A stretch of DNA of 64,000 nt from Sipunculus nudus (lineage: Eukaryota > Annelida > Sipuncula > Golfingiida > Sipunculidae), in contig CM049317.1 of NCBI GenBank assembly GCA_026874595.1, positions 40,324,401 to 40,388,400 on the forward strand, given 5' to 3'. This document shows positions 1 through 64,000 of the stretch, in pieces. How positions within the stretch are numbered: the first letter of the stretch is position 1; the number at the start of each line of letters is the position of its first letter. The notes beneath the pieces are model-generated. The model was not told where the DNA came from. It was given only the letters and a program-made list of their open reading frames with translations, and did not search any database. Made by a program: the position numbers and the translations under genes.

Positions 1-629
1 GAGGTTATGGAAAATGTAACTTATTGGCAGTTTTACCGTTTCAACTAAGCTTTGTCATTTTCAAATAATACCTCTCATTTCGAATCAATGGGCCTGAAAA
101 TAATAAAAAAAACATTAAAATTTTCATCCCCATATAGTTATGTGCTAGTTTGGCACCAATTTTAACTTTCCACTTTGAATATCTCCAGAAAATTTTACAT
201 TTGACTGTAATTAAGGATTTGGGCGTGGTCAAAAATAGCATTATTCTGCTTTTAACTTTGTCGATTCATGCTTTGATCGTTGTCATCAAACTCTCTAGGA
301 AACTTTATTGGAGAAGGTTCCCGGAGTAGTGTTGTGTTGCATCTGAGCGCCCTAAATGAACACTGACAGGTATATTCATCAGAGTTTAATGATGTCACTC
401 ATGATGGTTGGCATTATGCCAAACTTTAAAACCCAGATTTGTCAGACCGCAGTTTGAAATTATGCCGTGTACCACTGCAATTAAAGCTCAGCTGATTATA
501 AGTTACCTGAGCTATAGGATGGTCCTTAGTCTATTGTCCTTCTGTCTAGGTGGACTTCCCAAACAAAGCATGTTTTGAATTGTACCTATATGAATCCAAA
601 ATTCGACTAGATGTTATGGAACGACACGA
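1..629. other. intronic sequence, mostly featureless
   Basis: I see no convincing coding region or RNA gene here. From about 484 to 560 there is a weak match to the head of dispersed family B (a CTCAGCTGA start followed by a 'cctgagctatag' stretch), which is clearer at 28897 and 58405. Confidence 0.4.
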
Positions 630-1626
630 ATGCCCCCGCCTGGGGCAAATTAGAAACATTTGTTAAATTTTGTAAATTTTTTTTAAGTTCGGGAGGTGTC
701 GTATGGTCAAAAGTAGGTCAACAAGGGCAAAATGCAAACTTGATCTGTAACGGGTCATTATCAAGCGACACACCAAAAATCAGGCCAGTATCTGCAGGCA
801 TTGTGAAAAAAAGTCCATACACGTGCATTTTTCATAAAAATTTCTGTCTTTCATGAAATTTTCTATGTTCAGGATGTCTGTCATATGGTCAAAAATAGGT
901 CAACTGGGATGAAACGCGAACTCGATCTGTAACTAGTCATTATCTGCCCACACACCAAATATCAGGCCAATATCTGCAGGCATTGTGAAAAAAAAGTCTG
1001 TACATGTGTATTTGTCATGAAAATTTTCTATTTTTCATGGAATTTTCCAAGTTTAGGAGCCGTAAATGGTCAAAAGACGGTCAACCGGGACAAAACGCGA
1101 ACTCCATCTGTAACTGGTCATTATCTGCCCACACACCAAAAATCAGGCCAATATCTGCAGGCATAGTGAAAAAAATCAGTACATGTGTATTTGTCATGAA
1201 CATTTATATTTTTCATGAAATTTTCTAAGTTTAGGAGCTTTAAAACAGTCAAAAGTAGGTCAAGCAGAATGAAACACGAACTCGATCTGTAACTGGTCAT
1301 TATCTGCCCACACACCAAAAATCAGGCATATATCTGCAGGCATTGCGAAAAAAAGTCCGTACATGTGTGTTTGTCATGAAAATTTCTATTTTCATGAAAT
1401 TTTCTAAGTTTAGGAGCCGTAAAACGGTCAAAAGTAGGTCAACCGGGACGAAACGCGAACTCGATCTGTAATTGGTCATTATCTGCCCACACACCAAAAA
1501 TCAGGCCAATATCTGCAGGCATTGCGAAAAAAAGTCCGTACAACTGTTTGATTTCGGAATGACGGAATGACGGAATGACGGACATGGGTAAAACTATATG
1601 CCCCGGCCACTTTGTGGCGGGGGCAT
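630..1626. mobile_element. non-autonomous TIR element (MITE-like)
   Basis: The ends are a perfect 11-bp inverted repeat: ATGCCCCCGCC at 630-640 and its reverse complement at 1616-1626. The right end also folds on itself: the stretch from 1596 to 1627 is a near-perfect hairpin (tgccccggccac against gtggcgggggca). The interior consists almost entirely of ~180-bp tandem units, and there is no coding capacity. A short GGAATGAC tandem (1556-1580) sits just inside the right end. I see no clear target-site duplication, so the exact outer boundary is uncertain and the superfamily is not assigned. Confidence 0.65.
700..1550. repeat. tandem repeat, about 180 bp x 5
   Basis: The landmark tctgcaggcat recurs at 791, 973, 1154, 1333 and 1512, giving periods of 182, 181, 179 and 179 bp. 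Each unit carries the same order of segments: 'ggtcaa..cggg', 'gatctgtaactggtcattatctg', 'cacaccaaaaatcaggcc', then a 'catgaaaattttctat' stretch. The short ORFs on both strands are by-products of this repetition. Confidence 0.9.
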
Positions 1627-2869
1627 AAAAATACAGTAAGATGTCCCCAAGTTTGCCTGTTAAACCTGAAACTGTCTCAATGCATGCGTCTTTGTTCCTC
1701 TGCGAAATTAGGAAAATCTCTTTTTTTTTCAGAGAAAGCATATTTTAACACTTCATGACTGCCTATAACCAACTTATCCATTTTGGTCTTGCTTTCTGAA
1801 GAAGCTTATTCAGCTGTTACACCAGAATCATTAATTTTCCACTCTTCCGCTCAGTATCTCAAGGTCATTAACTATATGCATGAGAGCTTTTGGTGTAGCT
1901 GCATGGTCCTTAACTTAGGAATGAACTACCACAGTACTTGTGATCACAATCCAGTCATCTGAAAACGCATTTGTGTAGTCAATGAACTTCAGTGATCCAA
2001 ATTCTCTTGAAACATTTTTTATTGTTTTAAACTTAATTTTGTAACTTTTGATTTTTTTTTCATTGTAAATTTAACCAATATCATTCTACTTGTCACCTTT
2101 TTAGCATGTATGCAGCATTAAGGGACCAATTCTGGATTCTACGCTTTATAAAATAAATTAATATTGATATTATTATTATTATCATTATTTGGCCTAAAAT
2201 TATGTAGATTTTGACAATTTAAATCTAACAGTGAACAGATGTTCTTGGGACCATGTGAGAGTCTATAACTATTTGAAACCTAAGGCTTGGTATACATATT
2301 TTCATCTATTACAAATTTCCCAATTCTGTAAATGAGATATTGTCAGAAAAAGAAAATGGCACACATAATTTGTATATTATGTTGTTTGAATATAATGCAT
2401 TTCTAAAGAAAACCAGTTAACATGATATTATGACAGAATATGTATATCACTCACTGTAACGCTTAGATAATAATTTATAAAACAAATATTGTATTGCTTC
2501 TTGCAATATTAGAGCTATGAATAAATTTTAGTCAACGGCTGCCATAATAATATAACAACAATATTCCAAGATGATGATTAAAACAACCAGTGAACAAATA
2601 TGTTATACATTTGTTTTTGGATTAAAAGGTGCTGCGATGGGCTTGTGACCCCGATTTTGTCATTGCAAATTTTGGGTGTTTTGTGACACATAGCAACTCT
2701 GCAACAGTTTTATTCAACCAATTTTTCTACTTGTGACCCTGTTGCGACGCCTTGCAGCCTTGTGATGCCTTTATGCAACAGGCCCCTGATCAACAATGGT
2801 TTAATAATATTCATATCCAATGTTCAAGTTGAACTGTTTGCCAGTCCCATGAAAAAATTCAAATTATTT
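1627..2869. other. intronic sequence without genes
   Basis: This is AT-rich unique-looking sequence with a short imperfect (ATT)n tract near 2160-2185. I see no ORF with coding character and no RNA gene. Confidence 0.4.
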
Positions 2870-3640
2870 TGTCTAATGTCCATGAAAAACTCCTTGGAAA
2901 CCTGAAATTAGGTCTCTGTTACCCATATCCTCCAAGCTATGGGGCTCAGAAGTAACCCCCCTCCCACCCAGAATAATTAAAAATTTGATACAAAAGCTTC
3001 AGTATTTGATCAACTAAAGCATTGATCACCATGATTCTTTGCATGCAAATTGATCATGGAGTGTTTCATCATTTCCTACAGAATGGTGGCAACACCTATT
3101 TTTTTTTCGAATTTTTACTCATTTTTTCTCTGTTTTTGAAACCCTAAATTAAAGATGTGGCCGCCTGTTAACAAGACACAAGTTGTAACCATTGGTCCTA
3201 GAACCTTCTTACTAGGAATCCAGGAAGGTCCATGAAAAATCTCCTTGGAAACCTAAAATAAGGTCTCTGTTACCCATATCATCCAACTAAGGGGCTCAGG
3301 AGTAACCCCAGAATAATTAAAAGTTTGATACAAAAGCTCCAGTATCTGAACAACTAATGAATTGATCACCGTGATTTTTTGCATGCATATTGATCAAGGG
3401 GAGTGTCTTCAGTTCCTGCAGACTGATGGCGCCATCTGGATTTTAAAAATTTTTAACACTTTTCTTTATTTTTAGACCTTTAAAGATGTGGTCTTCTGTT
3501 AACAGGCAACAAATTGTAACCATTGGTCCTAGAACCTTCTTACTTGACATCCAGGGAGTTATGGGGCTTGATAGAGGCCCTAAGAATAATTGAAAATTTG
3601 ATACCAAAGCAGGGCACAAATCGTAACCACTGGACCTAGC
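2870..3640 (+). repeat. dispersed repeat family B, two tandem units
   Basis: Two units about 350 bp apart share 'ctccttggaaacctgaaat', 'ggtctctgttacccatatc' (2911 and 3262), 'aagctatggggctcag', 'gatacaaaagct', and a 'ttgatca' segment ahead of the 'ctgcaga..tggcgcc' region. The same family appears inverted at 29380-30770 and in direct orientation at 28897-29150 and 58405-58790. Confidence 0.8.
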
Positions 3641-3776
3641 TTTGTTAAACTAAAGACGGTTATTTTAATAACTGTGCACCTTCCACATTTGCACTGATTG
3701 ATACAGGCTAACTGGCCCATACTTTAATGGCTGGATTATCAGATATTAATAATTTCTTTGTTAATGTTTTGTATAG

Positions 3777-3855
3777 AATTGTTGGGGATGATGATGGAGG
3801 GAAGCTTATGACTCCTGATGAGTATGACGATTACCTCAAGAATGTGGTACCAAAG
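3777..3855 (+). CDS. FAM221A: FAM221A-like protein, internal exon
   Basis: This 79-bp exon starts after a pyrimidine-rich acceptor ending in tatag (3772-3776) and ends at AAG|GTAGGT (donor at 3856). It begins with the last base of a split Arg codon and then reads IVGDDDGGKLMTPDEYDDYL followed by KNVVPK, ending in phase 0. This matches the conserved N-terminal segment of FAM221A: an acidic-Gly-Gly-Lys stretch, then a TP-x-EY motif and a Val/Leu-Pro. The reading continues in phase into the exon at 56887, which carries the diagnostic next segment. FAM221 proteins are small cysteine-rich proteins of unclear function in animals. The assignment rests on recalled family sequence, not a search. FAM221B is the alternative, but the two-exon match favours FAM221A. 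The upstream exon is not visible in the window. Confidence 0.82.
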
Positions 3856-4690
3856 GTAGGTTCTACAGCACATGCATCACATGTCTGACAAAACATGGGT
3901 CAGCTGACCAGTGATGTACAGTAAAGCATAGTTTATCCATACACTGTATATCCACAAAATTCTTTAATTGATAATTGAAATTGAAAACTGAGAACCAAAA
4001 TGTTGGTCGTTTATCCGAAATCCAAACAATGAAAAAAATACAAAAAGATTGTATAAAAGATCATCCAATTTCAAGCATATATGTAGGGATGAAGGGATTA
4101 ATTAACAGAGATAAGTAATGCAATTTGATTAGGGCACTCAATTGTAGGTGGTAGTTATGAAAAACACCATCCCACCAGAGCAGTTACTCGGTATCAAGTA
4201 TAAGTCCATATACAAGACAGTCCAGATTCTTGAGGAACAGGGAAAGTTTTTGTTGGCTTGATTTAATCTAATGGTGGAGTGGCACAAAAGGCCAGGGCCC
4301 CTTTTAAACATACTTGTCCACTAGTAGGCTTTCTAGAAATATTTTTTTATCCAGCCACACACCCATGTATTTGATCAAACAAAGATAGAAAACAAGGTCT
4401 GCCATTATTGTCATTTATTAAAATGACTCAATAATCCAGCTAGCAGTGCTCAATTATTCCAGGCCTAAATGTAAGTGGAGTCCAAGATTGCCTGGGTGAG
4501 AATATTAATATGTACTAGTTAGTTATTATAATGCATTAATGCTTCTCAAGGGGCACTGCCAGGTAAAATCAAACCCTAAGTGATACAGTTATGATTATAA
4601 ACACAAAACATAGTGCTGGGGGGGGGGGGGGGAAGCCACCCCAGCATAAAACACAAAGGCATAGAACTCAAGCATTGTATATGTAAATGT
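3856..4690 (+). other. start of the giant FAM221A intron
   Basis: Intronic sequence follows the donor at 3856. It contains a homopolymer G run at about 4619-4632 and otherwise nothing I can name. A 34-codon open stretch at 4157-4261 was considered and rejected. Confidence 0.6.
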
Positions 4691-5190
4691 GGTGATAAAT
4701 GGAGCACACTAAGGTTTTTCAATGATCTTGACCTTGACCTTTGACCCAAATTAACCAAAAACAATGGGCTACCTCGAACTTCGGTTTTTCATCGTTCTTG
4801 TAAGTTTCAAGGTGATTGCTGTAAAATTGTGGCCTGTACTGTACTAAATGTCAGACAGAACATCAAGGCCGTTGTCAAAATTGAAAACAACAGAGGAACA
4901 GACAGACAAACTGACAAGGTAACACAAAGTCAACAAAAGTTGATCATACCATGATATGGGAAAAGGAAAGACGAACAAAATGATCTTCGAATGAGGTTGA
5001 TACGACCATTTTTGACTAAGTTATGAGGAAAATGAAATTTTGAGGTTTTTCGATGACCTTGATCTTAACCCTTGACCTATATTTACCAAAAACAATAGGG
5101 CACCTAGAAATTTTGTTTTTCATTATCCCTGTAAGTTTCAAGGTGATTGTGGCAAAATTGTGGCCAGGCGAGAGATGACAAACAAACAGA
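4691..5190 (+). repeat. dispersed repeat family C, two copies
   Basis: Copies at about 4700-4860 and 5037-5170 share 'aggtttttc.atgatcttgacct', 'ttgacc', 'accaaaaacaat.gg', 'gtaagtttcaaggtgattg' and 'aaaattgtggcc', followed by runs of cagacagaca. A third copy lies at 6536-6670. The first copy holds TGACCTTTGACC (4735-4746), which is two nuclear-receptor half-sites as a DR1. Confidence 0.75.
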
Positions 5191-5221
5191 CAGACATACA
5201 GACAGACAAACAGACAAACAG

Positions 5222-5501
5222 ACATACGCAACTGACCAATATGCTTGCCGAAAATCTTTGATTCCGGCAAGCAACAAACATACGGAACTGACCAACATGC
5301 TTGCGAAAATCGAAGATTTCCGGCAAGCAACAGACATACGGGACTGATCAACATGCTTGCGAAAATCGAAGATTTTCGGCAAGCAACAAACATACGCGGG
5401 TGATCAACATGCTTGTGAAAATCGAAGATTTCCGGCAAGCAACAAACATTCAGAACTGACCAACATACTTGCGAAAATCGAAGATTTCCGGCAAGTAATA
5501 A
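5222..5501 (+). repeat. 56-bp palindromic minisatellite, 5 units
   Basis: Units start near 5222, 5278, 5334, 5390 and 5446 with an exact 56-bp period. Each contains 'acatacg..actgaccaacatg' followed by an imperfect hairpin, 'cttgcgaaaatc' gaa 'gatttccggcaag', so every unit can fold into a stem. A (cagaca)n tract (5180-5225) lies immediately upstream. The -strand ORFs of up to 140 codons here are frames of the repeat. Confidence 0.9.
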
Positions 5502-5639
5502 AGTCTGGACTGTGCCTCCAACATGTATGATAATAGACAGGGCCCGGAAAGGCCGTCACGCACCACTGCACACGCCGGCCGCCCACCGTAAGGACCCTGC
5601 TGCCACTTGCGGCGACGGCACGTGACTTCGTGGTTTGGT

Positions 5640-6535
5640 GAAACACGGCGCGAGATTTGACGAGACTTACAATGTGACCCCTGAATGTGACTGCGAGTGT
5701 CAGACGCTATCCAGCGCTGCAAACCATGTGTCTGTAGCGCAAAAAATGGCAGAAAATTATAGGCATTTCTTTGAATGGTCACGTGTTCTCGTTTCACGAG
5801 AAACGGTGCGAGATATGACGAGACTTGCGATTGAATGACTTAGAACTAGACAGATGCTGTCTAACGCCAAAAACCAGACCTTTCTACGGCAAATATCAAC
5901 AGAGATTAAAGTAGCAGGTAAACTTCGTATTTTCAAGTTGTCACGTTTTACCCCAAAATTTGGTAACCATGGTAACGGCAGCACAAGGATGTATGTACCC
6001 AGGGATAAGCCAATGTTCCTAGTTTCAGATACGACAAAAAAAATGGTGTCACGTTTAATATTTTTTGAGATATTGCAGAAAAATGATATGTTACAGTGTT
6101 TCCTGTACCACGCCCCCTGGTGGCTATTTCCAAAAAATGAAAAATCGATTTCGAAATATTTATAAATAACACAAAATATACCACTTTCAAAGTCATAGTT
6201 AAAAATGTGGCGACCTCCAGGTCATATTTAATGAAATCTTGAAAAATCTTGTTTGATGAGAAATGGCACGAGATTCTGCGAGACTTGCAATTGTATCATA
6301 TATAACTGGCTAAACACTACCTAATGCAGAAAACTAGACCTCGCTAGCTTTAATAATGACAAAGTTAGAAAAAAAATTCAAATTTCATGAATTTCCCCCA
6401 AAAATTTAGTATTCAAGGTAACAGCAGAATGGAGCGATTTTGCACTGAGGCTAGTTGCCATCTAGTGGTGAGTATTTTGAGCTACTGCTTGAGTGGCTGC
6501 GATTATTATTACCAAAGATATGAAGAAAAAGCCGT
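5640..6535 (+). repeat. diverged repeat with recurring gag-acttg core
   Basis: Three related segments begin near 5643, 5801 and 6252. Each carries a cgcgagat..gacgagacttgc-like core followed by a 'caatg..' stretch and, in two copies, 'cagaaaactagacct' or a near match. The spacing is irregular, so this is an old dispersed or tandem repeat rather than a clean array. No coding region is supported. Confidence 0.45.
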
Positions 6536-6890
6536 TTTAGGGCTTTTTGGTGACCTTGACCTTGACCTTTGACCGATCAAGGCCAAAAACAATAGGCTCA
6601 GTGGATAACCGATTTAACACTTGATGATTAAGTTTCAGAGCGATTACTTCAAAATTGTGGCCTGTAGCACTCGGACAAACCCACAGACAGACAAACAAAC
6701 ATACGGAACTGACCAACATACTTGCGAAAATCGAAGATTTCCGGCAAGTAACAAACAGACAGACAGACAAACAGACATACGCAACTGACCAATATGCTTG
6801 CCGAAATCTTTGATTCCGGCAAGCAACAAACAGACATACGCAACTGACCAACATGCCAAAATGGAAGATTTCCGGCAAACAAAAAACAAG
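6536..6890 (+). repeat. family C copy plus second hairpin array
   Basis: A third family C copy includes tgaccttgaccttgacc (6551-6567) and TGACCTTTGACC (6563-6574). It is followed by cagaca runs and three partial units of the 56-bp palindromic minisatellite (about 6704, 6776 and 6834). The same C-repeat plus cagaca plus palindromic array order occurs at 5037-5501, so the three parts spread as one composite. Confidence 0.75.
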
Positions 6891-8114
6891 TCATGTAATT
6901 CAGTTACATGAAAACAACAAAAACAGCCACAACATTATTAACAATACAAGCAATATGATGCAGAACAATGGCAACATTGATACACTTTGAAAAAAAATCT
7001 TATAGGCAAGAAGAAGTAAACAGAACATTATAAAAGTTGAGAAATTACATCATAAACTGCAAGTGTCAAAGTGTAACATAAACGAAATTAGAGCACAAGG
7101 GGAGAAAAATGCAGGACAAACACTTCAGAAGATTCTGTGACACAGTTGCAAATTAAAAATGTTCAGCAATAATAAAAGATAACCCGTACTTGCACTCTAT
7201 AGAACTCCCGGGGTTAACTTGCAGGGGAAACAGAGGAACAACAGCAACCTCAGCCCTGGGTTAACTTGCGGGGAAAACAGCTGTCCCGAAACACAAGCAG
7301 AATAACTTCTGCACATACAAATCGCAATAAAGCATGTAGATCTCTGCAAAACTGCATGTGAAGATAACAAACTATACTATAGGTAGCATGCAATTAAGTA
7401 TAGAGCAACATAGTGAAAATTATTGCAGATGAACATAAACAATAATAGCAACAAGTCATGTTAGATAGGTAAATAATATGACTTAGTAAAAATAAAAGAG
7501 AGAGTTAAAAATAAATAAATGTAAGGGTGACTGAACAAGGCACACACTAGGCACAGTCCTCGCCAACAGAAACCCAAAGTCCCTAACGATAAAGCACAGG
7601 ATAACTATAAACAAACTGACAGACAGATGGGAAGCAGGCCTTGTCAAGAAAAAGAGACCTGGATGAAAATAGCAAGAACAAGGACAACAACAAATACACT
7701 AACAAGCATGGAATTCAACATTAAAGTTGGTCCAAACAAAAAGCACGAAATCTTCGGAAGAGAAGGAACAGAATATGAAATTAAGTATGAGTAAAGGTGG
7801 ATACTCTTTGCAGGTCACCGATATAGGCCTACGGCATATGTTGAATTAGCATTTATTAGGTGAGACAAGTTTTGTTGTAAGGTACATTTAAACTAACCGC
7901 CGGGTTCGCCGACAAGGGAAAGTGGTAAAGCAAAGCCTATTACCACGTGATATAGCGACAAGGAATAAAAATATATGGCATAGACGGAAGTACTAATATT
8001 CAGGTCTTGTCGAACTGCTACGCGTAGACCACAAAGCGGCCTTTTGACGCAGGAGGCATGTATAAGCCGTGTATAGCTTGCGCAGGAGAATAGTTCCGAT
8101 GATAACCCAGTAAT
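6891..8114. other. intronic sequence, nothing identified
   Basis: A-rich sequence with no supported gene. A short direct repeat, gggttaacttgc, occurs at about 7212 and 7259. GC rises from about 7890 toward the ORF that starts at 8115. Confidence 0.35.
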
Positions 8115-8477
8115 ATGAGGCGACGATCATCTTCACAAAAGCAAAAATATAGTGAGAAAGCCGGCTCGGACACAGAGTTTGAGTTAGAATCAAGTTTGCA
8201 AATTAGAATCACGGGAAAGGGAGAATGTATACTGTTTTCAAACTCGAGCGGCATATCATCGTACGAACGATCTACGTACGATCTTTGCTTCACACGAGTC
8301 GCGGGTCCGCAGCGATCCCATGGGGGATATAATCCCTGTCCAGTTAAAATATCGACGGACGGCAGGGAATTTTCCGGTCTTATCACGAACGAATGTCCGA
8401 TTGGAAGAATCTGTAGCATGGATAAGCGTGAAAATTTTATGCAGAAGCTGGGCGTCATTTATCCGCCGACAGGTTAG
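8115..8477 (+). CDS. unassigned 120-codon ORF or first exon
   Basis: An ATG ORF of 120 codons that I do not recognise. It opens with a basic Ser/Arg stretch (MRRRSSSQKQK), then an acidic segment, and carries scattered Cys residues (ECILFSNSSG, DLCF, NPCPVK, NECPIGRICS) that could bind metal. Its codon use and GC look more coding-like than the AT-rich flanks. Near the end, ACAG|GTTAGT at about 8467-8476 would be a usable splice donor, so the real coding part may stop there and be spliced onward. No motif ties it to the FEN1-like pseudogene 2 kb downstream, although it could be that element's lost 5' exon. It may equally be a remnant of an unrelated transposon or a chance ORF. Confidence 0.35.
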   Translation: MRRRSSSQKQKYSEKAGSDTEFELESSLQIRITGKGECILFSNSSGISSYERSTYDLCFTRVAGPQRSHGGYNPCPVKISTDGREFSGLITNECPIGRICSMDKRENFMQKLGVIYPPTG

Positions 8478-9165
8478 TTCGGTTGCCAGACCTGAAAATC
8501 AACCCTAACCTTGCACTTTGGCAGAACAATTTTTTTATGATTGCATTTTGTTCTCCAGACTGTTCGGATCCTATATCTACCGGATGACAGCATGGCACCC
8601 TTGGGGCATTTTTATAAACGTTGAAAAAAAGTGTAATCACAGTCAATTCTGTGTAATTTCTGTCGTATCTGAATAGCAATACCTGATGTAATTTGTCCCT
8701 GTATTTAACAAATGCTGTGAAAACTCTGATTACTTTATGTCTGAAAGCAGTAAATGAAGAATGAAGGTACATTAACCATTGCAAGGTTACATGCACGCTT
8801 GAATTCAACAGCATATTTACGGATTCTAAATATTATATGTGCTTTGCAGTAGAAAATTGAAAAGTTCAGCGAGACAAATATAACCATAATAAACAATATG
8901 TTGTTACAGTATTGATAAAATACTGTTTGTGAATATCCTTTACCTTGACACGTAACTGATATCAAAGGCTTGTTAGTGTTCCATCTATAAAAGCAATGAA
9001 GTGAAAAAAACTACATCAGATTGTAGTACTCACAATATGTTTAAGGCAAGTATATCATACCAAAACATCAACGGAATATTTTAAGCAATCCTACACAAGA
9101 GTTACTGTTTTTATTTCTGTCCTTGGTTGTTCCGGCTTTCATGAAATCTTTTGGTTAGTTAATGT
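8478..9165. other. intronic sequence, nothing identified
   Basis: AT-rich sequence without repeats or ORFs that I can support. Confidence 0.35.
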
Positions 9166-9870
9166 TTGAAAACCAGTAAATAAAGTTCTGTTAACAAAAT
9201 TCACTACAATGCTAGACATTCTCATCAACTGTTTTTGTAATGATTTTTAAATGATTCAAGTTACAATAAGTCAATATGGACACAACCTGTTGTATAAAAT
9301 AAGCCCAAAGTGAGACATATTCAAATTACGATTCGTAAACCCAAAGATAAATATTCTTCACCCTGGACGATTGATGTAATCAGAGGCTTTACCGATGTTC
9401 ATTAACAAACCAATATATCCACTAGGAAGCCTCGCAAAACTCCTAATGCATAATTAATACCACTCCCAATTGTAATAAGTAAATCATAACATCATTTTGA
9501 AAACCAGTTAATAGAGTTGCATTAACAAAATTTTCCACAAGGCTACACATTCTCACCAACTGTTTTTGTAATGATTTTTAAATACTTCAAGTTACAATAA
9601 GTCAATATGGAAACAACTTGTATAAAAAAAGCCCAAAGTGAGATATACAAATTATATTTACAATATACAAATATACAATATATTCAAATTACGATTCGTA
9701 AATAAAAAGATAAATATTTTTCACCCTGGACGATCGATGTAATCAGAGGTTTTACTGATGTCTTCTCACAAACCAATATATCCGGAAAAAAGCTCCTGGG
9801 AAACCTCGCAAAAATCCTAATGCGTATAAGTAATATCATCTTTAAACACTCCCAGTTGTAATAAGTTAGT
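9166..9870 (+). repeat. tandem duplication, about 331 bp
   Basis: The segment starting gaaaaccagtaaata (9168) is repeated from 9499 (gaaaaccagttaata). Shared landmarks follow in order: 'ctgtttttgtaatgattttt', 'caagttacaataagtcaata', 'aagcccaaagtgaga', 'caaattacgattcgtaa', 'caccctggacgat' and 'gatgtaatcagagg'. The second copy has an extra 'atatacaatatac' expansion near 9650-9685. Confidence 0.85.
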
Positions 9871-12800
9871 ATGGCAGAGAATCCGTGTTTGTTTCCATTG
9901 TGTATTGGAGGAAAACAACCACTAATAAAAGTGGGTCCTGAGAGAGAATAAGCACAATAATTATTTCCAGTAAACAACGAGGGGATTCGTTGAGAGCCTG
10001 GAACCAAAATTAAGTGAAAACCGCGCCTTAACATTGGAGTGTCATAAATGATGTGTATCATCATACACATCAAAGCAACAAATATCACATGTCCTTATGA
10101 AACGTTTGACCCATACACGTATACAGAGTGAACCACCTCCGAAACGTAGGTAAATTTCAAATTTAAGGAACACTGTTTAATCTGAGGTGACCCTTACTTA
10201 CGACGAGATCCCAACCATCCAAACAGATTGCGTCCGTTTTATCAGTGTCGGACTGTGGACCAAAAGATTGGAGCAGATTTAAAATCCAAACTGTTACGAA
10301 TATGTGATGAACGCAGCGATCAGCTAGCAGATGAGGTCCGAATCCCTTTTTCCGGAGCACCATCCGATTTGCATGCGGCTGATGCTCAATATCACCAGGA
10401 CTGTTATTCACATTTCATGAGTGCAAAAAATATTGTGGTAGCAATCCGTGTCTCAAAAAAGTTCAGAATCTCCAGCAGACATTGCATTTGTTATAGATGA
10501 AAGATGAAAAGTGACTTCACCCATATTTGGACTTCTGTTGAATTGCACAAATTCTCCGGGTCATTTTACTTAGAGCACTCTGAATCAAGCTTGATCACGT
10601 CGAATTCTGGTGAGTAAAGTAGCAGAGTTTTTCCAGTAAGACATTTTGGTGATGAGAATAGATGGCTGTGCAAGTCTCGTAGGGTTAAGAAACTATCTGC
10701 CAGCTAAGATTCGTTTAGAAGAAGCGAATGATAATGATCGCGAAATGTATTTAAATGAGATATGTAAACAATTAAATCTGAATCCAAGTCAATTTCAGAA
10801 AAACTCGATTGCTATGACTTGAACCAGTTTGTTGATTCAAAGGCTGTGGCTAAAACAAGTCCTACCTTGTTTAATATTGTCTCATCACTTGTTTCCAAGG
10901 GCAATCGCACAAAGAAAGCATTGAGTATTGCACAGTCAATACAATATCTGATCACTAAAATCCCAAACCAAATGACTTTGGGTCTAGGTGTCAAAGTTCA
11001 CTACCGTTATTGCTCAGAAGAACTTGTATCATTTCTGTTGGATTGTGGGGTTTCAGTGTCATATGATGAGGTTTTGCGTTTCAGACAGTCAGTGGGAAAA
11101 TATACTAGTGAACAGTTGTTCATGTCAGGACCTATCAAATAAAAAGAATATGTGAGTTCATATAGTGATAACTTCGACCTCAACATATTTTACGCCAGAT
11201 GGGACACGCGAGACTCGTGCCATGGCTATTGAGTTCACTCAGCAACAACGCCATTCAACTGAGAAGCAATATGCAGAGCCTGAAGCCCTTTTAGTCCCAA
11301 GATTAACAAAAGAGGAAGCAAAGAATTTCAAAACACAGAGACTTGCCTTATCCCTATTCACCTCTTTACCGGTCAAAATAGACCCAAACCTCCACATATT
11401 CAAATAATCAAGGGGTTCCCTTCAACTGGAACATCTAACGCAAAGTTTGTCTTTGGCATTCGATCTTAATGTCACGTGGTTGAGATCAGTTGTAACTGAG
11501 AAGAATTTACCACCAGGTCATATGGCTAATTTGGCAAAGCAAACAGGTAGAACAGAGAAAGCCACTGTTATGTTTTTGGGCCACTGCCCGATTCACCTCC
11601 GTCACATCCAGACACAGTGCTATCTACAATATTATATGCTGACCAGTTAATTCAGCATCATGGAACGTCATTCACTCATCTTATTGCTGACATGCAAATG
11701 CATAAAGTAGCAACACAAATCAAATGGTTTGATCCAGAACGCTGGAAGAATTTAGTGGAGGTATGCAAACCCTAATTTTTTTTTTAGGTTGTATCGGAAC
11801 ACTGATGAAAGTAACTGGGCTAGAGGAAATCCTTCGTACCTCATTCAAAGGGGTGCCTAACATGCTAAATGGTAAGGCATGGCCAAAAGCCTTTCGGGGT
11901 TTACGAATGGGTGTTAAAGCCCTGTTGGAGGATGCTGTTAGAAATGGCCATACTTCAACAGACAGCCTTATGGAGTGTTTGGACAAAGCAAGATACACCG
12001 TGACCGGCCATTTATGGAAGGATTGTTTGATAATACCAGTCGTGATTATCCATCTGTTTCTTAGAGCTGAGAGGGAAGCAAACTGGAAGCTGCACCAGTA
12101 CTGTTTGAAGAGAAGGCTTCCCTACTACTTCCCTACTACAGTGGCATACCATTGAAAGTCAGCAGGGCTACAAAAGGATGCGGAGGCTATGCTTTTGAAA
12201 GGAGGTCATATCGGTCGCCGTCGCGATGGAAATTGGAACTCTGTGTTTAGTGACCAGTTTAGGGAACAGACCTTCATTAGATATGGGAAAGCCAAAGGAA
12301 ATTCGGTAGGCTTAACTCTCTCTTCTGACCACGTGGCGGGATGGCTCTGTCATATCATCTGTGCCAAATAGGTTCACTCTCCGTGGACAATATGATTATC
12401 ACCGTCTGATGAAACGGTAATCGTAAAAAGCAAACACAAAGAAGAAGGAAAGTATCAGAGGAAGCTTGACTTTGAAGACAGGAAAAAGATACAAAAAGAG
12501 GTGAAGAAACATACACACCCTTTGAAGGTTCCAACAAACCAGTTGATCAGTATCATAAATGGCAGGATAGCTTCCGAGAAAGGTAATGTTAACATGACAG
12601 ATCGGATGGCAGCCCAGTTTCTCTGCAGATTACATTATGGTTTCTATGAACCAATTCAGAAGAAAGTTATCACAATGGAAACCTTAAAATAAGGAACAAA
12701 GATAGGTGACCAAACAGTTTATGAGATGGAGGATCTGTATGCACGTAGTTTGGTTTTGTCTCAGAAAAGGGAGTTAGGTTTGAAAGAAGTATTTTCTTTT

Positions 12801-13140
12801 GAGCTAGCTCCACTCCAGCTTGCTTTGTTTGACGAGTACGGAGACATGCGTCAAGGGCAGAATTCAACTTTAGTGACAAAATTAGCTAGCTGGTGTGAAA
12901 CATATGACTGACACTGATGTTGAGCTTGTAGACGGGAATGAAATGTTATTTCATACAATGTGGCCTATGAGAGGTATGATTAAGGACCTTGTCAGTAACT
13001 TTGTCAAAACAGTGACAAAGCCCCGTGAGGTGTTTGTTGTATTTGATCATCAATGTGAACTCATCAATGTCATTTGTGTGATGCAAGCTGGATTAAACAC
13101 ATTACACTTGATTAGACAGAAACAGAGCAAATTTGGTCAT

Positions 13141-13414
13141 GAAGAGGCTGACGTAATTCTGTTAAGTTATTTTTTTGATGTGGCTTCTAAGGGAACGGAA
13201 AGGATCACTGTCATAAGTGATGACACTGATATATTTTTTTTCACTGATTTACTACTACTGGAGATATAAGCTAAACTGTGAAGTTGTGATTCGAAAGATG
13301 AATGACAAATACATATCAGTGAAGGCTACAGCTGAAAGTCTCGGGGAAAATGAACTTCCACAAATGCACGCTCTTTCAGGTTGTGATACAGTATCATACC
13401 CCTTTGGAAAGGGC
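13141..13414 (+). other. FEN1/XPG-like PIN nuclease motif block
   Basis: Three acidic motifs occur in the order and approximate spacing of the FEN1/XPG internal domain. GHEEADVILL (EEAD at 13141-13152) corresponds to the EAEA motif. VISDDTDIF (DDTD at 13219-13230) corresponds to the TEDMD strand. HALSGCDTV (GCD at 13379-13387) corresponds to the LLGCDY motif and is followed by PFGKGKLSAVNVL, which resembles the Gly-rich helix-hairpin turn after that motif. The frame shifts by one within the T-run just after DDTD. The equivalence is inferred from motif pattern; no structure or profile was run. Confidence 0.5.
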
Positions 13415-13814
13415 AAACTTTCAGCTGTGAATGTTCTGATGAAAACATGCCACCTTCATCTGGACACAATTGGAGATCTAAAATCCCCTGATGCAATATC
13501 ATAGCAGCAGGAACTGTCTTTTTTGTTACCCTTTACGGCGGAAAGTCTCAAGAATGCACAAATATGAAAAATCTTTGGTATAAACCTATCTCTTCAAAGA
13601 AAAACAGAATCCCTCCAATCAAGACCCTACCACCGACAGATTTGGCAAATCACATTAAACGGGCACACTTGCAGACAATGATTTTGCTTCCTGCAAACAA
13701 GGAACAACCCCCCCCCCCCCCCCAGGTTGACATCACAAAATTTGGCTGGGAATTCCATGACACTGTTCCCTCACCAAAAACAATCAGCCAGCAATATGCC
13801 CTTACCACAGCTTC

Positions 13815-13996
13815 TTAAAGTCGCGGCTTGTGGCTGTAAACAGAGACTCTGTGCTCAAGAAGCAGTTGCAGTTGCAAATGAACCAGAATTTCATGTACAA
13901 CATTTTGCAAGTGTGAATCTGGTGAGAAATGCCAAAATGAACATACCAAGTCAGATGGGAATGAAGATGGAACAGAATCTGATGAAGAGATGTTAA
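13815..13996 (+). other. CXC (tesmin-like) cysteine-rich tail
   Basis: Reading across one frameshift, the stretch begins ACGCK (13826 onward) and continues LCSRSSCSCK, a stop, then SCTTFCKCESGEKCQN. The spacing (CxC, C-x4-C-x-C, C-x3-C-x-C) is like the CXC zinc-binding repeats of tesmin/TSO1 proteins. It ends in an acidic tail near 13960-13996. Upstream sits a poly-Pro run encoded by a C homopolymer (13709-13724). The domain name is inferred from cysteine spacing only. Confidence 0.5.
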
Positions 13997-14316
13997 TTCA
14001 AGCATCTATGCATATTTTCCATGGGTAACAGATTATTCAACCTAAAGTCAGATGTATATGAAACGCATACAGGACCAGACGAAGCATTCAATAGAAATGC
14101 ATCCCTTGTAAGACTCATAGATTCACTATTTTATTAAGTAAACTTCTGCACTGACGAATAAAATAATTTCTTGGAAATACAAAGTAAGATTCAAAAGAAA
14201 ACGATAAGTGATGTAATGAGAATGGAAAACTCATAAATAGTGTTTTAGCTTTCTTATGGTAAACATTACAAGATTTTGTTGTTTCTTAAACGTTTAAACG
14301 TATTTATGGGTAAGTT

Positions 14317-14523
14317 TAAAACCAAAAAAAAAAAAAAAAAAGAAAAAAGGGGAAAAAATAAAATTAACTCTGGACAAACTAGCTGGCCTTGACGTGGCTC
14401 CGGTGCTTGTACGATGAACTTTTCTAATCAAGGGGCTAGTTTTAATGTTACATGCTGCTACAAAAGACAGGAATCTTGGCACTCTGAATGAACTAATTAG
14501 TATTATTATTATCATTTTTATTA

Positions 14524-14556
<33 letters not shown>

Positions 14557-14570
14557 TTATTATTTCAATC
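14317..14570. repeat. A-tract and (ATT)n microsatellite
   Basis: An A-rich run at about 14323-14341 is followed by unremarkable sequence and then an ATT trinucleotide microsatellite from about 14500 to 14566. The A-run lies about 330 bp past the end of the FEN1-like pseudogene. Confidence 0.85.
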
Positions 14571-15348
14571 CACGGATGTAATTTTAAATGTTAATGGATA
14601 TATAATGCTTTGATACATATATTAAAGAGCGACCCACAAGAGCCCACCAACTAATCACCAACTTTCACTCCATGGTTTAACCTCCGGAATTTTAAAAAAA
14701 TACTGTATTTCGGGAAATGACAGCCATTTTGATGGCCATTTTAAATCATAATTATCATTTTTTTATAGTATGTACTCATTTCTGTGACATTTTGTGAAAT
14801 TTTATGTCACGCAGACTGTTTGTTAAAAGTATATTGTAATTAACTTAAATATAGTATTATTTAAAAATAGGCACCGGAGGCCATTTTGAATTGAGCAAAA
14901 AAAAAAAATTGCCCAAGGGTGCTAGCCTGGCACCCGATGGGTTCCGATTCGGGAGCCTTTGGAGAACAAAAATCCGCAATAAAAAATCTTTCCACAGTAG
15001 TACAAGGTTATACGGCTTGGCAACTGGACTATGCGGCGCAAACGTGCAATGGAAATCAGGGAGAAGGCAGGTTCTTGTGCAATGGATAAATAGTTCATCG
15101 TCTAATTCTAAGAGTGGAAAAAAACTACTGCTGTGAATACATACTGAAAATACCATGGTCCGACTTAGCGCTGGCATTGAAAGCACCGGAAGTCCGAATC
15201 CCTGCGCATGAAAATAGTGCCGACAAAGCGGTGGCAAAAATACACCAAGCGATATGTCATGGCCGGATCGAGCAATCAAAGCATGTAGAAACCTCAATCA
15301 AAATACACTACGCGGATCAAATAATTTCACGTATGTATGACGCGCTAA
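14571..15348. other. intronic sequence, nothing identified
   Basis: I see no supported gene. The 146-codon -strand ORF at 14857-15297 has no recognisable motif and appears to be chance. A poly-A run occurs near 14899. Confidence 0.35.
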
Positions 15349-15372
15349 GGCCCCTGTCACACATTCCCGGTT
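15349..15372 (+). repeat. left terminal inverted repeat of the 8-kb TIR element
   Basis: It starts GGCCCCTGTCACAC and continues into TTCCCGGTT. TAA lies immediately outside (15346-15348). The inner 17 bases are perfectly complementary to 23333-23349. Confidence 0.75.
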
Positions 15373-15587
15373 GTGGGTCCCTGTTTACCCCGGCGCATCC
15401 TGGTGCCCCTCTGCTACGGTTGACCGCAGTCTAAAACTGGGATAAATTATGTACTCACGGTCCTTCTAAGGTTTCAGTAAGGTTCTCCTACGGGCTATTT
15501 ACGGTTCCACTAGAGTTATAGTACGTTTCATGCCGATTAACATCATTTAACTACGGCCCTAATAGGGTGCCTAAAGGTCGCCAGTAC

Positions 15588-15705
15588 TGTTGTGGAAGGT
15601 ACCAGTCTAAGCGCAACGTCATTTGACCTATGACCTGCGAGTCAGCTGCGTTATGGATATAATAAAGTTCTGTGTGGTTGAGCCGGAGTTCGTCACTTTA
15701 TAACA
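15588..15705 (+). repeat. 5' LTR of gypsy element 1
   Basis: A 118-bp LTR from TGTTGTGGAAGG to CTTTATAACA. It contains an ATGGATATAATAAAG stretch that could serve as TATA box or polyadenylation signal. Compared with the 3' LTR it shows five substitutions and a one-base indel by eye. Confidence 0.93.
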
Positions 15706-15721
15706 TGGTGTCAGAAGCACC
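15706..15721 (+). other. primer-binding site
   Basis: TGGTGTCAGAAGCACC directly abuts the 5' LTR. Its first 12 bases match the primer-binding sequence expected for the 3' end of a tRNA-Leu; the tRNA identity is inferred. Confidence 0.75.
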
Positions 15722-15999
15722 AAATAATTGGATCCACGGGCCAGTGATGTATGTAAATGCTGTCAGTACTTAGATGCATGCGTTCCTCACCCTCGGACTT
15801 ACGGACATTACAATATGCGGTCAGACGAACCTGTTTGAACTCAGTTTGTACACGGCGCTGGGCATTCACATGTACGGATTACCGTTTTGCATCAAGACAC
15901 GTGCACTGGATTTTCACGGCTGCAGATGGGTGAGTGACAAGATTTTAACGCTTATGAACCGAACACACGAAAAGTTTCATGATGGCAATGTCGGCCCCA

Positions 16000-16574
16000 A
16001 TGCATGTCATACCTCCTCCAGAGAAAATGGATATGAAAGGAGATTTAGCCTCCAACTGGTAGTTTTTCAGTGATAGCTGGAAAAACTATGAAGTGGCTAC
16101 AGAAATTGACAAAAAGAGTAATGCAGTACGCGTAGCCACCTTGTTAGCTGTGACCGGAAAAGAATGTCACCGTGTATAAAAACTTGCCGCTATCAGAAAC
16201 AGACCGCTCTGACAGTGATACAATCTTAATGAAACTGGCAGAACATTTTCAGAAGTCTAAGAACACTATCTATGAAAGATATCTGTTTAATTCATGTACA
16301 CAGCAAAACCGGAGAGACGGTCGGTCAGTTTGTAAACAGACTGAGAAAAACAGCTGCTACATGTGATTATGGCTCATTATTGGATGAAATGCTGCGCGAC
16401 AGAATCGTTATTGGAATCAAGTGTCATCAGACTAGAGCACGTCTGCTTCGTGAACCAAATTTAACACTACAGAAAACACTGGACATATGCCGAACAAGTG
16501 AAACAGCAGCAGCACAATTACAGAATATGGAACATACAAACACAGACACTGTACATTTTGCAAAGTCAAGATAA
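16000..16574 (+). pseudogene. gag: gypsy element 1 gag (capsid region), frameshifted
   Basis: Gag, the structural protein of the retrotransposon particle, starts at ATG 16000 (MHVIPPPEKMDMKGD). It reads through a TAG after ASNW, continues FFSDSWKNYEVATEI and VATLLAVTGKECHRV, then changes frame near 16170 and again near 16300 into QFVNRLRKTAATCDYGS and DEMLRDRIVIGI. The Trp-Phe-Phe/Asp-Trp start and the 'GE..QFV.RLR' segment are typical of invertebrate gypsy capsids. At least one stop and two frameshifts break it. The longer ORF at 15774-16073 is in another frame and is not gag. Confidence 0.8.
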
Positions 16575-16594
16575 CAACGACATGTGAACAAATC

Positions 16595-16983
16595 TAAAAC
16601 AAGTTATATGATAAACAATTGCAAGTATTGTGGCAACAGACACCAAAAAGGCAGTTGTCCAGCATACGGAAAAAACATGCACACACTGCAATCGTCAAAA
16701 CCATTTTGCTAAAATGTACAGATCTAAAGGAAATAATGCAACAAGCAGTTCTAGGCAAAAGAGAAGTTATAGGACACGCAGAAGCACACAACAAGTCCAT
16801 CATGTATTGGAAGAGAAAAGTGATGAAAACAGTGATGAAAGCAGTAGTGAAAGCATATATAGTATAGAAACTGAAACGGCTAAAACACAATATTATGTTG
16901 AGGTCAAAGTGAAAACACCTAACAGTGATACAACTATACCAGTGAAATTTCAATTGGATTCTGGAGCACGTGTAGCACTTTGA
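16595..16983 (+). pseudogene. gypsy element 1 nucleocapsid and protease start
   Basis: Two CCHC-type zinc knuckles come first: CKYCGNRHQKGSC near 16621 and then CTHCNRQNHFAKMYRSK, whose final Cys has become Tyr. They are followed by a Ser/Glu-rich linker and the start of an aspartic protease, PVKFQLDSGARVAL. The catalytic triad reads DSG, as in several gypsy proteases. A TGA at 16981-16983 ends the frame right after the active site. Zinc knuckles bind genomic RNA during packaging; the protease would cleave the polyprotein. Confidence 0.8.
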
Positions 16984-17039
16984 ACTACAAAGACTACTGT
17001 AGAATTTCCAGTGACCCGCCACGTTAATCAAATACTAAG

Positions 17040-18559
17040 CTGAAAGCATATAACAATTCATACATCCAGCCAATAGGTTCAGCCAGTCTACGATGCACAG
17101 CCAATGACATTACAAGAAAGATACATTTTGAAATTGTAGAGGAAGGTCACACGTCTTTATTGTCTGGCAAGGCATGTGAAGCACTGCAGTTAATTAGCTT
17201 CAATCAAGATTGTTTGGTGAACTCTCTCACAAATGCGCTCAACCTCACCAAAGATAAAGTGTTACAAGACTACAAAGATGTCTTCTCAGGACTTGGCAAA
17301 TAGCTGACCTAGAAAAAATGGGAGTGCTCAAAAAAGTTACGGAGCCAACACCATGGATCAACGGCATGGTTGCAGTTAGAAAGCCAAATAAGCTCAGACT
17401 CTGCTTGGGTCCTCAGAATCTTAATAAGGCGATCCAGAGAAACCATTATCCATTACCCACATTTGATGATGTCGCACCACGTCTTGCAAAAGCCAGAATC
17501 TTCTCAGTAGCCGATGCCAAAGATGGCTACTTGCAAGTGTGTCTTGATGAACCATCAAGTTTGCTCAACACATTCTGGACACCATTCGGCCGATACCGAT
17601 GGTTGCGTTTGCCCTTCGGACTGAGCTCATCACCGGAGGAATTCCAAAGACGCCTTGACGAATGTCTTGAAGGTCTTGACAATGTTGAAGTCATCGCTGA
17701 CGATATCATCATATATGGATTAGGGAATACAGAAGCAGAAGCACTCGTCTCTCATGACAAAGCATTTCTAGCTTTATTGGAGCGATGTAGAGACCGAGGA
17801 CTTAAGTTGAACAAACACAAACTCAAGTTCAAACTGAATAATGTTTCCTACATGGGACATATACTGAGTGACAAGGGATTGTCCCCAGATCCAAACAAGG
17901 TACAAGCTGTTCTTGATATGCCTCCCCCAACAGACGCACAAGGAGTTCAGCGACTATTAGGAGTTGTCACATACCTGGCAAAGTTCATGCCACAACTGAG
18001 TTCAGTTTGTGAACCACTACGTCGTCTCGCTGATAAAGACACTGAGTTCAAGTGGTTACCACTCCACACTGAAGCAATGGACAAAATCAAAACACTGATC
18101 ACACAGGCTCCAGTGCTACGTTACTTTGATGTGAATGAAGACGTGACTATAGAATGTGACAGCTCAGATGTTGGCCTAGGAGCAGTTTTAAGGCTAGAGG
18201 GACATCCAATCGCGTATGCATCACGTGCACTAACCAAAACAGAACGCAACTACGCACAAATTGAGAAAGAGTGCCTAGCAATTGTGTATGCAACAGAGAG
18301 ATTCGATCAGTATATACTGGGAAAGAAAGACGTATTGATACAATCAGACCATAAACCCTTGATGGCCATATTCAAGAAGCCAATACTCACAAGCCCGAAA
18401 CGTCTGCAGAGAATGAGACTCAGACTACAGAAATACTCTCTGAAAATTGAGTATAAGCCAGGACCAAAAATGTACATAAGTGACACATTATCAAGAGCGG
18501 CTCTGCCATTGCACAAAGTTGAACCAGACACTCCAGAATATATGATATTCCAACTTTAA
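17040..18559 (+). pseudogene. pol: gypsy element 1 reverse transcriptase and RNase H
   Basis: The protease-RT linker reads in one frame from 17040 (LKAYNNSYIQP) to a stop after DVFSGLGK near 17301. The RT frame then resumes as ADLEKMGVLKKV. The conserved stretch of roughly 30 residues normally between these is missing, so there is an internal deletion at the junction. RT from 17318 is open for 413 codons, with VADAKDGY (first catalytic Asp), FGLSSSPEEFQ and ADDIIIYG (the YxDD-type pair, residues 127-130). RNase H follows with IECDSSDVGLG, EKECLAI and QSDHKPL, so its acidic residues look intact. A TAA at 18557-18559 interrupts the frame, but the integrase continues in the same frame. Confidence 0.92.
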
Positions 18560-19957
18560 GACGAACTGGCACAAACCAACATGGATGATGACGTGTTTGT
18601 TACTGATAACCGTTTGAACAAGATCAAATTAGAAACTAACAGAGACATTACTTTACAAACACTGATGAATACGATCAGCAGCGGTTGGCCTGATGACAAA
18701 TTTGAGGTACCTTTGTGCATACGTGAATACTGGCCGTATAGAGATGAGTTAGCCACTCAGAATGGACTAGTATTTCGAGGAACTAGAATTGTCATACCTA
18801 CAGTAATGAGACGTGATATGATAGCAAGAGCACATGCTTCACATTTAGGTATCCAAAGTACCACAAATACTGCAAGAAATATCATGTATTGGCCGAGAAT
18901 GCATGCAGATCTAACGCAAGCAGTGCAGAGATGTCCTACATGCCAAGAATTCCAACCTGCCTTAGCCAAAGAACCATTGATGACGTACCCCATACCAAAA
19001 ACGCCTTGGCAAGTAGTAGCCAGTGATTGTTTTGAACTGGATGGTCAGAACTACTGTGTATTTGTAGACTTGTACTCTGACTACATTGAAGTTTGTGAGT
19101 TGGATAAAATGTCCAGTGAGTACCTTATAAGCAAAACCAAACCAATATTTGCAAATCATGGAATACCGAATGTGCTGATCTCAGATAATGGACCTAATTG
19201 TGCGTCACAAGAGTTCAGCCTGTTTGCACAAAATTGGGATTTTGCCCACCTAACGTCTAGTCCACATCACAGCAAGTCCAACGGAAAGGCCGAGTCAGCG
19301 GTCAAAATATCTAAAGGACTAATCAAAAAGTCCAAACGCACTAATGGAGATATGTGGAAGGCCATATTGGAATGGAGAAATACGCCAACACCAGGAATGG
19401 ACAGTTCTCCAGTTCAAAGATTAATGTCACGCCGCACCAGATCGTTCTTACCATGCAAAGACACGCTTTATGCCCCCAAAGTGGAACAACAAGTACCACA
19501 GCAAGTTATACAGAGGAGAAAGAAAGCCAAGACCTACTATGATAGAAATGCTCGCCCGTTACCAGAACTTGTAATAGGTCAACCAGTGAGAACTAAAGTA
19601 CAGCCACACGCTAAAAACGCGAATTGGAAAGCGGGAGTTGTAACTGCAAAACTTGCCCCAAGAGGTTACGAAGAAGAAGTTGATGGTCGCAGCTACAGAC
19701 GCAATCGAGTTCATATAAGAGAATCTGTTGATGCAGAAGACCCGTCTAATTACGCGGAGACTCAGCTTACCGGTACAAACAATACAAACACTGAGTCAAA
19801 CACACCAGCTGACCAGCCTGTCGACCCTGATACCTCTGACATGTCCGCCCCTACGCGTAATGAGGAAGTGAACCCCTCATCAGAGATACCCACGAGTGTT
19901 ATAACAAGGTGTGGAAGAGTATCCAAACCGCCTGAGAGATTCAAAGACTATGTATAA
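18560..19957 (+). pseudogene. pol: gypsy element 1 integrase
   Basis: In the same frame as RT and separated from it by one stop codon. From the Met at 18581 it is open for 458 codons. The N-terminal zinc motif is HASHLG (H85, H88) with CPTC (C118, C121). The catalytic core is DD35E: D149 in VASDCFEL, D202 in ISDNGPN and E238 in GKAESAV. The C-terminus ends in RCGRVSKPPERFKDYV, common in Mag-type gypsy elements. It would insert element cDNA into chromosomes. This domain looks intact but lacks an intact upstream frame to express it. Confidence 0.93.
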
Positions 19958-20230
19958 ATGTTCAGTAGAATCAGTATAAATTTAGTCCTAAGTAGTTTAA
20001 ACCACATGACATCATGTGTAACACAGAAATAAGGACTCATTGTTATTGCTTATAATGTCTTTAATAAGGATCCATTACAATCCATGAATGCCATGAGGGC
20101 ATTAGCAAAGTAATACATTAAAAAAAAGAGAGCGCGCCAGTAATTGTTCAACAGTAATTTTACGTACTCTTAATGCAAGTTTAACGATCTCTGATATGAC
20201 AATTTTCTTAATTTTTGGTTGAGAAAAGGA

Positions 20231-20347
20231 TGTTGTGGAAGGTACCAGTCTAAGCGAAACGTCATTTGACCCATGACCTGCGAGTCAGCCTCGTTATGGA
20301 TATAATAAGTTCTGTGTAGTTGAGCCGGAGTTCGTCACTTTATAACA
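20231..20347 (+). repeat. 3' LTR of gypsy element 1
   Basis: A 117-bp copy of the LTR, preceded by the purine stretch gagaaaagga and followed by the AGTAC target duplication (20348-20352). Confidence 0.93.
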
Positions 20348-21335
20348 AGTACGGTCATCCCGGCTCTGGTAGGGTGACAGTGCGGCATGAGTTGGTTCAA
20401 CTGCGGTTAACTAGGGTCCACTACGGTGCTTACCGGCGCCCGCACGGCGCCTATGAGAACCCTTCATTTGTCATTTCTATGCACTTCGACGTTTGAGCGG
20501 TTTAAAATACTTAATTAGATATTAACAAAACTGAAAAGGAAAAACAGGAATGTAGCTACCAAGGATCAGTCCCAGGCAGGGAATCAGTCTAATGAGGTGT
20601 CCAATCTCTACCCATAAGAACAAAGAGGAGGAATACTCTCAGTGCCTCAAAGACAAAACAGCATATATATTAAGGTAATGTTAGAAATGAACAAACTTTT
20701 AATCAAAAGATCCTCATCAGCACAAAATTAGGCCAACAGGGGCCACGTGTAAAGCAATTGGAGGCCAAGGGACCAGGATATTCAGAAACCGCCTTTTAAT
20801 ATTTTATGTTTGAACCATTACCAGCTGATATAGAGGTTGAATATATTGCTTATTTATATAATATATGAATATAATAAATGGATTATGAAAGTAAATACAG
20901 AAAATATATAATATATATCATGATTACAGAAATATAACAGAATATAATCAAACTTGGACCAGAGCTTTGATGTGAATGAGTGCCGAAGTTCAATTATCAC
21001 TCATGAACATGGAGTGGGTTTCCATTCTGTGACAGGAAGAAAATTTTTTTAATTTTAGACTGGCACATATCCAGAATTACAACTGTATATTTTCCGTTTA
21101 GAACTCCACAAACAGAACTGCGCGTTGAAATATACTTTGGATAAAAGAGACAAAGTGAAAAGGGGCCTCATGACCTCATCAGCAAGGTAAATCCATAAAA
21201 CTGGTTAATCAAGAATTGCAGAGAAGGATGCTGAGGCTGGTATTTATATAATTTCGATTTTTTGTCAGTATTTTCCATCACCAGAATTGGTCAGTAGCAG
21301 ACTCTCCTGACATCCTACTAAAATCCCCTTGACCT

Positions 21336-22024
21336 AGTGGTGGGCCGATCATCGAGTTTTATCGAAAGTCAGTTGGTTTGCTGCCACTTTCAAGCGCTCG
21401 ATTACCAAAGGCAACTATCGATTACATCATAATAATGATTGTTTTCTTTCCAGAATGCCTTTATGTTATAGGCAAAAATTATTCTTCCTTTTGCTTCATA
21501 TAATGAGTCTGTGTTCCCAAATAACTTCAGTATGTAACTGAGTATTACAAGCTAGATGCGAGAACGGAGGACTTATTAAACTTATTATCTGTTAACTCAG
21601 AGGGAGCTGCAGAATTAGCGGAGAGTTTTCTAACGAGATGTACATTTCAAAATATGGGCGGGATGGCGTTAAAATACTCCATAAATTCTCCAGGTATATG
21701 CCAATTTTGCGAGATTCTCTTAGAAATAATCTATTCAACCGATACAAGGTGCTGCTGTTTAGGCCGTTCTTAAAATATTCTTTGTCGAGTCGAGTATTTG
21801 GATTTCGGACTTTTTTTGGACTAGTCTGAAATTTTATTTGGGTATGATCTGCCCCTAGCGCACCTGGGCCCGTAAAATCTGCCTTCATGTGCTAGAAAAA
21901 CAACCCCTCTATAGGCCTAACATTCTTAGATGCTCTTAATTCCCATAATGAAAGATATTACCCGACGTTGCAAATCGTTAAATTTGACTGACTTTCGATA
22001 AAACTCGATGATCAGCCCACCACT
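21336..22024. mobile_element. MITE with about 38-bp inverted repeats
   Basis: The left end AGTGGTGGGCCGATCATCGA continues through gttttatcgaaagtcagt. The right end is its complement, with one visible mismatch in the first 38 bases, ending at 22024. The 689-bp interior has no transposase. AGTGGTGGGC-like termini recall some hAT elements, but I find no 8-bp duplication, so the superfamily is open. It lies inside the larger TIR element. Confidence 0.8.
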
Positions 22025-23332
22025 TCAGCTTAGATTTAGTTACAGCCTCAGGTAAAATCCAGTTGGTTTGATTTAGCCAATCGAAATTAGTTTAAATGAG
22101 TGACCATTGGCCGGTCAGCCAATGATAGATGATGTTAGTAGGGAAGCTAGAGAGTCAGCGGGGAGAGACAAAATACACGTGGTAGTTTCTGACGGGCTGG
22201 CGAGGTGAGCAGATGAAAAAGACTGAGTTAATTCAAAATCAAGATTGGAATATGCAAGGGCGATTCCCCATAGTAAATCTAGCTGCACTTAAGCTTAAAG
22301 TCCAGAGGGGAGCTAGAGTTTACAAGTGGCGGTAGTGGTGTACATGGGTAGTACAGGAAACCAAGTAGCACGAAAAGCCCGAAAAAGCCCGGAAAGCAAG
22401 GCGAGTAGAGGGCGAGACCAATGTGTGTAAGAAGCGCCGAATAAAGCTGTTATTTATTGTTAACTTGAATCAGCGAATGTGTTTTCATTCAGCAACACAT
22501 CAACAAACTCACAAACACGAAAAAAACCCTGAAAAACCTTTGACAACGAGCATAGGGATTTAATACGAAATCGTATTAAATCCTCAGTTACAATCTTCAT
22601 CAACATCACAGAACTTTAACAAATGCACATATCATCTCCGGCGGATATGATGATAATATATATAATTGTAATCATATTTATATTTTTATTTTTGATAACA
22701 ATTTTAGCCTGCCGGATAAAAAACCTCTAATTTATGCATAAGGTTTCAAAGCTAAAACAGGCCTTTGCAGAGACTAAATATTTTATTTATTTTTAAATGT
22801 GGAAATTATCTAATACTTTATGCAAGTGACAACTTCACAGATGAGATAATTTGATTCTACATTTAGAATACTTTACAATTAATAAAGTAATATTTGCAAT
22901 TGATATTCAGAGTCTAGTAAAGATAACGCTAATGCACGAGGCGGGAGACGCGAGGCGCGACAGGCGAAGCGCGACACGAGAATGAGACTTATGCATGGAC
23001 CACCATAGATTGCTGCCCTGGTGAACCGTACGTGAACCGTACCCGGAAGGCTATTTTGGAAGCGCAAGGTGGAACTAGGGGTCCCCACGGGCCACTACGG
23101 CTACGGCGGTGGCACTAGGGTTCTACCACGGCTCTGGTAGGGTTCTACTACGATTCCATTTTCACCCCGATTGACCCCGGCAAAGTATTGCACGCAAAAC
23201 TCCATCGGGACACGTTGCCGATTGAAGACGGTTGATCAGGATTGACTACGGGTCACTAGGTTCGAGTACGGTCTAACTAGGATTGGCTTCGATTAACTAC
23301 GGAGTCCAACCATAGTGCCACCGGGACGCCAA
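22025..23332. other. interior of the TIR element, no genes
   Basis: From about 22130 to 22495 the sequence resembles an LTR remnant (a late AATAAAGCTG signal and a TTCAGCAACA end), but I cannot define both ends. From 23030 it becomes GC-rich with repeated ctacgg/actaggg motifs belonging to the right subterminal region. No coding sequence is supported. Confidence 0.4.
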
Positions 23333-23356
23333 AACCGGGAATGTGTGACTATAGCC
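23333..23356 (-). repeat. right terminal inverted repeat of the 8-kb TIR element
   Basis: AACCGGGAATGTGTGAC followed by tatagcc, then TAA (23357-23359). It is the complement of 15349-15372 with a few changes in the outermost bases. Confidence 0.75.
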
Positions 23357-24170
23357 TAATGAATATGACCGCAATGGGGTCTCGACAAAACATTCCGCCG
23401 ATCGGTCAAACAGAACAGTTCATTGTATTAATTTGGGGGTAAGGTAGGGCGCGTGTTGATTAATTAATTACACCGCTCATCCATATCGCCGGTAAAAGCG
23501 AAATACATTAATTATCTGTTCTTTCCGAATTCAGGTTTATTTACCCGCCGGTAGGCCTACTGAGGGAGCAACAGAGCCCAGCTCCCGGGCAAGACAAATT
23601 TAACTAATTATTATGTTAGTACTTTTATCATTTGACAGTTGAGGATGAATCTTACCTCCAACACATTCTGGTCTTTGGTCCATGACTGCCGAGGAGGACA
23701 AAACGTGCACCGGTGCATGAAGACCCTCATGAAAAATAGTTAAATTCTTGCGACGTATTGTACAGTAGCATGGCGCAAGAGAAAAAGACTGGCTATCACA
23801 TGTGGAACCCCGACTACGAATTCTGCGCATGCGCAATGAAGAACTAACGAAGTGTGATAAATTGATAACCAACCAGATTCTGATATCTCTCCACATTCTG
23901 TATATGACAGATCAGTAAATATATTAGGTATACATGAGAAACCTCGAATACATGTGTGGTGCTTAATAAATACTTTAATGGTCCTTCGACCCTGAAAGGT
24001 CATTAAATATTTTCGTTTGACGAAGAAACCTTTAATAGGGGTCAATCTCCTTATGCAGCTGGCAGGCTGATGTGGGGGTAAACAGTGGGGCTAGGCTGGG
24101 CACTGGACAGTGTTTTAGCATATGGCTCAGTGTGCACATCGCGGAACCTGTATTTATTCTCCTCGTGTAA
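23357..24170. other. sequence upstream of the THAP exon
   Basis: I recognise no gene. This stretch should contain the left end of the transposon that carries the THAP/DDE_4 gene, but I could not find an inverted partner near 28.5 kb. Confidence 0.3.
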
Positions 24171-24395
24171 TTGCAAGTTTGTCATAAAGCTTTAGATAGA
24201 CAAAAAAGGTGTTTTTGGGTCACACGCAACAGTGAACCAGATACAAGCACAGAGAAACACATGAAGGGAATTGATTTTGTACCATTCCCCAAGCCAAAGA
24301 CCAACCTGGAGAAGTGTAAACGCTGGATAAAGCTCTGTGGACGACCACATCATCAACTGAATGTAGACAAAATTGACAAGTACATCTGTACAAAG
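24171..24395 (+). pseudogene. THAP zinc-finger exon of the transposase gene
   Basis: It reads CHKALDRQKRCFWV, then DFVPFPKPKTNLEKCKRWIK, then LCGRPHHQLNVDK and KYICTK, stopping at AAG|GTATGT (donor at 24396). The F-P-K-P segment, the K-R-W-I-K-L-C-G-R block and the terminal C-T-K make the body of a THAP domain, a C2CH DNA-binding finger used by several transposases. The N-terminal C-x2-C seems disturbed by a frameshift near 24168-24180. The matching His is in the next exon at 25883. The start codon is not clear. Confidence 0.75.
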
Positions 24396-25882
24396 GTATG
24401 TAATCTAATACTTATAAAAGGAATTCAGTTCACGTTTGTGCGCAATGTTCTCTAAAACCGCGCTGTGTACAATATTGTGCCACACATCATTTTAAAGGTT
24501 ATTATCCCCGCAGTGACATAGGCGATATGAAAATAAATAATTGTTAATATAAATATAATTTTGAGTGATTTTTCCATTTTTTTACCGAGCACAGCCGAAC
24601 TGTCTTCGGCACTTACCGGAATGCGTGCATCTTGGTCACTTAACCCCTAACACTATAAGGACTATTGTTCATATGAATAACGCTTGCTTTCAATGAGGGA
24701 TTTGACCCACGTGCGTGGTCAGTAAAAGAGAAATCCACATGTTTCTCGCTTTATGAAATGGAGAGTTCAACCCAGGAGGATTAATGACAAAACCTAATTC
24801 AAGGTCCCAATTTCAGGAACATGCGTGGGTGGGGTGGAGTGGTGTCTGGGGTTTCAGGCCTCAAAATTTGTCTGATACGGTGAAAAAAAAAAAAAAACAT
24901 TGCGGCGGTTGAAAATGAATACGGACCCTCTGCATGGAATTCCGTTCGGTCCGCTTCTGTTACTTACGAGGTATGCATATTTCTGTTTCTTTCTTCAGGA
25001 ACAGTTTCCTTGCAACGTACATTTAATAAATCTTTCATGTGTTCCTCACATCAACCTTATCTTTATACGTCCACCGATAGAATCCAGTCAAATATCATCG
25101 AAAACCTGAATGCCCCCGCGTCTCATTCCGGTTCGCAATGTCAACACCATCACTGGCCAGGTCATCAAGGTAAACATACCGGGGTATAAATTTCTTGCCA
25201 CGAGGACAAAACCACAAAATGAATGTTAAAAATATTGGAGCGACTGCAGGATCACTCACGCACTGTCTCCACCAGATTATGAGTTTATACGGACGGACGG
25301 TATGATGTTAAGGATTCATGTAATTTAAAAGTAAGTGGCAAAATTAAGATACAAGCAGCTGTACATAGAAACGTTTTCTGTTCACAGAAGTGTTGTGCCT
25401 CAGAGAGGTGCGTGAGTTATTCTGCAGTCGTGCCAAAATGTTTATACATATCTTATGGAGACAGTTTCCCACTGAAAACCAATATTTTCTGTTAACTTTC
25501 GGATTAAAAAAAAATGAGCCAACATTTCACATCTCAGTTAATAAATCTCCCCAACCCCGGCAATAAGCCCGGTATACCGGGTCTATCAGCTAGTATTATA
25601 TAACTATAATCGAGTATAAACTTTGTTGCTTGTATAACAATAATAGAAAATCTACCATATATATATATATGTGTATATATAATTTTTTTTTATACTGGGA
25701 ATCTCATCTATACACATACCTTCATAGTTTTAGTGCATACTTAAAAAAAAGTTTTATTTTTCAAATAATCATTCCCAGCACATTAAAACTATGAAATCGA
25801 ATGAAATGATGAAAACAACATATTTGTTGATAAACATTTATTATGTGTGCAACAAATAACTATCAATGAACTTATTTTACAG

Positions 25883-25954
25883 CATTTTGTGGACAGATGG
25901 CCAATGGCAGAAAATCCCGATCCATTACCTGCTGACCCTTATGATCAAAAATAG
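25883..25954 (+). pseudogene. second exon completing the THAP domain
   Basis: After a tattttacag acceptor (ends 25882) the frame reads HFVDRWPMAENPDPLPADPY, then DQK and a TAG at 25952-25954. Joined in phase to 24395 it completes the THAP C-x2-H motif as C-T-K-H-F and the usual P-D-P-L-P-A-D-P extension. The intron between is 1487 bp. Beyond the TAG the same frame continues with basic coding-like sequence (RTPKARKRPVERSPLPLKVK) to a further stop near 26083, so the TAG is probably a decay mutation. Confidence 0.75.
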
Positions 25955-26212
25955 AGAACCCCTAAAGCAAGGAAAAGACCAGTGGAGAGAAGCCCATTGC
26001 CACTCAAAGTGAAATTCTCAAAGTTAGAGGCAGCAGAATCATTTTTTTCTCCCTGCGTGATCAAAGAAACAATCAAGAACTAGGTGTTCACAGAGGCCAG
26101 GCAGAAGAGCAGCAGGGGTCCACCTTCAAGTGCCAGCAATGTGGATCATCTAATGTGATGTCAAAGCCTAAGATAAACTCTTTAATCAAAGGAGCATTTA
26201 TTGCTTAAATTT

Positions 26213-26658
26213 GCCGGGGTGACACTCCTTGTTTTAGGTACACTGGTTATCCCAATGTTGCCATATTAAAATCAATGTTTGAATGGCTAGATCCTGCAGC
26301 AGAGGGGGATGACATAATGGCTGATCGTGGTTTCAATATACAGCATTTGTTATTGTCCAGAAAAGCTACCCTCGACATGCAAGCTTTCAGTCATGGTAAA
26401 GCTTTGGGGTCAAGGGCAATAAAAAGATCCATAAATATTGCCAGTGTCAGAATTCATGTGGAACATGCAATATGTAGAATGAAGACCTTTAAACTGCTTT
26501 TAAATGCAATTCCAGTCAAAATGAGGTATTTGATTAACCAAATAGCGAATGTATTAGCAGTTACTTGTAACCTACAACAGGTGAGCTTAATAAAACTTGT
26601 GGGAGAACACTTTAAGTACATACCATTCACTCTGTCAGTTTGTCAATGTTTTCTGTAA
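26213..26658 (+). pseudogene. DDE_4 transposase, C-terminal part
   Basis: Open from about 26213, with RYTGYPNVAILKSMFEWLDP, then DDIMADRGFNIQHLL, a linker, then RIHVEHAICRMKTFKLL and a final NVLAVTCNLQ. The ADRGF Asp and the R-x-H-V-E Glu are the second and third catalytic residues of the DDE_4 family, in which IS5-like transposases and PIF/Harbinger relatives fall. The region that should hold the first Asp and the helix-turn-helix lies between 25955 and 26213 and is largely missing, so the enzyme is inactive. The family usually ends near CNL, as here. Confidence 0.82.
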
Positions 26659-28445
26659 CAGCTGGCAAGAAATGTCTTTCATAAAAGATTATTAGTTTGT
26701 GCAGTGACCCATGCAAAAGGTCAAAATCAAAGTTAACCTTGATACTATGTATTCCTTTGTTTAACAAATCTGTAAACGTGTGAATTCCAGTGCAGGACAT
26801 TTGTCCCTGGATTTGGCAATAGTAAGGATGCATCTTATTCATGATTAAAAATCCATCAACCATTTGAAAAATGTCTGAAAGAGTCATGGCAACCTTTGCA
26901 TGGAAATTACGCTTACTGTAAAAGTACTTAACCTCTAACAAACTATCACCACGTCTTGTATGTTAATATACCATCTGGACTTGCCCCTATGCTGGGGGTA
27001 TCAGGGCTTATGTACAGGCCTGATTGTCAGATAACACTTTCTGTGTTGATACCTGTTGGACTTGATAAAAGTGTTTATAGCCTTTGACTAAACTTGCACC
27101 TGTATCTGACAGCATGAGGTAATGCAGCCTGATTCAGACCACTATCAGGAGGGCCCTGGCTGTTTTATCACCATCCGTTGAATGCGTCACCTGATACAAT
27201 CTTTATACTGTCAGTAAACCCCTTCTCATAATAAAACAGTTCTTGTTTTCCTTCTGTCCTCTAGTTACAGACTCTATTTTCTTTATTTCAGCATCTGTGT
27301 ATTTCATAAAAGGTAAAAAACAGTCCTCAAAACATGATGAGCCACATCTGCTGTGCGTTGAAAGGTAAATACCTATATTTCTATAGGTGACAAAACTGTA
27401 AGGGGTGTTACTGTATCATTCGTTTGCTTCTGTCTTTTGTTTGTAAACATTGTGTTCAAGATGCAGGCTTCTGGGCAACAAATCTGTATGTGCTTAAAAA
27501 TTTCATCAGCAGAAGGTTATTTCACTCCCTCAGGTACAGGGTTGTACCTGTCTTCTGTGGCTGAGCTGGCATTCTTAGATTTTCCCTGAATAGATGTCTC
27601 CAGCAGGGTCACAGGCACAGACTCTTCCCTTTTACTACCTTTTCTAGTCCACATACATGTGCCCGAGGTGACACTTGTGGTAGAATTATCATCCATATAT
27701 CTAACAATGTCAAACAATGTAGCTACAACCGGTCAGCAACCCCCATCTAGGCCCCCTTACAGGAACAGTACCCTGCATGAATGCGAGTGACATCAGAGAC
27801 ATTGCTTAGGATCACCCATACATTGTAGTTGTTTAATTAGTGACAGGGTCCTTCTCCCATGTTCTTGGCTTCACTTCACTCTATACTGCAAAGTAAGTAT
27901 CCCTGTGATACTGATGTACCTCGATGACAAACCCATCCTTCGCCATGGTGTACCCTATCATGTTAAAGCATTCCCTGAGGTTTCTCATATTTTACTCATC
28001 AAACGATATTAAATAATTGTAAATGTCTAACACTGTCAGGACTGGTAAGACACCCAGGTTTTGTGTGCCTCCTTCTTTGAATATTCCTTGATTTTCAAGC
28101 TTGATTTTGTCAGATGAAGTAAACTTATCATCCTGTACTTACTCCCTGTCCTCAATCAAGCCATCTTGGTCCATCTCTAATCCCATTTCATGGCTAGCAT
28201 TACACAGGTCAATTAGCTGTCTTTGCTTGTGCTGCTACACCCCTTCTTTCTTTCAGATACGACTAACTTTTTAACTGATTTTTTTGCTGAAATTTGTATT
28301 CATATTTAAAGATTGAGCAATGATAAGACTGTAACCCTGAGTGGTCAGCTTGTGATACAGACTGAATCTGATCGATGTCCAGATGCTGTGCCCCTAGCTT
28401 GTTTGCCCCTACATTAGATTGCCCGCGGATTAAGTGCATACGCAC
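26627..28445 (-). pseudogene. SWIM zinc-finger plus YqaJ-type nuclease
   Basis: Read on -, the pieces fall in order. N-terminal segment RMHLIRGQSNVGANKLGAQH (28445 down); QRQLIDLCNASHEMGLEMD; LPVLTVLDIYNYLISFDE; NMIGYTMAKDGFVIEV. The SWIM finger has YCSCKG, then GC and VVATLFDIVRYMDD, with the final His apparently mutated to Pro (about 27720-27770). The YqaJ nuclease has SVTRGQKENKN (about 27260), SIGASPDGIL (about 26985), LLEVKYFYSKRN (26940) and YYCQIQGQM (about 26820). ASPDG, ExK and QxQ are the catalytic residues of this lambda-exonuclease-like fold and are all present. Several stops and frameshifts break the frame. Family members are multicopy in aquatic invertebrates and typically mobile-element encoded. 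Confidence 0.8.
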
Positions 28446-28612
28446 TATTGGCTTTGGATAATTTCACCACTAAGCAGTTACTTTCTATCCAATATACTAT
28501 GTACTATCTTATCCTGACAGTACATTGCTGGTTGTTGCTTTTCCTGACAGATGAATTCACTGGTAGTAATTTCTCCTTAGTACTAGTGGTAGATGGTTGG
28601 CAAGTGCTGGTT

Positions 28613-28765
28613 GTCAAGCACAGGCATTTGTTCCCAGCACTAAAATGGCCTAGAGACCGTAGACACATTGAGTATGGGAGATATGTAATGGGTATATCGC
28701 CCATACTCATTGTGTCTACGGTTTCTAGGCCATTTTAGTGCTGGAAACGAGTGCCTGTGGTTGAC
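28613..28765. repeat. long hairpin, 66-bp arms, 21-bp loop
   Basis: The left arm 28613-28678 and right arm 28700-28765 are reverse complements with roughly six mismatches. The inner 40 bases or so (ending gagtatggg / cccatactc) are almost perfect. The loop is 28679-28699. A transcript of either strand would fold into one long stem, so a foldback MITE or a small-RNA precursor are both possible. Confidence 0.85.
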
Positions 28766-28896
28766 GAGTGATGTTGTCCCGGTGCAGGCATGACTTCTCA
28801 AGCAACGTCCTGGACTGTTATTGGCCGGTACTTACTTCAGGCTTACAGTGCATCATGGTCAATTCTTTTCTTAATACAATATTTAATGGAATTTTT

Positions 28897-29150
28897 ATCT
28901 CAGCTGACTGTAAGTCAACTGAGGCATAGTAATGGGGCTTTGTCCGTTGCCCGTCCAGTCGTCCGTTAGCAGGCACAAATTGTAACTCCTGGTCCTAGAA
29001 ACCTCTTTGTCAATGTCCAAGGAGGTCAATTAAAATTCTCCTTGGAAACCTGAAATTAGGTCACTGCGACGTATATCCTCCGAGCTATGGGGCTTGTTAG
29101 TAACCCCTAGAATAATAGTGACCTGTGGGTCATGACGCTCAGCCGACTGA
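28897..29150 (+). repeat. family B, head-bearing copy
   Basis: It starts CTCAGCTGACTGTAAGT and passes through gtccgttgcccgtccagtcg and the 'ctccttggaaacctgaaat' core. It ends near tgacctgtgggtcatgacgc and tcagccgactga, so its termini are short inverted sequences (CTCAGCTGA-type). Confidence 0.65.
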
Positions 29151-29379
29151 CATGTTGATAGTATGTCCTTGCACAGACAACTAATTAAGATAGGTGTCAT
29201 CATTGTGGATGCATTTTAGCTTAAGTTCATCAAGACCCATAAGCACAACAAATTTGATGACATTCCAACCAGCCTTTTTAATTAGGAAACTTGCAATTTG
29301 TGTGTATTTTGCATTATTTCTGGGGTGCTCAAACATACCCCAAAACTGTGAGAATATAGGTTAACTTTGACCCAATTTC

Positions 29380-30770
29380 AGGTTTCATGGGAGAACTTTT
29401 TAGGAACTCTCAGGATGTCAAGTTAGAAGATTCTGGGCCCCATGGTTATGATTTGTGTCCTACTTTGGTATCTATTTTAATTATTCTGAGGATTGCTTAT
29501 AAGCCCCATAGCTCAGAAAATATGGGTAACAGAGACCTTAATTCATGTTTCCAAGGAGACTTTTACAGATCTCCCTGGATGTCAAGTTTGAAGATTCTAG
29601 GACCAGTGGTTACAATCCAGGCCCTGTTAAGGGACGACTGCATCTTTAAAGGTCTCAAAATAGAGAAAAAATTGTAAAAAATAAAAAAAAATACAAGTGA
29701 CGCCACTGGTCACCAGAAACTGATGGAACACTCCATGATGCATATGCATGCAAAGAATAATGCCGAACAATGCACTAGTTGTTCAGATACCAGAGCTTTT
29801 GGATAAAATTTTTAGTTATTCTGGGGGGTTCTTCTGAGCCCCATAGCTCGGACAATATGGGTGACAGAGACCTAATTTCAGATTTCCATCGAGACTTTTC
29901 ATCCCAGCATGTCAAGAAAGAAGATTCTAGGTCTAGTCATTACAATTTGTGCCCTGTTAACAGATGACCGCATCTTTTAAGGTTTCAAAAAAGATAAATA
30001 AAATGGTAAAATATCGAAAAAATACAGGTGGTGCCACCAGTCTGCAGAAACTGATGAAACACTCCATGATCAATATCCATTCAAAGAATCATGGCGATAG
30101 ATGCATAAGTTTTACAGATACTTGAGCTTTTGTATCAAATTTTCTATTATTTTTTTTGGGGGGGGTGGGGGTACTTCGAAGCCCCATAGCTCACAGGTTT
30201 TGGGTAACGAGATTTTTCATGGGCCTCCCTGCATGTGTAGACAGAAGATTCCAGGTCCAGCGTTTATGATTTGTGCCCTGTTAACAGATGACCAGGTTTC
30301 CAGGAAGACTTCATGGACCTCTCTGGATGTAAAGTGAGAAGATTCCAGGTCCATTGGTTACGATATGTTCCCTGTTAACAGACGACGGCATCTTTTAAGG
30401 TCTAAAAAATAGAGAAAAAAAATTGTAAAAAATCAAAAAAATACAGGTGGCGCCACCAGTCTGCAGAACTGATGAAACATTTCATGATCAATATCCATGC
30501 AAAGATTTAAGGTGATCAATGCATTAGTTGTTCAGATATTTGAGCTTTTGTCTCAAATTTTCATTATTCTGGATGTACATCGGAGCCCCATAGCTTGGAG
30601 AATATGGGTAACACAGACCTAATTCCAGGTTCCCAAGGAGATTTTCCACGGACCTCCCTGGATGTAAAGTAAGAAGATTCCAGGTCTAGTGGTTACGATT
30701 TGTGCCTTGTTAATTTTAACGGACAGACAATGATACAAAACCTCCAATATCTTGATAATTAATGCATGGA
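29380..30770 (-). repeat. family B tandem array, inverted, about 4 units
   Basis: The complement of the B core recurs with landmarks 'aatatgggtaacagagacc' or close variants at about 29519, 29851, 30198 and 30598, giving periods of 332 to 400 bp. Each unit has 'gccccatagctc', 'ccaaggaga', 'ccctggatgt' and 'gccctgttaac' segments. GGTGGCGCCACC occurs at 30446-30457. The ORFs here are frames of the repeat. Confidence 0.85.
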
Positions 30771-30850
30771 TTGTCATGAAACTTGCCTTGAATATTGACC
30801 AAGACTAGTTTTGCCAATTCCCAATAAGTGGTGGTGCCACCTGTATTTTT

Positions 30851-33629
30851 AGCGAATCTGTGAGCTTATGCAATGGTGTGGCGTTGTCCGTCTTCTCTCA
30901 TCCGTCGTGTGTAGTAGCTATCTCAAAAAAAGGCAGGAGCTAGCATCACCAAATTTTTTGCAAAAAATTTGTCATCAAAAAAATTTTATCGGATTTTGCT
31001 TATTTCTTGGCTAACTGCATTTTCTTAGATTTTATGAGGAAGAAGCTAAAGAACATTGAAAAATGTTCTTCTCCAAAACCATGCTGCCAAATTGTCCAAT
31101 ATTTTAAAGAAATGATTCCTGGAACAATCTCTCTCAAGTTTGTTCGAATGGTTTAAGTTCAGTGATTTTTGGCCAAGTTACAGGAAGTTGAACTTAGTCA
31201 TCTGTCCAAAAAAGCATAGTAAAATTACAGTCTCAGAAACGGCTGGAGCTATCATCACCAAATTTTATGCCAATGTTGGTCACAGGAGTCATATCTGAAA
31301 TTGAGGTATTGGTGGCGCCACCTGTGTTGGCCTTTTTTGTACGGGGGTCATCAGTGCCCGTATCATACTGACAGCTACAAATAACTTCTTCTCTGAAACG
31401 AAATGGCCAAATTGTTTAATATCGCACAGAAATGATCCTAGGGTTGTGCTTTCTGAAGTTTGTTCTAATGGTCTCAGTTCAGTGACTTTTGGCTAAGTTA
31501 TGGGAAGCTGAATTTAGTCATATGCCATAACAGCCAATTTTAGCTAAGTGGCTACAAAAATCTTTTTCTCAAAAACCACTGGGCCAAATTCTTAAATCTC
31601 ACACATTAATTATCCTTACATGTTGATAATTCAAGTTTGTTCAAATGGTCTCAGTTCAGTGACTTTTGGCTGAGTTATGGGAAGCTGAATTTAGTCATAT
31701 GCCATAACAGCCCAAGTTAGCTAAGTGGCTACAAAAATCTTCTTCTCAAAAACCACTGGGCCAAATTCTTAAATCTCACACATTAATTATCCTTAGATGT
31801 TGATAATTCAAGTTTGTTCAAATGGTCTCAGTTCAGTGACTTTTGGCTGAGTTATGGGAAGCTGAATTTAGTCATATGCCATAACAGCCCATGTTAGCTA
31901 AGTGGCTACAAAAATCTTCTTCTCAAAAACCACTGGGCCAAATTCTTAAATCTCACACATTAATTATCCTTAGATGTTGATAATTCAAGTTTGTTCAAAT
32001 GGTTTTGAGTCAGTGATTTTTGGCTGAGTTATGGGAAACTGAACTTTGCCATTTTGCTGTATTTTCCCATATTAGTTATAAACCTACAAAACGTTTTTCC
32101 ACTGATGATGATTCTGAGGCCAGTTTGTTTAATATTTTGCAAGAATGATTCCCTGAATCATTGTTAAAATAATTGTCTTTTATGGTTCCAAAAAGTGAAT
32201 TTTGGCTGAATTATAAAGATTGAATTGAGTCATTTTACCAAATATGTTAGCTGTGTGAAGCAGATACATCTAGCCTAGCACCAGTTTATCAGCATCCATT
32301 ACATAATGACTCTAGACATTTAGATTTCAAGTTATCAATGGAAAATATTGACAAGAATGTTTTTAAAAGCTTTTAAAAAATATAGATTTATGATATTACA
32401 TATCATCTGTACACTAACTCATAATTTCTCAGGAATAGCAGGAGCTACCATCGCCAAATGTTATGCAGTTATCTGTCACATATCAAATGTTGATGGATTC
32501 AGCTTATTTTTGCTATCTGCATTTACTTAGATTTTACAAGGAAAAAGCTGAAAAAAACTTTTAAAAGTCTTTTTCTTGTAAACAGTCCAGCCAAATTGTT
32601 CAATATTTTACAGAAATGATCCCAGAGGCGAGCCCTCTCAAGTTTGTTCAAATGGTTTGTGTTGGATAAATTTTAGCAGAGTTACATAACAGGCCAAGAT
32701 TGTGTATGTTTCTTGAATAGGTTGAGAAACTGCCAACTGCTTCAGATTTGGCAACAGATCAAGAGTTCATTCAGTGCAGCCAAATATAGGTCAACAGTTC
32801 AATCAGTGCAACCAAGCACAAGGCATGTGATCACCTCATGGGCAGCATGTGATCATCTCAGGGGTAGCATGGTCACCTCATGAGTATCATGTGATCACCT
32901 CATGGGTGTCATGCCCCTCAGGGCTGCATATGGAGCCAATCTGTGAGCTTATGCAATTGTGTGGCTACTATTTCAGATTTGGCAATAGGCAAAAGGTCAG
33001 CCTAGATTTATTTATAGCTTTGGCGGACTGCCAACTGTGTCAGATTATGCAACAGGTCAAGAGTTCCTTCGGTGCAGCCAGGTACAGGTCAAAAGTTCAC
33101 TCAGTCTAGCCAGGTGCAGGTCAAGAGTTCACTCAGTGCAGTAGCCTGAGCCAGTAATTTGTCACAGTACACTCGGGGGCAACAGCCTTTCTCACCTAAG
33201 CCTGGTCATCCCCATGCATCAGACTCAAGGTAAGTTTGATGTATTGGCCTGATATTCTGAGCTGTCTATGTGTCTTTAATGGCTTTCTCGTTCACAAGAC
33301 AGGTGTCGCCATCTACAATGACTTTTGCAAAGTGTATTTGCCTGCTTAATTCTACAGAAGAATTTGATATATCAGCCTGAAATTGGGCATATTTGTACAT
33401 GTCAAATAGCTTAGTCATATACAAGACTGGTGGTGCCACCTACAATAATTTTTGTGTTGTGTGCACCCATGCCAGAATTTCAGCAGTGATGTTTGTGTAT
33501 TGTTTCTTGTTCAAAATGTTTAGTACTTGTATTGTTCATATAAATGAAAAGTAGTGGTTCAGCATTGAAGCATTATACCTGGTGTATATCCATATGCACA
33601 GGTTCGCATTAGGCCTGTAGGTCTTGTTT
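30851..33629 (+). repeat. dispersed repeat family A, copy 1
   Basis: The head is agcgaatctgtgagcttatg (30851) followed by 'cgttgtccgtc'. The tail is gcattaggcctgtaggtctt (ends about 33629). Inside are a 177-bp tandem block, a 22-bp tgtgatcacctcatg array (about 32820-32915), an 'aggtcaagagttcactcag' minisatellite and a consensus splice donor (33227-33235). The head and the reverse of the tail are similar (cctgtgagc-taatgcga against cctacaggcctaatgcga), so family A may have imperfect terminal inverted repeats. Confidence 0.8.
31440..32040 (+). repeat. 177-bp tandem block inside family A
   Basis: The landmark gacttttggct recurs at 31485, 31661 and 31838, with a diverged fourth unit after about 32010. 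Units contain 'catatgccataacagccca', 'aaaaccactgggccaaatt' and 'cacattaattatcctta'. The block recurs at 39470-39680, 40880-41460 and 48250-48460 with different copy numbers. Confidence 0.85.
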
Positions 33630-36172
33630 AATATTTTACAGGAATAATTCCTTGAATAATTCTTATGATAATTGTCTTTTATGGTTCCAAAGAATGAATT
33701 TTGGCTGAATTATAAAGATTGAATTGAGTCATTTTACCAAATATGTTAGCTGTGTGAAGCAGATACATCTAGACTGGCACCAGTTTATTAGCATCTGTTA
33801 CATCATGCCTCTAGACATTTAGATTTCAGGTTATCTAGTGTTAATATTGACAAGAATGTTTTTTAAAAGCTTTTAAAAAATGTAGATTTATGATTTTAGA
33901 TATTCCTCATGCCAGGCAATGTTTACAATTACAGGTATACAGCTCTCTGTAGGTGTATAAAGATGGCTGTACATGGATAATTGGTATCCATACTCAGCTT
34001 TATTCAAGATTTTGCCATCAGTGAGATGTATCTGTATTATAATTTTGCATTCAATATGCATCTGTAGTAATTTTTTGCGAACCTGTGAGCTAATGCGATG
34101 GTTTAGCTTCGTCTGTTGTCGTCGTTAACCCATACTATTTCAAAAACAACTGGACCTAGTATCATGAAATTTAATGCAAAAAATTAGCCATCTGAAAATC
34201 TCTGCATTTTCTTAGATTTTATGGAGAAAAAGCTAAAAGTCTTTAAAAATCTTCTCCTCAGAAACAGTCAAGCCTAATTATTCAATATTTCACAGAAATA
34301 ATCTTTTATACCATCTCTCTGAAGTTAGTTCAAATGGTTCAAGTTCGGTGAATTTTGGCTGAGTTACAGGAAGTTAAACTTAGCTAACTGTCCATAAAAG
34401 CATACTAAAATGACAATCTCAGAAAAGGCGGGAGCTATCATCACCAATTTTTATGCCAGTGTTGGTCACGAGTCACATATGAAATTTAGGTATTGGTGGC
34501 ACCACCTGCATTGACTTTTTTTTGTACGGGGTCATTTGTCATCTGTACATTAACCCATAATTTCTCAGGAATAGCAGGAGCTACAATCCCTAGATCTAAT
34601 GCAATAATCTGTCACATATCAAATGTTATGGGATTCAGACTATTTATTTGCTATCTGCATTTACTTCAAGATTTTAAAGGGAAAAAGCTGAAAAACCTTT
34701 AAAAGTCTTCTTATTGTACAAAAATTATTCCAGAGGCAAGCCCTCTCAAGTTTGTTCAAATGGTTTGCATTTGATGAATTTTAGTGGTGTTACACAAATT
34801 TGAACAGTCATTTTGCCAATTAAGCATACTGACATAGTAATCTCAGAAATGACAGAAGCTAGCATTACCAAGTATTGTGCAAATGTTGGTCACATGACTC
34901 ATATTTGAAGTTGCAGATGTTGTGGTGCCACCTACATTGACCTGTTTTTTATGGGCAAAAAAACTCATAATTTTAGCCTCTTTCATCTTAAAATGTTTGA
35001 TGAAACTGTCAAGTTGAATCGTTCAATTTTTCAAAAGAATTATCCTAGGACATGGTTCTTTCAATCATATCAGAAAAGCTTAAGTTGGTCTTATTGCCAT
35101 TATTATGTCTATTTCAAACTGAGGACTGCAAAACTGTTCTTCTGCAAAATTATTGTTTCAATTATAACTTCTGTAATATTGCACAAAAATTATTCAAGTT
35201 TACTTGAATGATTTTTGGCAGAATTATTGGACCTTTAACAATAAAAGAACTGCATCTTTTGTTTTTTTAGATATTTTGATAAAAAGTTTATGAATATGTC
35301 AGCTTGAAAAAAAAAGCATTTTAGCCAAAGTCTTTTAGTATGATTTACCAACAGACCAAGATTGTATCCTTAAATAGGTTGAGAAACTGCCAACTGTTTC
35401 AGATTTGGCAACAGATCAAGAGTTCATTCAGTGCAGCCAGATATAGGTCAAGAGTTCAGTCAGTGCAGCCAGGCACAAGGCATGTGATCACCTCATGGGT
35501 GACATGTGAACACCTCATGACCACCATGTGATCACCTCATGGGTGTCATGCCCCTCAGGGCTGCATGTGGACTGCCAACTGTGTCAGATTATGCAACAGG
35601 TCAAGAGTTGACTCAGTGCAGCCAGGTACAGGTCGAAAGTTCACTCAGTCTAGCCAAGTGCAGGTCATGAGTTCACTTAGTGCAGTAGCCTGAGCCAGCT
35701 CGCAAATTTGTCACAGTTCACTCAGGGCAACTGCCTATTTCACCTAAGCCTGGTCAGCCCCATGCATCAGACTCAAGGTAAGTTTGATGTATTGGCCTGA
35801 TATTTTGACCTATGTGTCTTTGATGGCTTTCTCGTTCATAAGACAGGTGTCGCCACCTACAATGACTTTTGCGCAGTGTATGTGCCTGCTTATTTCTACA
35901 GAGGAATTTGATATATCAGCCTGAAATTGGGCATATGTATATATTTCTGATAGCTTCGTTGTATACATAAGACTGATGGTGCCAGCTACAATCATTTTTG
36001 TGTTGTGTGCACCCATGCCAGAATTTCAGCAGTGATGTTTGTGTAATTGTTTCTTATTCAAAATGTTTAGTACTTGCATTGTTCATATACATGAGAAGTA
36101 ATGGTCCAGCATTGAAGCATTATAACTGGTGTATTTCCCAATGCACAGGTTAGCACTAGGCCTGTAGGCTAG
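33630..36172 (+). repeat. family A: internal fragment followed by copy 2
   Basis: 33630-34076 matches the interior of copy 1 (from about 32120). At 34077 a new head begins (gcgaacctgtgagctaatgc). The tail is at 36158-36172 (aggcctgtaggct). The middle again carries the aggtcaagagttca minisatellite (35445-35660), the tgtgatcac array (about 35480-35555) and the AAG|GTAAGT donor (35775-35783). Confidence 0.75.
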
Positions 36173-38850
36173 TAGCACTGTAGCACTAGACCTTTTTTTT
36201 ACGGATATTTTTCTGTTTTATAACTATAAAATGACAACAATCATGTCAGTTTCTCAGCTGTGATTCCATCTAGTGTCCCATAATCTGGTTTGTATATTGA
36301 TCAGAAGTGGATGCCCTATAGAAATCACCCTGTCTGTCTGTTCGTCTAGCTGTCTATTTGTCCATCCAAACAAATTTGTTTCCAGATGATAACTCCAGGT
36401 TGGATTGACATATGGATTTCAAACATGACTTACACATGGCCCACCACTAAAGAAAGAACCTGTATGATTTTTGGGTCATGAGGTCAAAGGTCAAGACACA
36501 ACACTCATATATTTGAAAAGATTATGGCTGCATTTTAGGCCAAGTTTTTCATCCCAAACTTTCCATCTCTCACACATGGTTTACTTGCCCAAAGTGGAAA
36601 AAAATCTTTAGATTTAGAGATTACCTTGTCAGAGGTCAAGGCCACTGGACTCACTTTTTTCAAAAGATTGTTACAAAAATCTAAATGCTGCAAGTTCAAG
36701 GATAATAAGTTCCCAGATTTTTTTTGTCACAAGGTCATTGGTTAAGGTAACAGGACTGTCATTCTGGAAAATTTCTTTAAAAAATCCTTATAGACAAATA
36801 CAGCTGAGCGTCGAGACCCCTGGGTCCCTAGTAAGTCAAGTTAGAATATTGGATGGGGATGTATGGAACATATTTACTAAATGTCACCCTTCTTGTCAAT
36901 GTAAGGTCCTCTTATAATTTTTCCAACTCTAGAGACCTCGAACTTCCGCCCTCTTATAAACAATGGTACCATATTGGATATCTTCCCTCTCCTAACTATA
37001 TTCATGTCTTTATGGACTGGTTTTACGGCAGATACAATCAAACTACTTGCTCCAAATGAAAATGCTTATTAAGTGAGGTCCTTACGTTGCAGACTATGTG
37101 TTTCCATGCGTATTAGAGTACCAGGTTTCCCAGATCAGAGTGTTACCTAATGGGAGGGTATAATTCGCTGATCAGCGGGCTGATCAGCGGTCTGCAGTAT
37201 AAAACCCGCGCTGATCAGCCACCTTTCAATTAAAGCATTAATTTGAGGCAAATTATCTCCCATATAAAACCTCCGCCTATTTTGTGTTTAAATATGAATA
37301 AAAGACACCTTTCTTATCAGTATTACGTATTTACAAAATTATGCATCTATTTTTATTGTGTTCATTTGCCTTGCGCCCTCAGTTCTTAGAGTACCAAATA
37401 TACAGGGCCGCTACCTGAAATTCTGTGTGAAAATGCATCCATTGCCCGACAAATAACAAATATTTAATCAGTCTCCCTACATGGAGGTGCTAGCTGTTTT
37501 ACTAAATAAGTATTGACCAATAAAATGTGTTAGAATGCAGTAGTACCCATACAGTTTTTCAAAATTTCCCCCGACGAAGAGTTAGAACCACATTCACCTG
37601 ATGATTGGGTCGCATCCCTTGAAACAGACTGTTGTGAATTTACTTTGTTGTTTTTTTTCCAGAGTATATTTATATATACTCGTCTACTATTGGGCCCCCA
37701 AATGAGAATTTGGTTTTGCCGCCAATGATACAGAAGTGAGAACCAGTTGTGTTCTGTGCCCATCTGTATTACGCTGGGATTAGACTCTACCTTGTGTTCA
37801 CGTGTACTGGGCCAGGGACTAGTGGAACGTCTGAACGTCATGTGCGAGCAAGAAGTCATGTGACCTGGAACATTTCAAACAGTGACTGTGATATGTGTAT
37901 TATTCCATGAACTCGGTGAAAGATTATGATTACCGGTACTTCGTTATTTATGTTGACAGCACCCACCCCCCCCCCCCCCTGACATCTCTGAGTATCCTAT
38001 TTATTTGTTATTATATTTTTTGTTACCTTACAACAATGTTAGAGTCTTTTCTGAGTGTGTCAATGTCTGGTCTGCCTGTTATTTTGACTGACTGAAAAGA
38101 ACCTCAAGGAAGTTCACATCCCCAGTTGTGTGACATATAGATCTTATATAGCTCTACAGCTTATACAAATTTGACGGCATTTTTGTGTGGTGTCCATCTT
38201 TTCATCTGCCTAGGGTAAAAATCACTCATATCTCAGCAGTGGTTTGACTTATTAACCTGAAACTTGCATGTGTATACATTTTGGATAGCTTTCTCGTTCA
38301 AATAACAGTTAATGTTTGAATGATTTATTGACACAATACATAGTAAGTACATTCATGTGGTATTCTGCCTAAGCACATATATAAATATTAACATTTATCA
38401 ATAGATTGAGCGCAAGCTACTTAAAGCTTATAAAGCTTGCTCCTGAATTCTAAAGGGATAATTTTCTGATGCATGGCAGGAGGGGTGTGATGTTAATATA
38501 TTGATGACTGAAGTATCATGGAAGATGTGGATAGCATAATGACTATGTGTTGTTATTTGGAAAGTGTAAGGTGCCAGTTGAGAGGAGAGAGAGAGTTTTG
38601 GTGGGTGTGGGATGAGTTTGTCAAGAACGTTAAATTATTTTATGTTAGAATCTGTTTGAGTTTTCAATAAAGTTTCCCACTGATTCATATATTTCCTTGT
38701 TTGATTTGTCATCTATTTTTGGGTCGCCAAAAAGTAGAACTTTTAATGGGGTATGACTAGGTAAGTATGTTTTCCTAGTGGAGTTATAGAGGTGGCATTG
38801 CAGTAGGTAATGGTTGGGATCTTCTGATGGGTGGCCACATTGACATTTTT
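36173..38850. other. mixed repeats, no gene
   Basis: 36290-36830 is a dispersed repeat with cctgtctgtctgttcgtcta and the perfect DR1 AGGTCAAAGGTCA (36481-36493). It ends near cagctgagcgtcgagacccc (36802). 37167-37219 holds three GCTGATCAGC palindromes around a TATAAAA. A C homopolymer lies near 37966-37979. 38190-38300 is a fragment of the 276-bp repeat found at 61.8-63 kb. The 109-codon -strand ORF at 37530 has no recognisable motif. Confidence 0.5.
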
Positions 38851-40252
38851 AGCGAACCTGTGAGCTTATGCGATGGTGCGGCGTCGTGCGTCGTACGTCG
38901 TGCGTCGTCTGTATGTTAACCATAGCTATCTCAAAAACGGCAGGAGCTAGCATCACCAAATTTTTTGCAAATAATCAGTCATCCAAAAAAACTATATTGG
39001 ATTTTGTTTATTTTTTTTCTAACTGCATTTTCTTAGATTTTATAGGGAAAAAGCTGAAAAAGCTTAAAAAATCTTCTCCGAAAATGTCCAGCCAAATTGT
39101 CCAATATTTCACAGAAATGATCCCTGGAACAATCTTTCTCAAGTTTGTTCGAATGGTTCCAGTTCGGAGATTTTTGGGCGAGTTACAGGAGGTTGAACTT
39201 TGTTAACTGTGCAAAAAAGCATATTAAAATTTAAATCTCAGAAACGGCTGGAGCTATCATCACCAAATTTTATGCCAATGTTGGTCACATAGGTCATATC
39301 TGAAATTGAGGTATTGATGGCGCCACCTGCATCGGCCTTTTTTGTACAGGGTCATCAGTGCCTGTATCACACTGAGGGCTACAAAAAACTTCTTCTCTGA
39401 AACCATATGGCCAAAATGTTTAATATCGCACAGAAATGATCCTAGGGTAGTGCTTTCTGAAGTTTGTTCAAATGGTCTCTTTTCATTGACTTTTGGCTAA
39501 GTTATGGGAAGCTGAATTTTAGTCATATGCCATAACAGCCCATTTTAGCTCAGTGGCTACAAAGATCTTCTCAAAAACCACTGGGCCAAATTCTTAAATC
39601 TCACACATTAATTATCCTCAGATGTTGATAATTCAAGTTTGTTCAAATGGTTTTGATTCAGTGCTTTTTGGCTGAGTTATGGGAAGCTGAACTTAGCCAG
39701 TTTGCTGTATTGTCCCATATGAGTTATAAATCTGCGAAACGTTTTTCGACTCCTGCCACTGAAGCCAGTTTGTTAAATATTTTACAAGAATAATTCCTAC
39801 AATAATTCTTATAATAATTGTCATTGATGGTTCCACATGAAAGATTTTTGGCTGAATTATGGAGATTGAATTGAGTCATTTTACCAGATATGTTAGCTGT
39901 GTGATGCTGTAACATCTAGCCCGGCACCAGTTTATCACCATCTATTACATCATGCCACAAGACATTTAGATTTCAGGTTATCTTTGGTTAATATTGACAA
40001 GAAAGTTTTTTTAAAAGCTTTTAAAAAATTTAGATTTATGATTTAAGTTATTCATCATACCAGGCAATGTTACAATCATGAACATTCAGCTCTCTGTGGC
40101 TATATAAAGACAACTGAACGTGGATTATAATTTATTGGTATTCCTACTCAACTTAATTCAAGAATTTGCCATCAATGATATATATCTGTATTTTAATTTT
40201 GCATTCAATATGCATCCGTAATAATTTTACATATATTCCTGATTTCTTTTTT
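38851..40252 (+). repeat. family A copy 3, 5' part
   Basis: The head agcgaacctgtgagcttatg (38851) is followed by several tandem 'cgtcgtgcgtcg' motifs and the interior through tgcattcaatatgcatccg (about 40200), where a new head starts at 40253. Confidence 0.8.
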
Positions 40253-43200
40253 AGCGAACCTGTGAGCTTATGTGATGGTGCCTTGTCGTCCGTCGTGCGT
40301 CGTGTGTCGTGCGTCATCTGTACGTTAACCATAGCTATCTCAAAAATGGAGGGAGCTAGCATCACCAAATTTTTTTCAAATATTCAGTCATCCAAAAAAC
40401 TATATCGGATTTTGTTTATTTTTTTTTCTAACTGCATTTTCTTAGATTTTATAGGTAAAAAGCTAAAAAAACTTTTAAAATCTTCTTCTCTGAAACTGTC
40501 CAGCCAAATTGTCCAATATTTCACAGAAATGATCCCTGGAACAATCTTTCTCAAGTTTGTTCGATTGGTTCCAGTTCGGAGATTTTTGGCTGAGTTACAG
40601 GACGTTGAACTTTGTTAACTGTGCAGAAAAGCATATTAAAATTTAAATCTCAGAAACGGCTGGAGCTATCATCACCAAATTTTATGCCAATGTTGGTCAC
40701 ATGAGTCATATCTGAAATTGAGGTATTGGTGGCACCACCTGCATCGGCCTTTTTCGTACGGGGTCATCAGTGCCCGTATCACACTGACAGCTACAAATAA
40801 CTTCTTCTCTGAAACAAAATGGCCAAATTGTTTAATATCGCACAGAAATGATCCTAGGGTAGTGCTTTCTGACATTTGTTCAAATGGTCTCAGTTCAGTG
40901 ACTTTTAGCTAAGTTATGGGAAGCTGAATTTAGTCATATGCCATAACAGCCCATTTAAGCTAAGTGGCTACAAAAATCTTCTTCTCAAAAACCACTGGGC
41001 CAAATTCTTAAATCTCACACATTAATTATCCTTAGATGTTGATAATTCAAGTTTGTTCAAATGGTCTCAGTTCAGTGACTTTTGGCTGAGTTATGGGGAG
41101 CTAAATTTAGTCATATGCCATAACAGCCAATTTGAGCTAAGTGGCTACAAAAATCTTCTTCTCAACAACCACTGGGCCAAATTCTTAAATTTCACACATT
41201 AAATATCCTGAGATGTTGATAATTCAAATTTGTTCAAATGGTCTTAGTTCAGTGACTTTTGGCTGAGTTATGGAAAGCTGAATTAAGTCATATGCCATAA
41301 CAGCCCATGTTAGCTAAGTGGCTACAAAAATCTTCTTCTCAAAAACCACTGGGCCAAATTCTTAAATCTCACACATTAATTATCCTTAGATGTTGATAAT
41401 TCAAGTTTGTTCAAATGGTTTTGATTCAATGATTTTTGGCTGAGTTATGGGAAGCTGAACTTTGCCATTTTGTTGTATTTTCCCATATGAGTTATAAACC
41501 TACAAAACGTTTTTTCGACTGATGATGATACTGAGGCCAGTTTGTTTAATATTTTGCAAAAATAATTCCCTGAATCATTCTTATAATAATTGTCTTTTAT
41601 GGTTCCAAAAAATGAATTTGGCTGAATTATAAAGATTGAATTGAGTCATTTTACCAAATATGTTAGCTGTGTGAAGCAGATACATCTAGCCTAGCACCAG
41701 TTTATCAGTATCCATTACATCATGCCTCTATCTGACATTTAGATTTCAAGTTATCTATGGAAAATATTGACGAGAATGTTTTTAAAAGCTTTTAAAAAAT
41801 GTAGATTTATGATATTACATATCATCTGTACACTAACTCATAATTTCTTAGGAATAGCAGGAGCTACCATCCCCAAATGTTATGCAATTATTTGTCACAT
41901 ATCAAATGTTGATGGATTCATCTTATTTTTGCTATCTGCATTTACTTAGATTTTACAAGGAAAAAGCTGAAAAAACTTTTAAAAGTCTTTTTCTTGTAAA
42001 CCATCCAGCCAAATTGTCCAAATTTTACAGAAATGATCCCAGAGGTGAGCCCTCTCAAGTTTGTTCAAATGGTTTGTGCTGGATAAATTTTAGCAGAGTT
42101 ACATAACAGGCCAAGATTGTGTACGTTTCTTGAATAGGTTGAGAAACTGCCAACTGTTTCAGATTTGGCAACAGATCAAGAGTTCATTCAGTGCAGCCAA
42201 ATATAGGTCAACAGTTCAGTCAGTGCAGCCAAGCACAAGGCATCTTATCACCTCATGGGCAGCATGTGATCATCTCATGGGTAGCATGTGATCACCTCAT
42301 GAGCATCATGTGATCACCTCATGGGTGTCATGCCCCTCAGGGCTGCATATGGAGCCAATCTGTGAGCTTATGCAATTGTGTGGCTACTATTTCAGATTTG
42401 GCAATAGGCAAAAGATCAGCCTGGATTTATTTATAGCTTTGGCAGACTGCCAACTGTTTCAGATTATGCAACGGGTCAAGAGTTCACTCAGTGCAGCCAG
42501 GTACAAGTCAAAAATTCACTCAGTCTAGCCAGGTGCAGGTCAAGAGTTCACTCAGTGCAGTAGCCTGAGCCAGTAATTTGTCACAGTACACTCGGGGCAA
42601 CAGCCTTTCTCACCTAAGCCTGGTCAGCCCCGTGCATCAGACTCAAGGTAAGTTTGATGTATTGGCCTGATATTCTGACCTGTCTATTTGTTTTTATGGC
42701 TTTCTAGTTCACAAGACAGGTGTCGCCATCTACAATGACTTTTGCAAAGTGTATTTGCCTGCTTAACTCTACAGAAGAACTTGTTATATCAGCCTGAAAT
42801 TGGGCATATGTGTACATGTCAAATAGCTTTGTTGTATACAAGACTGGTGGTGCCACCTACAATAATTTTTGTGTTGTGTGACCCATGCAAGAATTTCAGC
42901 AGTGATGTTTGTGTATTGTTTCTTGTTCAAAATGTTTAGTACTTGCATTGTTCATATATATGAAAAGTAGTGGTTCAGCACTGAAGCGTTATACCTGGTG
43001 TATATCCATATGCACAGGTTCGCATTAGGCCTGTAGGCCTTGTTTATAAAAAGTCAGCTGAATAGCATTTTGTATTTGGAAAATAAATTTCAAAGTTATT
43101 TCAAGTAGGGACCACTTTTGTGTTCAGATTGCAGCACTTGGTTTACCATTGGCAGATTGCCAGTGCCTTGATGTTGGCCATATAAATAGTTTTGGCACAG

Positions 43201-44070
43201 TGCCCGGATTGGAAGAAGTGCAGCCAGGTATAGGTCAAGAGTTTACTCAGTGCAGTAGCTTCATTCTATTTATAGCTTTGGCAGACTGCTCACTGCATCA
43301 TATTTGGCACCAAAGTTCAGCCTGAATCTATTTATAGCTTTGGCAGACTGCCAACTGTGTCAGATTATGCAACAGGTCAAGAGTTCACTCAGTGCAGCCA
43401 GGTACAAGCAAAAGTTCACTGTCTAGCCAGATGCAGGTCAAGAGTTCACTCAGTGCAGTAGCTTGAGGCAGCAATTTGTCACAGGTCACTGGGGGGCAAC
43501 TGCCTTACTCACCTAAGCCTTGTCAGCCCAGTGCATCAAACTCTGGGGAAGTTTGATGTTTTGGACTAATATTTTGACCTGTCTATGCATCTTTGATGGT
43601 ATTCTCATTTACAAGACTGATGGTGCCATGTACATTGACTTATGCAGTGTATGTGCCTGCTTATTTCTACAGAGGAATTTGATATATCAGCCTGAAATTG
43701 GGCATATTTATACATATTAATAGCTTTGTCGTATACAAACTGGTGGTGCTACCTACAATAATTTTTGCACAAAGTGTGTCCCTGCTTATTTCTCAGGAGG
43801 GGTTTGATAGATCAGTCTGAAAATTGGCATATGTGTATATCTCTGATAGCTATGAAGTATACAAGACTGGTGGTGCCAGCTACAATCGATTTTGTGTTAT
43901 GTGCACCCATGCCAGAATTTCAGCAGTGATGTTTGTGTAATTGTTTCTTATTCAAAATGTTTAGTACTTGCATTGTTCATATACATGAAAAGTAATGGTC
44001 CAGCATTGAAGCATTATACTTGGTGTATTTCCCAATTCATAGGTTCGCATTAGACCTGTAGGCCTTGTTT
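40253..44070 (+). repeat. family A copy 4 and a partial copy
   Basis: The head is at 40253, followed by the 177-bp tandem block (40880-41460), the tgtgatcac array (42240-42335), DR2-bearing minisatellites (42470-42550, 43374-43448), a splice donor (42645-42653) and the tail aggcctgtaggcctt (ends 43044). A second partial copy of the 3' half runs 43045-44070 and ends with the same tail; the non-LTR element starts right after it. The 150-codon ORF at 40166-40618 is a frame of the repeat. Confidence 0.8.
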
Positions 44071-44235
44071 GGTGTCGCTATAATATGTCTTGTGTACGTG
44101 TGATAATTTAGTTCACTACATTTCATTCTCATGCGTGCATGATTATTTGTGATTTTCTGGTTCCTGAGTTGTGGTACCTAGGTGTTTTAGTTCTCAGAGC
44201 TGATTTTTTCAATTGGTAGTTTAATGAAGCACTTG

Positions 44236-46640
44236 TTAAGCAAGCTTTCTATCAAGATCCATTTGGTTCCATAATCTGATTGTTTTTGGGAGAAAAGAGT
44301 TGAAATATAAATCAGTTCTTGCTTGTATTGGAGTTTGGATGTGTATTACAAATATGGTTTCGTACATGTTACTATGTGGAGGAGGAAGAAGAATGCGTAG
44401 ATACTGCGGACTTTTGTTGTTTAAATCATTTTATGTAGAAGGAGGATTTTTTTTTGTTTTCTCTTCTCTTTTGGAGAGTTTCCCATCCTGATTCAAGATA
44501 TAAGAGTTCATGTGATGTTCCTTTTACCCCTCCCGTTACAATTCTTGCAGCCATCAGTTGTATTTTTTCAAGTGTCTTGTCTTGTCCCTTGGTACAGTTG
44601 CTCCATAAGATGTTCCCATATTCTAAGAGAGGTCTGGTATATGAAAAATATATATTTTGTAAGGTTGTTCTATCTAGGAGATATTTTAACTTGCTTAAGA
44701 TTAGAAGTTTGTTCATTGCTTTTGCTGCAATGTAGGTTATGTGCTAAGGATGATTCCTAGATGTTTGTGCATTTTGAGTCAGTTATTTTTTTTATTTAGG
44801 TATAAATCAGGGAGGTTTACAGGTGCTGTTTTCCTTGAAAAGAGTAACGATTCAGTTTTTCCTGCATTGAAAGTGACTAGCCACTTCCTTGACCATTGGT
44901 AAATCTTGTCAAGGTCAGCATTCAGTATCTGGGCTGCTCTGATGGGATCTTCTATGGCTAGGTATGACATTGTATCTTCCGCAAAGGGACAATATTACTT
45001 GTGAGTTTTTCTCCTGTGTCGTCGATAAAGACTAAGAAGAGTAGGGGTCCTAGGATCGATCCTTGTAGTACCTCTTCCTGTAGGAATTTCCAATCCGAGG
45101 GCGCATTTTCTGTAATAACTCGTTGTTGTCTATTTGTTAAATAGTTGTATAACCATCTGTGCAGTTTACCTGTTATTCCTGCTGAGAGTAGCTTACTGAG
45201 AAGGCCATCTGTCCAGACTTTATCAAAAGCCTTATACTTATATCTAGAAAGATTTCTGTTCATTCTTTTCACTGCAGAGTCTCTAGGTAAAAATCCTGAT
45301 TGGTATGCTGATATAATTCTGTTTTCTTTAAAGAAGTTAAGCATTCTGGCCAATATAATTTTTCAATATTATTTTACATACAGCTTGTTAGTGATATGGA
45401 TCTGTAGTTTACTGGTTGTTTAGGATCATCACTTTTGAAGATAGGTGTTACATTTGCCTTTTTCCATAGGGTAGGTAGTTTTCCTGTGTTAAAGGAAAGT
45501 TCAGCGATTTTTATTAAAGGATATTTACTTTTGGCTTTTCTGACCTCGGCAGTAAATTTGTTACGTGTATTTTGTATAATTCCCAATCATTTGTATTTTT
45601 GGTTCTCATTGCTTTGGATCTGATTCTTAAGCACTTGCGCTTTATTAATTTAAGTTCATGAGTGAATCATTCTTTATTGGTAGTTATGTTTTTAACTGTT
45701 TTTACTGGGATGCATTGTTCTGATATACAGAGGACTGTCGGGACGTAAATTTTTTGTAAACTATGTCAATATTTTCATTTTCGTCTACAATATTATTCCA
45801 GTTAATTTTCTGGAGCATGTCTTTCATTTTAATATAGTTTCCTTCTTTATATTTCCAAACTCTAAAGGGAAGAGGTACTTGGACAGGTTTATTCCAATAT
45901 AGTTTTATGTTTACTGCATTATGGTCGCTGTAGTGTTTGGGGAATGTACCTCATTGGGAAATTTGAACATTAAAATTGGTTATTATTACATCTAGTAGGG
46001 TTTAACTTTTATCACTTATCCTTGTTGGTTCTTTGACATGTTGGATTAGGCCAAGTTCTTGTAATATGATTTTCAGTTTTGGCTTAGGATTTCAATTTAA
46101 ATCACTGTTTAGGTCCCCTAGTATGATATGGTTCATTATCGGTATTGAGTTAAGATAAAAAAAGTAATCCTTTAATTAACGTCTCCCAACTTTCAATGTT
46201 TTCATTGGGGGTTTGTAGACAGTTGTACATATTATTTTTTGGGTTGATTTAGGATTTCGATACTGACACTTTCAATTTCATCATTTTCAAGGTCATGTCT
46301 TCTTTTAAATGGCAGATTATTTTTACATATACTGCAATGCTACCTCCATATCTATTTCTGTCCCTTCGTATCGGTTCTTGGAAGTCCGGTATTAGTAAAT
46401 CATCATTTGGTAAGGTATGATCGAGATGTGCTTCTGTGAAACATATTACGTCAAATTTTTCAATTTCTATTATGATATTATCTATTTTGTTGAATAGACT
46501 GTTTATGTTAATATGGTAGAAGTCCAGTGTTGAGTTTTGAGGGCCTGGATTTGTTTCTATATCACCTGATAAGATTAGCTGTATTATGAGGAAATTATTG
46601 TGATAAATATGATAGTGGTGGTATTGTTTAAGAATTAAGG
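44236..46640 (-). pseudogene. non-LTR ORF2: endonuclease and reverse transcriptase
   Basis: Reading on - after the 2A peptide: INSLFNK, VICFTEAHLD (endonuclease Glu), RRDRNRYGGSIAVYVK, and further endonuclease pieces to about 45600. RT follows with LPTLWKKANVTPIFKS, NYRSISLTS, YKAFDKVW, LLSAGITGKLHRWL and QGSILGPLLFLVFIDD. The active-site motif expected as FADD reads FAEDT (44985-44971), and a one-base insertion just before it shifts the frame. The C-terminal part has KWLVTFNAGKTE and YTRPLLEYGNILW, and ends TDLYFNSFLPKTIRLWNQMD with a stop at 44236-44238. The enzyme would copy element RNA at a nicked target. At least four frame breaks are present. Confidence 0.85.
46540..46590 (-). other. 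2A translational-recoding peptide
   Basis: The - strand encodes LIIQLILSGDIETNPGP. D-I-E-T-N-P-G-P is the invariant core of 2A peptides, which make ribosomes skip the Gly-Pro bond. The hydrophobic run before SGD is also typical. It is in frame with the downstream endonuclease and sits at its N-terminus, the position in which 2A peptides are known in CR1-like elements of sea urchin and other invertebrates. Confidence 0.9.
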
Positions 46641-47599
46641 CGATTTTTCGGTTGTTTTCGTACTAAATGAGTTGTTGGAAATTCTTGTGGGGTTGCTGGT
46701 GCAAGTTCCGTTTCTGCGCCTGGTTTGCGTTAGTAAATTAGCTTAAGTACGGAGGTCCGGTAATTATTCTAGACGTTTTGTTTTTTAGTATATTTAAGAT
46801 GTTTACCTATGATAAACTCATTATCTGTAGTGGACGATTAGGTGGTTTTTGATTCAGCTGTGACTGTAATTGGAGCTGGAGGGGGGGGGGGGTTTCCGGT
46901 TTGTTCATGTCTCTGTTACCCATGATTGTGTCGACAGCAAGTGGAAACGTATATATATTTATAAAAAGGGAAAATAAAGTCCGACAAACGTTTGTGTCGC
47001 TTTCATTTGTGTAAAGTCGGCTCAGTTACCTTTCAGTTTTGTCACTTGTTTAATTGTGTAGTTCATGCGTTAAGAAAAAGGAAGTTCTATTTGTGTAGGT
47101 TAGAGAGACCTATTTCCGGGTCTGGTCAGGGTCGGCCCAATTTGTGGCATCAAGAGTGAGCGGGCATTAAATATTGCAGGGCAGCAGAAAATTTCAGGGG
47201 AAAAATATTTCAGGATGCATACAATATGTATGGCAGGTGGGTGATAGGAGAAATTAAATAAATGAAAAAATAGCAGGGTTGGCCTTTTTTTTTGTTTATG
47301 CTGGAGGGGATTGAAAGTTGTATATGTGATTCCTGGAAATGTCTTGAGAGGTGGCGACATCTAATGGCCAGTTTTAGAAGCTGTAGCTTTCTGTCATATA
47401 TCGCGAAAATGAGATACTGAACCCCCTGTTTTCCTGGAACAAAATAAAAGTGCAGGAGGTGAGCATGATTTTGATGCCAAACACTCGATAGATAAAACTT
47501 TCCCAGAGCCCCCAACTTGTGCATCTTACATGATAATATATGGGGCCTGGAAACAGGTCCCTCTAACCTTTATGGTTGTTGCATTATGTGAATTTTCTA

Positions 47600-48050
47600 G
47601 CTTCCGGTTTAGTTCTTTGTAGACTTGTTCCCTTCTTCTGTTAGCGCGATCCATTCTTTAAATTTCTGAAGTGTCGACGCATTTTTTATTAATGTAGGGA
47701 TATCCTCTTTCTCTTGTTTTGCATAAATTTGTCTGTTTTGGGTCCATGTCGAAGGTATCTGCTTTTGTTTCTTTAGTTCCCTTGTATCATGGAATAATTT
47801 GGTCTTTTCTTCGGTAAGATCTTCATTTATGTAGATTATGTTTTTGTCCACTCGGACGTTCTTCAGTTTTAAACCATCTCCTTTGTTTCGTGCTATGGAA
47901 TTTCATCATCAATTTTCTAGTGGTCCCTGCGTTTGTTCTTCTCCGATTCATTTCGTCATCCTGAATTTATGGTTTTATTCTGTACGCTTGGCTTATTTCT
48001 GACCTGTCGATTTTCAGGTTCATGGTGTTGCTGAGGAATTCCACGGTTCA
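47600..48050 (-). pseudogene. non-LTR ORF1 fragment
   Basis: The - strand reads NVRVDKNIIYINEDLTEEKT, then KLFHDTRELKKQKQIPSTWT, QNRQIYAKQE and a Lys/Glu-rich end. The 'I..NEDLT..K..LF...R.LKK....WT..' pattern is that of the C-terminal domain of non-LTR ORF1 nucleic-acid-binding proteins. The N-terminal part is absent or too degraded to follow. Confidence 0.6.
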
Positions 48051-48064
48051 CTCCAGCAGCAATG

Positions 48065-50076
48065 TTGTTAACATAAGACATCTGAAATTGAGGTATTGGT
48101 GGCGCCACCTGCATCGGCCTTTTTTGTACGGGGGTCATCAGTGCCTGTATCATACTGACGTCTACAAAAAACTTCTTCTCTGAAACCATTTGGCCAAATA
48201 GTTTAATATCGCACAGAAATGATCCTAGGGTAGTGCTTTCTGACGTTTGGTGACAAATGGTCTAAGTTCAGTCACTTTTGGCTGAGTTATGGGAAGCTGA
48301 ATTTAGTCATATGCTGTAACAGCCCATTTTAGCTCAGTGGCTACAAAGATCTTCTCCTCAAAAACCACTGGGCCAAATTCTTAAATCTCACACATTAATT
48401 ATCCTCAGATGTTGATAATTCAAGTTTGTTCAAATGGTTTTGGTATAGTGATTTTTGGCTGAGTTATGGGAAGCTTAACTTAGCCATTTTGCTGTATTTT
48501 CCAATATGATTTATAAACCCGCAAAACGTTTTTTGACTGACGCTACTGAGGCCAACTTGTTTAATATTTTACAAGAATAATCCCCTGAATAATTCTTATA
48601 ATAATTGTCTTTTATGGTTCCAAAGAATTAATTCTGGCAGAATTATAAAGATTGAATTGAGTCATTTTACCATATATGTTAGCTGTGTGAAGCAGATACA
48701 TCTAGACTGGCACCAGTTTATCAGCATTTATTACATCATGCCTCCAGACATTTAGATTTCAGGTTATCTAGTGTTAATATTGACAAGAATGTTTTTTAAA
48801 AGCTTTTAAAAAATGTAGATTTATGATTTTTAGATATTCCTCATGCCACGCAATGTTTACAATCACAGGTATACAGCTGTCTATGGGTATATAAAGACGG
48901 CTGTACATGGATTATAAATAATTGGTATCCATAGTCAAATTAATTCAAGATTTTGCCATCAGTGAGATGTATTTGTATTACAATTTTGCATTCAATATGC
49001 ATCTGTAATAATTTTTAGGGAACCTGTGAGCTAATGCGATGGTGTGGCGGCATTTGTCTTCTGTACGATAACCCATACTATTTTGAAAATTATTGGATCT
49101 AGCATCATGAAATTTAATGCAAAAAATTAGCCATCTCAAAAACTCTGCATTTTCTTAAATTTTATAGAGAAAAAAGCTAAAAAAACCCTTTAAAACCTTC
49201 TCCTGTGAAACACTCAAGCCAAATTGTTCAATATTTCACAGAAATAATCTTTTATACAATCTCCCTCAATTTTGTTCCAATGGTTCAAGATTGGTGAATT
49301 TTGGCTGAGTTACAGGAAGTTGAACTTTGTCATCTTTCCAAAAAAGCATACTAAAATGACAGTCTCAGGAACCACTTGAGCTATCATCACCAAATTTTTT
49401 GCCAGTGTTGGTCACATGAGTCATATATGAAATTCAGGTATTGGTGGCGCCACCTGCATTGACTTTTTTGTACGGGGGTCATTGGTCATCTTTTATTATT
49501 CTAGATATTTTGATAAAAAGTTTATGAATATGAAAAAAAAAAAAATTTAGCCAAAGTCTTTCAGTATGTGTAAACAGATATACCAACTGGCCAAGATTGA
49601 ATCCGTATCTTTAAATAGGTTGAGAAACTGCCAACTGTTTCAGATTTGGCAACAGATCAAGAGTTCACTCAGTGCAGCCAGATATAGGTCAAGAGTTCAA
49701 TCAGTGCAGCCAAGCACAAGGCATGTGATCACCTCATAGGTGACATGTGAACACCTCATGGGCATGATGTGATCACTTCATGGGTGTCAAGCCCCTCAAG
49801 GCAGGGCCCCTGCATGAGCTTATGCAATGGTGTGGCTACTATTTCAGATTTGGCAACAGGCTAGAGGTCAGTCGGGATCTATTTATAGCTTTGGCAGACT
49901 GCCAATTGTATCAGATTAGGCAACAGGTCAAGAGTTCACTCAGTGCAGCCAGGTATGGGTCAGGAGTTTACTCAGTGCAGTAGCTGCATTCTATTTATAG
50001 CTTTGGCAGACTGCCAACTGTCAGATTATGCAACAGGTCAAGAGTTCACTCAGTGCAGCCAGGTACAGGTCAAAAG
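48065..50076 (+). repeat. family A: internal fragment and copy 5, left part
   Basis: 48065-49016 is the interior of family A, including GGTGGCGCCACC at 48098. A new head begins at about 49017 (agggaacctgtgagctaatg). Then come GGTGGCGCCACC at 49443, the tgtgatcac array (49720-49795) and DR2 minisatellites (49686-49938, 50035-50048). It is cut at 50076 by the second gypsy element and resumes at 55510. Confidence 0.8.
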
Positions 50077-50257
50077 TGAAGTAATAATGAGTCCTTGTTT
50101 ATAATACAGTTTTATTCTGTATTACAGGCTGATTGTACAGAGCACACATCTTGTAGCTAGCATGACTGGCTGACTAACGACTACTTGATGTAGTGTGTAC
50201 CTACTCTTAGTATAGATAATGTAGTTCCTAATATAATCATAATCTAATATTACAACA
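50077..50257 (-). repeat. 3' LTR of gypsy element 2
   Basis: On + it runs TGAAGTAATAATGAG to CTAATATTACAACA. The adjacent tctccccttctc (50258-50269) is the complement of a polypurine tract, fixing the LTR edge. Confidence 0.9.
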
Positions 50258-50551
50258 TCTCCCCTTCTCAAGCTAAATAAAATAGGATAAAATATTTTAC
50301 CTTTTGATAACTAATGGAACTACCAAGAACATTAAATGAAACATATAAACTGAAGGTGTATTTTAATTTTTCTTACTCTTACTTTCAGTATCTGGTGTAA
50401 TGAGTATATCTTACTATTGATCTATGATTACACATGTATAGGATATGGATTATATATAAGTAGCAACTGCACATTCAATGAGTGTTTCTACATTGGTTAT
50501 ATGGTGAAATCTATTCTACTCTAAATCTAATAAAACTCTTCTTGTGTAGAT

Positions 50552-52294
50552 TTAACTATCTGGTCTATATCTGTTTGGTGGTTTTACTACTCTCCCATAT
50601 CTTGTTCTCACTACTGAATGTTCCTGCCCATTATCTCTGTTTGTTTGATTTTGTTGGTCTTTGAATGTTACTCTTTTATGGGAAGATTGAGACACGGTTG
50701 TGTGTTGATCTTCACTGACTGTTCTTAATGCCGATCTGTTGCGTCGTAGTGATCCTCCATCTGGTGTAGATACAATGTACGATCGTGGTGCACTTAGAAC
50801 TTTCTGCACCTGGGCAGGGTGTCATGTTTCACTGTTATTGTTGAAAACTCATACATTCTGCCCTTCGTGAAGAGGTGTTGGCTCACGTCTGACATGTTTA
50901 TCATACTGGTCCTTCATCATCTGCCTCTTCTCCTGTTGTCTTTCAAAATGTGTCCCTTGCTTTGATAGCAAAGTGGATATATTACTTGGCAGTGTTGTGT
51001 GAACTTGTCTGCCAAACATGATTTCCGCTTGTGATGGCAAAGTGGAATCAATAGGTGTGGCTCTTAGATGTAATAGAGCTATATCAATATCTTTTCGCTC
51101 TTTTTGGCATTTCTTTATTATCGCTTTAACAGTCTGTACCATCCTTTCGGCCATGCCATTGGCATGTGGATATCGTGGTGATGATGTAACATGACTAATG
51201 TTCCACTTTTGGCACATCTGTTGGAATGGTTGGCCTATAAACTGAGGTCCATTATCTGAGACTATCTCTGTGGGTGCTTCTAAAAGTGCAAATGTTTCTG
51301 ATGTTAATTTTGCAATAGCATGACTAGTGGTACTAGTAAGCTTGTAGACAAGTGGATATTTTGAATGATAGTCTGTGATCAACAAGTATGATATGTTGTC
51401 TATTTCAAAAATATCAGTACCAAGCTTTGTCCATAGGGTGGTAGGTATCTCATGGGGTATTAGAGGTTCTTTTTCCTGTTTTGGGTCCTTGCTTCTACAT
51501 GTGGCACATTTACTGATCAGTGTCTGTATGTGATCATTTATATTTGGCCAATACACGGACTCTCTCGCAAGGCGTCTTGTTTTCTCTACTCCCATATGGG
51601 AAGCATGCAGCTGGTGCAGGATATCATCCTGGAGTGTTTTGGGGGTAAGGATTTGGCGACCTTTAAATATCACACCTTGTGATAATCCTATTTCATCCCG
51701 GTATGACCAGTACTGTCTGAGTTTTTCAGGAACTTCTTTTATTGTTTCTGGCCATCCATGCGTTATTAGGTGCGTCAAGGTACTTAGTACAGGGTCATTC
51801 TTTGATTCTTCTTTCAGTGCCTCTTGTTTAGCACTACCAAAATTGATCAAGTCGAAATGAGTGTCAATATCGCTACAGTAGATGCCATCCACTCGAAGGT
51901 CATGTGGAACTTCGTCATTTTTGTCTGGATTTGGTAAGCGACTAAGGGTATCTGACAAAACCATGTTGCTCCCAGGCTTATATTCTAGATTGAAGTTATA
52001 TCCTTGGATTTTGATCAGTAACCTTTGTAGCCTTGGTGGAGCGCTGGTCAAGGGTTTGTCCCATATTATCAGTAATGGTTTGTGGTCGGTCTGGACTGTG
52101 AAGCTCTGACCATACAGATAGGTGTGAAATCTGGTGATGCCAAGAACTAGAGCTAGGGTCTCTCTTTCTATGTTAGAATAATTGCTTTGTGTGACTGAGA
52201 GGCTTTTGGACGCAAATGCTACAGGTTTGTTGTTTTGGAGTAAACATGCTACCAATCCTTTCTGAGAGGCATCAACTTCTAATGTAGTTGGCAA
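50552..52294 (-). pseudogene. pol: gypsy element 2 RNase H, integrase and C-terminus
   Basis: Open for 481 codons on - from 52294 to 50849. RNase H starts in LEVDASQKGLVACLL with IERETLALV and VQTDHKPL. Integrase has HASHMG with CATC as the zinc motif, then DD35E: D294 in LGTDIFEID, D347 in VSDNGPQ and E383 in MAERMV. A frame break near 50849-50815 separates the C-terminal tail (50809-50552), which ends RTRYGRVVKPPNRYRPDS. The catalytic residues of both domains look intact. Confidence 0.92.
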
Positions 52295-52295
52295 T

Positions 52296-53279
52296 TCGGG
52301 GTGACATTAACCCAAGAAACCTCTGTAAATCATCTTTGTCCTGAGGTGTTGGCATGGCTTGTATGTCTTCAACTTTCTTCTCGTCTGGTTTTATGCCTTC
52401 ATTGGAGTATACAGATCCAAAGAAACTGATCTTGTTTGACTTGATGGTGCATTTGCTGCTATTGAAGACTAATCCTTCATTTCTTGCTGTTTCTAACAGT
52501 CTGATGAGGTTCTGGTCATGTTCCTCTTCTGTTTCGCCAAATACAGCTACGTCATCTGCTATTCCGACACATCCTGGTACCTGTTCTAGGATATTGTCCA
52601 TTCTTTGTTGGAAAATGTCTTGGCTAACTGATAATCCGAATGGTAATCTGGTAAAACACATTCGCCCAAATGGTGTACGGAAAGTTGTCAGTTCTTGCGA
52701 TTCTTCTGCAAGATGAACAGACCAATATCCGGTTTTAGCATCAAGTTTAGAGAAAAATTGTGCTTTTGAGAATGCTGGATTTAGCTCTTCTAGTGTAGGA
52801 ATTTTATGCGGGCATCGCTTCAGGTTTTGATTCAGCCTTTAAGGGTCTAGACATATCCTTAAGGAGCCATCTTTCTTTATGCTGATAGCAAGTGAGTTGC
52901 ACCAGTCTGTGTGTCCAGTGACCTTTCTGATGACACCTTGTTCTTCCATATGCTGGAGTTCTTCTTGCAGTTTTGATTTTATGTGAATGCTACACTTGTG
53001 TGGTGGATCGATTGATGGTCTGGCATCCTCTTTTAGATGTAATTTAGCTGGCTTTTTGAAGTTTCCAATGTTGTCAAACTGGTCTGGGTATAAAGCTTTC
53101 AGGTCTTGAACTGATCTTATCTTAGGTACAGTGATGGTTTCTGGTATTGTGGTACTGCTCAGATGTTTGGTCTCAATAGCATGGATCGTTACAACATCAA
53201 ACTGTTCACAGGCAGGTAATCCTAAGACTGCTGGTCCAGGAACATCAACAACAAAGAATTTCTGTTTTGAACATTCAGA
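52296..53279 (-). pseudogene. pol: gypsy element 2 reverse transcriptase
   Basis: On -: LQHMEEQGVIRKVTGHTDW, then ISIKKDGSLRICLDP followed by a TAA (52841-52839), RLNQNLKRCPHK, SKLDAKTGYWSVHL (first Asp), FRTPFGRMCFTRLPFGLS, and GIADDVAVFG (catalytic pair). It ends in QRFLGLMS and then jumps with a frameshift directly to the RNase H segment PTTLEVDAS. The thumb/connection of about 65 residues is deleted at about 52296-52310. Confidence 0.9.
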
Positions 53280-53786
53280 TTATTTGTATCTACACAGCAG
53301 ATCTAGTGTCCCTTTACAGCTGATTTCTGTGCCATTGTATGCTGTGAGTGATGATTTTAATGGTTGAATTAGACCTGTCCACTCTTGTTTTGGATACATG
53401 TTTTGCACAATCTGGAGAGGCAAAGTGTTGCCACTTGCACCGGTTTCGACTTTTAGCTTCAGGAAATGTGATCCCATCTTTTCAGGGCATACTATGTCAA
53501 GGGTAATAAATGCTTCATCTCTGTATGATTCACTTTTAACACCTTCTATTGTGATCATGCTAAACGTTTGTTGGTATTGCTCATCTAGTTGTTCTGAGTC
53601 ATCTACACTTTGTTCTTGCATGGTATTGACTGATCTGTGGCTGTTGTTGTATGAACTTTGCCTTCTGGGGCTTTGTCTTCTCCATGGTCTTCTGTTTCCC
53701 TGATAAGGACTCCTAGGACGACCTCTTTGCTGACTGTTGGGATGTGGAGATACAAGTCGTGAATTTCGTCTAGTTTTGCGGCACAA
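53280..53786 (-). pseudogene. gypsy element 2 protease region
   Basis: An Arg/Ser-rich linker (RRPRSPYQGNRRPWRRQSPR) leads into an aspartic protease, HFLKLKVETGASGNTLPL. The catalytic motif expected as D-T-G reads E-T-G: the codon at 53447-53445 is GAA instead of GAC/GAT. A protease with Glu at this place is expected to be inactive. The rest of the fold (YNGTEISCKGTLDLLCRYK) is recognisable. Confidence 0.85.
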
Positions 53787-54462
53787 TTTTACCCAGTGGC
53801 CTTTGGCACCACAACCTTTGCATGTATCATTGTATGCAGGGCATCTTCCTGGTGGATGGGTTAAACCACAATTTCCACATGGTTTTTGGTGGCGTTTTAT
53901 CTCTGAAACAGAGACATTACCTTCAAGGTTACGGAGACTATCCTGACCTGCAGCTACTGCCTCATATTGGCGACCATCTTTCTTTAGTTCTTCTGTTGTG
54001 TATTCAGGTTGTTAATCTAACAGGTCTTTCTGGAAACTCTCAAATGGAGTGGATGTTATTACTAATTCTATGATTCTGTCCCTGCATTCTGATTCTGTAA
54101 AATTACATTCCTTTGCTTTGGTGTTACATCTGTTTACAAACTCATCAATGGTTTCATTTCTATTCTGCCTGAACCTCATTAGCTCCATTCTATGAATTCT
54201 GAAATTCACTTTCACTTTCAACTGGGTTTCAAATAATTCCCATATTTTTTTCTGGATCTTTTTTCTCAGATTCTGTCAAACTAGATGCATTTATTCTCTT
54301 AAGCCCTTCACTGCCTAAAGCAATCTGCATTTTTGTAGCTTTTTTTTCATTATCTGTTACCTCACGGTCTTTAAAGAACAATTCCATTTTTTATCTGAAC
54401 AGCTTAAACTCACTCGCAATATCTGCATCATCCCAATTCATCACAGGGTATTTATGAGCCAT
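53786..54462 (-). pseudogene. gag: gypsy element 2 gag and zinc knuckles
   Basis: The likely start is ATG at 54462-54460 (MAHKYPVMNWDDADIASEFK). A TAA follows after LFR, then KMELFFKDREVTDNEKKATK in the same frame and MQIALGSEGLKRINASSLT. After a frame break the 54221-54012 stretch (MELMRFRQNRNETIDEFVNR) continues the capsid. Two zinc knuckles lie at about 53880-53775: CGNCGLTHPPGRC and CKGCGAKGHWVKLC, both complete C2HC. The structural role is as in element 1. Confidence 0.85.
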
Positions 54463-55371
54463 GATTCTACTTTATATTCAGATTCCAACTATCACTGAGA
54501 TTAAACTAGTATACAATATGAACAGAAATATGATAAGATGTTTTGCAACTGCATATATCAATCATGATTTGACATGCATATTCAAAGAATGGAACAGAAC
54601 ACAAGTCTCTTGATTAAAGTCACTGTATATAGAATGTTCTTGGCTTGCAGTATCAGAGTTTTGTGTAAAATGAGTTCATTTTCAAGAAATGTTCTATAAA
54701 GCTCTGGTAGTAAATACTCATTTCAATTGTCAATTAACTAGTGAAGGATAAATAGTCTTGTTTTGCTGGTCTGGCTCTGGTAATCCACTCATTGCAGTTA
54801 GAAAAGTTTATCATTGTTCTTTGTAACCATTATTAACCATCCATTGACTTTGTTTTGGGTAGTGGTAATCCCCTTTGAATGAACAGAGCTCTGGTGTTTA
54901 TGTTATCTAAAGTCAGTCTTCCCTTGATCAGGGACACAGCTCCTTGACAATATTGTTTACACTCCACGAGGACAGTCTGTGACGTATTATAGACAGGCCT
55001 CGGTATAGCTGGTCACTGTGCTTTGACAGACACAGTGGGCTTGTTATGACTGGCAAGTGTAGCACCTGGCTGTGCTGGTACTGGTAAACTGATAACTCAC
55101 TGGTTGAGTGCTGAAAGTAGTGCACTCTGGCTAGTGGACAGCTCTCATGTCCTTACGCAGCAGCCTGTGGGGTGACACACTTGTTGCTGTTATCCCTGTA
55201 CCCGTAAGCACAATGTAAGCAACAAGCATACCCCTTGTCAGTGTAACTGATATGGGTCCATTGTTTCTCTCTGGTGCAGGGCTGGTATGCCTACATCCAT
55301 TTAACAAGTTTTTCAAGTATATCCCTTGGTTCAAACCTTGTTAAAAGTGTCCTGGTTCATCCTAGTGTCTC

Positions 55372-55387
55372 AACACTGCTGCCACCA
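55372..55387 (-). other. primer-binding site of gypsy element 2
   Basis: On - the sequence next to the 5' LTR is TGGTGGCAGCAGTGTT. It starts TGG as expected for pairing with a tRNA CCA end. The tRNA identity is not clear. Confidence 0.55.
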
Positions 55388-55509
55388 TGAAGTAATAATG
55401 AGTCCTTGTTTATAATACAGTTTTATTCTGTATTACAGGCTGATTGTACAGAGCACACATCTTGTAGCTAGCATGACTGGCTGACTAACGACTACTTGAT
55501 GTAGTGTGT
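55388..55509 (-). repeat. 5' LTR of gypsy element 2, truncated
   Basis: 122 bp identical by eye to 50077-50198. The remaining 59 bp of the LTR are missing and the sequence passes directly into family A (ctagccaggtg). Confidence 0.9.
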
Positions 55510-56033
55510 CTAGCCAGGTGCAGGTCATGAGTTCACTCAGTGCAGTAGCCTGAGCAAGCAATTTGTCACAGTTCACTCGGGGCAACAGCCTTTCTCACCT
55601 AAGCCTGTTCAGCCCCATGCATCAGACTCAAGGTAAGTTTGATGTATTGGCCTAATATTTTGACCTGTCTATGTGTCTTTGATTTCTTTCTCGCTCACAA
55701 GATAGGTGTCGCCACCTACAATGACTTTTGCACAGTTTGTGTCCTTGCGTTTTTCTCAGGAGGGGTTTGATAGATCAGTCTGAAATTGGGCATATGTATA
55801 TATCTCTGATAGCTTCGTTGTATACAAGACTGGTGGTGCCAGCTACAATCTTTTTAGTGTTGTGTGCACCCATGCAAGAATTTCAGCAGTGATGTTTGTG
55901 TAATTGTTTCTTATTCAAAATGTTTAGTACTTGCATTGTTCATATACATGAAAAGTAATGGTCCAGCATTGAAGCATTATACCTGGTGTATTTCCCAATG
56001 CACAGGTTTGCATTAGGCCTGTATGCCTTGTTT
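55510..56033 (+). repeat. family A copy 5, right part
   Basis: Continues the copy interrupted at 50076: DR2 motif (about 55521), splice donor AAG|GTAAGT (55630-55638), tail cattaggcctgtatgccttg ending about 56033. Confidence 0.85.
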
Positions 56034-56553
56034 AACTTCAGATCAGTTCATGAAGTTACGATTCTTGGTTTTCCATTGTTTCAAGCGAATTTCACTAGAT
56101 GACATTGATTTTCCTGCTGATTTTGCACCAATGAGGCGGAGCTAGCGGATCACAGGTCTATCCTGTCCAGGTCTCTGTTTCTCTCCAAATAACAAGTGGC
56201 GTCACCTACAATCATGTTTATGTGGCAGACATGCATGCTAATATGCAACACATCTCACTCTATTTCCCTTTACCACTCAACCCATGCCTCACTTCACCCA
56301 TACCACTCTGATTTCATCGGATACACGTAGTTGCTTGTCGACTACCTATATTTTTGTGGTAAATGTAGTTCAGATGTTGATAAAAGTCACTGAATGGTTA
56401 AACCTGTTTTGCTTAGTGAGATGAGAGAAAACACAACTGACTTGATGATCTCAGAATAGAAAACCGTTTAATCATGTTCCACAAAGCCATGTGATGCCAT
56501 ATTATGAGATCATCATTGACACACTTCAATGTCAGGTTACCAATCAGATTCTG
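56034..56553. other. intron 3' end, repeat fragment
   Basis: 56150-56330 is a fragment of the 276-bp repeat family of 61.8-63 kb (ggcgtcacctacaatcatgt, ggatacacgtagttgcttgt). The rest is unassigned. Confidence 0.5.
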
Positions 56554-56721
56554 TTAAAATGATGAAACAAAATTTTGTATGTTGAATAAAACTTTCTGTA
56601 GTGTGCTCTTTGGAGATAATAGGACCACCTCTTGCTGGGCACTGCAGGGCCTCAGCAGACACTGACCCAGATCTTCATGCATCATGCTGTTGAATAAAGA
56701 CTTCATGTCATCCCATTTGTC
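56554..56721 (-). CDS. possible terminal exon of an antisense gene
   Basis: On -, a strong acceptor (tttcatttttccag, ending at 56722) precedes 55 codons and a TAA at 56556-56554. The protein reads DKWDDMKSLFNSMMHEDLGQ, then CLLRPCSAQQEVVLLSPKST and LQKVLFNIQNFVSSF. Codon use and amino-acid composition look genuinely coding. I do not recognise the family. It lies inside the FAM221A intron, about 165 bp upstream of that gene's next exon and on the opposite strand. It could be the last exon of a nested or overlapping gene, or a processed remnant. No upstream exon was identified on - within the window. Confidence 0.4.
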   Translation of the reverse strand, partial: DKWDDMKSLFNSMMHEDLGQCLLRPCSAQQEVVLLSPKSTLQKVLFNIQNFVSSF

Positions 56722-56886
56722 CTGGAAAAATGAAAGCCACGTGTATCTGTTACTGGTTATGATATGAGTAGGACAATCCCCAAACAACCTGATATCATAA
56801 TACTAGTACTCTGATCTTCTCAAATGGACTGCCTCATGCCTAATGCTGATAACTTCACTAACATCATCATATGCTTGTGTTTTCAG

Positions 56887-56981
56887 AGAATCAAGAACAG
56901 GTTGTTTGTAAGCTGGACATCATCAACAGGACTGGATTGCAAGCTGATTGGTCCAGAGACCCCATGTTTTTGTGGTCACCG
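56887..56981 (+). CDS. FAM221A: FAM221A-like protein, next internal exon
   Basis: The acceptor tgtgttttcag ends at 56886 and the donor CACCG|GTAAGT starts at 56982. The 95-bp exon opens in phase 0, matching the end of the exon at 3855, and reads RIKNRLFVSWTSSTGLDCKL then IGPETPCFCGHR, ending in a split Arg codon. The R-L-F-V-S-W, S-x-T-G-x-D-C-K-L-x-G-P-E-T and C-F-C-x-H-R blocks are signature segments of FAM221A. Joined to the first exon, the junction reads VVPK-RIKNRLF. The cysteines and His may bind metal (inference). No later exon was found before 64000. Confidence 0.88.
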
Positions 56982-57341
56982 GTAAGTACCATAAATTCTC
57001 TATTTTAAGTTGTATATCTATTATAAGCCACACCTGGACTTTCTGGTGTCCTGTCCGTGATGCCCCGAGAAAAAGGAAGATATGGACAACCCACCTTTGA
57101 AGCCGCACCTGGACTTCCGGTGAAGGAACCCATGGCAGCTCAAGCCACTGAAGTGTTCTGAGATTATTGTCAGATCTGTAATATAAATTCAAAGGTGATA
57201 AATTGGTGTACAGTTGACAGAAAGTTTGATAATTAAAAAAAGGATGTTAAATCAGGTATCTGATACAGATTAGAAGAATGCTGTCAGGTATTCTGTCAAC
57301 AGGAAAGCAGACCCGCCAAGATCTATGCACGCTGAACATAT

Positions 57342-58106
57342 TGTTACGGAACCCAATATAAACAGATCGGAATGCGTGATGAACACAAATTTTGTAATGA
57401 AGATAAAAAAAAAATCAGGTTCTGTAACACTAGGCAGCGGGAAATGTCTAGGGGTATGAATAAGGAAGTCAGTGGTTTTTTGTTAACAAATAACTATAAT
57501 TTATTCCTAAAACAACCCTTACAATACACTAAATCAATACAATTATACAGTGAAACAGCGGTATAGCAACAAGTCAATACAATAATACAGAAAGATAATG
57601 ATACAATTAGCTGAATACCAACAGTGTCACTAAAATAAGTCCTTTGAATGTAAGCTCTTGGAGAATGACAGTCCAGTGGAAAGTTCTTGCAACAACACAG
57701 AAATTAATCTGAAGTCCAAATGTATAAAATCCAGGAAAGTTCTTTAAATATCTATCATTGCCGCATTCGTCGGATAAGGTCTTAGAATCTGACACGCTTC
57801 TGCGTCCGCTGGTATCTGCTCTGCTGTCTGCCCCCTGGCCCTAAACACTAGCCCTTTATATACCTTCACACCCTAAGCCAAGAACCTTCTTCTTCTCAAA
57901 CAGTCGACCCTACTCCACAGTAAACACGCGTTTCAGGAATTCTCTAGAAAGACATAGCCGTGTGTCTCTAGACATACCAGGCTCATCACGTGACCCACTA
58001 CCAGGTGTGAAAACTCAAGGCCCACATGACAACGAGAGTTCAACCAGTACGGAATGTAACAGCAACACGAGTTCCGCCCGTGTCACATAATAGAGCACCT
58101 GTAACA
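57342..58106 (-). mobile_element. solo LTR with 4-bp target duplication
   Basis: The 765-bp segment has TGTTAC..GTAACA ends and is flanked by ATAT on both sides (57338-57341 and 58107-58110). On - it contains a TATA box (ggtatataaagggc, about 57864-57851) about 240 bp from its start, so it is oriented opposite to FAM221A. No internal coding region is present, as expected after LTR-LTR recombination. The solo status and superfamily are inferred. Confidence 0.7.
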
Positions 58107-58404
58107 ATATAACTGGGACAGGGTAAGCGAGGCTGAGTGTTATTTCTGTGAGAATCAAAGCCGTTATATCAACATTATGTTCCTATAATTACAACACTAA
58201 AATTTACTAACTTTTTTTATGTACATGTGGAGTCTTTCTGAGCATTTTTCTTGAGCTCACACGGATTTGCAGACGATTTTATTTTTGGCATTTGTATGCG
58301 AGTGCAAGAATAATATGAATGACTGGAGTTTGAGATTTCCCTTGCAGCTATAGAGAAATAAGTGCACTTATTAGTGCAATTATGTTTTGGTGGCATTGGT
58401 TTGT

Positions 58405-58790
58405 CAGCTCAGCTGGCTGTAAGTCATCTGAGCTATAGCAATCACTCTTTGTACACCGTCCTTCCGGCCGTCTGTAAACAGGGCACAAATCCTAACCGTT
58501 GTCCCTAGAATTTTCTATCTGTACATCCCGGGAGGTCCATGAAAAATCTCCTTGGAAACCTGAAATAAGGTCACTATGACCTATATCCTTTGAGCTATAG
58601 GGCTTGTAAGTACCCCCCAGAAATTTGATACAAAAGCTCCAGTATCTGAATAACTAATGCCATGATTATTTACATGCATATTGATCATGGAGAGTTTCAT
58701 CAGTTCCTGCAGACTGGTGGCACCACTTGTATTTTTTCGAATTTTTTTCACATTTTTTTCTGTATTTTTGAGACCTTCAGATGAAGTGGT
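58405..58790 (+). repeat. family B copy with head
   Basis: It starts near ctcagctggctgtaagtcat and contains 'ctccttggaaacctgaaat', 'gcatattgatcatggag' and 'ctggtggcaccac', ending in the poly-T-rich ttttttcgaa segment. Confidence 0.8.
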
Positions 58791-58839
58791 TGTTAGTTCA
58801 CCGCAAAAAAATGGTTTTCTAATCTTATAAATATATTAG

Positions 58840-59080
58840 TATAATTTTTCTTTTCTAGAAATAATTTCTAAATATTTCTAAGAACTAGAAAAATGTAGAA
58901 ACTGATTTTGAAATTTTTTCTAGATACCGTATCATACAGTGAAAGTAATTTCTACAAGTTTTTTCTATATTTTTCTAGTTTACTAGAATATTTTTCTATA
59001 AACATAAAAAATTTTCTATAAAGCAAGTAATGTTTACAATTATCTAGGATTTTCTATCAATCTATAAATTATTTTTTTTT
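58840..59080. repeat. TTTCTA-rich low-complexity tract
   Basis: ttttcta or its complement tagaaa occurs more than a dozen times within 240 bp, many extended to tctaga- or ctagaa-like palindromes. Confidence 0.7.
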
Positions 59081-59659
59081 GTGAGTGAAGTTATGTATAT
59101 TTCATGTGTAAATTTTCTAAAATTTAAAAAAAGCTCCAAATAACATGGACTTTTTGTGGACCTTTATTCACCAAGTTATATGTAAACAGCATGCATCTTT
59201 TTAACTTAGGAACTGCTAACTAAAATCATATATATATAATTTAAATATAAAAAGAATATATGATGATGATTATGATATATATATTTTGTCATTCTGATTT
59301 TCAGAATGATTTAACCATGTATTTTCTTAAGAAATCTGATGCATGCTTTGTGTTATTTTCACCATTGATATGGATTTACTCATGGTCAAGGCCACTCTTA
59401 GAAAAAGTCATGACCACAACTAAAGTAGGCTTTTTATGATAATAAAAATCAAAATTAATTCCAACCATAGAAATTTTGCTTTTCAGCAAATAATTGTAAT
59501 CATTAAAAATTAATTAATTCATTTAAATTTTATAAAATATTTATTAAAATTTAAATATATCTAAATTGTAGTCTTATTATAAAATGTGTTTGTATATATT
59601 TTAATATGTGTGCCATTATAAGTATAAATTATATTACTTTGGTATAAATCATAGTAAAA

Positions 59660-60060
59660 AACTGTAAAGTTATCACAGGGTCTTATTTTCCATTATGACA
59701 AGTTTATGATAACATCATAGCTTTACAGTGTAATATTATCATAATATTATCATAATCATATTATGATGATATTTTATTAAAACTATATTGTAAAATTATA
59801 GTACTTATAAGAATATTACTATAGTGATATTAACCTGTTACTGTAGTAACATTATAATACTACTGTAGTGATTTTAAACTATTACACTTTATAGTAACAT
59901 TAATTATAATACTACTATAGTGATATTAATCTATTACTGGAGTGATATTATAAAATTACTATAGTGATATTAACCTATTACTGAAGTAATATTATAATAT
60001 TACTATAGTACTATATTATAGTAATACTGTAGTATTATATTATCATAATACTATACCACT
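59660..60060. repeat. AT-rich array of actatagt / attac motifs
   Basis: Degenerate units of the type tactatagtgatattaac plus ctattactgtagtaatatta repeat several times from about 59813 to 60040. Almost every segment is locally palindromic. No coding capacity. Confidence 0.7.
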
Positions 60061-61369
60061 GATGGACAATGGCAGTTAGGTTTAAATATTGTAATATAAT
60101 AATAAAACTAACATTTTTACAGTTATATTGTATTTTTACGATAATTTAATCAGGGTATAATCCTTTTCAAACATCTCTGAAAATTAGGTAGCACTAATTC
60201 ATGAGTCAGATTTCTTGAAAATGTGTTGCGTGGTTCAAAAGTTATAGTAATTCACCAATAATTTATACTAGCAATTACGCGTGCTATGCACTGTTTAGGG
60301 CAAGCAGTTAGTTCTGATGTCAAATAGTCTGTCAAAGCTGAATGTCCTGGTTGTACAATGTTACCATCATAAGATATCTTTGAATCCGACATTTGGTGTA
60401 AGTGGTCTGTCTTTGAGTTGACCTTATGTCGGGGTCTGGATGACTTGTAAGAATACGTTCCTGTACGAATGTTGGAATGTCTTCGGACAAACCCGGCACA
60501 TATGTATATAAAAAATCACAGCAGTCTGTGGTGTCAGAGGAGATACAGAAAATCACACAAATTGCGTTACGCTATTAATATTTAGATCCATTATATGCAT
60601 GATGTTATGCATAAAAAATCTAATTTAAGCCAAAAGATCGGCCATAGAATTTTTCGAAGAGGTTGATATGATAAATGAAATCATTTTAATATGGAAATAT
60701 ATTATGCTGAACTGTTTGCCATTTATAGTTGCCCTCCGAGCCCATCAATCTGCCAGTAAAGGAACCTGTTATTTAGCATGGTAGTAGCTCAGTAGCGCTG
60801 AGACATGTTTTCGATAGTTGCATTCCCTTTGGCACACACAAAACTGAGCACTCACATGGTCGGGCAATTCCACTGCGCAAACCTTTGTTGTAGCATTATA
60901 TAATGAGGTACATTTCATGGCTGTGTATTATTTTAGATATCACGTATTCCTAATGACTTTTCCTGTGTGAAAGCTGAGCCGATGTTTTTCCAGTGAGAAT
61001 CTACTTCAACAGTAGCTCATATCAATTGTCATTCCAAGGCCCTTTTTCTGATGTCTAAATGTCTGAAATCTGCTGTAAAACCATGGCAACGCATATTGCG
61101 GAAAACCTCATTATATTTGAAAATGTGGGGTCTAATTTTTCTAACTTTGTCAGTTTTAAAGCTAGGGAGGTCTAGTTTTTTTGCATCGTGTAGCATTCAA
61201 GTAGTATTATTTGATTATACTAAGTGTCGCAATATCTTGTATAATATCTCGTCAAACGAGATATTTCGAGATATCACTTACTGTAAGCCAAGAGTCAACC
61301 AGTATGCAGGAATCATATTGAAATTGACATTTCGTAAGTCCTACAGCAGTATATCGAAACTGTTTTTTT
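60061..61369. other. intronic sequence, nothing identified
   Basis: No repeat family or gene that I can support. The short ORFs at 60332 (-) and 61051 (+) lack recognisable motifs. Confidence 0.35.
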
Positions 61370-63280
61370 AGCAAACCTGTGAGCTAATGCGATGGTGCAG
61401 CGTCGTCCGTCCATCGTCAGCCATTCGCCGTCCGCCGTCCAGGGCTGGAAGTCAGCAACCGTCGGAGCTAGCAGCTCCAAATTACATGTAAGAAATAGTC
61501 ACATGTGAAACTTGGTGCCCTGGAGAATAGATTGGGTAAATACAGTTTTAAAAAAAAAAAGCAAGTCAAGAGGTTACTCAGTACAAACAGGTGAGGTCCA
61601 GGCATCACCATGGCAACTGACCTGGCTCTGAGGGGGTGTCTAGACAATGTGTCTAGACGTCTAGATACAGCATCTAGACATCTAGACACAGTGTTTAGAT
61701 GCAGAATTCCCAGATTATTGGAACTATATCTTTCAACTGTTTGAAAAAAATTGGTTTGCATTCTAAGCCAATTGGGTTTATCATCAAGTCACATGTGAAC
61801 TGCTGCTCCCGCATTTTTGGTTGACCTCTGACCTTTCCTCGCTGCCCAGCGTCGATTTGTGCGTCTGTTTCCACACACAAACCTGCATATCTCGGGAACC
61901 GTTTGACCGATCAGGCTAAAAATTTTGCACAAATGTAGCCCTTTAATAGCTTTATAACATACACTAAAATGGTGGCGCCACCTGCAACCATTTTTGCACA
62001 GCATCCATCTGTTCATCTGCCTTGGGATAATATCACTCATATCTCAGCAGTGGTTTGACTTATCCACCTGACATTTTGCAGGTTTTATACATCCTGGACA
62101 GCTTTCTCGATTTTATAAGGTGGCGCCACCTACATTCACGTTTACTCTGCAGACATCCAAGCTCATATCTCAGGAACTGTTTGACCGATTGGGCTAAAAT
62201 TTTGCATGTGTATAGATCTCACATAGCTCTTCATCATAGGCAAAACTGGTGGCACCACCTGAACCATTTATGCACAGCGTCCATCTGTTCATCTGCCTTA
62301 GGATAAAATCACTCATATCTCAGCAGTGGTTTGACTTATCCACCTGGAATTTTGCAGGTTTATACATCCTGGACAGCTTTCTCAATTTATGACAGGTGGT
62401 GCCACCTACATTCACGTTTACTTTGCAGACATCCAAGCTCATATCTCCGGAACCATTTGACCAATTGGGCCAAAATTTTGCATGTGTATAGATCTCACAT
62501 AGCTCTTCGTCATAATCAAAACTGGTAGTGCCACCTGCAACCATTTATGCACAGCATCCATCAGTTCATCTGCCTTGGCGTAAAATCACTCATATCTCAG
62601 CAGTGATTAGACATATCCACCTGAAATTTTGCAGGTTTATACATCCTGGGCAGCTTTCTTGATTTTATGACAGGTTGGGCCACCTACATTCAGGTTTACT
62701 CTGCAGACATCCAAGCACATATTATGGAACCTTTGACCGATTGGGCCAAAACTTGCATGTGTATAGATCTCATATAGCTCTTCAACATATGGCAAAACTG
62801 GTGATGATACCTGCAACCGCTTATGCACAGCGTCCATCTGTTCATCTGCCTTGGGATAAAATCACTCATATCTCAGCAGTGGTTTGACTTATCCACCTGA
62901 AATTTTGCAGGTTTATATATCCTGGACAATTTTCTCGATTTTATGACAGGTGGCACCACCTACATTCACGTTTACTCTGCAGACATCCATGCTAATATGC
63001 AACACACTCTATTCCCCTTGCCACTGAATCCATTCCTAACTTCACCCGTCCCACTCTGATTTCTGTGGATACACATAGTCTCTTGTCGACTACCCATATT
63101 CTAGTTTTAAAATGTCCTAGTCTGAAACTTGCAGGTCCAAAATGTCCATTTTGCTGAAATCATAATGACTAAGGTAGATATGCAGGACTTAAAAGGATCA
63201 ATATTAAATTTTAAAAATAAACCTCCATTCATACTCCCAAACTTTGCACAGGTTTGCATTAGGCCTGTAGGCCTTGTTTT
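61370..63280 (+). repeat. family A-related element with 276-bp tandem core
   Basis: The head gcaaacctgtgagctaatgc (61371) is followed by cgtcgtccgtccatcgtc. The tail gcattaggcctgtaggcctt ends about 63280. Head and tail are those of family A, but the interior is different, so head and tail act as shared ends around unrelated interiors. T-runs lie on both outer sides (61362-61369 and 63276-63282). Confidence 0.75.
61850..62990 (+). repeat. tandem repeat, 276 bp x about 4
   Basis: The landmark atctcagcagtg recurs at 62041, 62317, 62594 and 62870 (periods 276, 277 and 276). Each unit has 'ttgcaggtttatacatcctg', 'gtggcgccaccta' (or a variant), 'ctgcagacatccaagctca' and 'ttgaccgattgggc'. Confidence 0.92.
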
Positions 63281-64000
63281 TTAATACGGCCGCTGGGGGG
63301 CGCTGGATGCTGACCTTACCAACATTACATGTTTTGGCTTAAAATAAACATAAACTATTGCTTATTTTCTTTCTCTGAGTTTTTTCCATAACCTGGTGCA
63401 GTCATCTGGACTCAATCTTGAGTCACTTTGTCAGTGTGTCCGTCTGTTTGTCAGTTGTCCTCAAATTCGTCTGCTGGTTCGCCTGCTTCGCCCATACACA
63501 ATAGATCCTTTAACAAATAGCCTTATCATCATTCTACTGCTTATAACTGCTTTCATTGCATTAATATTTGCTCAGATATATCACTATTTTCAACCCCTCC
63601 TAAATAAATAAAAAATAAACCACTATATTTTACTCCATATTAATCCATCAGTCAGGTTATTTCATTTATCATTTACTCACATATTACATTACATTCCTTT
63701 ATAATAGCCCAACATGTCCATCATATTCATAAGCTTTATCAACTCAATATAGTATCACAATGGAGATACATTTACAGTCTAATCACAATCAGCTGAGCAC
63801 CATGACCCATGGGTCCCTTGTTGTTGAATGAATTAATGCCCTTTTTTCAGCAGTGATTTGCAGTATTGGCCTCAGGTGGTGCAACCTACAATCATGTTTA
63901 CGTGGCAGACATCCATCTCACTCTATTTCCCCTTACCACTCAAACCATTCCTCACATCACTTGTACAACTATAATTTCGGTGGATACACATAGTTCCTTT
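63281..64000. other. intronic sequence with repeat fragments
   Basis: 63785-63825 matches the cagctgagc..gacccatggg terminus seen at 36802. 63850-64000 matches part of the 276-bp family region seen at 56150. The 71-codon ORF at 63396 has a hydrophobic stretch but no support as a gene. Confidence 0.45.

Follow-up and report, generated by a model that had tools for sequence, protein, structure and literature searches.

The window (the whole 64-kb stretch of DNA analysed here) carries on its plus strand the broken remains of a large protein, in which the initial annotation recognised a FEN1/XPG-like nuclease core. The question raised by this locus is whether such a nuclease belongs to a mobile element or to a host gene family and, in the first case, to which kind of element. 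With a probability of roughly 0.7, the remains are those of a dead Academ-type transposon, a DNA element of the cut-and-paste kind, from the superfamily's nuclease branch AcademX, known here by description. The nuclease of AcademX is of the XPG type. This is mainly the identification of an already known kind of element; a set of large multicopy proteins of the genome is thereby accounted for, and the element is now defined by its exact ends, a nuclease profile, and a duplication of 3 bp.

The decayed element of the window

The coding relic is delineated by comparison with a relative located at C11:50.49 Mb. Using tblastn against the window, the 749-aa and 675-aa open frames of this relative match ordered pieces at 10031-12083 (E 7.5e-86) and 12168-13989 (E 7.4e-76), and since both frames match in order and with such values, the relic is not a product of chance. 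What is left of the protein-coding sequence of the transposon extends over 10031..13989 on the plus strand, where it is scattered across all three frames, stops included. The copy is dead, as proposed from the start.

As read from the sequence, the protein is a single long chain with four parts, all on the plus strand and in an established order: a Cys/His part at the N-terminus, a middle resembling a transposase, a C-terminal nuclease predicted to be of the FEN1/EXO1 5' type, and a CXC-like tail. The Cys/His part (10186..10497) is putatively zinc-binding by its look, and is similar in the relatives. The middle part (11551..12368), delimited from the sequence and the relatives' alignment, harbors the motifs ADMQ, GGMQ (GxxH in relatives), and SDQFREQ. 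The FEN-like nuclease is split in two halves. The first one (12886..13266), supported by the sequence, the relatives' alignment, and hhalign, displays VDG (12928-12936), FD (13042-13047), EEAD within HEEAD (13141-13152), and SDDTD (13216-13230). The second one (13217..13501), supported by the sequence, the relatives, and a PDB profile match, displays GCD within SGCD (13379-13387) followed by the GKGK turn (13406-13417). The motifs reported initially do exist on this strand, divided between frames. The cysteine-rich tail, recognised in the sequence and in relatives, occupies two frames at about 13811..13950. A Pfam scan of the window pieces yielded nothing up to any family's cut-off, and Rfam gave no match at gathering scores.

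The interval 10201..13996 initially assigned to the protein family has to be extended, as the ends of the element, at 8475 and 15031, fall outside it. The whole decayed transposon (8475..15031, plus strand) has a terminal motif at either end, the two being inverted relative to each other. Its left terminal inverted repeat (8475..8620, plus strand, inner limit approximate) is decayed, begins with TAGTTCGGTTGCCAG, and is recognised by alignment with the right end. The right one (14880..15031, minus strand, inner limit approximate), reading TAGTCCAGTTGCCA on the minus strand, matches the terminal inverted repeat of subfamily A (see below). The left-end region aligns with the right end with a score of 95, against 57 for the best of 200 letter shuffles, and the subfamily A repeat aligns with the right end with a score of 58, against 39 for the best of 200; the same repeat scores 36 with the left end alone, below the shuffle best of 47. 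The right end departs by 2 mismatches from the 15-base terminus of subfamily A. With up to 3 mismatches, this terminus occurs only twice in the 64-kb window, at 8475 (plus) and 15017-15031 (minus), the two sites facing each other around the relic. A count of two is not significant by itself, being reached in 30 of 100 shuffles; as the number of matches alone could be due to chance, the evidence for the ends resides in their position and orientation. The facing termini, together with the alignment of the two ends with each other and of the right end with the subfamily A repeat, give a length of 6557 bp, to be compared with 7043 and 6378 bp for two relatives.

Inside the left end, two subterminal direct copies of 316 and 371 bp, 74% identical, are found at 9165..9866 (plus strand), the place occupied by 163-bp subterminal repeats in subfamily A. 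No inverted copy of them was found at the right end. The flanks of the window copy show no matching target duplication (GGT vs TGC), which may fit an old copy.

Elsewhere in the window, retroelements that look Gypsy-like and still have long open frames lie at 17318-19957 (plus) and 50849-52661 (minus); they encode reverse transcriptase, RNase H, and integrase domains. Tandem repeats of 56 and 76 bp sharing a common unit are present at 5217-5502 and 6675-6836.

Relatives in the genome and their mobility

The genome searched comprises 1,426,538,692 bases in 153 contigs; its size and content point to a eukaryote, probably an animal. A 140-aa piece of the middle part retrieved at least 104 rows at E<=1 and at least 49 at E<=0.001, the piece with GCD at least 57 and at least 15 rows at the same thresholds, and the piece with SDDTD at least 3 rows, self included in each case; these counts are lower bounds, and one locus may yield two rows. 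The term "multicopy" used at the outset therefore holds for the element's own genome, on the counts for the middle and GCD pieces. Many of the relatives' rows fall in frames several hundred codons long. They belong to several divergent subfamilies within this one genome, displaying 26-30% identity to subfamily A across the nuclease. Searched with two pieces of the window (24 and 4 matches to the pattern) or with the alignment (5), viral contigs yielded no relatives; none was detected either in a prokaryote collection of 84,980 genomes (13 pattern matches) or, using the GCD piece, in phages.

The spacing of some copies is regular. A related coding copy is found in a head-to-tail tandem array at C9:70958001-70967000, with a unit of ~5.48 kb that is 99% identical over 3.5 kb. 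Rows of the middle piece are evenly spaced by 9790 bp at C9:36.15-36.17 Mb (weak rows, E 0.44), and spaced by 24.8 and 49.6 kb at C12:36.16-36.23 Mb.

Elements of subfamilies A and D are bounded by inverted repeats starting with TAGTC. In the subfamily A copies on C13 and C11 (7043 and 6378 bp, respectively), these repeats begin with TAGTCGAGTTG and are accompanied by the 163-bp subterminal repeats; subfamily D copies begin with TAGTCCAGCAG. An exact 3-bp target duplication (CTA, TTT, TAA, TAC, AAG, or ATA) flanks six of the seven elements of these two subfamilies read at both ends, the seventh, A11, having ATA vs ACA. When flanks were paired across elements, a 3-bp match occurred once in 42 pairs, and duplications of 4 to 10 bp matched in none of the seven. 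For one copy, an empty site was identified: an uninterrupted version of the repeat it interrupts lies nearby in opposite orientation, and is identical to the joined flanks at 55 of 57 bases. Subfamilies A and D are mobile, as demonstrated by their terminal inverted repeats, the 3-bp duplication, and this empty site. The link to a mobile element, raised by the initial annotation, is thereby supported, and the shared terminal repeats for which it proposed to look are present around coding relatives of these two subfamilies.

The analysis of ends covered subfamilies A, D, and E. Searching the genome with a 127-bp terminus, with 40 of 407 candidates scored, recovered all five of the coding subfamily A copies identified in this analysis by the left end and four of them by the right end. 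Eight other places with this terminus were read: four are ~3.5-kb elements with inverted flanks and without duplication, and four could not be completed. The first four (C4, C7, C5:88.8 Mb, and C10) were excluded from the duplication count, their flanks being themselves inverted repeats. Also excluded were C14, C12, C1:56.6 Mb, and C5:43.8 Mb, places that lacked either a cleanly defined first end or a recognisable second one, as well as A13b (right end unread), the subfamily D copy on C9 (left end not found), and subfamily E (ends unclear). The ~3.5-kb elements with subfamily A ends lie at C4:27.699, C7:44.355, C5:88.823, and C10:27.144 Mb. They are flanked by inverted ATAC[GA]AGCAT[TG]T, and their true ends may thus lie further out.

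The middle part and probable membership in Academ

Comparison with Pfam links the middle part of some subfamilies to DUF6589. Two copies of subfamily B match this family with E-values of 7.8e-5 and 3.1e-4, and one copy of subfamily D with 0.0064, all under the Pfam cut-off; no DUF6589 was found in the scanned members of subfamilies A, E, and F. Using hhalign, the family's middle aligned weakly with DUF6589 rows (1.1%, E 0.048; control 0.1%, E 0.75). In the alignment of the middle part, a D, the GxxH, and the DxxxE are invariant in all four rows, and the only match of this alignment to the PDB is a weak one, to a designed protein. Literature on Academ would make the middle part a DDE/RNase-H-like catalyst, Academ being listed among the superfamilies with a DDD/E transposase in PMC9587614.

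DUF6589 proper is represented by 26 rows in the same genome. Three of these places were read (C3, C2, and C10), and each of them has a RecQ-like helicase ORF near DUF6589, on the other strand. Pfam confirms the helicase at two of them (Helicase_C, 8e-13; RecQ_Zn_bind, 1.7e-9); the third was recognised by eye, with no Pfam match. A RecQ helicase has been reported in Academ (PMC3627910), and the three loci look AcademH-like by their sequence. This vicinity of DUF6589 and helicase suggests that the family recorded in Pfam as DUF6589 is a transposase of Academ elements.

The superfamily is described as having two branches in PMC10045372: AcademH, with target duplications of 9 or 10 bp, and AcademX, with 3 or 4 bp, these lengths being linked to the encoded helicase and nuclease, respectively. 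As to the AcademX traits, the short duplication is present in the relatives (3 bp, six of seven elements) and absent at the window copy, and the nuclease is present in the family as judged by homology. Membership in Academ is probable rather than proven, because the profile comparison of the middle part is weak and the DUF6589 matches are below cut-off.

The most serious competitor is a separate superfamily of transposons with terminal inverted repeats, near Academ but outside it, and also endowed with a FEN-like nuclease. It would agree with the weak and partial similarity to DUF6589, with the divergence of the subfamilies in this one genome (26-30% identical to A over the nuclease), and with the fact that Academ was compared by description, not through a reference sequence. 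It is nevertheless unlikely, as a nuclease combined with a 3-bp duplication is what the literature describes for AcademX (PMC10045372). A bolder proposal, quite unlikely, is that of a superfamily distinct from Academ in which the FEN1-type nuclease would belong to the transposase itself as its second catalytic centre, with the task of cleaving the 5' strand at the element's ends. Such a "two-nuclease transposase", if true, would render end processing independent of the host flap nucleases. The assignment to AcademX is retained in what follows.

The nuclease and its known counterparts

The active-site acids of FEN1 follow the order D, D, E-x-D, D-x-D, D. The C-terminal alignment of the present family contains 14 rows from several subfamilies, nine of which form the trimmed nuclease set. 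In all nine, the D-G, D-x-Y, K, N-K, D of EAD, D-T-D, H-A, G-C-D, and G-K are invariant; the E of EAD is an E in seven rows and a D in two. The family therefore matches the FEN1/XPG order with every Asp invariant, and the window copy, in spite of its decay, retains all acids of the series.

When the profile of the nine relatives was compared with 177,635 PDB sequences, Exonuclease 1 came first, with a whole-sequence E-value of 0.0028; the matched entries are presumably those of the human enzyme. This match falls into a pair of collinear segments, one K/R-rich and located after FD, the other comprising GCD with a GIG turn; neither is significant when taken singly (i-E 15 and 2.9). The Asp of GCD is exactly aligned with that of Exonuclease 1. 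The untrimmed profile again ranked Exonuclease 1 first (E 0.13). Using hhalign against the 5' nuclease domains of E. coli PolI and YgdG and of phage T5 D15, a probability of 91.7% was obtained (E 7.8e-7, 200 columns), with VDG, FD, EAD, DTD (vs DKD), and the GIGK turn in register and the Asp of GCD offset by one column from that of the bacterial MGD; the control with the window's own reverse transcriptases gave 0.5% (E 0.12). Two single window pieces returned nothing meaningful from the PDB. The FEN1/XPG active-site order that the initial annotation had put forward is borne out by the nine-row alignment, the rank of Exonuclease 1, and the hhalign result. The conserved acids and the homology thus support a relationship to EXO1/FEN1-type 5' nucleases at the level of sequence.

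Pfam scans leave some room for another PIN-like or NYN domain, for instance an RNA-cutting one, outside of the FEN1/XPG branch. None of the Pfam XPG families was matched by the window pieces or the members scanned, and no nuclease family was reached up to cut-off by single members, NYN_YacP (0.0017) and PIN_4 (0.049) each appearing in one of nine members; the same list also holds unrelated names, e.g., LacAB_rpiB (0.00064). YacP, VPA0982, and PIN_4 are found as weaker matches. The first rank of Exonuclease 1 makes such a domain improbable, as does the alignment with this enzyme of the K/R stretch that follows FD and of the GCD with its G-x-G turn. The long open frames and the head-to-tail array would agree with multicopy host genes serving repair or defence rather than with a transposon. 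This reading is very improbable overall, and it is refuted for subfamilies A and D by their common terminal inverted repeats, the 3-bp duplication in six of seven elements, the empty site, and the occurrence of the ends at more places than the coding copies. Nothing observed points to genome defence, the other setting named by the initial annotation.

The tail had been likened to the tesmin CXC cluster. Its cysteines recur in those relatives' rows that reach that far; the tesmin likeness itself is less firm, the Pfam TCR family being matched weakly in only two of 14 members (best E 0.045).

Within the AcademX-type transposon, the middle part would cut the ends of the element and join them to the target with a stagger of 3 bp. 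The FEN-like domain may remove the 5' strand or a flap at these ends, before or after joining, and would serve as a second-strand cutter beside the transposase, and the CXC tail may bind DNA. The long open frames and the defined ends of the relatives make the role of a FEN-like nuclease within a transposon protein testable.

FEN1, EXO1, and XPG 5' nucleases share with the family the order of the acids, the K/R stretch after FD, and the GCD with its G-x-G turn. Unlike these enzymes, the nuclease described here forms the C-terminal region of a large protein encoded by a transposon, and is followed by a CXC-like tail. Kolobok transposons have TTAA as their target. KolobokE, KolobokD, and KolobokP also combine a transposase with an accessory nuclease, but of other types, namely lambda-exonuclease-like, DEDDh, and His-Me finger, according to PMC9587614. 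AcademH differs by its helicase. At the three AcademH-like loci of this same genome, DUF6589 is paired with a RecQ-like one, whereas in the present family the match to DUF6589 is weak (subfamilies B and D) and Pfam scans of its pieces matched no helicase; the duplication of AcademH is also longer, reported as 9-10 bp (PMC10045372) against 3 bp here. Among the papers searched, none names Academ together with XPG, and none names DUF6589. The novelty initially expected of a nuclease tied to a mobile element is not borne out, as AcademX has already been described with a nuclease and 3-4 bp duplications (PMC10045372). By this description, rather than by sequence, AcademX is the closest likeness of the present family: a DNA transposon that encodes a nuclease and makes a short target duplication, of 3 bp here.
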